Below are positions 1-64,000 of a stretch of 64,000 nt of DNA, in pieces. Source of the DNA: Nitrospira japonica (GTDB lineage: Bacteria > Nitrospirota > Nitrospiria > Nitrospirales > Nitrospiraceae); the NCBI RefSeq assembly GCF_900169565.1, contig NZ_LT828648.1, positions 3,694,501-3,758,500 of the forward strand, in the 5' to 3' direction. How positions within the stretch are numbered: position 1 is the first letter of the stretch; each line of letters opens with the position of its first letter. The notes below the pieces were generated by a model. It searched no databases. It saw nothing but the letters and a program-made list of their open reading frames with translations, and was not told where the DNA came from. The position numbers and the translations under genes were made by a program.

Positions 1-2
1 CC

Positions 3-269
3 GCGGTCAATGCGGGCCTGGCACCCGCCCGATTGCTGGCGACCTGTTCGCGCTGGGGACTTCAACTGCTTGCCGTGGCCATGGCGCTCGAGCAGCTGGG
101 CATCGCCGAACAGATCGTCGTGGTGGGCTTCGGCATCACGTGGGGCGGACTGGTCTTGGCGGCGGCCATTGCATTCGGGTTCGGCGCAACGGACCTGGCC
201 AAGGCCTTCCTCGAGAAAAAGTTGCTTCCGACCAGGACCGACGTGCCGGACGACCTCCGCCACTGGTAG
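3..269 (+). CDS. C-terminal end of a membrane protein with conserved TM helices (partial)
   Basis: The reading frame is open from the left edge and stops with TAG at 267-269, so only about 88 C-terminal residues are present. They hold two hydrophobic helices rich in Ala, Val, Leu and Gly, joined by a short GIAEQ loop, and end in a charged tail (KAFLEKKL). This pattern resembles the paired conserved helices (TM_helix/CmpX type) of small mechanosensitive-channel relatives. The family call rests on the pattern alone and the N-terminal part is outside the window. A 23-bp gap separates it from the phosphatase gene downstream on the same strand, so the two may be cotranscribed. Confidence 0.5.
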   Translation, partial: AVNAGLAPARLLATCSRWGLQLLAVAMALEQLGIAEQIVVVGFGITWGGLVLAAAIAFGFGATDLAKAFLEKKLLPTRTDVPDDLRHW

Positions 270-292
270 TCATTCGCACAAGCTGGACGACG

Positions 293-1177
293 ATGATTTC
301 AAGCCTCAGCCACGACGGTTCCGACACGCTCCTGGAGCGGCCGGTTACGCAGTTCGTCCTTTTCACCGACCTGGACGGCTCGCTGCTGGACGGCATGACC
401 TATTCTTTCCATGCGGCGATCCAGGCCCTGCGCGAGGTCCGGGCCCGCGGCATTCCGCTGGTGCTGGTGTCGAGCAAGACCCGCGCCGAAATGGAGCCCC
501 TCCGCGCGCGCCTCGACCATCGGGATCCCTTCATCGTGGAGAACGGCGCGGCGGTCTTCATTCCGCAAGGCCGTTTCGACTTCCCGATCGAACGGGCACG
601 CAAGCGATCCGCCTATGACGTCATCGAATTGGGATTGCCCTATCACATGCTTCGGGACGTGTTGAAGCAGATCGAGGAGGCGGTGGAAACACCGCTGCGC
701 GGGTTCGGCGATCTCTCGGTCGGCGAGATCATGCGGGTGACGGGGCTGTCGAAGACGGACGCGGAGCTGGCCAAGCAACGCGAATACGACGAACCCTATC
801 TGGTCGAAGGCCCGCCGAGCCTCGTGGCGGAAGTCTGCCGGCAAATCATCATGAGGGGCCTGCACTGGACCAAAGGCGGGCGGCTCTTTCACTTGACGGG
901 TCGGAACGACAAGGGCCAGGCGGCGGCTCTGCTGCTCCGCTGCTATCAACGGCAGTTCAGGCTGCAGGAGGGACCGATCCGCATCGAGACGATCGGCATC
1001 GGCGACAGCCTCAACGATGCGCCCCTCCTGACCATGGTGGATCACCCGGTCCTGGTGCAACGGCTGGACGGCACCTACGATCCTGACGTACGCGTGCCGG
1101 GAATGATTCGCGCGGACGGCATCGGCCCGGTGGGATGGAACCGGGCGGTATTAGACATTCTGGACCGCCATTCCTGA
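293..1177 (+). CDS. HAD-IIB phosphatase, mannosyl-3-phosphoglycerate phosphatase-like
   Basis: This is a 294-residue HAD hydrolase of the Cof/MPGP subfamily. HAD motif I (FTDLDGSLLD, nucleophile and general acid Asp) lies near residue 23, a Ser of motif II is in LVSSKT, and motif III/IV is near the end as GIGDSLNDAPLL. The stretch ENGAAVFIP is typical of mannosyl-3-phosphoglycerate phosphatases, which dephosphorylate the precursor of the compatible solute mannosylglycerate. The glucosyl analogue is equally possible. No synthase lies in the window, so the solute remains uncertain. The ATG at 293 was chosen because it gives the family's usual length; an upstream ATG in frame would add an out-of-family extension overlapping the preceding gene. 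Confidence 0.75.
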   Translation: MISSLSHDGSDTLLERPVTQFVLFTDLDGSLLDGMTYSFHAAIQALREVRARGIPLVLVSSKTRAEMEPLRARLDHRDPFIVENGAAVFIPQGRFDFPIERARKRSAYDVIELGLPYHMLRDVLKQIEEAVETPLRGFGDLSVGEIMRVTGLSKTDAELAKQREYDEPYLVEGPPSLVAEVCRQIIMRGLHWTKGGRLFHLTGRNDKGQAAALLLRCYQRQFRLQEGPIRIETIGIGDSLNDAPLLTMVDHPVLVQRLDGTYDPDVRVPGMIRADGIGPVGWNRAVLDILDRHS

Positions 1178-1217
1178 CGCGGATCAGCCCGATCTTACTC
1201 GGGCCCCATGATTCGCG

Positions 1218-2072
1218 TCATACTTCAGAACAGAACGCCGGCTGTGACGCGCAAGCCGCAACAGAGTTGTGCATTTCCAAGGCTGAAGAGCGCGCCAGCA
1301 CAAATATTTTCCCATACGGCGGATAGGTCCCGAACTCCTTGGCTTGAAAATAGGGATGAGCCTGAAGGAATTCATCGAACGCTCGTTTCTCGCCCAGACT
1401 CCTGTCCGCCAGAGGGAACCAGTCGTCAAAGACAATCACTGTCTCATCGACGATCAACGGGGCACAGAATTCCAAGGCAGTTTTCGCCGAGAGATACATG
1501 TCGCAATCAATCATGATGACGCTGGCCTTGGTGATATGCTGTTTCGCCCGTAAATCTGTTGTGAGCGTCGACTCGAAGAACCCTTTCGTCAAGACGACTC
1601 TTTGAAAATTGATCTTCTCCCAATGCAATACCTGCATGGTGAACGCATGCTCGGATTTGAACGAGCCGGGACGCCAATGCCCTTCATCATCGTAACTGGC
1701 CTCCACGGGCAATCCCTCGAATGAATCGAAGCCCAATAACCGCACATGCTCGAGACCGAGGTCTTCCAGCACACGATGCATCTGGGTCAGAGACGTGCCG
1801 TTGTAGACGCCAAATTCCAGATAATCTCCCAGCGAGCCCGGACCATACTTATCGGCTAAATACGTGAGAGCCTCACGATACTTGCTCCTCAATGGTTCTT
1901 CCATGACCAGCTTGTCTCGTGCCTGGATGGTGTTCCGTAACTTGACGTAATTTCCACAAGCCTGAAACGGCGTGTATTGCAGCCAATGCTCACCCTTTAG
2001 CAGGTGGTACAAACCGATGAGCGTTCTGTCTACCAGTCTGGTCGCTGCCGAGAAGGTCGTTGGAAATTGCAT
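1218..2072 (-). CDS. TylF/MycF-type SAM-dependent methyltransferase
   Basis: A 284-residue class I methyltransferase. The SAM-binding region is the LEFGVYNGTSL motif near residue 87, followed by LLGFDSFEGLP and the acidic MIDCDMYLSAK and VIVFDDWFP segments, which in the TylF/macrocin O-methyltransferase family carry the metal-binding Asp residues. Such enzymes usually methylate sugars or other small hydroxylated metabolites. An AGAGG Shine-Dalgarno-like stretch lies about 6 bases before the ATG. The gene stands alone, tail to tail with the phosphatase (40-bp gap), so the substrate cannot be read from context. Confidence 0.75.
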   Translation of the reverse strand: MQFPTTFSAATRLVDRTLIGLYHLLKGEHWLQYTPFQACGNYVKLRNTIQARDKLVMEEPLRSKYREALTYLADKYGPGSLGDYLEFGVYNGTSLTQMHRVLEDLGLEHVRLLGFDSFEGLPVEASYDDEGHWRPGSFKSEHAFTMQVLHWEKINFQRVVLTKGFFESTLTTDLRAKQHITKASVIMIDCDMYLSAKTALEFCAPLIVDETVIVFDDWFPLADRSLGEKRAFDEFLQAHPYFQAKEFGTYPPYGKIFVLARSSALEMHNSVAACASQPAFCSEV

Positions 2073-2302
2073 GATGGCCTCTGGTTGATTGCGTCTGAAC
2101 CGGCTGAAGTGCCGACCTAAATAATGGATGATACGGCAATCGTGGCGGCACGACAGCTAGCAATTCCCCTCGCTGCCTCGCCCCTTGCGTGAGTATGACG
2201 TGAATAAGAAAAGGAGGGAGCTACGCGTGAGTACCTTTTCTCTGCCCCGTTGTGGAAGTCACCACTGAAACGGGAGAAAACTTGGAGTGCGAGAAGGCGC
2301 TG
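2073..2302. other. Intergenic region, 230 bp
   Basis: Upstream of the TylF-type gene and downstream of the small 64-residue gene. The + strand holds a strong AAAAGGAGG ribosome-binding sequence at about 2209-2217 followed by GTG at 2227, which opens a frame of only 13 codons ending TGA at 2268. No other coding pattern was seen. Confidence 0.4.
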
Positions 2303-2497
2303 CTACGTCTTAGACTTTGTCGCGAACACGGTGGCGTCGCAGGCGACGTACTTGATCTGTTTCATCGGAATGATGACGACTTCTTTGGCTGAATCCACTT
2401 CCAGCACTTCCATGTCGTCGCTGATCGTATGCCGGATCGCGTCCTTGACGACCAACTCCTGGTTATCCACGAACACCACCTTCACCCAATACTGCAC
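2303..2497 (-). CDS. Small conserved-looking hypothetical protein (64 aa)
   Basis: A 64-residue protein of unknown function. The start is GTG at 2497, supported by a very strong GGAGGAGGGG Shine-Dalgarno sequence four bases upstream. The protein alternates short beta-like hydrophobic stretches (VKVVFVDNQELVV, MEVLEVD, VVIIPMKQIKYVACD), a pattern expected for a small beta-barrel or SH3-like fold. No catalytic motif is visible. It lies 73 bp downstream of proC on the same strand and may be cotranscribed with it. Confidence 0.6.
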   Translation of the reverse strand: MQYWVKVVFVDNQELVVKDAIRHTISDDMEVLEVDSAKEVVIIPMKQIKYVACDATVFATKSKT

Positions 2498-2570
2498 GAT
2501 CCCCTCCTCCTACGATGTGAACCATCTCGTACCGCTGCTCCGATAGACGGCCGCGACCAGGCTCTTGCTC

Positions 2571-3401
2571 TCATTGATGCTCCAAACCCAGCTCGGCCGA
2601 TCGCGTCGTCGCGGCCTCGACCGCCGACGTGACGGTCGCGCGAAACTGTCCCAATTCCAAGGCGTGAATACCCGCGATCGTGGTTCCCCCCGGGGACGCC
2701 ACCCGATCCTTCAACAGGGCCGGATGTTCGCCGGACGACAGGACCAGCCGCGCGGCGCCGGCCACGGTTTGCGCGGCCAGCAGTTGGGCCGTCTGGCGCG
2801 GAAGCCCCATCTTCACGCCGCCGTCCGCCAGCGCTTCTATCAAGATGTACACGTAGGCCGGTCCGCTCCCGCTCAACCCGGTGACCGCATCCAACAACCG
2901 TTCCGGCACCACCACGACGTGACCGATCGTTTCAAAGAGGGATCGGGCCGTCGCCAACTCGTCACCCGGCACTTCCTCATCGCCGGCGATGGCCGTGACG
3001 CCCTCCCGAATGGCGGACGGCGTGTTGGGCATGGCGCGGACGATCTTCTTGCGTTTCATGCCCCGCAGGTGCCGGGCGATGCGCGCGATGGGATAGCCGG
3101 CGGCGACCGAAACGATCAAAGTCTTGTCCGGCAGAATGTCGGCGATCTCGTTCAAGACCTGGTCGAGCACCTGCGGCTCCACGGCCAGCACGAGCAGGTC
3201 GGCTTCGTCGGCCGCCTCCGCGTTCTTGGCCGTGGTCGCCACGTGATATTTCCCGCTGATGACGTCGCGCGCGGCCGGATCGATGTCCGATGCGATGAGA
3301 TGCGACGGAAGAACTAGCTTCGCATGGAGCAGGCCCGCGATGAGGGATTCGGCCATATTGCCCGCACCGATGAATCCGACTCTCGCGGTATGCTGCAGCA
3401 T
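2571..3401 (-). CDS. proC: Pyrroline-5-carboxylate reductase
   Basis: A 276-residue ProC, which makes the last step of proline synthesis by reducing 1-pyrroline-5-carboxylate with NAD(P)H. The Rossmann nucleotide motif VGFIGAGNMAESLI is at the N-terminus, the segment VRAMPNTPSAIREG lies mid-protein, and the C-terminal dimerisation/substrate region contains LSGSGPAYVY and SPGGTTIAGI, all family hallmarks. The ATG at 3401 places the Rossmann motif at residue 8, as in other ProC proteins; an upstream in-frame start would add 78 atypical basic residues and overlap the divergent gene. Confidence 0.95.
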   Translation of the reverse strand: MLQHTARVGFIGAGNMAESLIAGLLHAKLVLPSHLIASDIDPAARDVISGKYHVATTAKNAEAADEADLLVLAVEPQVLDQVLNEIADILPDKTLIVSVAAGYPIARIARHLRGMKRKKIVRAMPNTPSAIREGVTAIAGDEEVPGDELATARSLFETIGHVVVVPERLLDAVTGLSGSGPAYVYILIEALADGGVKMGLPRQTAQLLAAQTVAGAARLVLSSGEHPALLKDRVASPGGTTIAGIHALELGQFRATVTSAVEAATTRSAELGLEHQ

Positions 3402-3483
3402 GCGGCGATTATACTGACGCCGTTCCGAACCTTGCAACTTTGTCAGCTTGCCAGGACTGCGCCTCGTTCGATACAGTAGCTGC

Positions 3484-4563
3484 ATGCCAACCCGAATTCT
3501 CCTCGGCACCTTGGTCGTCCTCGCTCTGCTCCCGGTTCCGAGCTGGGCCCGCCGCGAATCCTTCACCGAGCAGCAGAAACTGCAGGTCAAGAAGATCGAT
3601 CGGGTGCTCCTGGAGGTCATCGCCCTGACCGACAAGGGACCGGCCGATCCGGCGCCGTTCCTGGACTTGATCTCGAAGCGGCTGCGCGAACTCGGCTACA
3701 CCGTGGTGGCCGATCCGGCTCAACCGCACGACGTGCTGGTGCAGGTCAAATGCGAACAGCGAAAGACGTGGGAAGGCACGACGAAAATGGGCAGCGATGC
3801 GGACCTTCCAGATTCACCGTCCCGTTTATGGAAGGGTCCCGCCTGCCAACTGGTCTATTTCCTGGACGGCAAGAAAATGGGCTGGCACAAGGAAGTGCGG
3901 ACGGAATTTGCGGACGCCGAACCGGCGGCCGTCGCGGCAAAAGCCGGCGACGCCGGAACCTATGCGATGAATCATCTCAGAGAGCGGCTGGACGACTACG
4001 ACTTTCCCACGCTCATTACGGCCGAATGGGGGCAGGAAGAACGCCTCTTCAAGTTGTATGACGATCCGGCGACGCCGTCGGCGCGGAAGATCAGGCTGGT
4101 GAACCTGTTCGGCTACCTGTTCTCAAACGATGCGGTTCCGCGTCTGCTGGCCGGCCTTAAGGGACCCGATCTCGAAATCGCCAAGGCATCGGCGCTGGCG
4201 CTGGGTAACATCGGCCAGAAGGATACCGTCCCGGCCCTGGTGGAGACGATGAAGACCGGCCGTCCGGAGTTGCGGCCGTCTGCGGCCAAAGCCCTGGGCA
4301 TTCTTGGAGCCCTGCACGGCGACTTCACCATCGTCGATCCGCTCCTCGAGACGCTCAAGTCGACGGACGACGTCGCGCTCAAGACCGAAGTGGTGTGGGC
4401 TTTGGGTAAACTGCCGGACCGGCGCGCGCACGAACCGCTGCTGGCACTTCAGAAATCCCTCTACAATGTGCGAGAGAACGACGCCGACCCGAAGATGGTC
4501 AAGCTGAAAGAAGCGGTGAACTGGACCATCAAACAGATCGACACCTGGGAGTATCTGCAGTAG
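3484..4563 (+). CDS. Exported HEAT-repeat protein
   Basis: A 359-residue protein with an N-terminal signal peptide (hydrophobic stretch LLGTLVVLALLPV then SWARRES). The middle of the protein is unassigned. The C-terminal third (about residues 205-345) has tandem alpha-helical units such as AKASALALGNIGQKDTVPAL and TEVVWALGKLPDRRAHEPLL, typical of HEAT/PBS-lyase repeats used for protein binding. The ATG at 3484 directly precedes the signal peptide. It is divergent from proC and is followed within 14 bp by another exported protein, suggesting a two-gene unit. Confidence 0.75.
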   Translation: MPTRILLGTLVVLALLPVPSWARRESFTEQQKLQVKKIDRVLLEVIALTDKGPADPAPFLDLISKRLRELGYTVVADPAQPHDVLVQVKCEQRKTWEGTTKMGSDADLPDSPSRLWKGPACQLVYFLDGKKMGWHKEVRTEFADAEPAAVAAKAGDAGTYAMNHLRERLDDYDFPTLITAEWGQEERLFKLYDDPATPSARKIRLVNLFGYLFSNDAVPRLLAGLKGPDLEIAKASALALGNIGQKDTVPALVETMKTGRPELRPSAAKALGILGALHGDFTIVDPLLETLKSTDDVALKTEVVWALGKLPDRRAHEPLLALQKSLYNVRENDADPKMVKLKEAVNWTIKQIDTWEYLQ

Positions 4564-4577
4564 CCGGGATCCCGCCA

Positions 4578-5096
4578 ATGCCTTCCATGCTCGCCCAGAT
4601 GCGGATCAGTCTCGTCGTCGCCCTTTGCACGTTGCCCCATGCACAGGCGGCCTGGAGCCAGGTGATCGGGGAAGCCGCCGAGTTGGATCGTCTGCGCGCC
4701 CGCGCGGAGGAAGCCATCGGCAACGACGACCCGGACGGCGCCGCGCTCAGCATGGGCCGCGCCGCGCTCATGGCGAAGCAACTGAGCAAGAGCCATCGGG
4801 ACGATCCGGCGGCCGCAAAACTCTATCAGGGAGCCGAACCGCTTTTCCGCGCGCAGGAACACGGTTATCGGGCTATTGCGCTGTTCCGGCGGGCCGGGGG
4901 GCAATTACCGGCGTCGTCGGGCGTCTGCGGCAGCTTGGCGCTGGCGCAGGGCAGCCTGCAGCAAGCCCTCGTCTTGCTGGTGCCCGACGAGCAGGCGCCG
5001 GCCGACGTGCGGGAACGCACCAAGAAACTTCGGGAAGCGGCCGACGACTGGGTCACCGTCGTCGCCTCGATGATCAGCGACTATCAGTGCCCCTGA
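4578..5096 (+). CDS. Exported hypothetical protein
   Basis: A 172-residue protein with a cleavable-type signal peptide (MRISLVVALCTLPHAQAAW). The mature part is mostly helical and Ala-rich, with two Cys residues (VCGSLAL and near the C-terminus, YQCP) that could form a disulfide. No domain is recognised. The start could be any of three close in-frame ATGs (4578, 4587, 4599). It lies 14 bp after the HEAT-repeat gene and is probably cotranscribed with it. Confidence 0.6.
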   Translation: MPSMLAQMRISLVVALCTLPHAQAAWSQVIGEAAELDRLRARAEEAIGNDDPDGAALSMGRAALMAKQLSKSHRDDPAAAKLYQGAEPLFRAQEHGYRAIALFRRAGGQLPASSGVCGSLALAQGSLQQALVLLVPDEQAPADVRERTKKLREAADDWVTVVASMISDYQCP

Positions 5097-5115
5097 TCCC
5101 GTGAAGCATCGGAAA

Positions 5116-5142
5116 GAGCTTATAGCCTATGGCCTATAGCTC
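5116..5142. repeat. Small palindrome in intergenic DNA
   Basis: The 27-bp sequence beginning GAGCTTATAGCC and ending CCTATAGCTC folds into a hairpin of about 11 base pairs with two single-base bulges and a TAT loop. A related fragment (ATAAGCTATA) follows about 50 bp later. It sits between two convergent genes and may act as a terminator or be an intergenic repeat. Confidence 0.5.
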
Positions 5143-5210
5143 GAACCAAGACAAAGTCCCCGCCATCGCAGTCCCGTAACTGCCATAAGCTATACGCCAG
5201 ACGCTGTTCT

Positions 5211-5654
5211 CTAGTCCTCTTCAGGATTGATGACGTGCAGCCCCGCGGTCTTGCTGGCCGCGAGCAATTGAACATCCGCGCTGACGACCGTCAGGCGGAG
5301 CGGCTTGAGTTCCAACGCCAATGCCAGATGCATGACCTGCTGCGCGCGAAGAAACGGATATTCCATCACCAGTTCCTTGGTGGCCAAATAGGTCTGCGTC
5401 GTCGGCACGATGAACTGGAACAGGCCTTCCATGGATTCGCGCTCGAACTTGTGGATCACGGAGTAGCAATCATCTCTCGTGATCTCGCCCTGCTGGGCCC
5501 GGTTGGAAAATGACGAATACAATTCCGTGACGCTCCACGTCGGCAGAATCGCCACTTTCCCGCGCTTGACCATCAGCTTATTGACGATGCGGGTCCCGCG
5601 CTCCATGCTGTAGCGCTTCACGAGAGCCGTCGAATCGAAGTAGTAGTACGGCAT
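5211..5654 (-). CDS. PIN-domain ribonuclease, VapC-type toxin
   Basis: A 147-residue PIN domain, the size of VapC toxins. The first acidic residue is in YYYFDSTALVKRY at the N-terminus, a Glu is in SVTELYSS around residue 44, and an Asp is in VVSADVQLLAAS near the C-terminus, matching the acidic cluster that binds Mg in PIN nucleases. VapC toxins cleave specific RNAs when not bound by their antitoxin. A small basic-protein gene ends 4 bp upstream and is the likely partner. It could also be a solitary PIN nuclease. Confidence 0.75.
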   Translation of the reverse strand: MPYYYFDSTALVKRYSMERGTRIVNKLMVKRGKVAILPTWSVTELYSSFSNRAQQGEITRDDCYSVIHKFERESMEGLFQFIVPTTQTYLATKELVMEYPFLRAQQVMHLALALELKPLRLTVVSADVQLLAASKTAGLHVINPEED

Positions 5655-5658
5655 GGGC

Positions 5659-5922
5659 TCAAATCCTCCCCTTCAAGATAACGGCGGCCAGGGGACCTTG
5701 CAGCTTGGAGAGCCGGTCCTGGAGTTCATCCAGCGGGACTTCCTCATAGCCTTCCCGGCGAAGCTTGTCGGCGAGATTGCCTTTGTTGAACAGCACGGTG
5801 TCTTCCTTGAGCCGATCTCCCAGCCGGCGCTTGGCAAGACGGCTCGGTACCCGCTGTTGTGTTGCAGTCAACCCGCGCCCCCGGCTTCTCGGCGCCCGGC
5901 CACTTACGCTCAATCTACTCAT
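5659..5922 (-). CDS. Small protein, putative antitoxin partner of the PIN toxin
   Basis: An 87-residue protein with a very basic N-terminal half (many Arg) and an amphipathic C-terminal half (LADKLRREGYEEVPLDEL, then DRLSKLQGPLAAVI). No known antitoxin family is recognised with certainty. The role is inferred from position, size and the 4-bp gap to the PIN gene. The ATG at 5922 is chosen because a good AGGAGGGA ribosome-binding site lies about 10 bases upstream; the frame continues upstream without such support. Confidence 0.55.
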   Translation of the reverse strand: MSRLSVSGRAPRSRGRGLTATQQRVPSRLAKRRLGDRLKEDTVLFNKGNLADKLRREGYEEVPLDELQDRLSKLQGPLAAVILKGRI

Positions 5923-5944
5923 ACCTGCGCTCTCCCTCCTGCTA

Positions 5945-6088
5945 TTAGTGCGTTGCTGCTGCCGGTTTTTGGCCGGCTCCCTCACGCGGACAGCCGGCGG
6001 GGCGGGTCGCCTCCGCCGGCAGTTCGGATTCTCCATAAATATGCCCGGCGATCGCTTTGGCCACGTCGGACGACAACTCTTGCTGCAT
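5945..6088 (-). pseudogene. Shifted-frame continuation of the LPP20 lipoprotein, or a small coupled ORF
   Basis: The 47-codon frame starts with an ATG overlapping the lipoprotein stop by one base (TGATG) and reads MQQELSSDVAKAIAGHIYG before a Pro/Ala-rich end. The same frame is open upstream of this ATG as TTAKAVRV, matching what would follow if the preceding gene had one more G. Its stop lies 22 bp before the next gene, exactly where a gene end would be expected. There is no separate ribosome-binding site. The reading preferred here is a displaced C-terminus rather than an independent gene. Confidence 0.5.
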
Positions 6089-7026
6089 CACGCGAACCGC
6101 CTTGGCCGTTGTCCCTTGATCTCCACGACCTCAAAGTCGCCGCACCAGCGGACGTACATGAACTGCGGATCTCGCACGTCGATCGGCCAGACCCGGACGA
6201 ACCCGCGCAACAGCAGTTCCGGTGCATGACCTCCCGAGGCGGAGCTGGAAACGGATTCGGTCGCAGGACGATCCACGATCTGCAAACCTTCCCGGATCAA
6301 CCCCTCGCTCAAGGCCCGTTGCGCGGCCTGGGTCTGATCGCCCGTCACGTCGATCGCGAATAATAGATTCGTCGCCAGGAACTGCTCCAGTTCCATCGTG
6401 AGCTCATTCACGCGGTAGGGCGACGCCATCCCCTGTCCGCTTGGCCGGACGACGCGGAGATCGGCATTATAGGTTTCGCGAATCACGAGATTGTGGGCCG
6501 CCCGCCGCAATCCACGGACCTTGGCCAGTTTGTCCGCGGACCGGTGCGCGTCATCGACGTCCGCCTGAATGCCGCGATCCAATTCGGTGATTTTCTCCAT
6601 GAACGCCGTCTCGGCCTGCGAGCGCTGCATGACCGCCAGGGCATAGTGCACCTGCTTCTTCGAATCAAACCATCGATCCGCGATCCTGACGTTTTCAAGC
6701 ACTTTGTCCGTCGAGACCTTGGTGAGGTTGTCGATGGTCAGGCGCCGCTCGTCGCGGCTCTGTCCCCGCTGCTCGACGACCAAATACGACTCCCAATCCT
6801 TCGCCTGGGCGGACACTTCCGTCTTGAACACGCGGGCCAGGGCTGCATAGGCCTGATCTTCCGCCACCGCGCTTCTGTCTGATTGACCGACCCCGGTGAG
6901 ATATTGGTCCGCCGAATAGTCGGGGCTCATGCCGTTGACCCAGGCCGGCTTGGCTTTTCCGCCGAAACATCCGACGAGCAACAGGGCGGCCGCGCAGATG
7001 ACAAGCACCGGCATCCGGTCAATCAT
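6088..7026 (-). CDS. LPP20-family lipoprotein, C-terminus apparently frameshifted
   Basis: A 312-residue lipoprotein. The signal peptide ends in a lipobox (LLLVGC), and the early mature part has the PAWVNGMSP and YLTGVGQS signatures of the LPP20 lipoprotein domain. The ATG overlaps the stop of the preceding COG3014-like gene by 4 bases (ATGA), so translation is coupled. The end looks abnormal: after EVVEIKG the frame gives QRPRRFA and stops. Reading one base over at the GGG run (6113-6115) instead gives TTAKAVRVMQQELSS and continues to a TAATAG double stop at 5940-5947. That points to a one-base deletion, real or from sequencing. It is the last gene of the lipoprotein operon. Confidence 0.75.
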   Translation of the reverse strand: MIDRMPVLVICAAALLLVGCFGGKAKPAWVNGMSPDYSADQYLTGVGQSDRSAVAEDQAYAALARVFKTEVSAQAKDWESYLVVEQRGQSRDERRLTIDNLTKVSTDKVLENVRIADRWFDSKKQVHYALAVMQRSQAETAFMEKITELDRGIQADVDDAHRSADKLAKVRGLRRAAHNLVIRETYNADLRVVRPSGQGMASPYRVNELTMELEQFLATNLLFAIDVTGDQTQAAQRALSEGLIREGLQIVDRPATESVSSSASGGHAPELLLRGFVRVWPIDVRDPQFMYVRWCGDFEVVEIKGQRPRRFA

Positions 7027-8498
7027 TGCACCACCCGCTGAATCAGAAACACCGTTTGCCCGGGGGACAGGGAAAGGGACCGGCTTCCCGGAGGCCCCTC
7101 TCCCGTAAAACCGGCGCCCCTGACGTCATAGTGACCGGGAGACACCCAGCGCCGGGCGAGATGGATTTGATCGGGCAATGTCCGCCAACTGCGCTTATCC
7201 GATTCCTCCGAAGCCACCGCATAGCCATGCGCGATCAAGCTGACCAGTAGTCCGACCCAATCGGCATTTTTTTGCCCCGCGGCGCTCTGCGATCCTCTGG
7301 TCGCGGCTTCCGCCATCGCATATTTTGTGGCCGCCCTGGCTACGGCTTTGACGGCGATGCCCGGCAGCCGTTCCGACAAGGATTTCTCCGCAAGGGCCGT
7401 CACCTGATGCACCGGCTCGGTCTTGACCAAGACCGGATCCCCTGACGCGGCATTGAGTGTGACTATGTCTACCGGCACCTGTGTAGGTTGTGGAATCAAC
7501 TTCGGCAACGCCACGCGAACGACGCGCCCGTTCAAGCCGTAGAGGACGCTGTCCTTGGCTCGGTTCTCCGGAGTATTCGGATTGGTCAGCGCCCGGTTGA
7601 TCAGGACCAATTGGAGCGCATCCATACTGATGGGCAGATCAAGAAACTGGTCCTCCTTCCGGGGTGCGCGGCCATTATAGCTGATCACGACCACTTGGGC
7701 GAGATTCTGCTGCGCTTGAACGGACTGCCACGGCACACCCGGAAAGGCCCGCTCGTAGGCGGTAAACTCCGACGTCAAATGCAATCCGTCCGTCGTTCTC
7801 AACAGATCGCTCTGCAACTGCCTTGGTTCTCCGACCCGCGACCAGCCCTTCATTGAGTCGTAGGTTTCGTAGGCCTTGCGATAGGCAATGAAGGCGTTGT
7901 TCACGTCGCCGGTACTTTCGTAGAGTATACCCGTGAGATAGCGCGCAAAGCCGTCCTCCCGATAGGCGCTTTTATCTTTGACGCGATCGGACAACACGTT
8001 CAGACGATGATCGATGCGCCGGGCCTCCACCAGTGATTCTTGCCAGAGACCCAGCATGGCGTAGTTGAGCGCCTTCACGACATTGAGCATGACCTGCTCG
8101 TAGGGATCGCCCTCATACGGCAGCGCGTTGTCGTTGGTCAGGAACGCGGCGGTTTCCGTGCGGACCTTTCTGGTGTAGAGGCGTTCGACCTCGTCGTCCG
8201 ACTGTTCCAACAGGAGGTTACTCTGCTTGTAGTCGCCGGCGAGATGCAGCGTCATGCCCCGATCCATGCCGTACAAGACGCGGCTCTTGTCGCCATATTC
8301 GTCTTCCGCTTCTTTGATGGCCGCGTCCGCGCGCTGATAATCGTGGACTAGCAAGCTCTTGTCCGCCTGAACATAGTGCTTGCCGAACGAACCGCATCCG
8401 CTTGCGGTGAGGAGTATGGAGACGGTGAGAATGGTCGAAAGACAAACGCCCCACCGCGCAGGATCCTGTACGGTGGGGCGTGAGACGAAGCAGCTCAA
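7023..8498 (-). CDS. COG3014-like TPR lipoprotein
   Basis: A 491-residue protein with a signal peptide and lipobox (LTASGC). The N-terminal half (about residues 45-230) is helical and TPR-like, including YLTGILYESTGDVNNAFIAYRKAYETY. The C-terminal half contains VVVISYNGRAPRKE and a terminal beta-rich segment ending FLIQRVVQ, as in the COG3014 family. The track frame begins with TTG at 8498, 15 bp after lpoB; no ATG lies before the signal peptide. In many bacteria such proteins are encoded beside LpoB and LPP20 lipoproteins, as here. The biochemical role is unknown; an outer-membrane or periplasmic scaffold is plausible. Confidence 0.75.
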   Translation of the reverse strand: MSCFVSRPTVQDPARWGVCLSTILTVSILLTASGCGSFGKHYVQADKSLLVHDYQRADAAIKEAEDEYGDKSRVLYGMDRGMTLHLAGDYKQSNLLLEQSDDEVERLYTRKVRTETAAFLTNDNALPYEGDPYEQVMLNVVKALNYAMLGLWQESLVEARRIDHRLNVLSDRVKDKSAYREDGFARYLTGILYESTGDVNNAFIAYRKAYETYDSMKGWSRVGEPRQLQSDLLRTTDGLHLTSEFTAYERAFPGVPWQSVQAQQNLAQVVVISYNGRAPRKEDQFLDLPISMDALQLVLINRALTNPNTPENRAKDSVLYGLNGRVVRVALPKLIPQPTQVPVDIVTLNAASGDPVLVKTEPVHQVTALAEKSLSERLPGIAVKAVARAATKYAMAEAATRGSQSAAGQKNADWVGLLVSLIAHGYAVASEESDKRSWRTLPDQIHLARRWVSPGHYDVRGAGFTGEGPPGSRSLSLSPGQTVFLIQRVVQ

Positions 8499-8512
8499 CG
8501 GACTTCTGGCTG

Positions 8513-9145
8513 TCAGAAAACGGTGCGTTTTTTCTCGATCACTTTCTTGATCTTTTTCTGGCCAAACCAGACCTTGGCATTGCTTTCCAAGTCAACCATC
8601 TGAAGATCCACCTGGTAGAACATCGCTTTGGTGCCTTCGGCTTCATCGAGAATCGTGGCGATGGTGCCCTTCATCATATAGTCTGCGCCGATTTCCTTGC
8701 CGGGCGCCTTCTGCGTGTCTTCCCGGGCATACATCGCCTGTTCCTTCCGCTCATTGCGCACTTCGTCGCGTTCACCCTTGTTGGCCACAAAGGTCACTTT
8801 TTGGGAGTTCGTCAATTCGCGCTGGAGATCCGTGACGAAGGTCTGCACGTTGATGTGCTCGTGGCTGTTGTTGAGCACCGTACCCACCACCACGACCGGC
8901 TGACGGTTCTTGGCCGCGCTGAAGTTGCCCAGCCAGGGATAATCGAGAGCCTCCTTCACCATGGCTTCCGCCACCATGCGGGAATCGGTATCGTTCCAGC
9001 GCCCGCTGAGATCGGTCACCACACCGGTATCCACGCGGGTCACTTTCGTCTCGCTTCCACAGCCGGCCAGCGTCAGGAACCCGAAACAGAGCACGACCGA
9101 TCCTACTGCACCGGCAAAACCCCGCTGCCCTATACTCCCCATCAT
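8513..9145 (-). CDS. lpoB: LpoB-like penicillin-binding-protein activator lipoprotein
   Basis: A 210-residue lipoprotein with the lipobox TLAGC. The mature part has the LpoB/COG3417 pattern: DLSGRWNDTDSRMVAEAM, then VVVVGTVLNNSHEHIN, a mid-region on regulated turnover (VTFVANKGERDEV), and GADYMMKGTIATI before the last strands. In Enterobacteria LpoB is an outer-membrane lipoprotein that reaches through the periplasm to activate the peptidoglycan synthase PBP1B. The family fit is clear; whether the partner is the same here is unknown. It lies between the LPP20 and COG3014-like genes with short gaps. Confidence 0.85.
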   Translation of the reverse strand: MMGSIGQRGFAGAVGSVVLCFGFLTLAGCGSETKVTRVDTGVVTDLSGRWNDTDSRMVAEAMVKEALDYPWLGNFSAAKNRQPVVVVGTVLNNSHEHINVQTFVTDLQRELTNSQKVTFVANKGERDEVRNERKEQAMYAREDTQKAPGKEIGADYMMKGTIATILDEAEGTKAMFYQVDLQMVDLESNAKVWFGQKKIKKVIEKKRTVF

Positions 9146-9182
9146 CCCTCCGCCCGCTTGATACGATTAGCGACGTGCGCGA

Positions 9183-9749
9183 TCAATGATTCGCGCGCTT
9201 GTCTTCTTCCTTCTCAAGACGCTCGAATGCCTTGTCCGCGTTCTTCCGCACGTAGTCCCTGACCTCCGCGTTCAGTTCCTTGGCATGCTCCAGGTTGTTC
9301 TTCATGTCTTCCAGATTCAGCTTGGTCAGGACGTAATAGGTGCCGGTTTTTTCGTCCTTGTAGCGATCGATGGGCCGCACGCCGCTCAAAGTAGTCGTGG
9401 TGATCGTCTTGATCGCCCGCTCGACGTTCTGCTCTTCCGACATCCGGGTGAAATCGCCCGCCGTCGTCGAGGCCGCATAGTCTCTCATGAGATAGCCGGT
9501 ATAGGTCTCGAATGTTTTAGCAATCTCGGCGCGCCCTCTGTTCTCTGCCGTATCCCAGGCCAACGGTTCATTTCTGACCCCCGTCACGGATCCTACGCCG
9601 AAAAACGCCTTACTGTCCTTTTCGCTCATCGCGCCCGACCCCTGCTTGACCCACTTCGGAGGACCGCCGCACGCGGCAAGCCCGACGATCAGTATGAGCG
9701 CGACCCCACCACCGGCCAATTGTGAAAGGATTCCACGCGGCTGGCTCAT
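9183..9749 (-). CDS. LPP20-family lipoprotein, first gene of the operon
   Basis: A 188-residue lipoprotein (lipobox GLAAC). After the Cys comes PPKWVKQGSGAMS and FFGVGSVTG, the N-terminal signature of LPP20 domains. Further on is a conserved region on AEIAKTFETYTGYLMRDY and a short helical, charged C-terminus. It is a second, shorter member of the same family as the last gene of this operon. A promoter with TTGACT and TAGCAT lies about 70-95 bp upstream. A GGAGGAAG ribosome-binding site precedes the ATG. Confidence 0.8.
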   Translation of the reverse strand: MSQPRGILSQLAGGGVALILIVGLAACGGPPKWVKQGSGAMSEKDSKAFFGVGSVTGVRNEPLAWDTAENRGRAEIAKTFETYTGYLMRDYAASTTAGDFTRMSEEQNVERAIKTITTTTLSGVRPIDRYKDEKTGTYYVLTKLNLEDMKNNLEHAKELNAEVRDYVRKNADKAFERLEKEEDKRANH

Positions 9750-9815
9750 GCGACTTCCTCCTTCGCGGTTAATCGACTCATCGGGCGTTCGAATAGCGAG
9801 AAATCGAGCGGATTT

Positions 9816-9844
9816 ATGCTAACATGCACGACCTATTGAGTCAA
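9816..9844 (-). promoter_or_regulatory. Predicted sigma-70-type promoter of the lipoprotein operon
   Basis: On the minus strand, TTGACT (9839-9844), 17-bp spacer, TAGCAT (9816-9821), with a TGT extended -10. It faces the LPP20-lpoB-COG3014-LPP20 genes. Confidence 0.6.
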
Positions 9845-9900
9845 CGCGCAGGATCCCGAGAGTGCCCATTTTTGAGCCCTCGGAGAAGAGGAAACAGACT

Positions 9901-10071
9901 ATGGCGGACGTACAAATCGAAGATGGTATCATCCGAATCGTTGGATTGGACGTGCAGGATCCTAAAGCGGCGGCGGTACTGGCGGAGTATCCTCAGGTAC
10001 GGTGGGCAGAGATCACGAGACGCGCGCTCAAGATCGGCCTGGGTTACTTGAAAGGGGGCGGGAAGGATTAA
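9901..10071 (+). CDS. Small hypothetical protein (56 aa)
   Basis: A 56-residue protein preceded by a GGAGAAGAGGAAA ribosome-binding stretch. It reads as IEDGIIRIVGLDVQDPKAAAVLAEYP then a helical basic end (WAEITRRALKIGLGYLKGGGKD). No family is recognised. The ATG at 9901 is chosen because of the binding site; 13 more codons are open upstream. It converges with the caspase-fold gene, and the two stop codons overlap by 4 bp. Confidence 0.55.
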   Translation: MADVQIEDGIIRIVGLDVQDPKAAAVLAEYPQVRWAEITRRALKIGLGYLKGGGKD

Positions 10072-11453
10072 GGCTTCCCCGGCTGCGACCGGTTGCCCCG
10101 CGCGACGGCTTCGCGGGCTCGCACGTGATTGCCGCCGAGTTCCAGGTACCGTTGAAAGGCTTCGATCGCCTTCTGATCGTTTTTCAGTTCGTCTTCGTAC
10201 AGAACTCCGAGCGAAAAGTAGACGTCCATATAGGCCGGATTGACCGCGAGCGCATTCAACATGGCTTGTTCGGCTTCCTGGTACTGTCCCCTCTTTTCGT
10301 AGATCAATCCCAGCGTATAGTGCGAGTCGGGATTCTTCGGCGCATGCTGCACGGCCAGCGTACCGGCGGACAGGGCCTCGTTGAGGTCCGGCAGGACTTC
10401 GAGCCGCACGTAACTCTTCAACACGTACGCATCGCCGTATTCCGGATCGTATTCCAGCGCACGGTTGAGGCGATCCAACGCTTCGTCCGCCGACTTCCCG
10501 GTCTGCAGCAACGCAAACGCCTGCTCGTACTGCAACTTGGCCGCCTGCTTGCGCTCGGCCGGCGACTGCGGTTCTCCTCCGAGCCTGAACGCCGCCTTGC
10601 GGCCTTCGATGAGAATCGTGTCGCCGTCCCCTTCGAGCTGTGTGAACAGCGGGTGCTGGGCTCCCTTGGATTGCTCCTGGATCTGCTGGATCGCATAGTG
10701 TCCTAACTCCGACGCCATCAACCATCCGTTCTTGTCCAGGTCCGCGGCACCGGCTAACCCCGCGGCAAGCACCTGAACGAACAGACTGCGATCCTGCGTC
10801 CTGACAGCCGTCTCGCCTTTATCCCCGGCAGTCAAAACTTGAACCGCCCGCTTTTCCTGATCGTCCTCCGGCGTGATCCGTCCTTCCAGCGACAAGGGCT
10901 GTGCCGCGCTGACCTCCCACCCTCGCACGGCGACGTCCAGCAGCAAGAGCGTATGTTTCGAGGCGGTGCGCCGGCTGAATTCCTTGAGTTGGTCGAACGT
11001 CACCGCCTTGGATACGTTGTTGGGCTGCGCGTCCCACGGAACCAGATAGCCCGCTTCGCTACCCGATTGGTCGCGCGCCATTCCGGCATGGCCAGCGAAA
11101 TAGATGACCAGACGGTCCTGACGCCCGACCTTGCGCGGAAGAAAATCGGACAGCAACTGCTGGAGCCGCCGAAAGCTGGCCTCGCCGTCGTACAGCTCCA
11201 CGACCTCTTCAAAACCAAGCCCGCGCAGGGCCTGGGCCATTGCTTTGGCGTCTTCCCGCGCGCCGGGCAGCTTGGGCGCCACGACGTAGTTCTCGATGCC
11301 GATGACGACCGCCCAGGACTTGTAATACAGTCCTTCCGGCTTTCCCATTTGCGCCCAGGCGGAGAATGTGGAGGACGTCACCGACGCGAGAAGCAGGCAG
11401 GAACACAGCGATCGAACGAAAAAGCGGACGCGACTGGCAAACCGTGGCGACAT
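10068..11453 (-). CDS. Exported caspase-fold (peptidase C14-like) protein with TPRs; catalytic Cys absent
   Basis: A 461-residue exported protein. Residues about 40-280 form a caspase/metacaspase fold: WAVVIGIENYVVAP, IYFAGHAG with the catalytic-type His at about residue 122, and LLLLDVAVRG where active members have D-A-C-F-S-G. The Cys position is therefore Ala (codon 10929-10931), so the domain is probably proteolytically inactive. Residues about 320-450 contain at least three TPR units (DALDRLNRALEYDPEYGDAY; PDSHYTLGLIYEKRGQYQEA), suited to protein binding. The ATG at 11453 was preferred to an in-frame GTG at 11477, which lies only about 5 bp from the predicted transcription start. A sensing or scaffold role in the envelope is inferred. 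Confidence 0.75.
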   Translation of the reverse strand: MSPRFASRVRFFVRSLCSCLLLASVTSSTFSAWAQMGKPEGLYYKSWAVVIGIENYVVAPKLPGAREDAKAMAQALRGLGFEEVVELYDGEASFRRLQQLLSDFLPRKVGRQDRLVIYFAGHAGMARDQSGSEAGYLVPWDAQPNNVSKAVTFDQLKEFSRRTASKHTLLLLDVAVRGWEVSAAQPLSLEGRITPEDDQEKRAVQVLTAGDKGETAVRTQDRSLFVQVLAAGLAGAADLDKNGWLMASELGHYAIQQIQEQSKGAQHPLFTQLEGDGDTILIEGRKAAFRLGGEPQSPAERKQAAKLQYEQAFALLQTGKSADEALDRLNRALEYDPEYGDAYVLKSYVRLEVLPDLNEALSAGTLAVQHAPKNPDSHYTLGLIYEKRGQYQEAEQAMLNALAVNPAYMDVYFSLGVLYEDELKNDQKAIEAFQRYLELGGNHVRAREAVARGNRSQPGKP

Positions 11454-11488
11454 AAGCAAGAACCGGCGTGGAACCACTCTGAAAATTT

Positions 11489-11518
11489 AGCCTACTCTCG
11501 CATTCCCGTGACTGTCAA
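11489..11518 (-). promoter_or_regulatory. Predicted promoter of the caspase-fold gene
   Basis: Minus strand: TTGACA (11513-11518), 18-bp spacer, TAGGCT (11489-11494). Expected transcription start near 11482, giving a leader of about 30 bases before the ATG at 11453. Confidence 0.6.
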
Positions 11519-11576
11519 GAAACACTCCGGCGAAAGACAGGCCACGCCGATCACCTCCGCACCGCCGCGTTGCGGA

Positions 11577-11605
11577 TTGCATAGTTCCCCGGACCAAGGT
11601 ATGGT
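11577..11605 (+). promoter_or_regulatory. Predicted promoter of acs
   Basis: TTGCAT (11577-11582), 17-bp spacer, TATGGT (11600-11605). Transcription would start about 45 bases before the acs ATG. Confidence 0.4.
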
Positions 11606-11655
11606 TGTGGCCGATTCGCACGGCGGACTCGAACGCCAGGCAGGAGCGCGCGACT

Positions 11656-13545
11656 ATGGCGGATAACATCGATACCCTCCTGAAAGAAAGCCGGGTTTAC
11701 CGGCCGACGCCCAAGACCGTCTCCGCAGCCCACATTCAGGATTACGAGACCGCATACAAGCAGTCAATCGCCGACCCTGAAGCGTTCTGGAGCGGCATGG
11801 CCGAGGAATTGGAATGGTTCACCCCCTGGAAGACGGTGCTCGAGTGGAACTACCCCTGGGCCAAGTGGTTCGTCGGCGCGACCTGCAATATCGCCTATAA
11901 CTGCCTTGATCGCCACGTCGCGACCTGGCGCAAAAACAAAGTCGCGTTGATCTGGGTGGGTGAGAACGATCAGGAACGGATCTTCACCTACGCCGAACTC
12001 CATCGGCAAGTCAATCGCTGCGCGAACGCGCTGAAGAAGCTCGGGATTCAGAAGGGCGACCGCGTGACGATCTACCTGCCCAAGATTCCGGAACAAGTGG
12101 TGGCGATGCTGGCCTGTGCCAGAATCGGCGCGATCCACAGCGTCGTCTATTCCGGATTCAGCGCTCCGGCCCTGTCGAGCCGCATCAACGACGCGGAGGC
12201 GAAACTCGTGATTACCGCCGACGTGGGGTTCGATCGAGGCAAGATCATCAATCTCAAACCGGTCGTCGACGAGGCCGTGAAGAGTTGCGCCACGGTGGAA
12301 CACGTGGTGGTGGTACGCAGACAGACTCCTGGGCCGGCGTTGTCCGCCCCGAAGGAAATCGATTGGCACGACTGGCTCCGGCATGAGACGCCTCACTGTG
12401 CCGCGGAGCCTCTCGACGCCGAAGCGCCGCTCTATATTCTGTATACGTCCGGCACCACCGGCAAACCGAAGGGCGTGGTCCACGTGCACGGCGGCTACAT
12501 GGTCGGCACCTATGCCACGACGAAGTATGTCTTCGATCTGAAGGACGACGATGTGTATTTCTGCGTGGCGGATCCCGGCTGGGTGACAGGTCACAGTTAT
12601 ATCGTGTACGGCCCCTTGCTCAACGGCGCGACCATTTTGACCGCGGAGGGCAAACCGGACTATCCCACCCCGGGCCGGTGGTGGGACTTGATCGAACGCT
12701 ACGGCGTGTCGATCTTCTACACGACCCCGACCGCCATCCGGTTGTTGATGCGCTACGGAGAAGATTGGCCCAAGAAGTCCGACTTGTCCACACTGCGCAT
12801 TCTGGGCAGCGTCGGTGAACCCATCAATCCCGAGGCTTGGGAATGGTTCCATCGCGTAACCGGCGGCGACAAACCCATCATGGATACCTGGTGGCAGACG
12901 GAAACCGGATCGATCCTGATCACGCCGCTTCCCAGCGTACCGCTGAAGCCGGGATCAGCCACGAGACCGTTCCTCGGCATCGAAGCCGACGTCGTCGATC
13001 GGCAGGGCAACAGTCTTCCCCCGAATGCCGGCGGGTTCGCCGTGATCAAGAAACCCTGGCCTTCGATGATGCGGACCATCTATAAGGATCCCGATCGCTA
13101 CAAGGTCTACTGGACGACGATCCCGAATTGCTACACGGCCGGAGACGTCTGCCACAAGGACGCCGACGGCTACATGTGGTTCATGGGCCGTGCCGACGAC
13201 GTCATCAAAGTGGCGGGCAACCGGCTCGGAACCGCGGAGGTGGAAAGCGCCCTCGTCAGTCACCAGGCGGTAGCCGAGGCCGCGGTGATCGGCAAGCCCC
13301 ACAAGACGGTGGGCGAATCCATCAAGGCCTTCGTCATTTTGAAGCAAGGGGAAAAGGAAACTCCCGAACTCATCCACTCCATCAAAGAGCAAGTCAAACA
13401 CGAACTGGGAAAGATCGCGGTGCCGGCTGAGATCGACATCGTGACCTCGCTGCCCAAAACCCGATCCGGCAAGATCATGCGGCGGGTGCTCAAAGCGAAG
13501 GAACTGGGACAGGATCCCGGCGACATTTCAACCATCGAAGAGTAA
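11656..13545 (+). CDS. acs: Acetyl-CoA synthetase
   Basis: A 629-residue AMP-forming acetyl-CoA synthetase, full length for the family. It converts acetate, ATP and CoA to acetyl-CoA in the cytoplasm. The adenylate-forming P-loop [11 protein letters not shown] is near residue 262, and DTWWQTETG (the acetate-pocket region with the conserved Trp residues) lies around residue 413. TAGD and the C-terminal RSGKIMRR with the catalytic, acetylatable Lys are present. Start ATG 11656 follows CAGGAGCG. The gene stands alone with its own predicted promoter. In an autotroph this would serve acetate uptake or recycling. Confidence 0.93.
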
Positions 13546-13590
13546 CGCATCGCGTTCCCGAATATTGGTTGTGACCAACAGGAGGCCGGT

Positions 13591-14055
13591 ATGATGAAGT
13601 CCGTGAATCTTGCGCCGATGGCGATTTTCGGCGCGGTATTGTGGTTCTGCCCGACGCTCGCTCCCTCACCCGTCTTCGCCGCCGACAAGGACAAGCAGAC
13701 CAAGGCACCGAAGGCTGCCCCGCAAGCCAAGGCCTCCAAGCCCAAACAGGACAAATCGAAATCAGCTGACGCGGCGGGCACGACGAACGCCTGTTTCGGC
13801 ATGGCGCCCAAGATCGAGAAAGTCGCGCCGGATGAAGGAAAGGCCGGAGACAGCGTGACCATCAAGGGATACCAGTTCGGTCCGGCAAACTGCCTGCGGG
13901 GCGTCTCGTTCGGACCGGGACGGCCGGCCAAATTTGCGTTCAAGAACGACACGACCGTCACGGCAACCGTTCCGTCCGGCGGACGAAAGGGACTCGCCAT
14001 CCTGACCGTCACGACGGCATCGGGAGAGGACTCAAAAGCCTTTCTGATGAAGTAA
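13591..14055 (+). CDS. Exported IPT/TIG-domain protein
   Basis: A 154-residue exported protein. A signal peptide ending at PVFAA is followed by a Lys/Ala/Pro-rich linker (about residues 31-62) and then one IPT/TIG immunoglobulin-like domain: PKIEKVAPDEGKAGDSVTIKGYQFG through SFGPG and ending TASGEDSKAFLMK. A good AGGAGG ribosome-binding site lies upstream. It follows acs by 45 bp and precedes a small membrane-protein gene. TIG domains mostly mediate protein or carbohydrate contacts; the ligand is unknown. Confidence 0.75.
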   Translation: MMKSVNLAPMAIFGAVLWFCPTLAPSPVFAADKDKQTKAPKAAPQAKASKPKQDKSKSADAAGTTNACFGMAPKIEKVAPDEGKAGDSVTIKGYQFGPANCLRGVSFGPGRPAKFAFKNDTTVTATVPSGGRKGLAILTVTTASGEDSKAFLMK

Positions 14056-14095
14056 GCGTTCCGCTGACCGGCGGACGGCCGGCGAGCGTCCAATC

Positions 14096-14317
14096 ATGAA
14101 GTGGTCGAGAAAACCGGGAGAGCCGATCTATCAGCGGCGGCACATGGTGGCTCTCCTCGTGGCTGTCTGCCTGCCGATCGTCCTGGTCCAGCTCTATAAA
14201 GTTTACATCGGACCGATCGGCTTCTTTGCCCAACTGACCGTGGCGATCGTCGTGTCCGTCTTTGCCGGCATCGGCCTCTACCTGCTCTACAACTCCTCCG
14301 CTCGGAACGAGCCATAG
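14096..14317 (+). CDS. Small membrane protein (73 aa)
   Basis: A 73-residue protein with two predicted membrane helices: MVALLVAVCLPIVLVQLY and FAQLTVAIVVSVFAGIGLYLLY, after a basic, hydrophilic N-terminus. No family is recognised. It follows the TIG-domain gene by 40 bp and probably belongs to the same transcript. It converges with ribE across 110 bp in which no further gene was seen. Confidence 0.55.
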   Translation: MKWSRKPGEPIYQRRHMVALLVAVCLPIVLVQLYKVYIGPIGFFAQLTVAIVVSVFAGIGLYLLYNSSARNEP

Positions 14318-14427
14318 CCGATCCGATCGCGATGACACTCGCTCGCCTCATCTCGCGGATTACCAGACGTTCCGTATGGAGTAAGAATAGAAGCACGCAG
14401 GCTGCGAGCAGCCAAGCCCATCGCACT

Positions 14428-15081
14428 CTAGATGAGCCCCTTTTTCTTGAGGTAGTCCGTATCGATGGCGGGAGTCGGCTTGGACAGTTGGCTCCGATCC
14501 TGGAGCAATCGCTCGACGTACTTGCCGATCAGGTCCGATTCCAGATTCACCGGATCATCGACCTGCTTGAGGCCGAGCGTCGTCACCTTGGCGGTGTGGG
14601 GAATGATCGCGACCGATACGGCATGGTCGGCCACCTCGTTGATGGTCAAACTGACTCCGTCCACCGTGATCGAGCCTTTCATGACGCAATAGCGCAGCAC
14701 CTCCGGCGGCAGATCGATCGTGACGACGATGGCGTTCGCGTCCGAGCGGCGGCTGCGAACCCTGCCGATTCCGTCCACGTGGCCTGCCACGAGATGACCG
14801 CCGATGCGCTCGTTCAGCTTCATGGCCCGTTCCAAATTCACCGGGGCGCCCGCCGCGAGACGGCCGAGCGTCGTGACCGAGAGCGTTTCCGGAGAGACCT
14901 CCACCGCGAACCAGGCTTCATGACGTTCCGCCACCGTCAAGCAGGCGCCGTTCACGCTCACGCTGTCCCCGACCTTCAAGTCGCTCATGACGGCCGTCGC
15001 GAGAATCGTCATCCTCGTGCCGGCGAGCGTCTTGTCGACGGACCGTATGGCGCCCATTTCTTCGACGATTCCGGTGAACAT
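14428..15081 (-). CDS. ribE: Riboflavin synthase (alpha chain)
   Basis: A 217-residue riboflavin synthase, which forms riboflavin and recycled pyrimidinedione from two molecules of 6,7-dimethyl-8-ribityllumazine. It starts with the family signature MFTGIVEEMG and shows the two internally repeated lumazine-binding domains (GDSVSVNGACLTV and GSITVDGVSLTIN; GHLVAGHVDG between them). The start at 15081 is the only one giving the canonical N-terminus, yet no ribosome-binding site precedes it: an inverted-repeat element begins 3 bp upstream and supplies the whole leader. It is on the same strand as ribD further upstream. Confidence 0.93.
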   Translation of the reverse strand: MFTGIVEEMGAIRSVDKTLAGTRMTILATAVMSDLKVGDSVSVNGACLTVAERHEAWFAVEVSPETLSVTTLGRLAAGAPVNLERAMKLNERIGGHLVAGHVDGIGRVRSRRSDANAIVVTIDLPPEVLRYCVMKGSITVDGVSLTINEVADHAVSVAIIPHTAKVTTLGLKQVDDPVNLESDLIGKYVERLLQDRSQLSKPTPAIDTDYLKKKGLI

Positions 15082-15083
15082 GA

Positions 15084-15249
15084 CAGGATATTGAAAATGG
15101 CCCCTTCTCACCCGCGCACCCCGGCGCGCCAAGACGCGCCTTGCCACGGCGTCGTTCCCGCTTCTCGTCCAGCCTCAACGTCCCTAGAAATAGTACGCCT
15201 CGGCTAGCCGCTCGCTGCGGCCTTGCCGGAGGCCATCTTGAATATCCTG
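15084..15249 (-). repeat. Inverted-repeat intergenic element, copy A (long variant)
   Basis: 166 bp bounded by near-identical inverted ends (CAGGATATTGAAAATGGCC and, inverted, CAGGATATTCAAGATGGCC; 17 of 19 match). On the minus strand it contains the 17-mer CAAGGCCGCAGCGAGCG (15209-15225) shared exactly with two further copies in the window. It fills the space between the 42-aa gene and ribE. Confidence 0.75.
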
Positions 15250-15269
15250 GAGAAGCAGAAACACGGAGC

Positions 15270-15398
15270 CTATTCCCCTTTTTTACTAAATACCTGCTTC
15301 ACGACATACACGAACACGACGATCAGGACAAGAACGCCCAACACCGTGACGACGCCGATGACGATATCTCCCGTCGAATGTTCTTCCATCACCGGCAT
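15270..15398 (-). CDS. Small single-span membrane protein (42 aa)
   Basis: A 42-residue protein: acidic N-terminus MPVMEEHSTG, one continuous hydrophobic helix (DIVIGVVTVLGVLVLIVVFVYVV), and a basic C-terminus (KQVFSKKGE), giving the inside-positive tail expected of a small bitopic protein. The start could also be the ATG at 15389. A GGAGACAGG sequence lies about 20 bases upstream, too far for certainty. It follows the MFS gene by 31 bp on the same strand. Function unknown. Confidence 0.55.
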   Translation of the reverse strand: MPVMEEHSTGDIVIGVVTVLGVLVLIVVFVYVVKQVFSKKGE

Positions 15399-15429
15399 TA
15401 TAGTCGTTTCGTGTTCAACCTGTCTCCGA

Positions 15430-16599
15430 TCACGCCTGTCTCATCGTAATCCAGAAGGCCGACGCCGCCACGAGTTGCAGGCCGGCGATCACGGCGAAGG
15501 CGCCGGCATAGCTCATCACGGCGATCAGAATACCGGCCAGGAGCGGCCCGCTCGCGTGTCCGATGTCCATGATCGTGCCCTGCATGCCCATGCCCGCCCC
15601 CAGCGTCTTGAACTCGGAGCTGTCCGCCACGAGGGCGGAGGATGAGGACGAGACCACTGCCTCACCGAACCCAAACCCGGCGGACAGAACCAGGAGGAGC
15701 GGAAAGAACGAAACATGCGGGATGCAAACGAACGTGGCGGCGCAGATCATCAATCCCAGCACGATGAGCGGCTGCCGCCCGATGCGGTCGGATACCCGTC
15801 CCATGATCGGCTTGGAAAAAAACGACGTGAATGCCTGCACGCTGAACAGCAATCCGACATCCCCGGCATTTAACCCCACCGACAGACCGTACAGCGGCAG
15901 GAATGCCATCAAGGCGCCGTTGGCAATCATCTTGGCCGCGTCCGTGGAACTGGTGATCAGCACCTTCTTGTTTCTCGAGACCACCGTAAACCCCTTCCAC
16001 ATCTCCGCCGTGACCGCCGACAGTCCCCTTCCCTGCATGCGCGGGGGCGCCACGTTCAGCCGCAGGCTGTAAAAGAGGACGATCGCGGCGCATCCGAACA
16101 CGCCGGCCGTGACGAACGCCGCGGGGAATCCCGACGTATAGACCAGATAGCCTCCGATGAAGGGCCCCAGCAAGGCACCCGACTGCGTACAAGCCGTATA
16201 GGTGCCGAGAGCTGCCCCGCGGCGTTCCCGATAGAGTTCCGCCACGGTCGCCAGGGCGCTCGGCGCGAAGATCGCCGTCGCAAGTCCATGCGCGAACCGC
16301 AATGCGGTCAACGCGTTCAGGTCCGTAATGAACGGATACAGGAACGGGGGAAGGCCGAAAGCCACGACGCCGATCCGAAGCAGGATCGTCCGGCCGTAAA
16401 TGTCGGACAGGGCGCCGGACGGCAGCTTGAGGAGCACGCCGGTCAACGTCGACACCGACACGATCAATCCGATCCGCTCAGGCCCTGCGCCGAGCGATTC
16501 GGCAAATAGCGCCAGCACGGGCATGCGCACCATGTTGTAGCTGATAAAACAGAGTACGCCGACCGTGCAGATCAGGACGAAACTTCGCGCGGACGTCAT
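15430..16599 (-). CDS. Major facilitator superfamily transporter
   Basis: A 389-residue transporter with about 12 hydrophobic helices. The loop between helices 2 and 3 carries the MFS signature (LPSGALSDIYGRTILLRIG) and its second-half counterpart (IMGRVSDRIGRQPLIVLG). No substrate-specific motif is recognised. It is the fourth gene in the ribD cluster; its ATG overlaps the upstream stop codon by 4 bases. That coupling suggests that it works with the hydrolase and exported protein encoded before it, but whether it carries a flavin-related compound is only a guess. Confidence 0.85.
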   Translation of the reverse strand: MTSARSFVLICTVGVLCFISYNMVRMPVLALFAESLGAGPERIGLIVSVSTLTGVLLKLPSGALSDIYGRTILLRIGVVAFGLPPFLYPFITDLNALTALRFAHGLATAIFAPSALATVAELYRERRGAALGTYTACTQSGALLGPFIGGYLVYTSGFPAAFVTAGVFGCAAIVLFYSLRLNVAPPRMQGRGLSAVTAEMWKGFTVVSRNKKVLITSSTDAAKMIANGALMAFLPLYGLSVGLNAGDVGLLFSVQAFTSFFSKPIMGRVSDRIGRQPLIVLGLMICAATFVCIPHVSFFPLLLVLSAGFGFGEAVVSSSSSALVADSSEFKTLGAGMGMQGTIMDIGHASGPLLAGILIAVMSYAGAFAVIAGLQLVAASAFWITMRQA

Positions 16600-17399
16600 G
16601 GGACCATCCCGTCATGCGGACGCCCCGGGACTTGCGCCGGATCCGCGAGGGCGCGCTGCAGGAACGCGACGTCGGCGGCGTCCAAGGCCGGGGGATCCAT
16701 GGCTTCGGACAAGACGCGATCGGGGTGCCGGCGCATCTCGACGCCAAGGCGATTGACGGTGTCCAACCCTTTCGCCAACTTCTTTTCCACCGTGCTACCG
16801 ATGAGCGGGCGCAGGAGCGACAGCACCCCGGAGACGAAGCGGTTGTCCACCTTCATATAGGACACCATCGTCGTGTCCATCGACTCGGTTCCCTCAGGTT
16901 CCCGCACGACTTTGGTTCTCAAGAGCACCACGGCCTTGCCTGTCAGGCTGGGCAGCAGCCTGCTGTGGTGGGTTCCTTCAAGATAGTAGATCCGCGACGA
17001 GCGATCATGATAGACGAGATGGACCAACCCTTGAGTCCCCTCCCCGTCGTCGCCCCAATACAAGCCGGGGCCGCGAATCTCCGACTTGTACAGTCCCAGA
17101 TCCAGACGGTTGATCAGCGCCGCCGCCGTCGGCGGTCGGTCGAGCAGATACGTATAGAGGGTCTCCGTCAGCGCCGTCCGCACCGGGCCGATCTTGTTGG
17201 CCGTCGTATAGTCGTCGACGACCGGCTGCAACCGGCAGGTCCAGTCGGCATCGACTTTGTCGATGGGAAACGTTAATCCGGCGTGGTCCGCCTGCAATGA
17301 GCAGGTCTCCGAGCGGGCTTGGCTGACCGGCCAGCACGCGACCGTGCCGATCACGACGGCGGCAAACAGCGGCGCCGCGCCGGGCGGGAGGGACATCAT
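16596..17399 (-). CDS. Exported hypothetical protein
   Basis: A 267-residue protein with an N-terminal signal peptide (APLFAAVVIGTVACWPVSQA). The mature part contains a Trp-Tyr-rich segment (GPGLYWGDDGEG, YHDRSSRIYYLEGTHH) and a C-terminal helical region. No family is recognised. It overlaps both neighbours by ATGA, so it is made in step with the hydrolase and the MFS protein. Confidence 0.6.
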   Translation of the reverse strand: MMSLPPGAAPLFAAVVIGTVACWPVSQARSETCSLQADHAGLTFPIDKVDADWTCRLQPVVDDYTTANKIGPVRTALTETLYTYLLDRPPTAAALINRLDLGLYKSEIRGPGLYWGDDGEGTQGLVHLVYHDRSSRIYYLEGTHHSRLLPSLTGKAVVLLRTKVVREPEGTESMDTTMVSYMKVDNRFVSGVLSLLRPLIGSTVEKKLAKGLDTVNRLGVEMRRHPDRVLSEAMDPPALDAADVAFLQRALADPAQVPGRPHDGMVP

Positions 17400-18679
17400 G
17401 GCGTCTGCGTCGAAATGGTCAGGTGGATGGAAAACAGCTGCCGCGGATCGTCGCGCAGCCGCATCTGCCTGAGCAGGTGCTCCACCGACGGGGTCACGAG
17501 CCCTTCGAACGACACCTTGCCGTTGGTCGAGACGGTCAACGGCTTCGTCACGTCGATCATTCCCTCATTGAGGAACAGGCTGTAGCGCCGGATCCGCTCC
17601 GTCGTCACGTCGATGCGATCCGGCGCGACGATCGTCGCGTCGAGCTTGGCATACTCCCGGCGGCGGATCGACTCGTCCCGTTTGCTGACCAAATCGTCGG
17701 CAAAGGCGGCGATGGGATCGGTGGCGTCGAGCCGTACCCAATCGAACGGCTGAAAGTGGCTGGCCTCGCGAACCACCGTCAGTCTCGCGGGCAGTGGATC
17801 GCGCCGCTGGCGATTGAGCCAGGCCGCCAGCTCGGGCAATTCCTCCCGCGGGAAGTAGTGGCCGCCGGCCACCGGATGCTCGCCCTGATGTTCCCGGTAT
17901 ACATGTGGGTAGCCCAGTGCCGTCAGTTCGCGGGAAATCGACCGGCTCAGTTCGACCGGCATGACCTGGTCCTTTTCGCCGTGGATCATATAAACTGGGG
18001 TATTTCGCAGATTCGCGAGGAAGGGCATCAGCACCTGATCCAGCCCGCTCGCCATCGGGGCGATACCGGCGAACAGCGGCGCGTGGTGCATCCCGATCAG
18101 CCATGTGCCGATACCGCCATTCGACATGCCGGTGAGGAAAATCTGGTCGGGATCCACATGATACCGCCGCCGCACCTGCTTGATGGACGCGAGAACGAGC
18201 GTCTCCGCCCGTTTGGTGAACCACGCGCCCCCCGGATACGTCGGACAGGCGAGCAAATATTCATCCTCCAGGCGAGCCCTCCATCGTTCAAGATAGGCCT
18301 CGCCGGTAAATCCGGCACCGTGCAGGCACACCACCAACGCATAGCCTTTGGACGGTTGATAGGTGAGCGGAATAGACAGCGCGAGCTGATAAGACCGGCC
18401 GTCGACGACGACCTGCTCGTCCGGCAGGGTGCCGATGGGCTGCGACGAATACGGATATTCCGTTTGGACGATTTGCGTAACGGTTTCGATCGACGCGTCA
18501 GGGCGTGCCGTGATCGCCCGCAGCAGCCGTTCCGCTTCGTCGCTATTCTGCGAATCCAGATACTGGAAAATCAGCGGAGCCAGCGCGTCGGCATCCGCGG
18601 CCCGGGAGCTCGGCTCACTCCACAGGCCGAGGGCGGTCAGAGCGGTAAGAAAGACCAGCGCGAGCGTCCACGGGGTCAC
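17396..18679 (-). CDS. Exported alpha/beta hydrolase (esterase/PHB-depolymerase-like)
   Basis: A 427-residue exported hydrolase. After the signal peptide and a helical linker the hydrolase core has an oxyanion-hole LHGAGFTG near residue 119, nucleophile elbow GMSNGG with the catalytic Ser, an Asp in IHGEKDQVMP, and a candidate catalytic His in VAGGHYFPREE. About 130 further residues follow. The arrangement resembles feruloyl esterase/LpqC-type or depolymerase-like esterases of the periplasm. The real substrate is not known. The start overlaps the ribD stop by 4 bases. Confidence 0.75.
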   Translation of the reverse strand: MTPWTLALVFLTALTALGLWSEPSSRAADADALAPLIFQYLDSQNSDEAERLLRAITARPDASIETVTQIVQTEYPYSSQPIGTLPDEQVVVDGRSYQLALSIPLTYQPSKGYALVVCLHGAGFTGEAYLERWRARLEDEYLLACPTYPGGAWFTKRAETLVLASIKQVRRRYHVDPDQIFLTGMSNGGIGTWLIGMHHAPLFAGIAPMASGLDQVLMPFLANLRNTPVYMIHGEKDQVMPVELSRSISRELTALGYPHVYREHQGEHPVAGGHYFPREELPELAAWLNRQRRDPLPARLTVVREASHFQPFDWVRLDATDPIAAFADDLVSKRDESIRRREYAKLDATIVAPDRIDVTTERIRRYSLFLNEGMIDVTKPLTVSTNGKVSFEGLVTPSVEHLLRQMRLRDDPRQLFSIHLTISTQTP

Positions 18680-19812
18680 AAATCTCCTTCGACCAAAAAA
18701 TCCTCGCCGAGAGATCGGATTTTCATGCCGCGCAGCCCTGAAGCCGATGCGAGCCGCACCGGTCCCCGACCGCCGATGAGTCCCATGGCATCAGCCCCCC
18801 CCAGTAACATCGGGGCGACGTACAAGCATACGTGATCGATGAGCTTCCCGCGAAGCAGCGATGCGTTGATTTCGCCGCCGCCTTCGACGAGCACCGACGT
18901 GATTCCGCGGTGGCCCAACGCTCTCAACAGCGCCGGCAACGACACCTGTTTCTCGGCCGACGGCAGGATGAGGATCTCGATTCCAAGCTGTTCGAGGGCT
19001 CGACGGCGGGATACGGAGGCAGCCGTCGTCGTCGCAACGAGCGTCTTGGCGGTTTCCTGCTCCGAAAGCACATGGGCGCCAGGCGGCACCCGGAGGGTGC
19101 TGTCGACCACGACACGCAGCGCCTGCCTATCGGCAGGCGCGAGCAAACGCGGACCCGTTCTGGCGATCAACGACGGATCGTCTTTCAGCACCGTGCCCAC
19201 GCCGACCAACACCGCATCGACCTGCGTGCGTAACCGATGCGCATCTCTGCGAGACGGCATGCCGGTGATCCACCGCGATCGACCGGTGGACGTCGCAATC
19301 TGCCCATCCAGCGTCATCCCCGCCTTCAGAATGACATACGGCCGCCTTGCAGTGACCCAGTGACTATAGGTTCGGTTCAGCGCTTGAGCCTCTCGCTCCT
19401 TCACGCCAAGGGTGACCGGAAGTCCGGCACGCCGGAGCGCCGCGACGCCTTTGCCGTCGACCAGCGGATTCGGGTCGGTCGTCGCGACGATCACGCGCCG
19501 CAAGTTGGAATCGAGCACAGCCGGGACGCACGGCGGAGTGCGTTTCTTCGTATGGCAACAGGGTTCCAGAGTGATGTAGAGATCCGCCCCTTCGGACAAG
19601 GGGCCCGCCTCGAGGAGGGCGAGAATTTCCGCGTGCGGCAGGCCGGGACGAAGATGAAACCCTCGGCCTACGATGCGGCCGCGCCTGACCACCACAGCCC
19701 CCGCCATGGGGTTTGGGCTGGTCGTCCCCCGTCCCTTCTCCGCCAGACGAAGCGCCAGGGACATGTACCGGTCGTCGTCCGCGGGGTTAACTCGCATGGC
19801 TGACGAAGACAC
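18676..19812 (-). CDS. ribD: Bifunctional riboflavin biosynthesis deaminase/reductase
   Basis: A 378-residue RibD that carries out the second and third steps of riboflavin synthesis from GTP. The N-terminal deaminase domain has the zinc motif HAE (LPHAEILAL) and PCCHTKKRTPPC. The C-terminal reductase domain (from about residue 160) shows LKAGMTLDGQIA, VGVGTVLKDDPSLI and LVEGGGEINASLL. No flavin-dependent leader sequence was noted upstream. It lies 42 bp after ppdK on the same strand and begins a chain of genes joined by ATGA overlaps; ribE is the last gene of this stretch. Confidence 0.93.
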   Translation of the reverse strand: MSSSAMRVNPADDDRYMSLALRLAEKGRGTTSPNPMAGAVVVRRGRIVGRGFHLRPGLPHAEILALLEAGPLSEGADLYITLEPCCHTKKRTPPCVPAVLDSNLRRVIVATTDPNPLVDGKGVAALRRAGLPVTLGVKEREAQALNRTYSHWVTARRPYVILKAGMTLDGQIATSTGRSRWITGMPSRRDAHRLRTQVDAVLVGVGTVLKDDPSLIARTGPRLLAPADRQALRVVVDSTLRVPPGAHVLSEQETAKTLVATTTAASVSRRRALEQLGIEILILPSAEKQVSLPALLRALGHRGITSVLVEGGGEINASLLRGKLIDHVCLYVAPMLLGGADAMGLIGGRGPVRLASASGLRGMKIRSLGEDFLVEGDL

Positions 19813-19854
19813 GCGGGTTAATCAGGCGACTCTTCCGTTCAACCATGCGACCGA

Positions 19855-22668
19855 TCATCGCGTCTTCTTGCGGGCCGTTTTACGGGCCGTCTGGGAACGG
19901 CGCGAGGATCGCGCCGCGCTCTTCGGTTTCGCGCGCGACGCAGCAGAAGGTTTGGCGGCTTTCTTGGCATCCGCTTCGGCCAACGCGGCATGAGCCGCGG
20001 CAAGCCTGGCGATCGGCACCCGGTAAGGCGAGCAACTGACATAATCCAGCCCCAGTTCGTGGCAGAACTCGACCGAGCTCGGATCCCCTCCGTGCTCTCC
20101 GCAGATGCCCAACTTGATCTGAGGACGAGTCTTCCGGCCCGCCGAGATCGCCTGCTTCATCAGCGCGCCGACACCCTCCCGATCGAGGACGGCGAAGGGA
20201 TCGGACTCCATGACATTGACGGTCTTGTAGTGGTCGATGAATTTTGCGGCGTCGTCGCGGGAAAAGCCGAACGTGGTCTGCGTCAAATCGTTGGTCCCGA
20301 ATGAGAAAAATTCCGCCTCTTCGGCGATGCGGTCGGCGGTCACTGCGGCGCGGGGCAACTCGATCATGGTGCCGACGAAATAAGACAGCTTGACGTTGTA
20401 CCGCTTCATGGTTTCCTGCGCGACTTCACGGACCAAGTCTTTTTGAGACTTCATCTCGGAAACCATGCCGACCAACGGAATCATGATCTCCGGCACGATC
20501 TTCTTGCCTTCCTTCGCCAACTCGCAGGCGGCTTCCATGATGGCTCTGGCCTGCATCCGCGTAATCTCAGGCATCGTGATCCCCAGCCGGCAGCCGCGGA
20601 GCCCGAGCATGGGATTGAATTCGTGCAGTTCCTCGACGCGGGCGAGCAGCCGGCGTTTTTCCTCGAGCTTGGCGCCGTCCCCTCCCGTCAATTCCAGTTG
20701 CGCGATCTCCACCATCAATTCTTCCCGCTTCGGGAGAAATTCGTGCAGCGGGGGATCGAGGAGCCGGATGGTCACCGGAAATCCCTGCATCTCGCGGTAG
20801 AGGCCGATGAAGTCCTGCTTCTGCAGCGGCAGGAGTTGATCGAGGAATTTTTCCCGTTCTTCCTTCGTCCGGGCCAGGATCATCTTCTGCATGATCGTGA
20901 TCCGGTCCTCCGCGAAAAACATGTGTTCCGTGCGGCAGAGGCCGATGCCCTCGGCGCCGAACCCCCGCGCGATGTTGGCCTGCTCGGGCACGTCGGCGTT
21001 GGCGCGCACCCGCAGAGTCCGGAAGCTGTCGGCCCAGGAGAGAATCGTGGCGAACCGCTGGAACTTGTCCGACTTTCTCGGATCGAGCTTGCCCTGGATC
21101 ACCTGGATGATCTCGGATTCCACGACGGGAATATCGCCTTCATACACGTTGCCCGTGGATCCGTTGATCGACAAATAATCGCCTTCGCGGAACGTCTTGG
21201 CGCCGATCTTCACCGTTTGGGCATCCAGCACTTCCACGGATTCGCACCCTGCTACGCAGACTTTGCCCATCTGGCGGGCCACGACCGCCGCATGGGAGGT
21301 CATCCCGCCACGGGCGGTAAGAAACCCGGCCGCCGCGTTCATTCCGTGAATATCGTCCGGACTCGTCTCCTGTCGGACCAGCACGACCCGGGTTCCCGCC
21401 GCCTTCATGTCCACGGCGCGATCGGGCGTCAGGGCGATCTTACCGGCCGCCGCGCCGGGACCGGCCGGCAATCCCTTACCCAACGGATTGGCCTTGGATT
21501 CTTCTTTGGTATCGAAAATAGGATAGAGATATTGCGCCAGCTGATCCGCTCCGATCCGTTGAACCGCTTCCTGCCGGGTGATGGCTCCCTCTTTCACCAT
21601 GTCCACGGCAATCTTGACGGCCGCGATCCCGGTGCGTTTGCCGACGCGGGTCTGCAGCATGTAGAGCTTGCCTTCCTGGATCGTAAACTCCAGGTCCAGC
21701 ATGTCGCGGTAATGTTTCTCGAGCTTCTTGTAGGTATGTTCCAGGTCCTTGTAGGCCTCTGGCACGTTCTTCGCGAGCGCGTTCACGGGCAGCGGCGTGC
21801 GGATGCCCGCCACCACGTCTTCACCCTGTGCGTTCATCAGGCATTCGCCGAAGAACGTCTTCTCACCGGAACTCGGGCTCCGGGTGAACGCGACGCCGGT
21901 CCCGCTCGTCTCGCCCATGTTGCCGAACACCATGGCGACGACGTTCACCGCCGTCCCCCACGCATCGGGAATGCCGTACAGCCGGCGGTACGTGATGGCC
22001 CGCGCGCCGAACCAGGAGGAGAAGACGGCGCTGATGGCCATCCGCAATTGCTCCAGCGGCTCGTCCGGAAAATCCTTCTTGGTTTCCTCTTTAACCAGCG
22101 CCTTGAAGCTCGCGACCAGCTCGCGCAGGTGTCTCGCGTCGAGATGGGTTTCGTGCGCGACGCCGACTTCGGTTTTCTTGTGCTTGAGAATGGCCTCGAA
22201 ATGTTCGCGCGGGACGCCCATGACGATGCTGCCGAACATCGACACGAACCGGCGGTAGCTGTCCTGGGCGAACCGGTCGTTGCGGGTCTTGGCGGCCAGA
22301 CCTTCGACGGTCTTGGTGGTCAAGCCCACGTTCAGCACCGTGTCCATCATTCCCGGCATGGAGGCGCGCGCGCCGGACCGCACCGACACCAGCAGCGGGC
22401 GCTCGGGATCGCCGAATCCCATGCCCATGGATCGTTCAATCCGCTTCAGGGCCTGCAAGGCCGCTTCCCACATCCCGGGCGGATACTTTTTCCCCAGCTT
22501 GTAATATTCGACGCAGGCTTCGGTCGAAATCGTGAAGCCGGGCGGAACGGAGATACCCAGATTGGTCATTTCGGCCAACCCCGCGCCTTTTCCGCCGAGC
22601 AACTCTTTCATGTTCGACGTGCCCTCGGCTTTGCCGTCCCCGAAGTAGTAAACGTATTTCTTTGCCAC
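19855..22668 (-). CDS. ppdK: Pyruvate, phosphate dikinase with a basic C-terminal tail
   Basis: A 937-residue PPDK, which interconverts pyruvate, ATP and phosphate with PEP, AMP and pyrophosphate. The ATP-grasp domain starts with GGKGAGLAEMT. The swivelling phosphohistidine site is GGMTSHAAVVARQMG, and the PEP/pyruvate barrel at the C-terminus has the catalytic Cys in GICGEHGG. GTG at 22668 is the likely start, with AGGAGAGGG about 9 bases upstream. After the barrel there is an unusual tail of about 45 residues rich in Lys, Arg, Ala and Ser (ADAKKAAKPSAASRAKPK, ending ARKKTR). The gene follows glyQ-glyS and a membrane-protein gene. Confidence 0.95.
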   Translation of the reverse strand: MAKKYVYYFGDGKAEGTSNMKELLGGKGAGLAEMTNLGISVPPGFTISTEACVEYYKLGKKYPPGMWEAALQALKRIERSMGMGFGDPERPLLVSVRSGARASMPGMMDTVLNVGLTTKTVEGLAAKTRNDRFAQDSYRRFVSMFGSIVMGVPREHFEAILKHKKTEVGVAHETHLDARHLRELVASFKALVKEETKKDFPDEPLEQLRMAISAVFSSWFGARAITYRRLYGIPDAWGTAVNVVAMVFGNMGETSGTGVAFTRSPSSGEKTFFGECLMNAQGEDVVAGIRTPLPVNALAKNVPEAYKDLEHTYKKLEKHYRDMLDLEFTIQEGKLYMLQTRVGKRTGIAAVKIAVDMVKEGAITRQEAVQRIGADQLAQYLYPIFDTKEESKANPLGKGLPAGPGAAAGKIALTPDRAVDMKAAGTRVVLVRQETSPDDIHGMNAAAGFLTARGGMTSHAAVVARQMGKVCVAGCESVEVLDAQTVKIGAKTFREGDYLSINGSTGNVYEGDIPVVESEIIQVIQGKLDPRKSDKFQRFATILSWADSFRTLRVRANADVPEQANIARGFGAEGIGLCRTEHMFFAEDRITIMQKMILARTKEEREKFLDQLLPLQKQDFIGLYREMQGFPVTIRLLDPPLHEFLPKREELMVEIAQLELTGGDGAKLEEKRRLLARVEELHEFNPMLGLRGCRLGITMPEITRMQARAIMEAACELAKEGKKIVPEIMIPLVGMVSEMKSQKDLVREVAQETMKRYNVKLSYFVGTMIELPRAAVTADRIAEEAEFFSFGTNDLTQTTFGFSRDDAAKFIDHYKTVNVMESDPFAVLDREGVGALMKQAISAGRKTRPQIKLGICGEHGGDPSSVEFCHELGLDYVSCSPYRVPIARLAAAHAALAEADAKKAAKPSAASRAKPKSAARSSRRSQTARKTARKKTR

Positions 22669-22706
22669 GCGTGCCCTCTCCTTCCGCTCCACGACCCGTG
22701 GAGAAT

Positions 22707-23216
22707 TCATGAACTGCGCGGTGCGGCCGCCTCCAATTGAAGCCGATAGCGGCTTACGAGATAGCGCCTCGCCCAGAGACCGAATAAGAGTACGGCCCCG
22801 ACGAACAGCGCGAGCGCCAGCAGCCGAAAATCAGGCCGGATGCTTTGGTCGAAATAGTACCGTCCATCGGGACCCTGCCGAACTTTGAGATCGCTCGCCA
22901 AGTGGTGCGGCGCCCCGGACGGATCGGCCAGATTGATCCATTCGGAACACAGACGGACGGGTTCCGAAGCGCCGGGCACCCTCTCCCAGGTCAATCTCAG
23001 ACAGACATCTTTCGTGGCATTGAAGAGATCCGGCGTCTTGACCAACTCGTCGAGGTTCACACCACTGACCCAAACCCCGAAGATCAGAATGCCGTTGCAG
23101 AGCACGATCAAGCCGAGCGTGACGAGCATCGTATACTGACGCACTTTCGCCACCGGCGCGCGAGACTCCCGGGACGCAGGTTCGCCAGGTTCGATTGTGG
23201 GGTACGGTCGCTCCAT
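22707..23216 (-). CDS. Membrane protein of unknown function
   Basis: About 169 residues with two membrane helices: MLVTLGLIVLCNGILIFGVWV near the start and LLALALFVGAVLLFGLWARRYLV near the end. Between them is a soluble loop with two Cys (DVCLRLTW, VRLCSEW). No family is recognised. The ATG at 23216 follows a GTGAGGGGG stretch; an in-frame start 7 codons upstream is also possible. It lies between glyS and ppdK. Confidence 0.55.
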   Translation of the reverse strand: MERPYPTIEPGEPASRESRAPVAKVRQYTMLVTLGLIVLCNGILIFGVWVSGVNLDELVKTPDLFNATKDVCLRLTWERVPGASEPVRLCSEWINLADPSGAPHHLASDLKVRQGPDGRYYFDQSIRPDFRLLALALFVGAVLLFGLWARRYLVSRYRLQLEAAAPRSS

Positions 23217-23242
23217 CCCCCTCACCCAGGGACACAAGCCGT

Positions 23243-25420
23243 CTAACCACCTTGTACCATAATACGCGAAAAGTCGGCGAACGACTTGAAAAACTCATCC
23301 ACCGTTTTCAGCAGCGACAGACGGTTGCCGCGGACGGCCGGATCCTCGGCGTTGACCATGACCCCTGTGAAGAACTCATCGATGACCGGCTTCAATCGCA
23401 CGAGATGGCCCAAGGCCCGGTCGTACCGTCCCTGTTTCATCTCGACTTCGAAGTCTTTTCGACGCTCGTCCGCCTGCCGGTGAAGTGCCTCCTCGGCCGG
23501 ATGGCTGAACAGGGCCGGATTGACCGGCTCTCGATTCCACTGCTCCTTCTCGACGATCCGGGAGGCTCGTTTGAATCCGACGATGAGCGGATCGAACTCG
23601 GGCTCGAGCGTGACAGCCTGCAACGCCTGCATTCTCCGGAGGACGTCCGCCAAATCGAGCGCGGTTCCTGACACCGCCCGCAACACCGCGTCCATGACGT
23701 CGTCCCGCAAACGATGCACGGTACGGCCATAGTGGCGTACACGCTCGAACACGAAGTCCGTGATGCGGCGCACACTCTGCTCGGATTCCGGCGTGCCTTT
23801 GAAACCTTCGGCAACGACAAGAGCCCGAGCCTCCTCGATGGCACAACGCAGATCCAACCGGAGTCCTCCCTCCAGCACGATACGCACGATCGCTGTGGCA
23901 TGGCGGCGAAGCGCAAACGGGTCCTCGGAGCCGGTCGGCACGAGACCGACGTGAAAAAACGCGGCGATCGAGTCGAGCCGGTCGGCCATCGACAGCAGTT
24001 GCCCCGGCAGCGAACCCGGCAGTTCCCCTTCGAGCGCCTTGGGTAAATATTGTTCACGAACCGCCTGCGCCACCGCGGCAGACTCCCCGTCGTGACGGGC
24101 ATATTCTCCGCCCATGATCCCCTGCAACTCCGGAAACTCGCCGACGATGCCCGTCAGGAGATCAGCCTTACACAAGGCCCCGGCCCGGCCGCAGATGCGT
24201 CCCAACTCGGCATCGCCGGGATCGGCCTGCGCCGCGAGAAATTCGGCCAGCTTCCTGACCCGCTCCTGCTTCTGGCCCATCGTTCCCAGCTTTTGATGGA
24301 ACGTCACGCCCGCCAGCTTTGCGACGCGCGCCCCAAGTCTCACCTTTCGATCTTCGTCGAAGAAAAACTTCGCATCGGCAAGCCGGGCGGCCAGCACACG
24401 CTCGTTGCCGGCGCGAATCAGCGACAGATCCTTGATCTGAGTATTGGCCACGGCGATGAAGTGCGGAGCGAGGGCGTCTGTGTTCTTGTTCCTGACCGAG
24501 AAGAATCCTTGGTGCTCCTTCATCGAGGTCATCAGAATGTCCGACGGCACGGCGAGATAGTCCGGCTTGAACCCGCCGATCAAGGCCTGCGGCCATTCGG
24601 TGGTGAAGACCGCCTGGTCGAGCAGCGACTCATCGGCGTGCAGCGCGAAGCCGGCCGTCGCGCACAGCCGGTTCAGTTGCGATTGAATCAGGGTCCGTCT
24701 CCGCTCGGGATCGACCAGGACCCCGCCCCGTTCCAGTGCCGCCTCGTAGGACTTGGCGTCGCGCACGATGATGGGGCGATGGCCCGCCTTCACCCGATGG
24801 CCGTAGGTTCGATTCCCGGCCGTGAGGCCCGCGGCCTGAATCGGCAAAACCGCGCCCGCGAAAACCGCCAGGATCCACCGTACCGGCCGCGCGAATCGAA
24901 CGCCGCTCTCGTTCCACTTCATCGCCTTCGGAAACGTCAAACCGCCGACGAGTTGCGGCAGCAGTTCCTGCAAGACGGCCTTGGCGGGACGCCCCGCATC
25001 CTGCTTGACCGCAAACACATATTCGCCTTTGGGTGTAGCCCGTACCTGCAGCGATTCGACGGCGATGCCTTGACCGGCGGCGAATCCCAGGGCCGCTTTG
25101 GTCGGCTGCCCGCCGGCGTCAAAGGCCACCGCCTTCGACGGGCCCATCGCCTCCTTGACCACCGAAGCCTGCCGGAGCGCCAGCCCGTCGACGATGAGCA
25201 CGAGCCGCCGCGGCGTCCCATAGCTGCGGAGGGCGCCGTAGGACAGGCGGGCCTCTGTCAGAGCCCGGGTCGCCTGCTCCTTGAGATGTGCGAGGGCCGG
25301 AACGATGAAGTGATACGGCAGTTCCTCGGTGCCGATTTCCAGGAGCAGTTCGCCGCCGTCGCGGCGAGCCGGGGACTTGGCAACCTTGGTCGCTGATGGG
25401 CGTGCGGTGTGTTTGTTCAT
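23243..25420 (-). CDS. glyS: Glycyl-tRNA synthetase beta subunit
   Basis: A 725-residue beta chain of the alpha2-beta2 type GlyRS. The N-terminal LLLEIGTEELPYHFIVPAL is the family signature. Further conserved parts are SMKEHQGFFSVRN, LPQLVGGLTFPKAMKW and the C-terminal anticodon-binding DALR-like region (FDPLIVGFKRASRIV, FTGVMVNAEDPAVRGNRLSLL). The beta chain binds the tRNA while the alpha chain holds the catalytic site. ATG 25420 lies 10 bp after glyQ. Confidence 0.95.
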   Translation of the reverse strand: MNKHTARPSATKVAKSPARRDGGELLLEIGTEELPYHFIVPALAHLKEQATRALTEARLSYGALRSYGTPRRLVLIVDGLALRQASVVKEAMGPSKAVAFDAGGQPTKAALGFAAGQGIAVESLQVRATPKGEYVFAVKQDAGRPAKAVLQELLPQLVGGLTFPKAMKWNESGVRFARPVRWILAVFAGAVLPIQAAGLTAGNRTYGHRVKAGHRPIIVRDAKSYEAALERGGVLVDPERRRTLIQSQLNRLCATAGFALHADESLLDQAVFTTEWPQALIGGFKPDYLAVPSDILMTSMKEHQGFFSVRNKNTDALAPHFIAVANTQIKDLSLIRAGNERVLAARLADAKFFFDEDRKVRLGARVAKLAGVTFHQKLGTMGQKQERVRKLAEFLAAQADPGDAELGRICGRAGALCKADLLTGIVGEFPELQGIMGGEYARHDGESAAVAQAVREQYLPKALEGELPGSLPGQLLSMADRLDSIAAFFHVGLVPTGSEDPFALRRHATAIVRIVLEGGLRLDLRCAIEEARALVVAEGFKGTPESEQSVRRITDFVFERVRHYGRTVHRLRDDVMDAVLRAVSGTALDLADVLRRMQALQAVTLEPEFDPLIVGFKRASRIVEKEQWNREPVNPALFSHPAEEALHRQADERRKDFEVEMKQGRYDRALGHLVRLKPVIDEFFTGVMVNAEDPAVRGNRLSLLKTVDEFFKSFADFSRIMVQGG

Positions 25421-25430
25421 TGACCGTGAC

Positions 25431-26342
25431 CTACTTGTGACCACGGGAACCGGCCGTCTTGGGCCGGCGCTCGATCAGCGGATGTCCCATGGCGGCCCGT
25501 TCCTCGATATACCGCTCGGCGCACTGCTTCGCCAACGCGCGCACCCGCCCGATATAGCCGGTCCGTTCCGCGACGCTGATCGCGCCGCGCGCGTCGAGGA
25601 GGTTGAACACATGGGAAGACTTGATGCAGTAGTCATAGGCAGGGAGTGCAAGCCGCCGGTCCGAGTGGCCGAGCAGCCGCTTGCTTTCGGCTTCGTAGGC
25701 CTGAAACGCACTCATCAGCATGTCCACGTTGGCTTCTTCAAAGTTATACCGCGAGAACTGCACTTCGGATTCATGATGGATGTCGCCATATTTGATCTGG
25801 TCGGTCCATGCGAGGTCGTAGACGTTGTTCACTTGCTGGAGATACATTGCAATGCGCTCGGTGCCGTAGGTGATTTCGCCTGTGATCGGACTGAGCTCGA
25901 TCCCGCCGATTTCCTGGAAGTAGGTGAACTGCGTGATCTCCATCCCATCAAGCCGGACCTCCCAGCCGAGGCCCCAAGCTCCCAGCGTCGGCGATTCCCA
26001 GTCGTCCTGGATGAACCGGATGTCGTGCTGTTTCGGATTGATTCCCAGCCTGGCGAGACTTTCGAGATAGAGTTCCTGAATATTATCCGGCGAGGGCTTC
26101 AGCACGACTTGGTACTGATAATAATGCTGCAGCCGGTTGGGATTCTCTCCGTATCGCCCGTCGGTGGGACGACGGCACGGCTGCGCGTAGGCCGCCCGCC
26201 AGGGTTCCGGACCGAGCGCGCGCAGAAACGTGGCGGGATGAAACGTGCCCGCTCCCATCTCCAGATCATAAGGCTGATGAATGACGCAGCCTTGATCGGC
26301 CCAAAATCGGTGCAATGTAAGGATGAGATCCTGAAAGGTCAC
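25431..26342 (-). CDS. glyQ: Glycyl-tRNA synthetase alpha subunit
   Basis: A 303-residue alpha chain, the class II catalytic subunit. It starts [18 protein letters not shown], has the motif [20 protein letters not shown] and [20 protein letters not shown] in the N-terminal half, and the specific [18 protein letters not shown] segment mid-protein, all diagnostic for GlyQ. Together with glyS it charges tRNA-Gly. A good promoter lies 57-86 bp upstream; this is likely the first gene of the run to ppdK. Confidence 0.95.
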
Positions 26343-26398
26343 GAAGAGTCACGCCCCGATGCCGATAACCAACCTCTCGATGCTCGAGCCGACGGTCG

Positions 26399-26428
26399 AA
26401 GCTATCAAGAATCGAGCGGCTCTGTCAA
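26399..26428 (-). promoter_or_regulatory. Predicted promoter of glyQ-glyS
   Basis: Minus strand: TTGACA (26423-26428), 18-bp spacer, TAGCTT (26399-26404), with TGA forming an extended -10. Leader about 50 bases. Confidence 0.6.
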
Positions 26429-26537
26429 TAAACCTCCTCTATGATCAATGAGTTGCGCGTTCATCCTGTCTCCCCATTTCGTACGAAATCCGCAAAGAGT
26501 GCCACGTTAGGACAAGCCTGGAAAGACGGCCGCAACC

Positions 26538-26566
26538 TTGACTCAATCACCCTCCAGGCCTATCCT
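26538..26566 (+). promoter_or_regulatory. Predicted promoter of the Rrf2-family gene
   Basis: TTGACT (26538-26543), 17-bp spacer, TATCCT (26561-26566). A second TTGACT (26574-26579) follows and may belong to an operator. Confidence 0.55.
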
Positions 26567-26602
26567 GCCATTCTTGACTAAGTCACTTTATTTCCAGCAC
26601 AG

Positions 26603-27037
26603 ATGAAGCTCTCAAAAAAAAGTGAGTACGGCCTGCGGGCGCTTCTCGAATTGACGCTCGCGAACGGCAGCAAGACGCTACAGCGCCACGAGATCGCCGA
26701 CCGCCAGGGCATCCCCGTCGAATTTCTCGAGCAGATTCTGTTGGCCCTCAAACGCGCGGGCCTTTTATCCAGCCGCCGAGGAGTTCGCGGCGGCTATGTC
26801 CTGATCAAGCCGCCGAGTCAGATCACGCTGGGACAGGTCATTCGGATTCTGGACGGTCCGCTCGCTCCCATCGGCTGTGTCAGCAAGACCGCCTACCAGA
26901 AATGCTCGGACTGTCCGTACGCCGAAAAGCCCCGATGTCCCGTCCAACACGTAATGGGAACGGTGCGCGACGCGATTGCCGACATCCTGGACAACTACAC
27001 GCTCGAAGATTTCTCAGCCGGACAACAAAACGGATAA
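26603..27037 (+). CDS. Rrf2-family transcriptional regulator with a Cys cluster
   Basis: A 144-residue regulator. The N-terminal winged helix reads MKLSKKSEYGLRALLELT, then RQGIPVEFLEQILLALKRAGLL and RGVRGGYVL, typical of Rrf2. Four Cys residues in the segment GCVSKTAYQKCSDCPYA ... RCPV could hold an iron-sulfur cluster, as in IscR, NsrR or RsrR, though their spacing is not exactly that of IscR. Such regulators respond to iron-sulfur status, redox or nitric oxide. The nearby nirK, Crp/Fnr and FNT genes make a nitrogen-oxide signal plausible but not shown. ATG at 26603, stop 3 bases before the next gene. Confidence 0.85.
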   Translation: MKLSKKSEYGLRALLELTLANGSKTLQRHEIADRQGIPVEFLEQILLALKRAGLLSSRRGVRGGYVLIKPPSQITLGQVIRILDGPLAPIGCVSKTAYQKCSDCPYAEKPRCPVQHVMGTVRDAIADILDNYTLEDFSAGQQNG

Positions 27038-27040
27038 TGG

Positions 27041-27268
27041 ATGGATCCGGAAACGTTCCGCCGGATCTGCATGGTCTTCGACGGATTGGTGGTGGGATTC
27101 GGACTGTCACGGGTGGTCAGGGAGTTGGACCTGGCCTCCTCCCTGACCACTTACGGCATTCTGACGATCGTGATCCTTATCAATGCCTATCTGTTGTTCC
27201 GGTTCTTCCGGGATTGGGATCGGGAGTTTCCCCCCGTTTCTACTTCTTCTACTTCACTTCAATCGTGA
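27041..27268 (+). CDS. Small membrane protein (75 aa)
   Basis: A 75-residue protein with a membrane segment YGILTIVILINAYLLFRFF and possibly a weaker one near GLVVGFGLSRVV. It starts 3 bases after the Rrf2 stop and is likely cotranslated with it. Function unknown. Its last 20 bases overlap the convergent gene. Confidence 0.55.
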   Translation: MDPETFRRICMVFDGLVVGFGLSRVVRELDLASSLTTYGILTIVILINAYLLFRFFRDWDREFPPVSTSSTSLQS

Positions 27269-27590
27269 CGACGGATTCCGCCGCCAGCATCTTATGGTCG
27301 TCCGTCGCCGCCACGACCTTGATTTCGTGTTTGCCAGGGGCCAGATTGGTGAAGGTCCCCTTGAATCCCTTCTGATACTGCCCATCGAGATAGACATGAG
27401 CATGATGGGCTTTGACGCCCTTCGCCAATTCGTACTTGAGATCGACGGAGGCGCCGTCGACGCTCGCGCCGTCGGCGGGCGCCGTGATCGTCACCTTCGA
27501 CCCGTCCTCATCGCCCGCCAATACCGCCGAGGCCGCGCCGTTCACGGCCAATACACCTACCAACACGATCGCACACGTCATCCCTCGCAT
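27249..27590 (-). CDS. Exported Ig-like domain protein
   Basis: A 113-residue exported protein with a signal peptide (CAIVLVGVLAVNGAASAVLA). The mature part is one beta-sandwich-like domain: VTITAPADGASVDGASVDLKYELAKG, HHAHVYLDGQY, KGTFTNLAPGKHEIKVVA, ending VVTIEVK. The His pair in VKAHHAHVYL could bind metal, but this is speculation. It resembles DUF4399-like periplasmic proteins. Convergent with the small membrane-protein gene. Confidence 0.7.
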   Translation of the reverse strand: MRGMTCAIVLVGVLAVNGAASAVLAGDEDGSKVTITAPADGASVDGASVDLKYELAKGVKAHHAHVYLDGQYQKGFKGTFTNLAPGKHEIKVVAATDDHKMLAAESVVTIEVK

Positions 27591-27745
27591 CCTCGCCTTG
27601 CCTCCCGTTGATGAGAATTGAATCGCGACGGTCGTCTCGATGGAGAGCGACTGTTCGATGGTCTATACCGGAGCGCCGTTCAGCGAGTCAAACCGGGAAT
27701 CAGGTCCATCGGCGGCGGGTAACAGACAGTATGTATTCCCATTCA

Positions 27746-27775
27746 TTGACTCGCCCCCGAATCCTTTGCTAGCCT
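27746..27775 (+). promoter_or_regulatory. Predicted promoter of the fibronectin-type lipoprotein gene
   Basis: TTGACT (27746-27751), 18-bp spacer, TAGCCT (27770-27775) with TGC directly before it. It is nearly the same sequence as the tkt promoter 530 bp downstream. Confidence 0.6.
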
Positions 27776-27843
27776 TCCCGCTGCCGATCAGCCATCCGTC
27801 TCGACAGGACCGCCCCCTCACCTCCATTCGACGAGAGGTTGTG

Positions 27844-28248
27844 ATGACCACCCTCCTCCCGACATCCGGTTTCCCGTTTCGCACCGTTCAGGCCGTGCTG
27901 TTGTCGTTGATGCCCGCCGCGCTGAGCGCGTGCGGACAGGGCGGCGGAAATACCATGGGGGCCGTTCCGGACACCGGCGGATCCGTGTCGTCACTGAGCG
28001 TCACCCTGGCCTGGGATCCGGTTCCCGATCCCGCGGTGACGGGATACATCATTCATTACGGACGCTCGTCTCCGAATCAGCGCGGATCCTGCCGGTATGA
28101 AGCGTCGCTCTTCGTCTCGCAACCCAAGGGAACCGTACATAACCTGCGCCCCGAGACACGGTATTATTTCTCGGTCAGTTCGTACAACGGAGTCGAAGGG
28201 TCGTGTTCGGAAGAAGTGTCGACCATTACTCCCGCCTCGCCCGCATGA
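27844..28248 (+). CDS. Lipoprotein with a fibronectin type III-like domain
   Basis: A 134-residue lipoprotein. The signal peptide ends LMPAALSAC with a lipobox Cys. The mature part is one fibronectin type III-like domain: VTLAWDPVPDPAVTGYIIHYG, then TVHNLRPETRYYFSVSSYNG. Two Cys residues (SCRYE and SCSEE) may form a disulfide. The ATG at 27844 is preferred over an in-frame ATG 68 codons upstream because it leads directly into the signal peptide and lies downstream of the predicted promoter. Confidence 0.7.
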   Translation: MTTLLPTSGFPFRTVQAVLLSLMPAALSACGQGGGNTMGAVPDTGGSVSSLSVTLAWDPVPDPAVTGYIIHYGRSSPNQRGSCRYEASLFVSQPKGTVHNLRPETRYYFSVSSYNGVEGSCSEEVSTITPASPA

Positions 28249-28275
28249 TCGCCGGAGACCTCGCGTCCGACTTCA

Positions 28276-28305
28276 TTGACTCGTCCGCCTCGGGTTTGCT
28301 AGCCT
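28276..28305 (+). promoter_or_regulatory. Predicted promoter of tkt
   Basis: TTGACT (28276-28281), 18-bp spacer, TAGCCT (28300-28305) with extended TGC. The block TTCATTGACTCG and the downstream TTTGCTAGCCT are shared with the promoter at 27746. Confidence 0.65.
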
Positions 28306-28379
28306 GAGTTTTCTCTTCTTGCCGCCGCGCGCGAGTGAACGCACGAGAGCGCCCGGCGGAATTCCAGAAAGGAGTTTCA

Positions 28380-30245
28380 ATGGCCAGCCCGAGCCTCACC
28401 CCCGATCTCCTCACGACGCTCCATAATAAAGCCACGACGCTCCGGATCGAAAGCGTTCGGGCCACCAGCGAGGCCGGCAGCGGACATCCGTCGAGTTGCT
28501 GCTCCGCCGCGGACATTGTGTCCGCCCTGTTCTTCCACGTCATGCGGTACGATCCGAAGAACCCCAAGGCTCCCAACAGCGACCGATTCGTCCTGTCAAA
28601 GGGACACGCCGCTCCGCTGCTGTACGCCGCCTGGGCCGAAGCGGGTCTGTTTCCGGTCAGCGAGTTGCTCAAGCTGAGAACCCTGACGTCCGACCTCGAA
28701 GGCCATCCGACTCCCCGGCTCCCGTTCGTGGACATGGCAACCGGCTCGCTCGGCCAAGGACTTCCCGTGGGCGTCGGTATCGCGCTCGATGCGAAATTCG
28801 TCGACAAGCTGAGCCGCCGCACGTACGTGTTGATGGGGGACGGAGAATCCGTCGAAGGCTCCGTCTGGGAAGCGGCGGAAATAGCCCGCCAGTATGCCCT
28901 GGACAATCTCTGCGCCATCATTGATGTGAACCGGCTCGGACAGAGCGACCCGACGATGCTGCAACATGATATGGATGCCTATCGCGCCCGCTGGTCCGGC
29001 TTCGGATGGCACGCGATAGTGATCGACGGTCACGACCTCACGGCGATCGTCTCGGCCTTCTCGAAGGCCGCCGAGACAAAAGGGCGCCCCACGGTAATTT
29101 TGGCCAAGACCTTCAAGGGCCGGGGCATCTCCTTCATGGAGGACCATGCCAACTGGCACGGCAAGCCCATCCCGAAGGGCGAGGACATGCAAAAAGCCGT
29201 CGACGAATTGACCAAGCAATTCAAGCCAAACGGCACCCAGGTCGTCATCCCGAAGCCGGTCCCGCCCACGACTGCTCCTGCAGCCGCGGGGACCATGCCG
29301 GCTTCTCCCTATAAGATCGGTGATTCAGCCGCGACACGAGAGGCCTTCGGCGTAGCGCTCGAGGCGATCGGGGCCGTCAACCAGCAGATCGTGGCGCTCG
29401 ATGCCGATGTGAAAAATTCGACCTACACCGAAAAATTCGGCAAGAAATTTCCGAACCGATTCTTCGAAAGTTTTATTGCGGAGCAAAACATGCTCGGCGC
29501 GGCGGCCGGACTCGCCGCCTGCGGGAAAATTCCCTTCGTCGCCACCTTCGCCGCCTTTTTCACCAGAGCATACGACTTCATCCGCATGGCCGCCATCAGC
29601 GGCTCGAACATCAAACTCGTCGGCACGCACGTCGGGGTCAGCATCGGAGAAGACGGACCGTCGCAGATGGGCCTTGAGGACATCGCGATGATGGCCGCAC
29701 AACCGGGGGTGACGGTCCTCTATCCGTCGGACGCCACCAGCACCTACCGGCTCGTCGAAGCCGCCGCGGCCCATAAGGGCATGGTGTATCTGCGCGCCGG
29801 CCGGCCGAAGGCGCCCGTGATATACGGGGCGGACGAGCGGTTCCCCATCGGCGGATCGAAAGTCGTCCGCCACGGTCAATCGGACGTCCTCACCATCGTA
29901 GCGGCGGGCGTCACCCTATTTGAAGCGCTCAAAGCCCACGATCAATTGAAAGCGGCCGGGATCTCCGTACGCGTGGTCGATCTGTACAGCATCGTCCCCA
30001 TCGACCGCACCACGCTGCTGGATTGCGCTCGCTCGACGCAGGGGCGGATCCTCACCGTCGAAGACCACTACGCGCACGGCGGACTCGGCGATTCCGTGCT
30101 GGGCGCCGTCGGCGCCGAGGGCATCCGCGTGCACAAGCTCGCCGTGCGGGTCATCCCTCACAGCGGGAAACCCGAAGAGCTCGTCGATCACTTTGGCATA
30201 GGAGCGCGCTCCATTGTCGAAGCGGCAAAGCAAATCATCAAGTAA
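28380..30245 (+). CDS. tkt: Transketolase
   Basis: A 621-residue transketolase in the shorter form related to animal-type enzymes. It transfers two-carbon units in the pentose phosphate and carbon-rearrangement pathways with thiamine diphosphate. Visible parts: SEAGSGHPSSC at the N-terminus, the ThDP motif VLMGDGESVEGSVWEAAEIA through DVNRLGQSD, and in the second half EQNMLGAAAGLAACG and GEDGPSQMGLEDIAMM. AAAGGAG precedes the ATG at 28380. The Crp/Fnr gene overlaps its 3' end. Confidence 0.93.
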   Translation: MASPSLTPDLLTTLHNKATTLRIESVRATSEAGSGHPSSCCSAADIVSALFFHVMRYDPKNPKAPNSDRFVLSKGHAAPLLYAAWAEAGLFPVSELLKLRTLTSDLEGHPTPRLPFVDMATGSLGQGLPVGVGIALDAKFVDKLSRRTYVLMGDGESVEGSVWEAAEIARQYALDNLCAIIDVNRLGQSDPTMLQHDMDAYRARWSGFGWHAIVIDGHDLTAIVSAFSKAAETKGRPTVILAKTFKGRGISFMEDHANWHGKPIPKGEDMQKAVDELTKQFKPNGTQVVIPKPVPPTTAPAAAGTMPASPYKIGDSAATREAFGVALEAIGAVNQQIVALDADVKNSTYTEKFGKKFPNRFFESFIAEQNMLGAAAGLAACGKIPFVATFAAFFTRAYDFIRMAAISGSNIKLVGTHVGVSIGEDGPSQMGLEDIAMMAAQPGVTVLYPSDATSTYRLVEAAAAHKGMVYLRAGRPKAPVIYGADERFPIGGSKVVRHGQSDVLTIVAAGVTLFEALKAHDQLKAAGISVRVVDLYSIVPIDRTTLLDCARSTQGRILTVEDHYAHGGLGDSVLGAVGAEGIRVHKLAVRVIPHSGKPEELVDHFGIGARSIVEAAKQIIK

Positions 30246-30942
30246 CGGGGAGGCTGCGGCCCTTCCGCCGGGGATCGCACACATTCCCCTGCTCAATATC
30301 CTGTCCGACACGGACCGTCGTCACATGCTCGGCGAGCTGTCGGAAGCCCGCTACGGTAAAGACGATTACATCTTCCGCGAAGGCGATCCCACCGAATACT
30401 TCCACATCGTCAAAGAAGGCATCGTCAAGTGCGTCAAGTCCTCGCCCGAGGGCAAGGAATGCACGTTGAAAATGTTGATGCCAGGCGACCTGTTCTGTTG
30501 CGACGCCGCCGCCTTCGACGGAGCCTGCCATCCGGGCGCCGCACAATCGATGGGCGACGTGAGCGTCTTGAGGATGAAAAAGACCGCCTATTTCGAATTG
30601 CTTCGGCGCAGTCCCGACGCCGCGCTCGAAGTCATCAAATATCTGGGCGCCCGGCTCAACGAAGCGCAGGAGAAAGCCAAGTTGCTCGCCTTGGACCGCA
30701 CCGATCAACGCCTGGCGGCCCTGTTGCTTGACCTGGCCGAACGCAGCGGCGTTCCGGATCCGCAGGGCATCAGGCTCGCCGTGCGTCTCACCCGTCAGGA
30801 CATGGCTGACATGATCGGCACCACGACCGAAACCGCCATCCGCATCATGAGCCGGTTCAAAAAGGACCGTCTCGTGGCCGGGACGGCAAACCGGTTGATT
30901 ATCAAGGACCTCGCGCGCCTCAAGTCCTTCGCATCCGTCTAA
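30214..30942 (+). CDS. Crp/Fnr-family transcriptional regulator
   Basis: A regulator of about 242 residues. The N-terminal cyclic-nucleotide-binding-like barrel includes NILSDTDRRHML, YIFREGDPTEYFHIVKEGIVKC and LKMLMPGDLFCCDAAAF, and the C-terminal winged helix reads RLTRQDMADMIGTTTETAIRIMSRF. No Fnr-type four-Cys cluster is evident, though Cys residues occur in the barrel (GDLFCCD, GACHPG). The start is uncertain: TTG at 30214 has an AGGAG 9 bases upstream but lies inside tkt, giving a 32-base overlap; no ATG precedes the barrel. It is followed by nirK, whose promoter carries a Crp/Fnr-like palindrome. Confidence 0.85.
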   Translation: MSKRQSKSSSNGEAAALPPGIAHIPLLNILSDTDRRHMLGELSEARYGKDDYIFREGDPTEYFHIVKEGIVKCVKSSPEGKECTLKMLMPGDLFCCDAAAFDGACHPGAAQSMGDVSVLRMKKTAYFELLRRSPDAALEVIKYLGARLNEAQEKAKLLALDRTDQRLAALLLDLAERSGVPDPQGIRLAVRLTRQDMADMIGTTTETAIRIMSRFKKDRLVAGTANRLIIKDLARLKSFASV

Positions 30943-30968
30943 TTTCACGCGCCTGTCGGGTATTTTCC

Positions 30969-31017
30969 AAAAACATGACGAATATCATGTTTTTGCTTCT
31001 ACCTCCTTCTGTATCCT
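30969..31017 (+). promoter_or_regulatory. Putative Crp/Fnr operator and promoter upstream of nirK
   Basis: A perfect palindrome AAAAACATGA (30969-30978), CGAATA, TCATGTTTTT (30985-30994) contains the TGA-N6-TCA core of Crp/Fnr-family sites. A -10 box TATCCT is at 31012-31017, and no -35 match is seen. With a start near 31023, the palindrome is centred at about -41.5, the class II activator position. It might also work as a terminator for the regulator gene. Confidence 0.6.
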
Positions 31018-31079
31018 GCCGGCACAGTTCGACCCTTTTTTCATAACCTGGCTGTCATCTCCAAGAAGGAGGCCCCAAT

Positions 31080-32066
31080 ATGGAGACTCGTCGTCCGCAT
31101 CCGCATCCCATCCTCGCCGGTCTTGCCGCCTGCCTGCTGATTCCGCTTTCGCTCGATGCGACTCCGGCCAACGCCAAGACGCACGAAGTTGCGATGACGG
31201 CGGTCGAGACCGATGTCGTCATCGACGGCAGCGGCGAGAAGTACGCCGCCTGGACGTTCAACGGAACGATGCCCGGGCCCGTGATTCGCGTCACGGAAGG
31301 CGATACGATCAAGTTCACGCTCACGAATCCCGCGACGAACAAATATCCGCACGCGATGGACTTTCATGCGGCCGAGATCGACTTCTTGAAGAACTATCGC
31401 GCCATCAATGCGGGCGAAACCCTCACCTATTCCTTCGTCGCCAAGAAACCGGGCGTCTTCTTCTACCACTGCGGCGCGCCGCCGATGATCCAACACGTGG
31501 CCCGCGGCATGTTCGGCGCCGTCATCGTGGATCCGAAGAATGCCAAAGCCTGGCCGAAAGCCGATCGCGAGTACGTGCTGGTGCAGTCGGAACTGTACAA
31601 GAATCCGGACGACGTGCAGGCCATGTTCGACCGGAAGTTCGAGCACGTGATCTTCAACGGGGGGGTCTTCAAATATCATCCGTTCGTCACCGGTGGCGGC
31701 AAACTCGACGCCAAGCCCGGCGAGCGGGTACGGATCTTTTTTGTGAACGCGGGTCCGAACGAATTTTCGGCCTTCCATCCGATCGGCGAGATTTGGGACA
31801 GCGTGTATGAGAGCGGCAACCCGGCCAATAAGCTGAGCGGGGTGCAAACCTACGTGGTGGGCCCGGGCGGCGCGGCCGTCTTCGACGTGGTCGTGGAATC
31901 GGCCGGCGCCTATCCGCTGGTCACACATTCTCTGACGGGCGCGCTCCGTGGAGGCATCGCCGTGCTGGTGGCATCGCCGGACGCCGGCTCGCAACCCCTG
32001 ATGCCGATGGTGCCATGGAAAGTGTTGGTGCCCCAGACTGAAATCACTCCGGTCCCGGTGCCGTAA
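31080..32066 (+). CDS. nirK: Copper-containing nitrite reductase-like two-domain multicopper oxidase
   Basis: A 328-residue exported cupredoxin protein. After the signal peptide, domain 1 shows HAMDFHAAE (type 1 His, active-site Asp, type 2 His) and YHCGAPPMIQHVARGM (type 2 His, type 1 Cys, type 1 His, type 1 Met). Domain 2 has FHPIGEIWD, with the second-shell His expected in NirK, and LVTHSL with the remaining type 2 His. All copper ligands of NirK appear present, so periplasmic reduction of nitrite to nitric oxide is likely. Other two-domain multicopper oxidases cannot be excluded. AAGGAGG precedes the ATG. The Crp/Fnr gene and its operator-like palindrome lie directly upstream. Confidence 0.8.
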   Translation: METRRPHPHPILAGLAACLLIPLSLDATPANAKTHEVAMTAVETDVVIDGSGEKYAAWTFNGTMPGPVIRVTEGDTIKFTLTNPATNKYPHAMDFHAAEIDFLKNYRAINAGETLTYSFVAKKPGVFFYHCGAPPMIQHVARGMFGAVIVDPKNAKAWPKADREYVLVQSELYKNPDDVQAMFDRKFEHVIFNGGVFKYHPFVTGGGKLDAKPGERVRIFFVNAGPNEFSAFHPIGEIWDSVYESGNPANKLSGVQTYVVGPGGAAVFDVVVESAGAYPLVTHSLTGALRGGIAVLVASPDAGSQPLMPMVPWKVLVPQTEITPVPVP

Positions 32067-32113
32067 CGGTCCGGAGGGACATGAACCCGGCTGTCATGAA
32101 CCGGCCGGGAAGC

Positions 32114-32143
32114 GGCGCGGCCTCCATCTCAAGAGGTCGCGCC
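32114..32143 (+). terminator. Hairpin after nirK
   Basis: Arms GGCGCGGCCTC (32114-32124) and GAGGTCGCGCC (32133-32143) pair over 11 bases with one G-T and an 8-base loop. No U-run follows, so it may be a weak terminator or an RNA-stabilising structure. Confidence 0.45.
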
Positions 32144-32172
32144 GGCCGTCTTCTCCACAAGGAGTCTATGGA

Positions 32173-32571
32173 ATGAATCGGAATGGTCTGCAATCCCGCG
32201 TGAAGGTGCAGGTGCTTTGGCTCATGCTCTGTTGTCTCTCCGGATGGCCGCTGCAGAATGCTCAGGCCGGTTCACCCGTTCATCGCATCTCGCTCCAAGT
32301 CGGCGGGCCCGGCTGTGCCATCCAGCAGACCGTCCTTTCAAAAACGCTCCTGGTCCTCCCGGGGGTCATGGCCGTGGATTGGTCCTTGCTGCCCGACCAT
32401 GCATTGATCGATCTCGATGCCCGGTCTATCACCGAGCAGGATCTCGTGGCCGCCGCCGCGCAGGCCGCGGGTCCGTCCTGCGAAGTCCGGCCAATGGCGT
32501 CCTGCATCAGTCCCATGCCGGCCGGCTCAATGACAGCCAGACCGATCGAATCGGCTGGACCTCTTCAATAA
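32173..32571 (+). CDS. Exported heavy-metal-associated-like domain protein with one Cys at the metal site
   Basis: A 132-residue exported protein. The signal peptide ends around NAQAGS. The domain then follows the HMA order: ISLQVGGPGCAIQQTVLSKTLLVLPGV, VDWSLLPDHALIDLD, TEQDLVAAAAQAAG. Where metal-binding HMA domains have C-x-x-C, only one Cys remains (GCAI), with a second Cys after the last helix (PSCEV). Position after nirK suggests copper delivery or sensing, which is inference only. ATG 32173 follows AAGGAG. Its stop overlaps the convergent gene by 7 bp. Confidence 0.6.
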   Translation: MNRNGLQSRVKVQVLWLMLCCLSGWPLQNAQAGSPVHRISLQVGGPGCAIQQTVLSKTLLVLPGVMAVDWSLLPDHALIDLDARSITEQDLVAAAAQAAGPSCEVRPMASCISPMPAGSMTARPIESAGPLQ

Positions 32572-32864
32572 ACGACTGCCGGACGACTCCCCTTCACCAG
32601 CAGCAGCAACCGTTCCTGTTGCAAGGGCTGATCGGGATCCCGGGTATAGTGAGAAGGATCCGCAGCCACCTCCACCTTGCTCAAAGGAATCGATAATTGC
32701 TGCCGCATATGCGGCACGTCGGTGTCCAACGCCAACGCGACGAGTTGATCGGTACAGCCCGTCACTTCGGCATTGAGATCCCGAGCATCGTCGAACTGCA
32801 CGCTGACTCGTTCCTCCGGATTGATCCACTTGCGGATCACTTCGGCTTTTTCCAGGTTACTCAT
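32565..32864 (-). CDS. Small hypothetical protein (99 aa)
   Basis: A 99-residue soluble protein. It starts MSNLEKAEVIRKWINPEERVSVQFDD in short runs and continues with ALALDTDVPHM and QLSIPLSKVEVAADP. The beta-rich pattern recalls small PilZ- or SH3-like folds, but no family is certain. The ATG at 32864 is chosen because GGAGGAG lies 7 bases upstream. It is downstream of a membrane-protein gene on the same strand, 46 bp away. Confidence 0.6.
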   Translation of the reverse strand: MSNLEKAEVIRKWINPEERVSVQFDDARDLNAEVTGCTDQLVALALDTDVPHMRQQLSIPLSKVEVAADPSHYTRDPDQPLQQERLLLLVKGSRPAVVY

Positions 32865-32910
32865 CTGTATCTCCTCCATTTCCCTCTTCCTTCCTTCAAG
32901 CACTCCCTTT

Positions 32911-33426
32911 TCAGGCCGCTCTGTAGCCTTCCGTCATCTTCGTTTCGACGGATTCCACGACTCTCGACCCGATGATGGAGCCCCAGATCGTCGTTCCAAG
33001 CGACAGAATACCCCCGATCGCGACGAACCACGCGACGAAGGAGACGATGTCGGAAGGCGGCACGGTTTCGGCCAACATGGCACCCAGACTCATGGCAGTC
33101 GGCGGCAACACCATCAGGATTACCGTCAGCAGTCCCCACAGTGTCAATCCATGGAAAATACTTTCGACATAGCTTGACGAATCGGAAACCCACGCTGCAA
33201 CGTAGCCCCCGATAAAGGCGGCGGCAAGCCACGCGACACCGCTCCATGCGAGCACCCAGTATGCCGTCGAGCCTTCCGGTAAAGACCCCGAACCGACATA
33301 TGCCATTCCAAGTCCCAGGGCACTGACGACGATATGGAGTCCCAGTGCAACGGACAATCCCGCCCCCACGGCCGGCCATCGAAACAACACCAGTTTCGAG
33401 CGATCGCGAAACGATAAAAATAGCAT
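32911..33426 (-). CDS. Multi-pass membrane protein of unknown function
   Basis: A 171-residue protein with four predicted membrane helices: VGAGLSVALGLHIVVSALGLGMAYV, VLAWSGVAWLAAAFIGGYVAAWV, LTLWGLLTVILMVLPPTAMSL and IVSFVAWFVAIGGILSLGTTIWGS. It has the GGYVAA pattern seen in YrzE/TIGR04086-like or related small membrane proteins, though no specific function is known. GGGAGG precedes the ATG. Confidence 0.65.
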   Translation of the reverse strand: MLFLSFRDRSKLVLFRWPAVGAGLSVALGLHIVVSALGLGMAYVGSGSLPEGSTAYWVLAWSGVAWLAAAFIGGYVAAWVSDSSSYVESIFHGLTLWGLLTVILMVLPPTAMSLGAMLAETVPPSDIVSFVAWFVAIGGILSLGTTIWGSIIGSRVVESVETKMTEGYRAA

Positions 33427-33871
33427 GGTGCGCCTCCCACACTAGGGTTTCGGAGAGGTTGTGGCTCAACAAATATCCATACTCATGAGGCATGGTCCGT
33501 GCCTTTCCAGCAACGGAGGATACTTCAAGCAAATCGACGCGCGCTCTCCCCCCAGACGAGACGGAATTTCTCTGTCTCGTCCAACCTGTCCTCTTGGCCA
33601 TTGCGTTCAGTTCCATTCCAATTTTCCGCACACCCACCGCGAGTCACACACACGCAGGGGGTAACGACATCGAGCGATATCGCACCCACCGCACGTGTCG
33701 GCTCCACTCATGCACCGACCTCGCCAGAGCCTCGCGATTCGTCACGGTTCGCTTTTCAGGGAAAACCTACGATAGGCCGCTGAGATGCGCGAGATCTCGC
33801 TTGGCCTCAAAGTTGCTCTGCCCTTGATCGACATCCGCGCAACTCATTCTCCCATCTCGGAACGGAGCAGG
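33427..33871. other. Intergenic region, 445 bp
   Basis: The longest gap in the window, between divergent genes. No convincing gene was found: short frames on both strands lack ribosome-binding sites. An ACACACACGCAGGGG stretch lies near 33650. A TTGATCGACATC sequence at 33824-33835 only half matches an Fnr box. A GGAGCAGG ribosome-binding site for the FNT gene ends the region. Confidence 0.5.
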
Positions 33872-34744
33872 ATGATGGACTATGTGAAGCCGCACGACGT
33901 CGTGAAAGACATGGTAAGCACGGGCGCGCTCAAGCTGGATGTGCCGGCCTCGCACCTCGTAATCCGCGGAGCCCTGGCCGGAGCCTACCTTGGGATCGCA
34001 ACCAGCATGGCCGTGACGGCGGCGGTCGAGACCGGTAGTTGGCTGGTCGGATCGCTGCTGTTTCCCATCGGACTGTGCATCGCGATTTTGCTGCGGACCG
34101 AAATCATCACCGGAAGCTTCGCGCTGCTGCCCTGCGCGACAGCGGCAGGAAAGGAGAACGCCTGCGTCAGTCGGGTGCTCGTCAACTGGGGATGGGTGTT
34201 TCTGGGCAACCTGCTCGGCAGCGTCGTCTACGCGGCCATGCTGGCCATCGTGCTGACGACGGCGGGAGACGCGGGGCTCTCCGCAACCGGCACCAAGCTG
34301 ATCGCCATCGCCGAAGCCAAGACCAATTACTACGCGTCCCACGGCTCGGCCGGCATGCTGACCGTGTTCACAAAGGCGGTGCTGTGCAATTGGATGGTGA
34401 GCCTCGCGGTCGTGTTCGCGTTTGCGACGACCTCCCTGTCCGGCAAGATCTTGGCCATCTGGGGTCCGACTCTGCTCTTCTTCTCGCAAGGGTTCGAACA
34501 CGCGGTCGTCAACATGTTCGTCATTCCGGTCGGCATGTTGCTGGGCGCGCACGTCACGCTGGCGGACTGGTGGATCTGGAACCAGATCCCGGTCACGCTG
34601 GGCAACCTGGTCGGTGGAATGGTGTTTACGGGCTTGGCCATTTATTTCACCCACCGGACTCCGGCGACGGCTCCTGTCGTGCAGGCCCCGGTGGAATCCG
34701 CCACCGTGCCCGAACATGGACGCGGATATTCTCCGTCATTCTGA
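33872..34744 (+). CDS. Formate/nitrite transporter (FNT) family channel
   Basis: A 290-residue FNT protein with six membrane helices. It opens with a helical DYVKPHDVVKDMVSTGALK segment. The pore-lining parts include RGALAGAYLGIATSMAV, FPIGLCIAILLRTEIITGSFAL, and NWMVSLAVVFAFATTSLSGK, followed by FEHAVVNMFVIPVGM, the family's conserved FEH. FNT proteins move small monovalent anions or their acids (formate, nitrite, hydrosulfide). Nitrite is the natural guess in a neighbourhood with nirK. The start is one of two adjacent ATGs (33872 or 33875), with GGAGCAGG upstream. Confidence 0.85.
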   Translation: MMDYVKPHDVVKDMVSTGALKLDVPASHLVIRGALAGAYLGIATSMAVTAAVETGSWLVGSLLFPIGLCIAILLRTEIITGSFALLPCATAAGKENACVSRVLVNWGWVFLGNLLGSVVYAAMLAIVLTTAGDAGLSATGTKLIAIAEAKTNYYASHGSAGMLTVFTKAVLCNWMVSLAVVFAFATTSLSGKILAIWGPTLLFFSQGFEHAVVNMFVIPVGMLLGAHVTLADWWIWNQIPVTLGNLVGGMVFTGLAIYFTHRTPATAPVVQAPVESATVPEHGRGYSPSF

Positions 34745-34777
34745 GACGGTCTTTCTGATGATCGTGGAGACGGTTCG

Positions 34778-36388
34778 ATGAACGATGCGTCACCCTCCTC
34801 CGGATCTCGCGACGCGCGGCTGTGCGGATGGCCGTTCATTCTGTTCAACGTCGTGTTCGGCCTCGCGCATATGATCGTCCTGTTCAACGCGGGGTCCTAC
34901 GTGGCGCTGCTTCCGCACGCGGCGGGAGATCTGGGCGGGGTGCTTCCGAGCTTCGGCACCTGGGCGCAAACGGATTTCATGATCGCGCTGGCCCTGGCGT
35001 TTCCGATCGCCCGATGGCTGGCGGCGCGCTTCGGCGAGGGGCGGGTCTTCGTGTGGGCCTTCGTCGTGTATGCCGCAGCCTCCGCATTGTGCTCCATCGA
35101 CGTCTCCATCTCCGCATTCGTGCCGGCACGCATCTTTTTGGGACTGGCCGGCGGGTTGACGCTTCCACTTGGCCAGTCGCTGCTTCTCCAGGAATATCCG
35201 GACCGGCTCAAGTCGATGGGCCTGGCAATCTGGGGTCTGTTCACCCTGATGCCGCTGACCCTCGGATTCGCCGCCGGCGGATGGATCGCGGATGAATGGG
35301 GTTGGCGGAGCCTGTTCTATCTCAACATCCCGCTTTCCCTCGCCGTGTCCGGATTCACGGCGGCCCTGCTGCATCGGAGGCCGTTCGAGGTTCGCCGCGA
35401 GCCGTTCGACTTCGTGGGATTCCTGCTGTTGGCCGTGATTCTCGGAGGTCTGCAGACCATCCTGAACGAGGGCAACGATTTTGACTGGTTCGACGACCCC
35501 TTCTTGCGGATCGTGCTGCTGATCGTCGTCGCCGCCGTTCCCATCTGGATCGTGTGGGAACTTGGCGAACGCCAGCCCGCCGTCGACCTGCGGCTGTTCA
35601 AGAACAGGAACTTCGCCGTCGGCGTCCTGTGCCTGACGCTGGGATTCCTCTCACTGCAGGGGTTGCTGTCGCTGTTCGTCGTGCAGTTGCAGATGCTCAT
35701 GGGATACTCTTCGACGCTCGCCGGCATGGTGTTTCTGCCCATGATTCTCCTGGGCATCCCGATGATCGCCATCATGCACGAAGTGGCCAAACACGTGGAC
35801 GTCCGGTTGCTGGCCAGCGTCAATGCCCTGGGATTCGCGGCCACCTATTATTGGATCGGCCTCTTCGACGATCCCCAGTCCTACGATCAAATCTTCTGGC
35901 CCATGGTCTTGGCTGGCGTCTTCCTCGGCTCGTTCTTTACTCCCCTGACGGTGTTGACGCTAAAGGGCCTGTCCGGCGACCAGATGTTGCGGGCCGCCGA
36001 AGCGGCCAACATTCTTCGGATCGCCGCCGGCGCGCTCGGCATCACGTGGCAGGGCGTCGTCCTGTTTCGGCGCCTCCCCTTTCATCAGTTGCAGTTGAGC
36101 GATCACTTCGGCGGCCGCACCTCCGCAAGCTACGACGTGCTGCAGCCGATCGTGGAAAAACTCCAACAGGTCGGGCTCGATCCGGGCATGATCGAACGCA
36201 AGCTCCAGCTGATGATGAAGCAGCAGGCCGGCATTCTGGCTCTGAACGATGCTTTCCTTCTTTCGAGCTACCTCTGCCTGGGACTGGCTTTCCTCGTCTG
36301 GTTGGCGAGGCCTACGCGGGAACCGGCGGTAAGCCGCGCCGAGACCGTCAGAGTCGTGCGTTCGGAAGAACTGATGGAGCAGCCGTGA
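34778..36388 (+). CDS. MFS drug-efflux permease, EmrB/DHA2-like
   Basis: A 536-residue MFS permease with about 14 hydrophobic helices. The conserved loop and helix pattern includes ARIFLGLAGGLTLPLGQSLLL and WGWRSLFYLNIPLSLAV, typical of the DHA2 (EmrB/QacA) group. It has an extended C-terminal periplasmic-type stretch with paired helices (HFGGRTSASYD ... MIERKLQLMMKQQAG). The gene overlaps the next gene (outer-membrane factor) by 4 bases and is followed by the HlyD adaptor, so the three form a tripartite export pump. Confidence 0.85.
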   Translation: MNDASPSSGSRDARLCGWPFILFNVVFGLAHMIVLFNAGSYVALLPHAAGDLGGVLPSFGTWAQTDFMIALALAFPIARWLAARFGEGRVFVWAFVVYAAASALCSIDVSISAFVPARIFLGLAGGLTLPLGQSLLLQEYPDRLKSMGLAIWGLFTLMPLTLGFAAGGWIADEWGWRSLFYLNIPLSLAVSGFTAALLHRRPFEVRREPFDFVGFLLLAVILGGLQTILNEGNDFDWFDDPFLRIVLLIVVAAVPIWIVWELGERQPAVDLRLFKNRNFAVGVLCLTLGFLSLQGLLSLFVVQLQMLMGYSSTLAGMVFLPMILLGIPMIAIMHEVAKHVDVRLLASVNALGFAATYYWIGLFDDPQSYDQIFWPMVLAGVFLGSFFTPLTVLTLKGLSGDQMLRAAEAANILRIAAGALGITWQGVVLFRRLPFHQLQLSDHFGGRTSASYDVLQPIVEKLQQVGLDPGMIERKLQLMMKQQAGILALNDAFLLSSYLCLGLAFLVWLARPTREPAVSRAETVRVVRSEELMEQP

Positions 36389-37896
36389 CGCGTACATTTC
36401 GCACGGCCATGCGAGCCGGCTTTTCGGCCGTCGGCGCGTATGCCCTCCTGATCACAGCCGGGTGCGCATGGATTCCCAAGGGAGACCCTCCGGCCGCCTA
36501 TCTCGACACGCCCGAGCTCAAGGAGACGCTTGAGGAAGTCTCGAACCGGCTGCAGAACTGGCCGGACGACCGCTGGTGGGAACAGTTCAAGAATCCGGAA
36601 TTGAACGGCCTGATGGGGCAGGCGTTGAAAGACAATCCCGGCCTGAAGGCCGCTTCGGCCAGACTGCGCGAGGCGCAGGCGCTGGTCCGCGTCGAAGGCG
36701 CCAGACTGCTGCCGTTTCTGGAAGCCGACGCCTCTCTCACCTACGAGCGCATCTCGCAGCACGGAGTTTTCGCGGCCTTGAATCCCGAAGTCGCCGGCGC
36801 GCACATTCTCCTGGGCGTCATCAACCCGCTCAGTCTCCGATACGAGTTCGACTTCTGGGGCAAGAATCGCGCGACCATCGAAGCGGCGCTGGGGCAAGCG
36901 GCCGCCGAGGAAGCTGAGCAGGCCGAGATCCGCCTCCGCCTGACCGCCGGAATTGCCCGCGCCTATTTCCGCGGCCAGGCCCTTCACCGGCAGCTCGAAT
37001 TGGTCCGCTCGATCGTGGAACTGCGACGGGGACTCCGCCGGCTCGCCGAAACGCGATACGAACTCGGCCTGGACACCGATTTGGCGGTTAAGCAAAGCAT
37101 CGCGGAGTATGAAGCCGCTGCCAAGCGCCTGTCGGGCGTACGGGATCAGCTCGACGTCCAACGCCACCTCCTCGCCCGCCTCATAGGCAAGGGACCGGAT
37201 GAGGCGCTTCGCTTCTTCGGGAAGACCGGCGTCACCATTCCCGAACAGATTCCGGTCCCGGAGCATCTGTCGATGGGATTGCTGGTACACCGGCCCGATC
37301 TGGCCGCCGCACTCTATCGTGCCGACTCGGCGGCCAGAATGGTCAAAGTGGCCAAGACGCAATTCTACCCGACGATCGATTTGACGGCCTTCGCCGGGTT
37401 CAACGCGCTGACGCTGACGAAGGGAGCCGACAAGCTCGCCAATTTTCTGTTCAGCGGCCAGAGCTTTTCCTATGGCATGGCGCCCGGCCTGCGCCTGCCG
37501 ATCTTCGAAGGAGGCAGGCTGCGAGGCGAACTGGCCGCACATCGCGCGGAATACGACGCCGCGGTCGAACTCTACAACGATACCCTCCTCGGTGCGTTGC
37601 GCGAAGTCGCCGACAGCCTCAGCGCCTGGCAGTCCACCCGCGAGATGCTGGACTCCCATCGCCGGTTGGTCACCGCGTTGAGCGAGGACTGGCGCCTGGC
37701 GAAAGTGCGGCTGGTTTCGGGGCTGGACGACGACCGGGAAGTCCTGCGTCATCGCTATCCAGTGCTGGAGCAGGAATACGCGATGCGGGCTCTCGAGAGC
37801 GACCAGTTGGTCTCCGCCGTGGATCTGATCGAAGCCCTCGGCGGCGGATATCGCAACGACGACGTGAGCAAGCGGCCGGCGCAGCAGGCCGGCTGA
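36385..37896 (+). CDS. Outer-membrane efflux factor (TolC/NodT family lipoprotein)
   Basis: About 503 residues. The signal ends ALLITAGC, a lipobox-like Cys typical of NodT lipoproteins. Two internally repeated TolC halves follow: DDRWWEQFKNPELNGLMGQAL (the usual NodT N-terminal motif), LRYEFDFWGKNRATIEAA, and in the second half YPTIDLTAFAGF and LRLPIFEGGRLRGELAAHRAEYD. The GTG at 36385 overlaps the MFS stop (GTGA) with GGAG 5 bases upstream; ATG 36409 is an alternative. It provides the outer-membrane exit duct of the pump. Confidence 0.88.
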   Translation: MTRTFRTAMRAGFSAVGAYALLITAGCAWIPKGDPPAAYLDTPELKETLEEVSNRLQNWPDDRWWEQFKNPELNGLMGQALKDNPGLKAASARLREAQALVRVEGARLLPFLEADASLTYERISQHGVFAALNPEVAGAHILLGVINPLSLRYEFDFWGKNRATIEAALGQAAAEEAEQAEIRLRLTAGIARAYFRGQALHRQLELVRSIVELRRGLRRLAETRYELGLDTDLAVKQSIAEYEAAAKRLSGVRDQLDVQRHLLARLIGKGPDEALRFFGKTGVTIPEQIPVPEHLSMGLLVHRPDLAAALYRADSAARMVKVAKTQFYPTIDLTAFAGFNALTLTKGADKLANFLFSGQSFSYGMAPGLRLPIFEGGRLRGELAAHRAEYDAAVELYNDTLLGALREVADSLSAWQSTREMLDSHRRLVTALSEDWRLAKVRLVSGLDDDREVLRHRYPVLEQEYAMRALESDQLVSAVDLIEALGGGYRNDDVSKRPAQQAG

Positions 37897-37912
37897 GCGT
37901 GGGGCGAGGACG

Positions 37913-39412
37913 ATGACGCAGGACTCTGGAACAGACGACGTTTCGCTTCGACGGCAGCGCAACCGGCGGCTACTGGCCGTGACGGCGGCGCTGGTCCTGG
38001 CCGGCGCGGCCTACGGCACCTACTGGTGGACCGTATCGAGCCACTGGGTCCAGACGGACAACGCCTATGTGACGGGAAACCTCGTGCCGGTCGCCGCGCA
38101 GGCGACCGGCATCATCACTCAGGTGCGCTTCGAGGAAACCCAATTCGTGAATCGAGGCGACGTCCTGGTCCGTCTCGATGAACACGAAGCGTACGCGGCA
38201 TTGGGGCGCGCCCGTGGGCGCCTCGGTGAAACGGTCCGGCGGATCAATTCGCTGTTCCTTACGCAGCGGCAGGTGGATGAAAAACTGGCCGCCCGGCGCG
38301 CCAGACTCGAGGTGATCCGCCACGATGCGGAGCGGTATCGCAAGGCTTCGCCGACGGGAGCCGTCTCCAAACAGACGCTGCAAAACGCTCTCGACCATTT
38401 GCAGGCCCTGGAAGCGGACGTCAGGGAAACCGAGGCGGAATACGACGCGCTGGACGCGCAGATCGGCGGCACGACCGTCATGGAACATCCGGCGGTTGAA
38501 TTGGCCAAACACGAATTCATCGAAGCCCATCTGGAATATGCCCGCCAGCGGATTCTCGCGCCCGTATCCGGGTATGTCGCCAAGCGCAAAGCCCAGGTCG
38601 GCGACCGGGTGAAACCCGGCGCCAATCTGATGACGATCGTGCCGCTCGATCACCTCTGGGTGGAAGCGAACTTGCGTGAGACCGAGTTAGGCGATATCCG
38701 GCCAGGCCAGCCGGCCGAAATTCGCGTCGATCTGTACGGAGACAAACATACGTTTCACGGGACGGTCGAAGGCTTGGTGCCGGGCACGGGAAGCCCGTTC
38801 GCGCTCCTGCCTCCCGACAATTCCACCGGCAACTTCATTCACATCATCGAACGCGTGCCGGTCCGCATCGCCCTGGCAGCCGACGAGATCCGCGAACATC
38901 CCGTCAGACCCGGACTGTCCACGGTCACCAAGATTCGCGTCGGCGAGCCGGGCCAATCGGTCTGGTCTTCGTTGGCCAAGGCCGATACCGACGAGTACCA
39001 GACGGACGTCTACGGCGACGAGTTGACGAGCGCCGAATCCGTGGCCCAGGGAGTCATCGCCGGCAACGTGAGAACCGTCGGCTCGAACTCGGGACCAACC
39101 GCGGCGATCGCCCGGGCAACCGAGGATGAGGCGCTCTCTGCGCAAGCCCCTACCACTCGCTCGGACCTCGGCATGACCGACCGCTCCGGCGAGCATCCGC
39201 TCCGCCGGAATGCCGGAGAGGACTCCGGGACGGTCATCCCCTCGACCGTGCCGCCGAGGAGCCCGGATTTGGGCGAGGCGCAGCGTCCGCTTTCTCCGTC
39301 CATCGGTGCAGGATCGGACCGGTTTGGTCAGCAAGCCAGTCCTCCGGCCTTCAGCCGGCCGGCCGGCGTTCCCGAACGAGCCGGAAGCCACATGAAGTCC
39401 ACCGTCCCGTGA
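37913..39412 (+). CDS. HlyD/EmrA-type membrane-fusion adaptor
   Basis: A 499-residue periplasmic adaptor. One N-terminal membrane helix (LLAVTAALVLAGAAYGTYWW) is followed by a biotinyl-lipoyl-like half motif (VPVAAQATGIITQVRF), a long coiled-coil hairpin (about residues 95-190), the second lipoyl half and the beta-barrel (LWVEANLRETELGDIRPGQPAEI). The last about 110 residues are low-complexity Ser/Pro/Arg/Gly-rich sequence that EmrA proteins normally lack. It is the bridge between the MFS permease and the outer-membrane factor. Confidence 0.88.
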   Translation: MTQDSGTDDVSLRRQRNRRLLAVTAALVLAGAAYGTYWWTVSSHWVQTDNAYVTGNLVPVAAQATGIITQVRFEETQFVNRGDVLVRLDEHEAYAALGRARGRLGETVRRINSLFLTQRQVDEKLAARRARLEVIRHDAERYRKASPTGAVSKQTLQNALDHLQALEADVRETEAEYDALDAQIGGTTVMEHPAVELAKHEFIEAHLEYARQRILAPVSGYVAKRKAQVGDRVKPGANLMTIVPLDHLWVEANLRETELGDIRPGQPAEIRVDLYGDKHTFHGTVEGLVPGTGSPFALLPPDNSTGNFIHIIERVPVRIALAADEIREHPVRPGLSTVTKIRVGEPGQSVWSSLAKADTDEYQTDVYGDELTSAESVAQGVIAGNVRTVGSNSGPTAAIARATEDEALSAQAPTTRSDLGMTDRSGEHPLRRNAGEDSGTVIPSTVPPRSPDLGEAQRPLSPSIGAGSDRFGQQASPPAFSRPAGVPERAGSHMKSTVP

Positions 39413-39439
39413 CAAGTTGGGGAAAGCAGCCGAACCACC

Positions 39440-41472
39440 ATGGTGTCCGATACTCTCGATCGCGCGGCGCCGGCGCAATTGACAAGGCTTCTCGGCGCTC
39501 CTTACGATGATCGCAATGATCACCTGGAGCGGCACATTCTGATGTGGCGACGAATCTCCGGACTGTTCAACGATCTTCCCATTGCCCGCAAGCTGCTCCT
39601 GACCTCCCTCATTCCGCTCGTCGCGTTTCTCGTCCTCGGATTGGACGCCTATGAACGGCTCGAAGCCTTGACCGAACACGAGGAACAACTCGATCGCGTG
39701 TACGTGGCGCAACGAGCCGCCGCGGAATACATGCGGATGATCGTGGATTATGAAACGGGCTTCCGCGGATACGTGATGACCAGGCAGGAGGCCTATCTGG
39801 TCCCGTCGAGGAACGCGCATCAGCACCTGCCTTCTGTCGAGCAGACGCTGCTCGGCTTGATCCGTCCTCACAAGCTTCAGTACGAGGCGGTCGAACAGGC
39901 CCAACGCCTGGTCAAGCAGATGATGGAGGAGAAGGAAAGCCTGATCCAACTCGTGAAGGGCGGACGGACGGCCGAAGCGTTGCATTACATCGAACAGAGC
40001 CGCGGCCGTGCCCTCATGCAACTGATCCGCGAACACATGGCGCGCTTCGACCGTCTGGAACAGGAAGCCCTGAACGACGCACTGGCCAACATGGCCAAAT
40101 CGCGCAATCAGATGGTCGCTCACATCATGGGCGGCATCGCGGCGGTCCTCGTGCTGCTCATCCTGGCCCTGCAGCTCATCGCCCGCTCCATCACCGGTCC
40201 GCTGATCAGCCTGGCCAAGTCGGTCCGGTCGTCCGACGCGATTCTCCCCGCCGACGTGCCGGTCCTGCCGCGACAGGACGAGTTGGGCGAATTGACCCGC
40301 GTCATGAACACCATGAGCCGGCAGGTGCGCGAGCACCTGGCCAGCGTTCAGAAGAATCAGGCCGAACTGCGTGACCTCAATCAGAATCTCGCGGCCTCCG
40401 AGGACAAGTACCGCAACATCGTCGACCATGCCCCGTTCGGCATTTTTACCACGTCCGGCATGACGGTCACGTTCAGCAACCGCTACAACAAATCCCTGGC
40501 CGGCATGAATCCGGACGAGGCGGGCGAACCTGAAGCCTTCCGTCACTGGATTCATCCGGACGACCGCGACCGCGTGCTGCGGGAATACGAACAGGCTGTC
40601 GCCGACGGCATGCCCTATGAAACGGTGTTTCGGTTTGTGCGTCCGGACGGGACCATTCGCAAGGTGCTCAGCCGGCGTATTCCGATCAAGAACGAGGATG
40701 GCCAGCCCACGATGTATCAAGGGTTCAACGTGGACGTCACGGCGCTCGACGAGATGCAGACGCAGTTGAGCCGCGCCGAACGGCTCGCAACGCTGGGTCA
40801 GGTGGCCGCCGGCATCGCGCATGAGATCCGCAATCCGCTGGTTGGCATCGGATCCACCGCCTCGCTGCTGCGCGATGAGATCGATCCGTCCGACCCGAAA
40901 CGCGCCGATCTCGACATCATTTTGAACGAGACCAGACGGCTGGACCGCATCGTCAACCAGATCATCGACTATGCGCGGCCCCGGGACCTGGTTCCGGCCT
41001 CGTGGCTGTTCAAAGATGCCGTCGAAGACGTGTTGAAACTGCTGGACGGCAGGATCAACACCCAGCACATCGCCGTGACCTACCCCTCGAACCGCGCGAC
41101 CACGGTCTACGCGGATCGTGACCAGATCAAACAGGTCCTGCTCAACCTTTGCCACAACGCATTGGACGCTATGCCGGACGGCGGATCCCTGCGGCTCGAC
41201 GCGACCGAGGTCCCACGCGACGACAAACCGGGCGCGTTGATCGAGATTGCCGATTCCGGACCCGGCATTCCGGAGCATGCCTTGACACAAGTGTTCCAAC
41301 CCTTTTTCACCACCGGCAAGCAGCATGGGACCGGCCTGGGACTGGCGATCTGTCGCAACATCGTTGAAGCCCATGGCGGCGACATCGCCCTGATCAGCCA
41401 GAGGGGAAACGGAACGACGGCCCGGCTCTGGCTTCCCCTGAAGACATCGACGACCATCATGAGGGAAATCCT

Positions 41473-41476
<4 letters not shown>
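39440..41476 (+). CDS. Sensor histidine kinase with CHASE3-type, HAMP and PAS domains
   Basis: A 678-residue membrane kinase. One helix (LLLTSLIPLVAFLVLGLDAY, about 53-72) is followed by a CHASE3-like helical periplasmic domain with DYETGFRGYVMT, a second helix (GIAAVLVLLILALQLIA, about 233-250), HAMP, and a PAS domain with its PAC (about 325-445, ending YQGFNVDVT). The transmitter has the H-box AGIAHEIRNPL, N-box LCHNALDAM, and G-boxes DSGPGIPE and GTGLGLAI. It couples to the response regulator through an ATGA overlap. It follows the efflux operon by 27 bp and may sense a pump substrate or envelope signal. Confidence 0.9.
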
Positions 41477-42864
<1,388 letters not shown>

Positions 42865-42939
42865 GGTAGTGCAACACCGCTATAGTGTATTACAATGTAT
42901 CATGACGTTTGAGGTTAAAGGAGGCACCCGGAGGTACCC

Positions 42940-43104
42940 ATGGGTACGTATAGCGCATTGATGAAGGATATCGAACAAGGTTTGGAGGAGATTCGCAAAA
43001 CGCAGGGAAAAGTCGTGGAAATTACCAGGACGGGAAAAGTGATCTCTGAGCCATTTGTCCTGTTCAAAGATGAGGGGCCTCAGGAAGCTCCAGCAAATAC
43101 GTGA
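42940..43104 (+). CDS. Small hypothetical protein (54 aa)
   Basis: A 54-residue protein preceded by GGAGGTACCC directly before ATG, a strong ribosome-binding site. The sequence begins MGTYSALMKDIEQGLEEI, then KVVEITRTGKVISEPFVL and a short acidic end. Its size and pattern resemble small antitoxin- or regulator-type proteins, but no family is recognised. The last 41 bases overlap the convergent membrane-protein gene. Confidence 0.5.
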   Translation: MGTYSALMKDIEQGLEEIRKTQGKVVEITRTGKVISEPFVLFKDEGPQEAPANT

Positions 43105-43882
43105 CGTTCATGTTTTGAATTTCCGAATATTTTAAGACCAGCAAGTTTCCAGGGGTGATCGGTTTCCAATAAAATTCCACCGGCTTCGCAGGCTCCCTCC
43201 TAAACTTCCCCCGCTCGGCATCAATCAGGAATATATCGCGCAGCGCCCCGCTTTCTTCCGTGGTGAACGCTTCGACAAATCCGCGATATAGTCGCGTCTT
43301 GTCCTTCTCTTCGATCGGAATTCTTGTCAGGGCCTCCAGGCGTACGTAAACCCTCCCGCCTTCATGCTGAACCGGAATCTTCACATCACGCCCAAGCAGC
43401 GTGTAGACCCACTCATTTCGAAAACGCAGGAGCCAGGGAACCTTGACGTCGAGCTTGTACGTCCATACGAACCATCGGAATCCATGTCCGACGGCGAACG
43501 CTCCAAGCAGCACACTCGTATAGTACCCGCCCAGATGCACTTTGTTTTGATAGAGCGTCCTCGTTATAGCGGATAGTTGGTCGTCATATTGCCCGACGAG
43601 GATACGGTATGCGACTTCAAAGGTCAGCGTCGTATGAATGAATCCGTCATGCTGCAACCACTCGAATCCCAGCACAGCAACCAGGTGCAACGGCAGGGAA
43701 TAGAGAATGGCTCTGGCAATATCATCGGTCCAACTTTTGGGAAGGACATGGCGAGTGAACGTGCCGGCATAGTAACTCGCTCGTAACACGTAACCGGGAA
43801 AAGCCATCACGAGGATGACCAGCGTGATGAAGGCGATGTTTGTCATATCATCTGCGCGCGGTGGTTCAAAAACCACGGTCAC
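43064..43882 (-). CDS. Membrane protein, possibly DUF6338-like
   Basis: A protein of about 260-272 residues. It starts with a membrane helix ending in an FPGYVL motif (IAFITLVILVMAFPGYVLRASYY), a second helix around LYSLPLHLVAVLGF and a third at VLLGAFAVGHGFRWFVW. A soluble C-terminal domain with beta pattern follows (DVKIPVQHEGGRVYVRLEAL ... PITPGNLLVLKYSEIQNMN). The layout, with an N-terminal LPGF/FPGY helix and a C-terminal small barrel, resembles DUF6338 proteins. That match is from memory and not certain. The ATG may be at 43882 or 43846. Confidence 0.5.
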   Translation of the reverse strand: MTVVFEPPRADDMTNIAFITLVILVMAFPGYVLRASYYAGTFTRHVLPKSWTDDIARAILYSLPLHLVAVLGFEWLQHDGFIHTTLTFEVAYRILVGQYDDQLSAITRTLYQNKVHLGGYYTSVLLGAFAVGHGFRWFVWTYKLDVKVPWLLRFRNEWVYTLLGRDVKIPVQHEGGRVYVRLEALTRIPIEEKDKTRLYRGFVEAFTTEESGALRDIFLIDAERGKFRREPAKPVEFYWKPITPGNLLVLKYSEIQNMNVTYLLELPEAPHL

Positions 43883-43886
43883 GCGT

Positions 43887-44204
43887 TTACGGATTCGGCG
43901 CGACGAAAACCAAGACCTTTAATCGCTGGCCGCTGTCGTTCTTGACTCCGTGTTCCTGCCCCGCAGGCGCCAGCGTTCCCTGACCGGAGCGAAGGACCTG
44001 CTGCTCCCCGCCCACCTGAAACGTCCCCTGCCCTTCGAGCACCAAGTACACTTTGTCCTGCTCGCCATGCACATGCCCCTTCTGTTCCTGCCCTGGCTCG
44101 AAGCAGTAGACATCGCAGAAAAATCTCGGCGTCTGAAAGATATTGTTCTTCTTCATCTTCTCTTGGCTAAACTGTTGACAATCAGACAGATTGACGACCT
44201 TCAT
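43887..44204 (-). CDS. Small cupin-domain protein
   Basis: A 105-residue single cupin. Motif 1 is CFEPGQEQKGHVHGEQDKVYLVLEG in short form (two His and Glu as metal ligands: GHVHGEQDKVY) and motif 2 is GTLAPAGQEHGVKNDSGQ with the third His. Such proteins bind a metal ion and a small ligand; the role is unknown. GGAG precedes the ATG, and a TATACT -10 box lies 66-71 bp upstream. Confidence 0.8.
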   Translation of the reverse strand: MKVVNLSDCQQFSQEKMKKNNIFQTPRFFCDVYCFEPGQEQKGHVHGEQDKVYLVLEGQGTFQVGGEQQVLRSGQGTLAPAGQEHGVKNDSGQRLKVLVFVAPNP

Positions 44205-44269
44205 TCGAGAGGCTCCTTCCGATGGAGGAAAAATATTTTGATTTCAGAACTGATGCGCATGGCGACGCG

Positions 44270-44275
44270 AGTATA
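44270..44275 (-). promoter_or_regulatory. Predicted -10 element upstream of the cupin gene
   Basis: TATACT on the minus strand (44270-44275) with only a weak -35 candidate 17 bp upstream (CTGATT). Confidence 0.35.
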
Positions 44276-44316
44276 GCCCGTGACGCCCGGGAAATCAGCC
44301 GTCTTCTCATCCCGCT

Positions 44317-44346
44317 TTGACCGGCTCCTCACGTTTCGGCTACCCT
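44317..44346 (+). promoter_or_regulatory. Predicted promoter of the TPR/oxygenase gene
   Basis: TTGACC (44317-44322), 18-bp spacer, TACCCT (44341-44346). The expected start lies only about 6 bases before the ATG at 44359, so the message would have a very short leader. Confidence 0.45.
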
Positions 44347-44358
44347 GAGCGGACTGCC

Positions 44359-46035
44359 ATGAATCGAGCCGAGCGACGACGACAAGATTCGTTGAGGGGT
44401 TCCAATGATGTGACGCCCTGGCTCAACGAAGGCAAGGCGCATCATCAGGCCGGCCGATTGGCGGAAGCGGAACAGGCCTATCGCCAGGCACTCGCCATCG
44501 CGCCCCGCCATCCGGACGCGTTGCACCTCCTCGGCCTGCTGTCCTACCGGATGAACCGGCTGGACGAGGCTCTCGTCCACTTATCCGCCGCGGTCGAGCA
44601 GCAGCCGGCATCGGCGCTGTACTGGTTTAACCTCGGCGTGGTGGCACAGAAGGTCGGGAGGCTTTCGCAAGCCGTGACGGCCTATCAGAAAGCCGTCTCG
44701 CTGAATCCCCGCCACATGGAAGGTTTGATGAACCTCGGCAATGCGCTCCGGGATCAGGGCAGTCCGGCAGCCGCGATCGAGGCCTACCGAAAGGCCCTTT
44801 CGATCAACCCGGCGCATCCGGAGCTGCATAACAACCTGGGTGTCGCACTCAAGGAGCAGGGAGCAGTCGACGATGCGATCGGCTCATTTCGCCGCGCACT
44901 GGAGATCAAGCCGCAGCATGTGGAAGCGCTGAATAACTTGGGTCTTGCCCTGATGGAAGCCGGTACTATGCGGGAGGCCATCGCGTCCTTTCAGGCGGCG
45001 CTGGCCGTGATGCCCGGCTATCAGAAAGCCCTCTACAATCTCGGCATCGCCTTCATCTGGGTTGGCGACGATGAAAAGGCCGTGTCCTGCTTTTCGCAAA
45101 TCGCCAGGGCGCGACACGACCATGCACAACCGCCGACGGAACAAACCGCGTATCGATCCCGCGTCAAACACGAAGTCGAGCAGACGCGCCATCTTCTCGA
45201 TCACGGCCTGCTCGTCGAGGAATATCGACCACATCTCGCTTCACTGATCAGACTGCAGCACCTCCTGGATGAGAACAAGGATCCCGGCAACCGCCTCGCC
45301 GTTCCGGCCGGCACTCTTGCTTCGGTCGCGCCGGCGTTCAATCGCATGTTGCGCTGCGAACCGCCTCCACGCACCGAAGGAAGCGCCCTCAACAGCGAAC
45401 TCGACGTCGCGACGGTCGAAGCCCGTTATCTCGGCAAGCGGCCCGAAACCACGTTCGTCGACGGGCTCGTGAACGATCAGGCGTTGGAAGCGTTGCGCCG
45501 ATTCTGTTGGGAAGCGACGATCTGGAAAAAGGATTACGAGAACGGATATTGCGGGGCCTTCCTGGGCGACGGGTTTGCCTCCCCGCTCCTGCTGCAGATC
45601 GCCGAAGAGCTGCGCCTGAAGTTTCCCCGAATCTTTACTCATCACCGGCTGACGCAGGCTTGGGCGTTCAAACAGGATAGTGCCAGGCGGGGACTCAATA
45701 TCCACGCCGACGCGGCGGCCGTCAATGTCAACTTCTGGATCACGCCTGATGAGGCGAATCTCGATCCGTCATCCGGCGGGCTGGTCGTCTACGACAAGGA
45801 AGCACCCAAAGACTGGAACTTCAAAGACTACAATAGCGACCGCAACAAGCCGGCGATCCTGGCCTGGCTCAAAGAAGTGGGCGCCGCGGCAATCAAGATT
45901 CCCTACCGCGCGAACCGCGCCGTGATCTTCAATTCTGACCTTTTCCACGAGAGCGATCACATCGCCTTCAAGGACGACTACCTCAGCCGCCGCATCAACA
46001 TCACGCTGCTGTACGGCCACCGCTTGAAGGCGTAG
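44359..46035 (+). CDS. TPR protein fused to a 2OG-Fe(II) oxygenase-like domain
   Basis: A 558-residue protein. Residues about 20-270 contain seven or so TPR units (for example AEAEQAYRQALAIAPRHPDAL, YNLGIAFIWVGDDEKAVSCF). Residues about 370-555 form a prolyl-hydroxylase-like oxygenase: H-x-D in LNIHADAAAVNVNFW, the second His in NSDLFHESDH, and a following Arg in RRINITLLYGHR for 2-oxoglutarate. The enzyme may hydroxylate a protein or peptide side chain held by the TPRs; the target is unknown. The ATG at 44359 lies close to a predicted transcription start. It is divergent from the cupin gene. Confidence 0.8.
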   Translation: MNRAERRRQDSLRGSNDVTPWLNEGKAHHQAGRLAEAEQAYRQALAIAPRHPDALHLLGLLSYRMNRLDEALVHLSAAVEQQPASALYWFNLGVVAQKVGRLSQAVTAYQKAVSLNPRHMEGLMNLGNALRDQGSPAAAIEAYRKALSINPAHPELHNNLGVALKEQGAVDDAIGSFRRALEIKPQHVEALNNLGLALMEAGTMREAIASFQAALAVMPGYQKALYNLGIAFIWVGDDEKAVSCFSQIARARHDHAQPPTEQTAYRSRVKHEVEQTRHLLDHGLLVEEYRPHLASLIRLQHLLDENKDPGNRLAVPAGTLASVAPAFNRMLRCEPPPRTEGSALNSELDVATVEARYLGKRPETTFVDGLVNDQALEALRRFCWEATIWKKDYENGYCGAFLGDGFASPLLLQIAEELRLKFPRIFTHHRLTQAWAFKQDSARRGLNIHADAAAVNVNFWITPDEANLDPSSGGLVVYDKEAPKDWNFKDYNSDRNKPAILAWLKEVGAAAIKIPYRANRAVIFNSDLFHESDHIAFKDDYLSRRINITLLYGHRLKA

Positions 46036-46098
46036 CGATTTCTGGCGCCGATGAAAAATGTTTGCGGATAATTCAGGGAGACTTGAACGGACAGCGGA

Positions 46099-46461
46099 TC
46101 AAGCGGCTTGGGAGTCTCCGTCTGCAGCAACTCGCTGGTAGGGATGCAGCTCGAGTTGGGTGACGGTGTGCTGCAGGCGAGCCCATTCTTCCGGAGCAAG
46201 TGTCACGAATTCCAGACCGAACTGGCGGGGGCGGCTCCATCGGACGACCGCTTCCTGAGCCCTCAACGGCGGCTCGTCCTCCGAAACCTGGATGCGAAGT
46301 TCCAGCGACGTACCGGGCCGCACTTCAACGGCACTGTCGATCCGGCATCCGCGCAGCGAGAGATCGACCAGCGCACCGTCTCCCCCCACGATGTTCAACG
46401 ACGTGAACGAACTGCGAAACCGGACCGGAAATCGCTGGTTCTGCCGTTGTTCTTGTTCCAT
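46099..46461 (-). CDS. PilZ-domain protein
   Basis: A 120-residue PilZ domain. The c-di-GMP-binding RxxxR is RQNQRFPVRF (residues 6-15), and the D/N-x-S-x-x-G motif is DLSLRGCRI near residue 33. The domain then runs through VVRWSRPRQFGLEFV. It probably binds cyclic di-GMP and controls a partner protein. The gene is on the rtcB strand, separated by a copy of the inverted-repeat element. Confidence 0.85.
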   Translation of the reverse strand: MEQEQRQNQRFPVRFRSSFTSLNIVGGDGALVDLSLRGCRIDSAVEVRPGTSLELRIQVSEDEPPLRAQEAVVRWSRPRQFGLEFVTLAPEEWARLQHTVTQLELHPYQRVAADGDSQAA

Positions 46462-46495
46462 ACTCAGGACCTCTTCATCTCCGAAGGACTCTCAC

Positions 46496-46622
46496 GACGG
46501 GCGTTCAAACAGGTTGCTCAGCAAGGCCGCAGCGAGCGAAAAGGCGAGTCGTACGTCATCTGGTACGTCGAGCCTTTGAGTGATGCGAGAACGAAGCTGA
46601 CGGCCTGTTTTCAACGCTCGTC
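46496..46622 (+). repeat. Inverted-repeat intergenic element, copy B
   Basis: 127 bp bounded by GACGGGCGTTCAAACAGG and, inverted, GACGAGCGTTGAAAACAGG. It contains the common 17-mer CAAGGCCGCAGCGAGCG at 46522-46538 and the second shared block GTCGAGCCTTTGAGTGATGC. Its end overlaps the stop codon of rtcB. Confidence 0.75.
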
Positions 46623-48072
46623 ACCCTTTAATATTGCCAATCGGCCTAAGTTCCGCCACCTTTTTTGTGATTCCGGCGCGATCGACTGTCTCGACCACCT
46701 CGGAAATATTCTTGTAGGCGAAGCCCGCTTCTTCCGCGAGTCCCGACATCGATACCGCCTTCACCACGATCCCCCGCTGTTTCATCTGTTGTTGAAGTTG
46801 CTCGCCCCGGACCGACTTCTTGGCCTGCGCGCGAGACATCGTCCGTCCGGATCCATGCATCGTGGAGCCAAAGGTATCCCTCACGGCTCGGTCGGTACCG
46901 ACCAGCAAATAGGAGCCGGTTTCCATCGATCCCCCGCAGATGACCGGCTGGCCGATCTTTCGGAAGGGCTCCGGCAAATCCGGATGTCCCGGCCCAAAGG
47001 CCCTCGTCGATCCTTTGCGATGTACCAGCAGATCGCCTTCGGCGTAGCGTTCGACCTTGGCGATGTTGTGGGCCACGTCGTAGATGAGCTCCATGCCCAG
47101 TTCTTCGGCCGACTGGCCGAAGACGGCGGCAAATGCCTCACGGATTTGGTGCGTGATGACCTGCCGGTTCGCGAACGCCGTATTGGCAGCGCAATTCATG
47201 GCCGCGAAGTAGTCTTGGCCTTCCTCCGAACGAAACGGCGCACAGGCCAGTTGCTGATCCTTCACCGAGACACCGTATCGGCGCATGGCTTTCTCGAACA
47301 CGTTCAGATAGTCGCTCGCGACTTGATGGCCGAAGCCACGCGAACCGCAATGGACCATGACCACGATCTGATCGTGACCGGTGATGCCGAGCGCGGCTGC
47401 GGCATCCGGATCGAACACCCGGCCATTCGACACTACCTGCACTTCCAGATAATGATTGCCCGATCCCAATGTTCCGAGTTGATTGATGCCTCTGGCCAGC
47501 GCACGATCGGTCACCTTCGAGGGGTCCGCGCCGCCGATGCATCCCTGCTCCTCGATCTTTGCAAGGTCCCGGTGCCATCCGTAACCTTCCTCGACGCACC
47601 AGCGCGCTCCCTTGGTCATGACCTCTTCGAACGACGGGCGATTCAATCGGACGAACCCACCCGCTCCCACGCCGGCCGGTACACGACGGAACAATTCGGT
47701 CATGAGCCGTTCCAACCTCGGCTGCACGTCGTCCAGCGTCAAATCCGTCCGGATCAGCCGCATCCCGCAGTTGATGTCGTACCCGACGCCACCCGGAGAA
47801 ATTACCCCGTTGCGGACGTCGAAGGCCGCGACTCCGCCGATCGGAAACCCGTAACCCCAATGTCCGTCCGGCATGCAAAGGGCATAGCGTTGGATGCCGG
47901 GCAGGCACGCGACGTTCGTAACCTGGTCGAACACCCCCGAGTCCATGGAGCGAAGCACCGTCTCGGTCGCATAGATGCGCGCCGGCACGAGCATGCCGGA
48001 CTTTTCCGAGACGGGGATCTCCCAAATCTCATCCGTGATGCGATTGATCAGCATGTCCGTGTTCAGTTTCAT
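46621..48072 (-). CDS. rtcB: RtcB RNA ligase
   Basis: A 483-residue RtcB, the GTP-dependent ligase that joins 2',3'-cyclic phosphate or 3'-phosphate and 5'-OH RNA ends. Metal and nucleotide motifs are complete: GGVGYDINCGMR (Asp and Cys), GSGNHYLE, HCGSRGFGHQ, and HGSGRTMSR with the guanylylated His. In bacteria it takes part in RNA repair and stress. It follows archease by 21 bp on the same strand, and that protein helps RtcB turn over. Confidence 0.95.
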   Translation of the reverse strand: MKLNTDMLINRITDEIWEIPVSEKSGMLVPARIYATETVLRSMDSGVFDQVTNVACLPGIQRYALCMPDGHWGYGFPIGGVAAFDVRNGVISPGGVGYDINCGMRLIRTDLTLDDVQPRLERLMTELFRRVPAGVGAGGFVRLNRPSFEEVMTKGARWCVEEGYGWHRDLAKIEEQGCIGGADPSKVTDRALARGINQLGTLGSGNHYLEVQVVSNGRVFDPDAAAALGITGHDQIVVMVHCGSRGFGHQVASDYLNVFEKAMRRYGVSVKDQQLACAPFRSEEGQDYFAAMNCAANTAFANRQVITHQIREAFAAVFGQSAEELGMELIYDVAHNIAKVERYAEGDLLVHRKGSTRAFGPGHPDLPEPFRKIGQPVICGGSMETGSYLLVGTDRAVRDTFGSTMHGSGRTMSRAQAKKSVRGEQLQQQMKQRGIVVKAVSMSGLAEEAGFAYKNISEVVETVDRAGITKKVAELRPIGNIKG

Positions 48073-48093
48073 GATTGTCTCGAGGAATCCGAC

Positions 48094-48528
48094 CTACACG
48101 TCCAATACGACCCGCACCTGCCAGAGACCGTCAGTCTGACGCAACGCATAGAGATGCTTCGTCACTCCCTTCACATCGTTGTGAAGTTCCTGCCGTTCAC
48201 GATCAACCGGACTGCCGATCAACCGCGCCGTCAGCACCCACTGCTCGCCTTTCCTGACCATGGTCAGCGGCGCATCGTGGAAGACGACGCCGGCCGCATC
48301 CTTCCAATAGACGATGTCGGAGAGCCAGTCAAACAGCAATTGAGGCAGGTCTGTGGCCCGGCGTTCGATCCTTTGCTCCCATGACGAACCCACCGTCGCC
48401 GGATTTGCCAAGGCCGTGAGCAACGCCTGCGTCGCGGCGCCGAAGATGGCTTGGACCGAGTCGCCTTCGGCGTCGAACGCCACATCTGCCAACGCCACAT
48501 CGTCAAGAAATCGAAAGGAGAAGGTCAT
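48094..48528 (-). CDS. Archease
   Basis: A 144-residue archease, the cofactor that promotes RtcB guanylylation and multiple turnover. It begins TFSFRFLDDVALADVAFDAEG, matching the family N-terminus with its acidic metal-binding residues, and ends HNDVKGVTKHLYAL and WQVRVVLDV, the highly conserved C-terminal strand with its Asp. The ATG at 48528 lacks a clear ribosome-binding site; an in-frame start at 48579 is possible. It stands directly before rtcB. Confidence 0.9.
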   Translation of the reverse strand: MTFSFRFLDDVALADVAFDAEGDSVQAIFGAATQALLTALANPATVGSSWEQRIERRATDLPQLLFDWLSDIVYWKDAAGVVFHDAPLTMVRKGEQWVLTARLIGSPVDRERQELHNDVKGVTKHLYALRQTDGLWQVRVVLDV

Positions 48529-48662
48529 GCCAGTGGGAACCAGGGAAGAAAACGCAGCAACGGATGAGAGGCCAATCAAGGCCAGCAGTGTGTTGACAAA
48601 CTACGCGATGACCTTGGAAATGGCGTCGCCTCTGAGGTCACTGACGCTATCAGCGTGCCGTG

Positions 48663-48786
48663 CAGGCTGTTCAGAAAGGCCGTCCAGCAAGGCCGCAGCG
48701 AGCGAAGATGCGAAGCGTACTCTTTGCCGTACGTTGAGCCTCTGAGCAATGCGAGAACGCAGCTGGCGGACTTTGTCAACAGCCTG
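48663..48786 (+). repeat. Inverted-repeat intergenic element, copy C
   Basis: 124 bp bounded by CAGGCTGTTCAGAAAGGCC and, inverted, CAGGCTGTTGACAAAGTCC. It contains the common 17-mer (48688-48704) and the shared GTACGTTGAGCCTCTGAG block. It ends one base before the stop codon of the M24 peptidase gene. Confidence 0.8.
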
Positions 48787-49932
48787 CTAGCCCAGTTCGA
48801 AAGTCTTGGGGAAATCGGTCAGGTTGCGGCAGCCGTCGCTGGTCACGAGCACCATGTCCTCGATGCGGACGGCGCCCAAGCCGGGATAATAGAGCCCCGG
48901 TTCGACCGTGACGACGTGGCCCTCCTGCAGCAGCGACCCGGTGCGGCTGATGCGCGGAGCTTCGTGGATGTCGAGTCCGACTCCGTGGCCGGTCCCGTGG
49001 AAGTAGCCCTGCATGCGGCCGTTGACCAGACCGGTCTTGTAGCCGGCCTTCTCGAACCGGTCGCAAATGCCGCGGTGGATCCTCATCCCGTCGGCTCCGT
49101 CCTTGATCTTCGTGATCGCCTCTTCCTGCGCGTCCTTCACGGTTTGATAGAGCCGGACGAGTTCCGGACTCGGCGTGCCTCGGACGACCGTGCGGGACAT
49201 GTCGGCGAAATAGCGCGTCGTGGCGGAACGCGGAAACACGTCGAAGATGATGCTACGGTTCGCCGGCAACGGCCCGCTGCCTTCGTTGTGCGGATCGCAG
49301 GCCTGCTCGCCCCCGGCCACGATCGTGTGCTGGGCGACGCAATCGGCTTCCATCAATTTCACGTTGATCAGCTTCTTGACCCGCTCGGAGGTCAACGGGG
49401 AATCCTCGAACCACAATTCGTTCTTGACGATCGTCGCGCGCCGGAGCACGGCGTGAGCCGCAGCCACGGCGGCCTCCGTGGCGCGCTGCGCTTCCTCGAT
49501 GTGCCGAACCTCCTCGGCGGTCTTCACGACGCGCTGCTCGTAAAACGGATCCGGCTTCGCGTGGACCTGGTATCCCAATTCCTGCAGCCGGGTCGCGTGA
49601 CGGAAAGGAAAATTCCCCGGCACGAGCACTTGCTTGATCTTGGCGTCGCGCAGCACGACGTGGACGATGTCGGCGCTGCCGGGAGAGGCGACCCCCTGAT
49701 CGCGCGCCCGCTGTTCGATTTCCGTATAGGACAGCACCCGATCGACCGAGGCCTGGCTTTTCGCCCGGTCTATTTCCAGATCGTTCATGACCAGCAGGCG
49801 TTCCCCCTTGATCTCCAGATAGATGAAGGGATCCGGCGCGATGAATCTGGTCGCGTAATAGAGGTTGGCATCCGTCTCGCTGGCGGCGATAAAGACGACG
49901 GCTTTGTGTGATTGCGATGCGGATCGAGACAT
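48787..49932 (-). CDS. M24-family metallopeptidase (Xaa-Pro aminopeptidase-like)
   Basis: A 381-residue pita-bread peptidase. An N-terminal creatinase-like domain (about 1-150) precedes the catalytic domain. The five metal ligands are visible: Asp in IIFDVFPR, Asp in FADMSR, His in HGTGHGVGLD, Glu in VEPGLYYPG and Glu in VRIEDM. Such enzymes remove N-terminal residues before proline or cleave similar dipeptides; the substrate was not tested here. It follows the AsmA-like gene by 42 bp on the same strand. Copy C of the inverted-repeat element directly adjoins its stop. Confidence 0.85.
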   Translation of the reverse strand: MSRSASQSHKAVVFIAASETDANLYYATRFIAPDPFIYLEIKGERLLVMNDLEIDRAKSQASVDRVLSYTEIEQRARDQGVASPGSADIVHVVLRDAKIKQVLVPGNFPFRHATRLQELGYQVHAKPDPFYEQRVVKTAEEVRHIEEAQRATEAAVAAAHAVLRRATIVKNELWFEDSPLTSERVKKLINVKLMEADCVAQHTIVAGGEQACDPHNEGSGPLPANRSIIFDVFPRSATTRYFADMSRTVVRGTPSPELVRLYQTVKDAQEEAITKIKDGADGMRIHRGICDRFEKAGYKTGLVNGRMQGYFHGTGHGVGLDIHEAPRISRTGSLLQEGHVVTVEPGLYYPGLGAVRIEDMVLVTSDGCRNLTDFPKTFELG

Positions 49933-49974
49933 GGTTGATTACCCGCTGGACCTTAGCATGGGGTCCGAAACCGG

Positions 49975-52900
49975 TCAAGGCGACGGCGCCGGCACGTCCT
50001 TGGGCGATGCCTTGTCCTCGTCCGGCGTCATGAGATCGATCGGCAGCATGACCGTGTTTTTCAACACGTCCACGGCGAGTTGGCCCAAGCCGGTCAGCCC
50101 GGTGGCGAAGGACTTCATCGGCATGTAGGTCACCTCGGGATCCTCGATGCTGCCCTTGACGGAAAACATCGCGGTCGCCACTCCTTTGCGGTCGCCGGCG
50201 AACAAGCGCCCGAACAAGGGAATGGTCTTGAGGAACTGCGAGTAGGAACCGAAGGGGCTCACGGCCCAGACCATATCGCCCTGGTCGGTCGGCAGATCGT
50301 AATTGCCGGCCGCGGTGATCTTCACGATCGGGCTGTCGATGATCATGTTTTCCGTTTCGAACAAGCCGTTGCGCACGGTCACCGTCGCGGTGATTTTGTT
50401 GTACGGCAGCCCTTCCTTTTCCAGATCCACTTTGCCCTGAAGAACGGCCGGCAGATTCAGAATGCTGATGATCTTCCAGGTCACCCGTTCCTTGGACTTG
50501 AAGATGTGGCCGTTCTCGATCAGGATGTCGGCTTTGCCGTTGAGCGTGGGATAGACGCCATGGGGGTTTCTGCCGTGCCCGCGGATGGTCCCCGTGATGC
50601 GCATTTGTCCGGTCACCCCGCCCTCGTGTTTTCCCGCGAGCTTGAGGATGTCGCTGACCGGCACGCCGGTGGCCCGCACGGAAATTTCCGCTTCCGCCGG
50701 TTCGTGCCGGGGCAGTTGCACGGCGATGCGGCCGGCGATTTCTCCGTCGGTCGACTGGCCGGCGATCCGGTCGACGTCGAGGACGCCGTCCTGGATCGTG
50801 ATCCGGGCCGAGAGCCCGCCGAACTTGAGATGCTTGTAGTGCCCGCGAGTGATGGCGGCCGTCATGGCGACCCGACTCGTCGCCCCGAGGGTTTCCAGAA
50901 ATTCCCGCATGGGCGAGCGTTCGCCTTTGGGGATCAGCAGATCCAAATCCATCTGGTTGGATTCGATCTTCCCGGAAATGGCCGGCTTCGTCGCCCAATT
51001 CCGGATCATCGCTTCCATCGCCACGTCGCTGTCCATGAGCCGGAATGACAGGCGCTTGAGTTCCGCCGCATCGCGATTGAACTGCAGCCGCACGTACAAA
51101 TCCTGAATGGGACCGTCCGCGCCGCGCACGTTGACGAGGCCGTTGCTGAGAGCCAGCCATCCGTTGGTTTTCCACGTCCGCCAGTCGGCGTCCTTGCCCT
51201 TCACGTCGAGCGATACTTCGACGTTGCCCGCCTCAAATCCGCCCTTGGTGATCCACTCGGGCACCCGGGAAAGGGACACGGTTCCGGTCGCCATCGACGC
51301 CTCGACCGACACGCGCTCGCCGAGACGGATCTTGCCCTTCACCGGCAGGCGCAACGGCGGCACGTCCGCTTCGATTTGCGTCAGCGTCAGGCCGCCTTTC
51401 TTCTCGACGTGCCCTTCGAAATTGATGGTGGCGGCCGCGCCGACCGGTTTTTCCAGGACGTCAGGCCAGGTGACCTTTGAGTCCGTGAGTACGATCTCGC
51501 CCCGCATTTCGGGCGCCGTCGTCAGCCCCCTGAGCGCCACACCGACGCTGGCCAGGCCTTCGACCATTCCCTTGGGAATCTGCTTGACCGGCAACAGCTG
51601 CGTCATGTGCAGGGAATCCCCGGTCACCCGCACGAGCAGGTCGCGGAACGAGCTCGTGCTGCCGCCCGTGATCCCGCCCTGGACCTGCACCGTCAGGTCG
51701 CCCAGATGGCCGCTGACTTGATCGAACTGCGTCTCCCCTTCGGCCATGACGAATCGCCCGTGAATGGCCGTCATCCGCTCCGGGAGCGCCGGGTGGCTGA
51801 GACTGACCTGCTGCGCGGTGATCTCTCCGCCCGCGAACGTGACGCCGCCCGACTGCGTCAACGGTCCGACCAGCCGGAACGTGGGCTTGGCCGTCCCTTC
51901 CACGTCCCGAGCCTCTCCCAACGTCTTCGACAATTGTTCAGAATTCACGGTCTTCGAGAGGAACTGCAGCAGATCCGATGCCGCCATCGTGCCCACAATC
52001 TCCATTTCCATCCAGGGCCCCGATTCCAGGAACGACACCAACCCCTTGCTGTCCACCATGCGGATTGCGCCGTACTGGCCCGCCAGGTTCGTCACCCGAA
52101 TTCGGCCCGCCTCGACGAAGACGACCGCCGAGAGGTCCTTGGAAGGGACATGGCTGTCGCCGATGAGCGCCTCCCCTTCACGGATGCGGAACTCTCCGGT
52201 CACGGACAACTGCGGGCCTTCTCCGTACGAGCCGGTCACGGTCGCCGAAGCGACCTCCACCTTGCCGTTGATCCGCCGGTCTTCGATCAGGGCGGGCAAC
52301 TGGGGGTGAAACCATTCAGGGGGAATGCGTTTCAGCAGATCGCTCAGCTGCACCGGTACCGCCGAAAAGGTAAGAGAGAAGGTCGGCTGCGTCGTCAAGA
52401 GGCCGGACAGACTCGCCCGGCCAGTCGCGGCGAGCGGATCCAGATTCGCCGTCAGGTCCGACATGACCACGTCATAGCCCGCCACGCCGGGAATCAATCG
52501 GATGCCGCTTCGCACGGTGACCATGCCCTGCACGTTCGGAGGGACCGGGCGAGGTCCGAAAAAGTCCGCCAGCTCGCGCAGGCTCAGTCCCGCCGCCTCC
52601 ACCATCCCCTCGAATTGGAAGAGAAGCGGCGGCCTGGTGGTTTCGCTCATCTCGATCGTCTGCTGATCGGCTCTTCTGATGGCGCCCGCCATCGACAGCG
52701 ACGACCGTTGCTGATCATGAGTGTGGTCGGCCGAGATGTGCACGTCCGCCTGATTGCGTTCCAGGTGGATGACCAGCGCGGCTTCGACGGATTCCAGCTT
52801 CACCGTGCGGACGCCGTCCGGTCTGGCCTCGTCGATCACGATGATCGTTCCGTCGATCACCGTGGCCTCCTTGATACGGAACATACGGGTCATGAGTTGG

Positions 52901-53319
52901 AGCGCTTCGTCGTCGCTCGTGGGAATGGGGTTGGTACGATCGAGCACGTTCCAGTGACCGGCGGCGTCCCGCCGGAGCGTCAGCGTCGGCTCTTCGATCG
53001 TCAGCCGCTTGCCCACGATCTGTTTGCGGAGCAGCGGCACCAGCCGCAGGACGAGATCGAGCTTCTTGGCCGACAGAAAGACCTGATCGGAATTGCGTTC
53101 GTGGATGACGACTTGCGAAAGTTCCAGCCGGATCTTGGGAAAGACGGTGAACTTGACACGATGCACGTCGATCTTCCGCCCGAGGTTCTGCTCGAGCTGC
53201 CGCAGGAAGAAGTCTTTGAGATAATCGTCGCCCGTCAGGTAGGGGGACAGAAGCAGGAACGTGATGCCGCCCACGACGACCAGAACAATGAAGGCGACCA
53301 CCACGCGTGTGCGCGACAC
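49975..53319 (-). CDS. AsmA-family protein (large envelope protein)
   Basis: A 1114-residue protein anchored by one N-terminal membrane helix (VVVAFIVLVVVGGITFLLL) followed by the AsmA N-terminal pattern (LTGDDYLKDFFLRQLEQNLGRKIDVHRVKF). The remaining very long part is beta-repetitive, with recurring strands such as GKIRLGERVSVEASMATGTVSLS and a C-terminal AsmA domain (IDSPIVKITAAGNYDLPTDQGDMVWAVSP). AsmA-like proteins are thought to bridge the inner and outer membranes and carry phospholipids. It is the first gene of a minus-strand run that continues into the peptidase, archease and rtcB. Confidence 0.82.
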   Translation of the reverse strand: MSRTRVVVAFIVLVVVGGITFLLLSPYLTGDDYLKDFFLRQLEQNLGRKIDVHRVKFTVFPKIRLELSQVVIHERNSDQVFLSAKKLDLVLRLVPLLRKQIVGKRLTIEEPTLTLRRDAAGHWNVLDRTNPIPTSDDEALQLMTRMFRIKEATVIDGTIIVIDEARPDGVRTVKLESVEAALVIHLERNQADVHISADHTHDQQRSSLSMAGAIRRADQQTIEMSETTRPPLLFQFEGMVEAAGLSLRELADFFGPRPVPPNVQGMVTVRSGIRLIPGVAGYDVVMSDLTANLDPLAATGRASLSGLLTTQPTFSLTFSAVPVQLSDLLKRIPPEWFHPQLPALIEDRRINGKVEVASATVTGSYGEGPQLSVTGEFRIREGEALIGDSHVPSKDLSAVVFVEAGRIRVTNLAGQYGAIRMVDSKGLVSFLESGPWMEMEIVGTMAASDLLQFLSKTVNSEQLSKTLGEARDVEGTAKPTFRLVGPLTQSGGVTFAGGEITAQQVSLSHPALPERMTAIHGRFVMAEGETQFDQVSGHLGDLTVQVQGGITGGSTSSFRDLLVRVTGDSLHMTQLLPVKQIPKGMVEGLASVGVALRGLTTAPEMRGEIVLTDSKVTWPDVLEKPVGAAATINFEGHVEKKGGLTLTQIEADVPPLRLPVKGKIRLGERVSVEASMATGTVSLSRVPEWITKGGFEAGNVEVSLDVKGKDADWRTWKTNGWLALSNGLVNVRGADGPIQDLYVRLQFNRDAAELKRLSFRLMDSDVAMEAMIRNWATKPAISGKIESNQMDLDLLIPKGERSPMREFLETLGATSRVAMTAAITRGHYKHLKFGGLSARITIQDGVLDVDRIAGQSTDGEIAGRIAVQLPRHEPAEAEISVRATGVPVSDILKLAGKHEGGVTGQMRITGTIRGHGRNPHGVYPTLNGKADILIENGHIFKSKERVTWKIISILNLPAVLQGKVDLEKEGLPYNKITATVTVRNGLFETENMIIDSPIVKITAAGNYDLPTDQGDMVWAVSPFGSYSQFLKTIPLFGRLFAGDRKGVATAMFSVKGSIEDPEVTYMPMKSFATGLTGLGQLAVDVLKNTVMLPIDLMTPDEDKASPKDVPAPSP

Positions 53320-53557
53320 TCAGTTTCTCCAGAAATCCGGCAGGGATTTGTCGGCTAGATGCGTCTCCGCTCGCGTCGCGGCAGCCTGCGCACGACTTAT
53401 GCGAGGTTGGAATCATCTTACCGGACGCCGGCCAAGAAATCCACCAAGTCCGCGTCGGATTTGAGATTTTTCGCGGTCTCCACGAGAAATCTTCTGGTGC
53501 GGCCACTGCGGGGCCGGTATAATCCGCCCGCCCCACCCCGACGGACGGACCGCCCAC
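53320..53557. other. Divergent intergenic region, 238 bp
   Basis: Between the AsmA-like and MFS genes. It contains a perfect TATAAT at 53518-53523 for the MFS gene but only weak -35 candidates. A 20-codon minus-strand frame starting GTG (ETAKNLKSDADLVDFLAGVR) looks protein-like but has no good ribosome-binding site. Confidence 0.4.
53518..53523 (+). promoter_or_regulatory. -10 box of the MFS gene
   Basis: TATAAT, 35 bp before the GTG start; TGGTGC is the only -35 candidate at 17 bp. Confidence 0.45.
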
Positions 53558-54859
53558 GTGACCAGACACTCCATCACATCGACACCGATCCGCTGGCTCA
53601 TTCTCGGACTCCTGTTTCTGACCAGTGTGGTGACCTACATCGATCGCGTGAACATCTCGGTCGCGGCCCGCCACATGATGCCCGCGTTCGGGTTGACCGA
53701 TCAGGAGATGGGCTGGGTGTTCTCCGCCTTCGTGGCCGGCTATGCGCTCTTTCAAATTCCGGGTGGATGGTTGGCGGACCGGTGGGGCGCGAGAGCAGTG
53801 CTCACGGGCGCGCTGCTCTGGTGGTCGGTTTGCTCGGCCTTCACCGCCTTGGCGGCCACCTCGGTCCTGGCCGACGTCGCCGGCATTCTCGGCGCGCTCA
53901 TCATCGTGCGGTTCCTACTCGGCGTCGGTGAGGCCGTGGCCCTGCCCTGCTTCAATCGGGCCGTCGCCAATTGGATGCCAGCCGACGCGCGCGGCATCGG
54001 AATCGGCATCGCCATCGGCGGCATCGGCTTGGGCTCGGCCGTTACGCCCCCCATCGCCGCCTGGGTGATGGTCAACTGGGGCTGGCACATTGTCTTCTAT
54101 CTCTCCGCAGCCGTCGGCCTGGCCATGGCGTTGATCTGGTGGACGCTGGCCCGTAACGATCCGGACGAGCATCCGTGGGTGAAAAACTTGTCGACGAACG
54201 GGCCGGCGGAACAGCCGCTTCACCCGCAGCCTCAGTCGGACGATGCCGTGCCCTGGCGTCGATTGGCTCGAACGCCGACGGTATGGTGGCTGGTGCTCAG
54301 CTACACCTGCCTGGGGTACGTGGCCTACCTCTATCTGTCATGGTTCTACCTCTATCTCGTGAACGTGCGGGGGTTCGACGTGCTGCGCGGCGGTCTCCAC
54401 GGCGCCGCGCCATTTCTGGCCATGCTGATCGGCTGTCCGGCCGGAGGGTGGGTCACCGACCGTTTAGCCGCCCGCTATGGTGTGACGGCCGGGCGGGGGA
54501 TCGCGGGAATCGGCGGCATGGCGGCGGCCGGCTGCGCCATCATCGCCGGCGCCTTTGCCGTTTCTCCGTTGATCGCGATCGCAAGCCTCTCCGTCGGCGC
54601 CGGTTGTCTCTACTTCACGGTCGGCGCCTATTGGGCGTCCACGACCGACCTGTCAAAAGCCCACGCCGGTACCCTGTCCGGCCTCATGAATACCGGCGCG
54701 AACGTCGGCGGAGCCATCTCGCCGGTCCTCACACCCTGGATCGCCGGGCATTGGGGGTGGCCGATCTCCCTCGCCGCAGCCGGCTTCGTCGCCTTCACCG
54801 GCGCCGCGTTGTGGCTCAGGATCAAGCCCGGGGACGGACTGAGACATGTTCAATGTTGA
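53558..54859 (+). CDS. MFS transporter, anion:cation symporter (ACS)-like
   Basis: A 433-residue transporter with 12 helices. The N-terminal VVTYIDRVNISVAARHMMPAFGL and FQIPGGWLADRWGAR are typical of the anion:cation symporter group (hexuronate, phosphate ester or organic-anion transporters). FLLGVGEAVALPCFNRAVANW is also characteristic. The substrate is not known. The start is GTG at 53558. A TATAAT box lies upstream. Confidence 0.82.
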   Translation: MTRHSITSTPIRWLILGLLFLTSVVTYIDRVNISVAARHMMPAFGLTDQEMGWVFSAFVAGYALFQIPGGWLADRWGARAVLTGALLWWSVCSAFTALAATSVLADVAGILGALIIVRFLLGVGEAVALPCFNRAVANWMPADARGIGIGIAIGGIGLGSAVTPPIAAWVMVNWGWHIVFYLSAAVGLAMALIWWTLARNDPDEHPWVKNLSTNGPAEQPLHPQPQSDDAVPWRRLARTPTVWWLVLSYTCLGYVAYLYLSWFYLYLVNVRGFDVLRGGLHGAAPFLAMLIGCPAGGWVTDRLAARYGVTAGRGIAGIGGMAAAGCAIIAGAFAVSPLIAIASLSVGAGCLYFTVGAYWASTTDLSKAHAGTLSGLMNTGANVGGAISPVLTPWIAGHWGWPISLAAAGFVAFTGAALWLRIKPGDGLRHVQC

Positions 54860-54940
54860 ATGATGTATGTGGAGTTCGCGACGCGTTGGTCCGACTCCAT
54901 GGCCATGTCACGTGAAATATTGCGCATTCACCAGTACAAA

Positions 54941-54975
54941 CCGGGCTTGCCTCCGGCAAGACCGGCTTGTTACAT
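54941..54975 (+). promoter_or_regulatory. Predicted promoter of the cyclophilin gene, overlapped by a palindrome
   Basis: TTGCCT (54947-54952), 17-bp spacer, TTACAT (54970-54975). An imperfect palindrome CCGGGCTTGCC-TCC-GGCAAGACCGG (54941-54965) spans the -35. It could be an operator or the terminator of the MFS gene. Confidence 0.45.
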
Positions 54976-54988
54976 TCGGCGCGTGACG

Positions 54989-55504
54989 ATGGAATTCAAA
55001 AAGATCGATCCCCGAGCCACGATCACGACCAAGTTCGGCGAGATCAAGATCCGCTTTTACCCCGACGCCGCCCCTCGGCACGTCGAAAACTTCATGAACC
55101 TGGCGAAAATGGGATTCTTCGACGGGACCACGTTTCACCGGATCGTGCCGGGCTTCGTCATTCAGGGCGGCGATCCGTTGAGCAAGACAGCCGACCGACG
55201 CAGCCATGGATCCGGAGGGCCCGGCTACTGGCTGAACCCCGAACTGAGCGACAGGCCGCACAAGCGTGGCGCCGTCTCCATGGCGAAGACGCCGCGCGAC
55301 GGCAGCAGCACCCGGGACTTCAACGACAACGGATCGCAGTTCTTCATCTGCCTGGACGACAACAGCGGCCTCGACCGCCGCTACAGTGTTTTTGGGGAGG
55401 TGTTTCGAGGATTGGACGTGATCGACAAGATCGCCGCCCTCCCGCGCGATGAATTCGACAATCCGCTCGAGGCGGTCACGATGACCGTGACGGTAAAAGA
55501 CTAG
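54989..55504 (+). CDS. Cyclophilin-type peptidyl-prolyl isomerase
   Basis: A 171-residue cytoplasmic cyclophilin that speeds up proline isomerisation during folding. Catalytic and binding motifs are FHRIVPGFVIQGGDP (with Phe and Arg), MAKTPRD and NGSQFFICL. It has no signal peptide from the ATG at 54989, which places the first strand (ATITTKFGEIKIRF) as in short bacterial cyclophilins. An upstream in-frame ATG would add about 43 atypical residues and precede the predicted promoter. Its last 29 bp overlap the convergent RND gene. Confidence 0.9.
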   Translation: MEFKKIDPRATITTKFGEIKIRFYPDAAPRHVENFMNLAKMGFFDGTTFHRIVPGFVIQGGDPLSKTADRRSHGSGGPGYWLNPELSDRPHKRGAVSMAKTPRDGSSTRDFNDNGSQFFICLDDNSGLDRRYSVFGEVFRGLDVIDKIAALPRDEFDNPLEAVTMTVTVKD

Positions 55505-58500
55505 CGCCCGCCGCGTCCCGCCGATCCGTTTGCTCGCCGCTCCAGGATTTCTTCCTGCTGGACACGATGGCATAGCCGGCCGGAACCAGGAACAGCGTGA
55601 CGATCGTGGATACCAGGAGTCCGCCGATCAATACGACCCCGATTTGCCGGCGGCTGGCCGCCCCGGCGCCCGTCGCCAGGGCCAGCGGCAGCGCGCCCAG
55701 GATCGTCGCGCTGGTCGTCATGAGAATGGGGCGCAAGCGCAACGTCGCCGCTTCGATCACGGCGTCCGTGCGGTTCATTCCCCGCTCGCGCAGCTGATTG
55801 GCAAACTCGACGATCAGAATGGCGTTCTTGCTCACCAGGCCGATCAGGATGACCAGGCCGATCTGGCTGTAGATGCCGAGCGTGCCCTTGGTCAACCAGA
55901 GCGCGATCAAACCACCGGTCACCGCGGGCGGCACGGCCAGCAGGATGGTCACGGGATCGCGGAAGCTTTCGAACTGGGCCGACAGCACCAGATAGATGAC
56001 GGCCAGTGCGAGTCCGAACGTGAAGTACATGTTGCGGTTGCTCTCCGCATATTCCTTGGCCTCCCCCGCATAGGTCACGCGCATACCGGCGTTGACCAAA
56101 CTCTTCGCTTCCCGCTCGATGTAGGTCAAGGCATCGCCCATGGTAAAGCCTGCGGCGAGTCCGGCGCTGAGCATCACGGCCCGCATGCGGTCCACGTGAT
56201 TGAGCGATTCGGGAGCCGACTCCTCCTTGACGCTGACCACATTGCTCAATTGCACGAACTCCTCACCGTTGCCGCGCACGTAGAGGTCGCTGATGTCGGA
56301 CGGTTTTTCCCGGTGGCGGTCGTCCACCTTGACGATCACGTTGTATTGCCGCCCGTTTCTCGAAAATGTGCTCACGGCGCGCCCGCTGAGCAGCGTTTCG
56401 AGCGTGCGGCCGATCACGGACACCGACACGCCGAGGTCCGCCGCCTTTGCGCGATGCGCTTCGACGGTCAGATGGGGCTTGTCCAGCATGAGATCAATCT
56501 CCGGCGCAACGAAACCCGGATGCTCCGAGAGCTTGCCCAAGAACATCTTCGCCGTCCGCTCCAATTCCTGAAAGTCCACGCCGCCGATGACAAACTGAAA
56601 GGAAGCCTTTTCGGATCCCTCGCTGATGGGAGGCGGATTCATCAAAAACGCCTTCACGCCGGCCAGCTGCGGCATCAGCACGTTCAATTCGGACACGATC
56701 TCCTGTTGCGAGCGGGATCGGTCCCTCCAATCCTTCAGGGTGACCCAGACTCCGGCGCGATTGACGATGGTCGGCCGGTCCCCTCGGCCCACGACGGTAT
56801 AGGTCGTGTCCACCTCCGGGATTCTCTTGATCATGGCCTCCAATTGCTCCGCGTAGGTATCCGTATAGCGGATGGTCGCCCCTTGCGGAGCCGAGAGGTG
56901 TCCCGCAAACCACCCCACGTCCTCCATCGGCGCCAATTCGGACGGAAGACGCACCATGATCAACAAACTTGCGAGACTCGCTCCCACGCCGATCACCAGA
57001 ATCGCGACATGCATGCCCATGGCCCGGACAAGTCCCTGCCGGTAAGCGCCCATCACCCGTCCCCAAACCCGCTCGCCGAACGTCAGCCGGGGCGACTCGG
57101 CTGTCGCCCGAATCAGCCGGCCGGTCATCATGGGCGTCAAGGTGAGCGCGATGAACCCCGACAACAGCACGGCGGAGGCCACGGCGATGGCCAACTCGGC
57201 AAACAGGCGTCCCACGATCCCGGTGAGAAATGCGATCGGAATGAACACCGTCACCAAGGAAATCGTCGTCGCGATCACGGCGAACGAAATCTCCTTGGTT
57301 CCCTCCACCGCCGCCTGGATACCCGGCATGCCTTCCGCCATGCGCCGGTGGATGTTCTCGAGCACGATGATCGCGTCGTCGACCACCAAACCGACCGCCA
57401 GGACCAGCGCCAGCAGGGTCAGTACGTTCAGGGAACAGCCGGTGAGGGCCATCACCGTGAACGTGCCGATGATGGAGGCCGGAATAGCCACCGCCGGCAC
57501 CAATGTCGCTCGCGCGTTGCCCAGAAAACCGAAGATCACCAGCGTAACCAGCACCAGCGAAATGCCCAGCGCAACGTACACCTCATGCAGGGAATGCTCG
57601 ATGGAGACCGTGCTGTCCCATGCCACCGTCAGCGCGATGCCGTCGGGCAGGGACGCCGCGATCTCGGGCACCCGTTCCTTCACCGCCCGTGCAACCGCGA
57701 GGGCGTTGGATTTTGACTGTTTCATGACGGCCACGCCGACGCAGGGCACGCCGTTGATCCGGCTCAGCTTGCGCGTGTCTTCCGCGGACAGCTCCACGCG
57801 GGCCACATCGCGGATCCGGACGGGATAGCCGTCCCGGTAGGCTACGATCAAATCCCCGAACTGGCTCTCGGTCTGCAGCGTGCCCTTCAACGACACACCG
57901 AACTCCATGCGGTCGCTTTCGATGCGGCCGGAAGGAATCGAGGCGTTCTGGGCGCGCAACGCTTCTTCCACGTCCTGAACCGTCAGCCGTCGCGCCGCCA
58001 GCATCCCCGGGTCCAACCAGATGCGCATGGCGTAACGTCGTTCCCCGTCCATGAACACGCTGGAGACGCCGGGGATGATGACCAGCCTGGGTTTGATAAA
58101 ACGATCCGCGATGTCCGTAATCTCGAGCTCGGAATGGCGGTCGCTCGCGACCGCCAGCCATACCACTTCGGTGCCGTCCGACGCCGCCTTGCTCACGATG
58201 GGCTCTTGAATCCCCAACGGAAGCAGGGATCTGACCGAACTGATGCGATCTCGCACGTCGTTCGTGGCCGAGTCGAGGTTGCGGTCAATATCGAATTCCA
58301 GCGTGACCGTCGAGACTTCTTCCCGGCTGTTGGACGTAATGGACCGCAGTCCCTGGACGCCGCTGAGCACGTCTTCAAGGGTGGTCGTCACGTTCGTCTC
58401 GATGATGGACGCCCCGGCGCCGGGATAGACTGTTCGAACCGACACGACCGGCGGCTTGATGTCCGGATATTCACGGACGTCGAGGCGGAGATAGCTCAAG

Positions 58501-58577
58501 ATGCCGAAGAGCACCAGCAGGAGCGTCATGACGACTGCAAAGACAGGCCGGTGAATGGAGAGTGTTGAAAGACGCAT
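55476..58577 (-). CDS. RND multidrug efflux permease (HAE1/AcrB-like)
   Basis: A 1033-residue inner-membrane RND pump. It starts LSIHRPVFAVVMTLLLVLFGILSY, then DVREYPDIKPPVVSVRTVYPGA, typical of HAE1 pumps. The proton-relay Asp pair is present in LVVDDAIIVLENIHRR (helix 4). Two periplasmic porter halves flank it, and the C-terminal half ends with a helix set including GLVSKNAILIVEFANQLR. Drug export uses the proton motive force with the adaptor encoded 60 bp upstream and an outer-membrane factor; no such factor lies beside it here. Confidence 0.93.
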   Translation of the reverse strand: MRLSTLSIHRPVFAVVMTLLLVLFGILSYLRLDVREYPDIKPPVVSVRTVYPGAGASIIETNVTTTLEDVLSGVQGLRSITSNSREEVSTVTLEFDIDRNLDSATNDVRDRISSVRSLLPLGIQEPIVSKAASDGTEVVWLAVASDRHSELEITDIADRFIKPRLVIIPGVSSVFMDGERRYAMRIWLDPGMLAARRLTVQDVEEALRAQNASIPSGRIESDRMEFGVSLKGTLQTESQFGDLIVAYRDGYPVRIRDVARVELSAEDTRKLSRINGVPCVGVAVMKQSKSNALAVARAVKERVPEIAASLPDGIALTVAWDSTVSIEHSLHEVYVALGISLVLVTLVIFGFLGNARATLVPAVAIPASIIGTFTVMALTGCSLNVLTLLALVLAVGLVVDDAIIVLENIHRRMAEGMPGIQAAVEGTKEISFAVIATTISLVTVFIPIAFLTGIVGRLFAELAIAVASAVLLSGFIALTLTPMMTGRLIRATAESPRLTFGERVWGRVMGAYRQGLVRAMGMHVAILVIGVGASLASLLIMVRLPSELAPMEDVGWFAGHLSAPQGATIRYTDTYAEQLEAMIKRIPEVDTTYTVVGRGDRPTIVNRAGVWVTLKDWRDRSRSQQEIVSELNVLMPQLAGVKAFLMNPPPISEGSEKASFQFVIGGVDFQELERTAKMFLGKLSEHPGFVAPEIDLMLDKPHLTVEAHRAKAADLGVSVSVIGRTLETLLSGRAVSTFSRNGRQYNVIVKVDDRHREKPSDISDLYVRGNGEEFVQLSNVVSVKEESAPESLNHVDRMRAVMLSAGLAAGFTMGDALTYIEREAKSLVNAGMRVTYAGEAKEYAESNRNMYFTFGLALAVIYLVLSAQFESFRDPVTILLAVPPAVTGGLIALWLTKGTLGIYSQIGLVILIGLVSKNAILIVEFANQLRERGMNRTDAVIEAATLRLRPILMTTSATILGALPLALATGAGAASRRQIGVVLIGGLLVSTIVTLFLVPAGYAIVSSRKKSWSGEQTDRRDAAGASLLPSRSS

Positions 58578-58637
58578 GTGGACTTGTATGGCGGGAAGGC
58601 CGTCAGGACCGCCGGCGTTCTGGCCGTTTCCGGATCG

Positions 58638-59696
58638 TCACCTGGCCACGACGGCCATGCCGTCCTGAAGTTTGTGGGTGCCGGTGCGGACGATCTGATC
58701 CCCGGCGGAGAGTCCTTCTTTCACCTGGACCATTCCGCGCTCATGCGCGCCGGTCACCAGTTCGGCCAGGCGGGCCGTCCCGTCTTGTATACGGTAGACC
58801 ATCGACCGGTCGCGCTGCACGAATACGGCCTCCTCCGGAATGAGCACGGCGCGGGCATCCTGGCCGAGCATGACGTTGACCGTGGCGAACAATCCCGGGC
58901 GAAGCCGGCCGTCCTGATTCGGCACGACCGCCCTCACCGAGATCGTGCGGTTCACCGAATCGACCCGCGGATCGATGGCCGTCACTTTCCCCTGGAAGGT
59001 CACCCCCGGAAACGCATCGGTCATCACGCCGACCGCCTGGTTGCCGGACAGCCGGCTCAGCCACACCTCCGGCACTTTGAAGTCCACGTGCAGCGTCTGC
59101 AAATCTTCGAGATTGACGAGATCTTGTCCGGGCTGCACATAATCTCCGACCGACACGCGGCGCAGCCCTACCGTGCCGGCAAACGGGGCTTTGATCACAC
59201 TCTTCTTCAAGCGCGTACCGAACAACAGGCTGTTGGCAGCCGCAGCCTGCAGGGCCATCCTCGCTTCGTCCACCTGCTGCGCCGGCACGATGGTGGTCTG
59301 TTGCACCGAGAGCCGCTTGAGCCGTTCATACGTCAACTGGGCGAGACGCTCCTGGGCGACGGCCTGGTTGGCCTGCGCCTGCAATTCGTCCTGGTCCAGT
59401 TCCACCAGCGGCGCCATACGATCGACCAACTGCCCGTCAGAAAAATGGATCCGGCGGACGATGCCGGGAATCTCCGGGCGGATCGTGATCGACGCGATCG
59501 CCTGCAACGTTCCGACGGCCTGAATCGACTCGTTGATCGCCCCGACCTTCGCTTGGACCACTTCGACCAGCATCGACTTGCTCGAGGTTTCCCGAGCGAC
59601 CGCCGATTCGTCGGTGGAACGGTCCCATGCACGCACGACCAAGACGACCGCCACAGCGGCCACTACGAGGAGAATCGATAATCCCTTCACACTCAT
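58638..59696 (-). CDS. RND periplasmic adaptor (membrane-fusion protein)
   Basis: A 352-residue adaptor: one N-terminal helix (LSILLVVAAVAVVLVV), a lipoyl-like half (VGTLQAIASITIRPEIPGIVRRI), a coiled-coil hairpin (LAQLTYERLKRLSVQQTTIVPAQQVDEAR), the second lipoyl half (SVIKAPFAGTVGLRRVSVGDYV) and the beta-barrel domains. It lacks a lipobox, unlike many MexA-type adaptors, and is held by its membrane helix. ATG 59696 is chosen because it precedes the anchor helix; upstream in-frame sequence is not protein-like. Confidence 0.9.
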   Translation of the reverse strand: MSVKGLSILLVVAAVAVVLVVRAWDRSTDESAVARETSSKSMLVEVVQAKVGAINESIQAVGTLQAIASITIRPEIPGIVRRIHFSDGQLVDRMAPLVELDQDELQAQANQAVAQERLAQLTYERLKRLSVQQTTIVPAQQVDEARMALQAAAANSLLFGTRLKKSVIKAPFAGTVGLRRVSVGDYVQPGQDLVNLEDLQTLHVDFKVPEVWLSRLSGNQAVGVMTDAFPGVTFQGKVTAIDPRVDSVNRTISVRAVVPNQDGRLRPGLFATVNVMLGQDARAVLIPEEAVFVQRDRSMVYRIQDGTARLAELVTGAHERGMVQVKEGLSAGDQIVRTGTHKLQDGMAVVAR

Positions 59697-59880
59697 CTCC
59701 GCCGGTCTACCCCACGATTCGCGGCGCTGCCCAGGCGAATCATGGCGCCATTGTGAGCCTTTTCTTTTGCCAAATGCAACGATCGAGCCGGTTCTGCGGA
59801 AGCTGGAACGGCGTCTCGGCCCCGACCAGTCTCCGATGCTGCATGCGCGAGGTGCGCAGCCCGATCCCATACAGGCGGAT

Positions 59881-60651
59881 TTAGTTAGCCCGGCTCAGCG
59901 AGAGTGCCGGCTCCTCTTCTCTGCGGCACTCCCACAAACTCCATGAATAGTCCATAGAGATGACTTGATACTCCGTCCGTTTGACGAATCCCGAATACTG
60001 TCCGAGCATCAGTTCCTCGACCGGGCACGAATAGGCGATCAGTACCCGGCGCCCGGTCGTTTCTTGGAACCGGCGAAGATTGTCCGCGACGCCCCGGAAG
60101 ACCGGCCCGATGAACGGGCGGTACATGTAAATGAGCAGATCGTTCACGGGGAATTCGAAATCGAGTGCATTGGCGCAATTGACCCGCACGTTCCGACAGG
60201 CGGCGGCGCAGTTCGGATTGGAAAGATACCGCTCGATGTTCGCCGTGGCCACCTCGCTGTGCAACGGTGACAACTCGACGCCGATCACTTCCTTGAACGG
60301 CAATTGGGCGGCGACGATCAAGGCGCGGCCTTTCCCGCATCCCAGGTCAATGAAGGAATACTCCTTGAGATCGAGTCCCTTCGTCGTGTTGTGCAAAATG
60401 TGCCGAATGACGATCTCCCTCGACGGAACATAGGCGACTGCCAGACTCCTGGCCGTCTCGTCCGTAATGCCAGCCTCCGACGATTCGGCTTCCCCGGAGG
60501 TCACGACTCCGTATTTCCGATCGAAATCATCGGCCGGCTTCCGACTCAAGACGTACAGAATGACCTCCTTGAGAGTTTCCCAGAATCCGAACACTCGATA
60601 GGTGTTGAGCACGATCTGGAACTTCTCGTCGCTACCGGGATTGAACTGCAT
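59881..60651 (-). CDS. Class I SAM-dependent methyltransferase
   Basis: A 256-residue methyltransferase. Motif I is FIDLGCGKGRALIVAA around residue 97, the following acidic GVELSPLH is motif II, and NALDFEFPVNDLLIYMYRPF is the later conserved strand. An N-terminal segment of about 90 residues with many aromatic residues precedes it. AAAGGAG lies 4 bases before the ATG at 60651. The gene follows the peptide synthetase by 65 bp on the same strand, so methylation of its product is a reasonable guess. Confidence 0.8.
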   Translation of the reverse strand: MQFNPGSDEKFQIVLNTYRVFGFWETLKEVILYVLSRKPADDFDRKYGVVTSGEAESSEAGITDETARSLAVAYVPSREIVIRHILHNTTKGLDLKEYSFIDLGCGKGRALIVAAQLPFKEVIGVELSPLHSEVATANIERYLSNPNCAAACRNVRVNCANALDFEFPVNDLLIYMYRPFIGPVFRGVADNLRRFQETTGRRVLIAYSCPVEELMLGQYSGFVKRTEYQVISMDYSWSLWECRREEEPALSLSRAN

Positions 60652-60716
60652 GCGGCTCCTTTCGGACACCCTGACGCGCTCGTGATCTCCATCCGCCTGG
60701 CACGCCTGATCGGCCT

Positions 60717-63700
60717 TTAGTGTTCCTGCCGAACCTCCGCGTGGCGCGTCAGAATCTCGCTGATCTGTTGATGAACCTGAATGCTCTGGACCGCGTCCAT
60801 GTGCTCGCCCACGATCGTTTTGGTTTCCACCGGCCCGCTGGTGCAGCCGGTCCAATCGACGGGGGCCCCTCCCCGCTTGCTCAGCGTGGCGCTGGTCCAC
60901 CAGGCATGAATCGGCGTCCTTAGAGGATGCCGCGCGGCCTCGCGCAAGACGCGGACGGTCTCGCAATCCAACGCATAGGCGACCTTCAGAGCGGACACGG
61001 AGGCGTCGGACTCCTCGCGGGACAGCAGACGGCGGTCTTGGGCCCATCGGATCGCATACGTCACGCGATCCTCTTCGCCCAGCCGCTCCAGCGCGTCCGT
61101 GAGCGCCCGCCGTTCGGCGGCAGGCAGGGCCAGAAACATCTCCTTCCGGTCTCCCTGTATATAATGGAGGAGGTCCTCCCCGATCGAAGCTCCGGATGCC
61201 GCCGCAATTTGGGGCTGCGTATCGAGAATGCCGAGAAAGGCCGGCTGCCGTCCCTGCTGTTCGAGAAGCCGCGCCACGGCCAGGGCAATGGCCCCGCCGT
61301 TGGACCATCCGAGCAGGTGGTACGGCCCCACCGGCTGCCGTTCGAGGATGATGGCGGTGAAGCGTGCGGCGATACCGTCAATCGACAATGCGTTCCACTG
61401 CTCGGAAAAGATCCAGCTCAAGGCCAATCCGTAGACGGGCCGGTCTTCCTCCAACGCATAGGCGAGCGACTGATAGGCCGAGACGTGCGTTCCGGTCGGA
61501 TCGAAGCAGAACAGCGGCGCGCTCCCGCGCCCGTCCTGAAGCACCACGAACGGAGAAGAAGCGGCCTCGGCTTGACCGGAGATCCGCTCCGCCAAGGCGG
61601 CGATCGTCGGAGCCTGGAAAAGATCGAGCAGTGCGATCGGTTTTCCGACCAGCCGTTGGATGCGGGAAACGAGCTGCACCGCGGTCAATGAGTGGCCGCC
61701 CAGGTCGAAAAAGTTGTCGTGGACGCCTACGCGATCCAGGCCGAGGACTTCCGACCATTCGCCCGCAAGCTGCGCCTCCATCTCCGTGCGGGGTGAAACG
61801 AACGTCTGCTGCGGATCCCGGCCGGCCGGCTCGGGCAACGAACGGCGATCGATTTTGCCGTTGGCATTCCGGGGCAATGAGTCCAGCATCACGATCGCCG
61901 ACGGCATCATGTACTCGGGCAGCCGCTCGCGCAGGAAATCACGGAGCCCATCGCGAGTGGCACGGCCCGCGGCATAGGCAACGAGCCGTTTGTCTCCCCT
62001 GGCATCCGCCTTGGCCACGACCGCGGTCTCGTGGATGTCCGGATGCTCCATCAGCTGCGACTCGATTTCTCCCGGCTCAATCCTGAACCCTCTCACCTTC
62101 ACCTGATGATCGATCCGGCCGAGGAACTGCACGGTACCGTCGGGCAGATAGCGGGCCATGTCGCCGGTCCGATACAGGCGCGAGCCCGGTTCGTCGGAGA
62201 AGGGATGCGGCACGAACACGCCGGCCGTCTTGGCCGGATTCCGCAGATACCCCCGGCCGACGCCGGCTCCAGCCACGCACAACTCCCCCGCAACACCGAC
62301 CGGCACCGGTGAGAGGGAGGGCGACAAGACGTACACTTCAAGATTGGGCACGGGTCTGCCGACCGGCATCGAGACGACCTGTTCGTCCGGACTCTCGGTG
62401 ATGCGGTGCAAGGTGACGTCGTCCGCACATTCCGCCGGACCATAGGCATTGACCAGCGGAATCAACGGATGGCGGGCCAGCCATCTTCGGCACAGCGGCC
62501 CGGGCAGCGCCTCTCCCGTCGGCAGAACCATCCGCAGACGTTCGAGACCCGGCCGTTGGGCGGCCGCCGAATCCGCCGCATCGAGCATGCCCTGCAGAAG
62601 CGCCGGCACGGTTTCGAGAATCGTGATTCCCGCGCGTTCGACGTGGCGCAACAGCCGCTCCGGATCGTGGGCGATTTCATCGGACACGATGCAGACCTGT
62701 GCGCCGCACAAGAGCGGAGCCAGGAATTGCCAGACGGAGATGTCGAAGCATTGGGACGCGGTTTGGGCAACCACGTCGCCGGCCGTCAACGGCAGGGTCG
62801 AGACTTTCCCCCAGAGGTGATTGAGCATCCCGCGATGCTCGACCACGGCGCCTTTGGGCGAGCCGGTGGATCCGGAGGTATAGATCGCGTAGGCGGCCTC
62901 CGCCGCATGCCTCGGTACGCTCGGACCGGGATCCGCGGTCGCCGATCCCTGGATCCATTCCATCGTGAGCACGGCCGGCCTCGTCCCCTCCGCCAACATG
63001 TCCAACACCGGCTTCACTCGCCGGCGATGACTGTCCGTGGTCAACAGCACGGCGGCTCGGCTCTCGGAAAGCATGTGCGCCAGACGAAGATCGGGGTGCG
63101 CCGCATCCAGCGGCAGATATACGGCGCCAACTTTGAGAATTCCCAGCAGCATCGCGAGAAAGTCCACGCCTCGATCGCCCAGAAGCGCCACGACCGTTTC
63201 CGGTCCCGCTCCTGCAACTCGCAATGCATGGGCGACCCGGTCGGCCTGCCGGCTCAGTTCGCGGTACGTCACGCGCCGTTCCCAACACGATGCCGCCGTG
63301 GCATCGGGGGTCGCCGACGCCTGATCCTCGAACAATTGAGAGAAGGACCGGCCGGGCACGCGAAGCGGCGGGCCGGCATTCCATTCGGTCAACAGGCGGC
63401 GCTCTTCTTCACCGGTCAACAGGCGCAGTTCTTCGAGCGCGGCATCGGGCCTGGCCACCATGTCCCGCAGGATCAGCTCGTAGTGCCTGAGCATGCGTTC
63501 CACGCTGTCGGCGGAGAACAAATCGGTGTTGTATTCCATCGAGGCCGTGAGTCCGCCCTCGGTTTCACACAGGGTCAGCGTCAGATCGAACTTGGCCGTC
63601 AACGGCTCCGCATCGACCGCGGCGATGCGCAGACCGGGCACGGCCAGCTCAGACGTGGGCGCGTTCTGCAATTCGAACATGACCTGGAAGATGGGCGAAT

Positions 63701-64000
63701 AGCTGACGTCGCGAACCGGCTGCAATACCTCGACCAGCTTTTCGAACGGGACGTCCTGGTGAGTGTAGGCACCGAGACAGATTTCTCGGACGAGCGCCAA
63801 GAGCTGGCGGACCGTCTGGCTTCCCGACAGGTCCACCCGCAGCGCCAACGTGTTCACGAAGAAACCGATGAGCCCTTCGATCTCGCTGCGCGTTCTGTTG
63901 GCGATGGGCGACCCGACGATGAGGTCGGCCCGGCCCGTGTACCGGTACAGCAACGCGTAAAAACCGGCCAGCAGGGTCATGAACAGGGTCACGCCCTCGC
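60717..64000 (-). CDS. Non-ribosomal peptide synthetase, C-terminal module C-A-PCP-TE (partial)
   Basis: The 3' part of a large NRPS gene, cut by the window end; about 1094 residues are visible. Order: second half of a condensation domain (RYTGRADLIVGSPIANR, FVNTLALRVD, HQDVPFEKLVE), an adenylation domain (YTSGSTGSPKG, AYGPAE, YRTGD, NGKIDRRSL), a carrier domain (DNFFDLGGHSLTAVQL) and a type I thioesterase (LLGWSNGGAIA with the catalytic Ser). From an alignment to GrsA made by eye the adenylation code reads D-I-W-E-L-T-A-D-D-K. The thioesterase would release the peptide. The methyltransferase gene follows. Confidence 0.93.
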   Translation of the reverse strand, partial: EGVTLFMTLLAGFYALLYRYTGRADLIVGSPIANRTRSEIEGLIGFFVNTLALRVDLSGSQTVRQLLALVREICLGAYTHQDVPFEKLVEVLQPVRDVSYSPIFQVMFELQNAPTSELAVPGLRIAAVDAEPLTAKFDLTLTLCETEGGLTASMEYNTDLFSADSVERMLRHYELILRDMVARPDAALEELRLLTGEEERRLLTEWNAGPPLRVPGRSFSQLFEDQASATPDATAASCWERRVTYRELSRQADRVAHALRVAGAGPETVVALLGDRGVDFLAMLLGILKVGAVYLPLDAAHPDLRLAHMLSESRAAVLLTTDSHRRRVKPVLDMLAEGTRPAVLTMEWIQGSATADPGPSVPRHAAEAAYAIYTSGSTGSPKGAVVEHRGMLNHLWGKVSTLPLTAGDVVAQTASQCFDISVWQFLAPLLCGAQVCIVSDEIAHDPERLLRHVERAGITILETVPALLQGMLDAADSAAAQRPGLERLRMVLPTGEALPGPLCRRWLARHPLIPLVNAYGPAECADDVTLHRITESPDEQVVSMPVGRPVPNLEVYVLSPSLSPVPVGVAGELCVAGAGVGRGYLRNPAKTAGVFVPHPFSDEPGSRLYRTGDMARYLPDGTVQFLGRIDHQVKVRGFRIEPGEIESQLMEHPDIHETAVVAKADARGDKRLVAYAAGRATRDGLRDFLRERLPEYMMPSAIVMLDSLPRNANGKIDRRSLPEPAGRDPQQTFVSPRTEMEAQLAGEWSEVLGLDRVGVHDNFFDLGGHSLTAVQLVSRIQRLVGKPIALLDLFQAPTIAALAERISGQAEAASSPFVVLQDGRGSAPLFCFDPTGTHVSAYQSLAYALEEDRPVYGLALSWIFSEQWNALSIDGIAARFTAIILERQPVGPYHLLGWSNGGAIALAVARLLEQQGRQPAFLGILDTQPQIAAASGASIGEDLLHYIQGDRKEMFLALPAAERRALTDALERLGEEDRVTYAIRWAQDRRLLSREESDASVSALKVAYALDCETVRVLREAARHPLRTPIHAWWTSATLSKRGGAPVDWTGCTSGPVETKTIVGEHMDAVQSIQVHQQISEILTRHAEVRQEH

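Follow-up and report, generated by a model that had tools for sequence, protein, structure and literature searches.

Crp/Fnr regulators and nirK in Nitrospira

At class II promoters, Crp/Fnr proteins occupy a position at which they touch RNA polymerase, as established for CRP and FNR, and in both of these proteins a Glu-Thr-x-x-Arg recognition helix reads the TGA of the half-site. The gene encoding NirK is found in nearly all Nitrospira, and published papers call its role in these nitrite oxidisers unknown. An Fnr encoded upstream of nirK was described in four Nitrospira genomes in 2017, and control of nirK was suggested (PMC5596200); the adjacency of regulator and nirK is thus already known. 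In 2021, NnrR control was proposed in a Nitrospira MAG by means of an imported motif, possibly with a different protein in view (PMC8510549). No earlier description of the operator, the promoter geometry or the Cys/His set presented below was found in the literature searched, and since subscription papers lay mostly outside that search, this result falls short of proof of novelty.

The nirK locus of Nitrospira japonica

The window is the whole stretch of 64,000 nucleotides analysed here, taken from the complete 4.08 Mb genome of Nitrospira japonica. Its gene order is tkt, a Crp/Fnr-type regulator and nirK, with 137 nt separating the last two. The features are as follows.

28335..30245, + strand: tkt (transketolase), conserved upstream neighbour of the regulator (NF004559, 922 bits; synteny)
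30214..30942, + strand: Crp/Fnr-type regulator gene, 242 aa from a TTG start, overlapping the end of tkt by 32 nt
30968..30995, no strand assigned: putative operator, a perfect palindrome with 11-bp arms, a 6-nt spacer and a TGA-N6-TCA core, kept in relatives
31012..31017, + strand: -10-like hexamer TATCCT, which starts 31 nt downstream of the operator centre
31080..32066, + strand: nirK, copper-containing nitrite reductase and predicted target gene (TIGR02376 and PDB relatives)

NirK scores 204 bits against TIGR02376 (E 2.6e-60), under the 296-bit equivalog cut-off. Among solved structures it matches the 4kns set best (E 7e-103; listed in PDB as Multicopper oxidase type 1), and many copper nitrite reductases come next. 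The order tkt-regulator-nirK is kept in relatives, among family loci that were gathered with a NirK query. Because the TTG start of the regulator gene overlaps the end of tkt, the regulator is probably co-transcribed and hence expressed with tkt. Two other genes of the window may be mentioned. Positions 26603-27037 encode a regulator of the Rrf2 family that contains a stretch with four Cys (CVSKTAYQKCSDCPYAEKPRC) and comes near the IscR, CymR and NsrR models, under their cut-offs, and a formate/nitrite transporter family gene (33785-34744) lies a short way downstream of nirK.

The palindrome

The putative operator reads CAAAAACATGA-CGAATA-TCATGTTTTTG, and its arms (30968-30978 and 30985-30995) are 100% complementary. 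The original prediction of a perfect palindrome before nirK, with a TGA-N6-TCA core, is correct as to both palindrome and core; its arms are 11 bp long instead of the 10 bp given, and the gap to the regulator, put at 27 bp, is 25 nt when counted from the stop codon TAA at 30940-30942. The core pattern, with up to three mismatches, is expected by chance 0.01 times per window. Perfect inverted repeats with 11-bp arms number two in the 64 kb, one of them the operator, against 0.4 expected under a first-order Markov model. The bare palindrome is thus only mildly unusual on the scale of the window, and its weight comes from position and conservation. A second element, a 9-bp perfect inverted repeat (31002-31010/31064-31072) pairing with the nirK ribosome-binding site, was dropped because its upstream arm precedes the inferred transcription start and because it is absent from the relatives listed.

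Conservation in relatives

The search for the palindrome before nirK in related genomes, which had been suggested as a check, was run in full, and the site is kept. Nitrospiraceae loci were gathered with a NirK query via two partly overlapping routes. A [C/T]ATGA-type TGA-N6-TCA palindrome lies between the regulator and nirK in 76 of the 80 regulator-linked loci (copies of the window locus included); the strict site is absent from the other four (L026, L071, L080 and L081). The consensus is AAAYATGA-N6-TCATRTTT. Across 57 distinct sequences, its arms, A-A-A-Y-ATGA and TCAT-R-TTT, are nearly invariant and the central four bases vary, which is the pattern expected for the binding site of a dimer.

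Of 175 family genomes, 88 encode a regulator ortholog (E <= 1e-40). The site, allowing at most one mismatch, occurs in 62 of the 175, and 61 of these have the regulator; put differently, it is present in 61/88 regulator-positive and 1/87 regulator-negative genomes (Fisher p 2e-24, relatedness ignored). The sole regulator-negative genome with a site, G079, shows a poor fit to the consensus and probably represents a chance match. Comparison of sequences establishes the putative operator in this way, along with its conservation and its linkage to the regulator. In a Nitrospira lenta genome (L028 and L048), the gap between regulator and nirK is 563 nt, with the operator next to the regulator and some 530 nt away from nirK.

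Promoter geometry

Counted from the palindrome centre, a TAnnnT element begins at +30 in 32 of the 44 dereplicated loci and at +31 in the other 12, and the stricter TA[T/A]NNT occurs at that place in 41 of the 44, compared with a mean of 0.9 and a maximum of 5 in 500 shuffles. If the first base of the -10 element is by convention set at -12, these positions put the operator centre at -41.5 and -42.5, respectively. The value of about -41.5 originally given is exactly the family mode; for the window it is one base off, since the -10 element there is one base further out than the mode and the centre falls at -42.5. The spacing test suggested with it came out favourably in its sequence part, a -10-like element being present at the class II distance in every one of the 44 loci. 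The predicted lack of a -35 box is likewise borne out: matches to TTGACA 16-18 nt upstream of the -10-like element score at most 3/6 in the 44 dereplicated loci, and no sigma-70 -35/-10 pair was found near the window operator. As read from sequence, the geometry of the promoter is of the class II, activator-dependent type. The distance between the operator and the nirK start ranges from 68 to more than 500 nt with the spacing to the -10-like element fixed, a regularity that is also established by comparison. Upstream of the operator centre, at 14-19 nt, a T-rich stretch is partly conserved; it may be a contact for the RNA polymerase alpha subunit.

The same position could suit a repressor. Repressors, too, can act at the -35 region, which lies under the site, and the regulator might bind there to block RNA polymerase at the -10/-35 region of nirK. 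However, no -35 box is left for a polymerase working unaided, and the constant spacing of 30/31 nt fits polymerase contact; a repressor would presumably allow more variation. Repression of nirK is accordingly considered very unlikely.

Sites beyond the regulator-nirK pair

Three genomes (G019, G021 and G027) contain a second nirK (63-66% identity) that has no adjoining regulator, and the operator is present before it with TATCCT at +30. It is absent before the second nirK copy in G051 (L111). In G070, and at the second regulator copy in G005, regulators of the same clade and the operator precede an operon of cytochrome c and cupredoxin-YVTN genes, and here too a -10-like hexamer starts at +30. 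G070 is a genome without a close nirK (best match E 1e-11). The arrangement takes the place of nirK in two genomes, at these loci.

L113, 1846-3625: regulator of the clade and operator before cytochrome c and cupredoxin-YVTN propeller genes
L145, 5643-7600: the same arrangement

An additional copy of the operator is located at 3605-3628 of L145, where a reading of the - strand has TATTGT at +30; it faces an ORF of 187 aa whose start resembles a signal peptide (2522-3085, - strand).

The operator is absent from all 14 inspected examples of nirK genes of about 70% identity that occur without this regulator. Taken together, these cases indicate that the operator goes with the target and not with the regulator gene. 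The nirK genes that, at about 70% identity, occur without this regulator (L098-L109) share different upstream elements, such as TTTGGTAGATAGT.

These sites also bear on whether the palindrome is a protein site at all. It may be that a transcription terminator or RNA hairpin ends the tkt-regulator operon at this place, as the palindrome lies just past the regulator stop and folds in RNA as an 11-bp hairpin. Against this, no terminator-like site is found on the + strand there and the T run is within the stem, second nirK copies have the palindrome as well, with no regulator gene upstream of them, and its spacing to the -10-like element is fixed at widely differing distances from the nirK start. 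On the T run, the regulator-less copies and the fixed spacing, the terminator or hairpin was rejected, and we give it almost no credence.

As a protein-binding site, the palindrome seems to have few counterparts. A scan of the window genome returned a single outstanding site; four more, at three mismatches, are near the level of the reversed-pattern control, which gave two. A wide regulon in this genome is rejected on this count. Most site-bearing family genomes contain exactly one site, and the additional sites across the family are those at two second nirK copies and at the cytochrome c/cupredoxin operon, together with an unexplained one in G005 and the likely chance match in G079. One outstanding site here and mostly single-site genomes elsewhere point to a local, nearly single-target switch.

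The regulator and its recognition helix

The regulator matches the Pfam models cNMP_binding and HTH_Crp_2 with 62.6 and 70.5 bits (cut-offs 27.5 and 27) and has a CRP-like fold, which places it in the Crp/Fnr superfamily. Its Glu206 and Arg210 align with Glu181 and Arg185 of CRP, so that the TGA-reading pair of the recognition helix is retained. At the positions of CRP Arg180 and Gly184 it has Thr and Ile, substitutions that are consistent with A, and not G or T, ahead of TGA. Of the three HTH_Crp_2 proteins in the window genome, only the nirK-linked regulator has an E-T-x-x-R helix; without it, the two paralogs are unlikely binders. With one site and a single Crp/Fnr protein whose helix matches it, the genome is best read as having a dedicated local activator.

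In a second family of the same taxonomic order, the regulator is again located near a distant nirK, mostly 35-41% identical. Regulators with a TEET[A/V]VR helix, found in this second family and in L096 and L097 of the window's own family, face TTGA[T/C]-N4-ATCAA boxes, and regulators with T/V/L/K-ETxxR face mostly ATGA-type boxes (L188 is mixed). Most sister-clade loci have a -10-like element at +29 to +32; at three loci of the sister family (L182, L183 and L187) a clear site was not seen. The TEET regulators form one branch of the tree, so the difference in helix and box may go back to a single joint change. Such a joint change supports direct recognition of the operator by the regulator. The nirK genes of L096 (box at 2305-2318) and L097, of about 70% identity, have a canonical FNR-like box, TTGACATAGATCAA, and the nearby regulator, 42% identical, retains the Cys/His set described below.

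The local switch between regulator and nirK that was originally predicted gains support from the adjacency of the genes, the site at regulator-less second copies and the joint differences in helix and site. Very likely, the palindrome serves the adjacent Crp/Fnr-type regulator as its operator in class II activation of nirK, the two forming a dedicated local switch. From these comparisons we infer that a regulator dimer would bind AAAYATGA-N6-TCATRTTT and, centred at about -41.5/-42.5 where a -35 region is missing, would contact RNA polymerase and turn nirK on, the regulator being dedicated to nirK or to very few targets. Control of the regulator probably lies in a cofactor or redox event that involves Cys73, Cys95 and Cys96, perhaps with His106; an Fe-S cluster, copper(I) and thiol/NO chemistry are candidates.

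The putative sensing pocket

All of 71 distinct orthologs, with identity down to 42%, have Cys73, Cys95, Cys96 and His106, an invariance established by alignment. These residues correspond to Val49, Gly71, Glu72 and Arg82 of E. coli CRP (CRP sequence checked against PDB), residues which we take from the CRP structure to be around the cAMP pocket; the placement of the set in a pocket rests on this alignment. An AlphaFold2 model of the regulator (mean pLDDT 85) is CRP-like. The cAMP ligands Glu72, Arg82 and Ser83 of CRP are not kept, their positions being taken by Cys96, His106 and Pro107, and the cyclic nucleotide that was among the signals first considered is therefore unlikely.

The Cys/His set marks one clade (SH-aLRT 86, under the 95 mark). 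Among 45 loci, 17 have all four residues, 15 of them near nirK and 2 beside the cupredoxin operon; the other 28, homologs from Nitrospirota at 34-43% identity, have none of the four, and nirK is near none of them. Confinement to a single clade implies one origin of the set and not many independent ones, and the clade appears to be tied to copper proteins. Since FNR presumably has a His-Pro at the same place (His109-Pro110), His106 may be structural and the three Cys the special part. Our best guess is that the set forms a cofactor or redox-thiol site, with copper, Fe-S/NO and disulfide chemistry as candidates. A more specific proposal, which we offer tentatively and hold to be possible but short of probable, is an Fe-S or copper(I) site in the former cyclic-nucleotide pocket, which would make the regulator an activator gated by copper or by NO/redox and devoted to copper proteins, namely NirK or the cupredoxin operon that replaces it. 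We know of no sensor of this type in the Crp/Fnr superfamily.

The regulator could instead be an ordinary oxygen or heme-NO switch of the FNR or NnrR/DNR type in which only the box has drifted. DNR and HcpR sense NO by means of heme. Its inner operator, ATGAY-N4-RTCAT, is one base off an FNR-type box, and earlier labels agree, namely Fnr (PMC5596200) and the NnrR homolog of the MAG (PMC8510549), if that is the same protein. However, the regulator has no Cys before residue 73, in keeping with the lack of an Fnr-type Cys cluster remarked on originally; FNR Cys122 falls on a non-Cys (aligned by eye); the invariant Cys set is missing in FNR; and the NCBIfam Fnr, FixK and CRP models score far under their cut-offs. 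The box of the window clade is also unlike the DNR, HcpR and FNR-type motifs of PMC1274295 and is not of the NnrR/DNR/HcpR operator type (TTGAT/TTGAC-N4 or TGTGA-N6). An ordinary switch with a drifted box is considered unlikely. The names Fnr and NnrR used in print suggest a sensor of oxygen or heme-NO; the oxygen-sensor label of PMC5596200 is not supported by the residues tested here.

A dedicated and conserved switch would offer a direct handle on the role of NirK, in that the condition activating the regulator would be the one under which the cell wants NirK. The Cys/His set provides a precise biochemical target, and the operator consensus allows regulons to be called in further Nitrospira genomes.

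Comparison with known systems

The Nitrospira 'Fnr' of PMC5596200 has the same gene adjacency, and no operator, geometry or Cys/His set is given for it there. The system described here resembles class II Crp/Fnr promoters, such as those of E. coli FNR and CRP and of denitrification genes controlled by DNR or FixK2/NnrR, in its TGA-N6-TCA dimer site near -41.5 with no -35 box, in the Glu and Arg retained in the recognition helix, and in having a nitrite reductase as target. It differs from them in its half-site, AAAYATGA in place of TTGAT/TTGAC or TGTGA, and in having one dedicated target where they have a regulon. With FNR it shares a His-Pro in the sensor domain and an operator that is one base off per half-site; unlike FNR, the regulator has no N-terminal Cys cluster for binding [4Fe-4S] and instead has three invariant Cys at the positions of CRP Val49, Gly71 and Glu72. 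The best match of the regulator among PDB sequences is CooA from Carboxydothermus (PDB 2fmy), with a common fold and domain order, and its Cys95 aligns with the Cys of the GDIFCTH segment of CooA. The His of that segment is a heme ligand in CooA; in the regulator, Asp97 takes its place, and the operator is also different. Judged on the residues examined, the protein is neither an FNR nor a cAMP-CRP nor a CooA. The tkt-linked regulator and nirK thus make up a predicted class II Crp/Fnr switch with an operator of its own and an unexplained sensor pocket.
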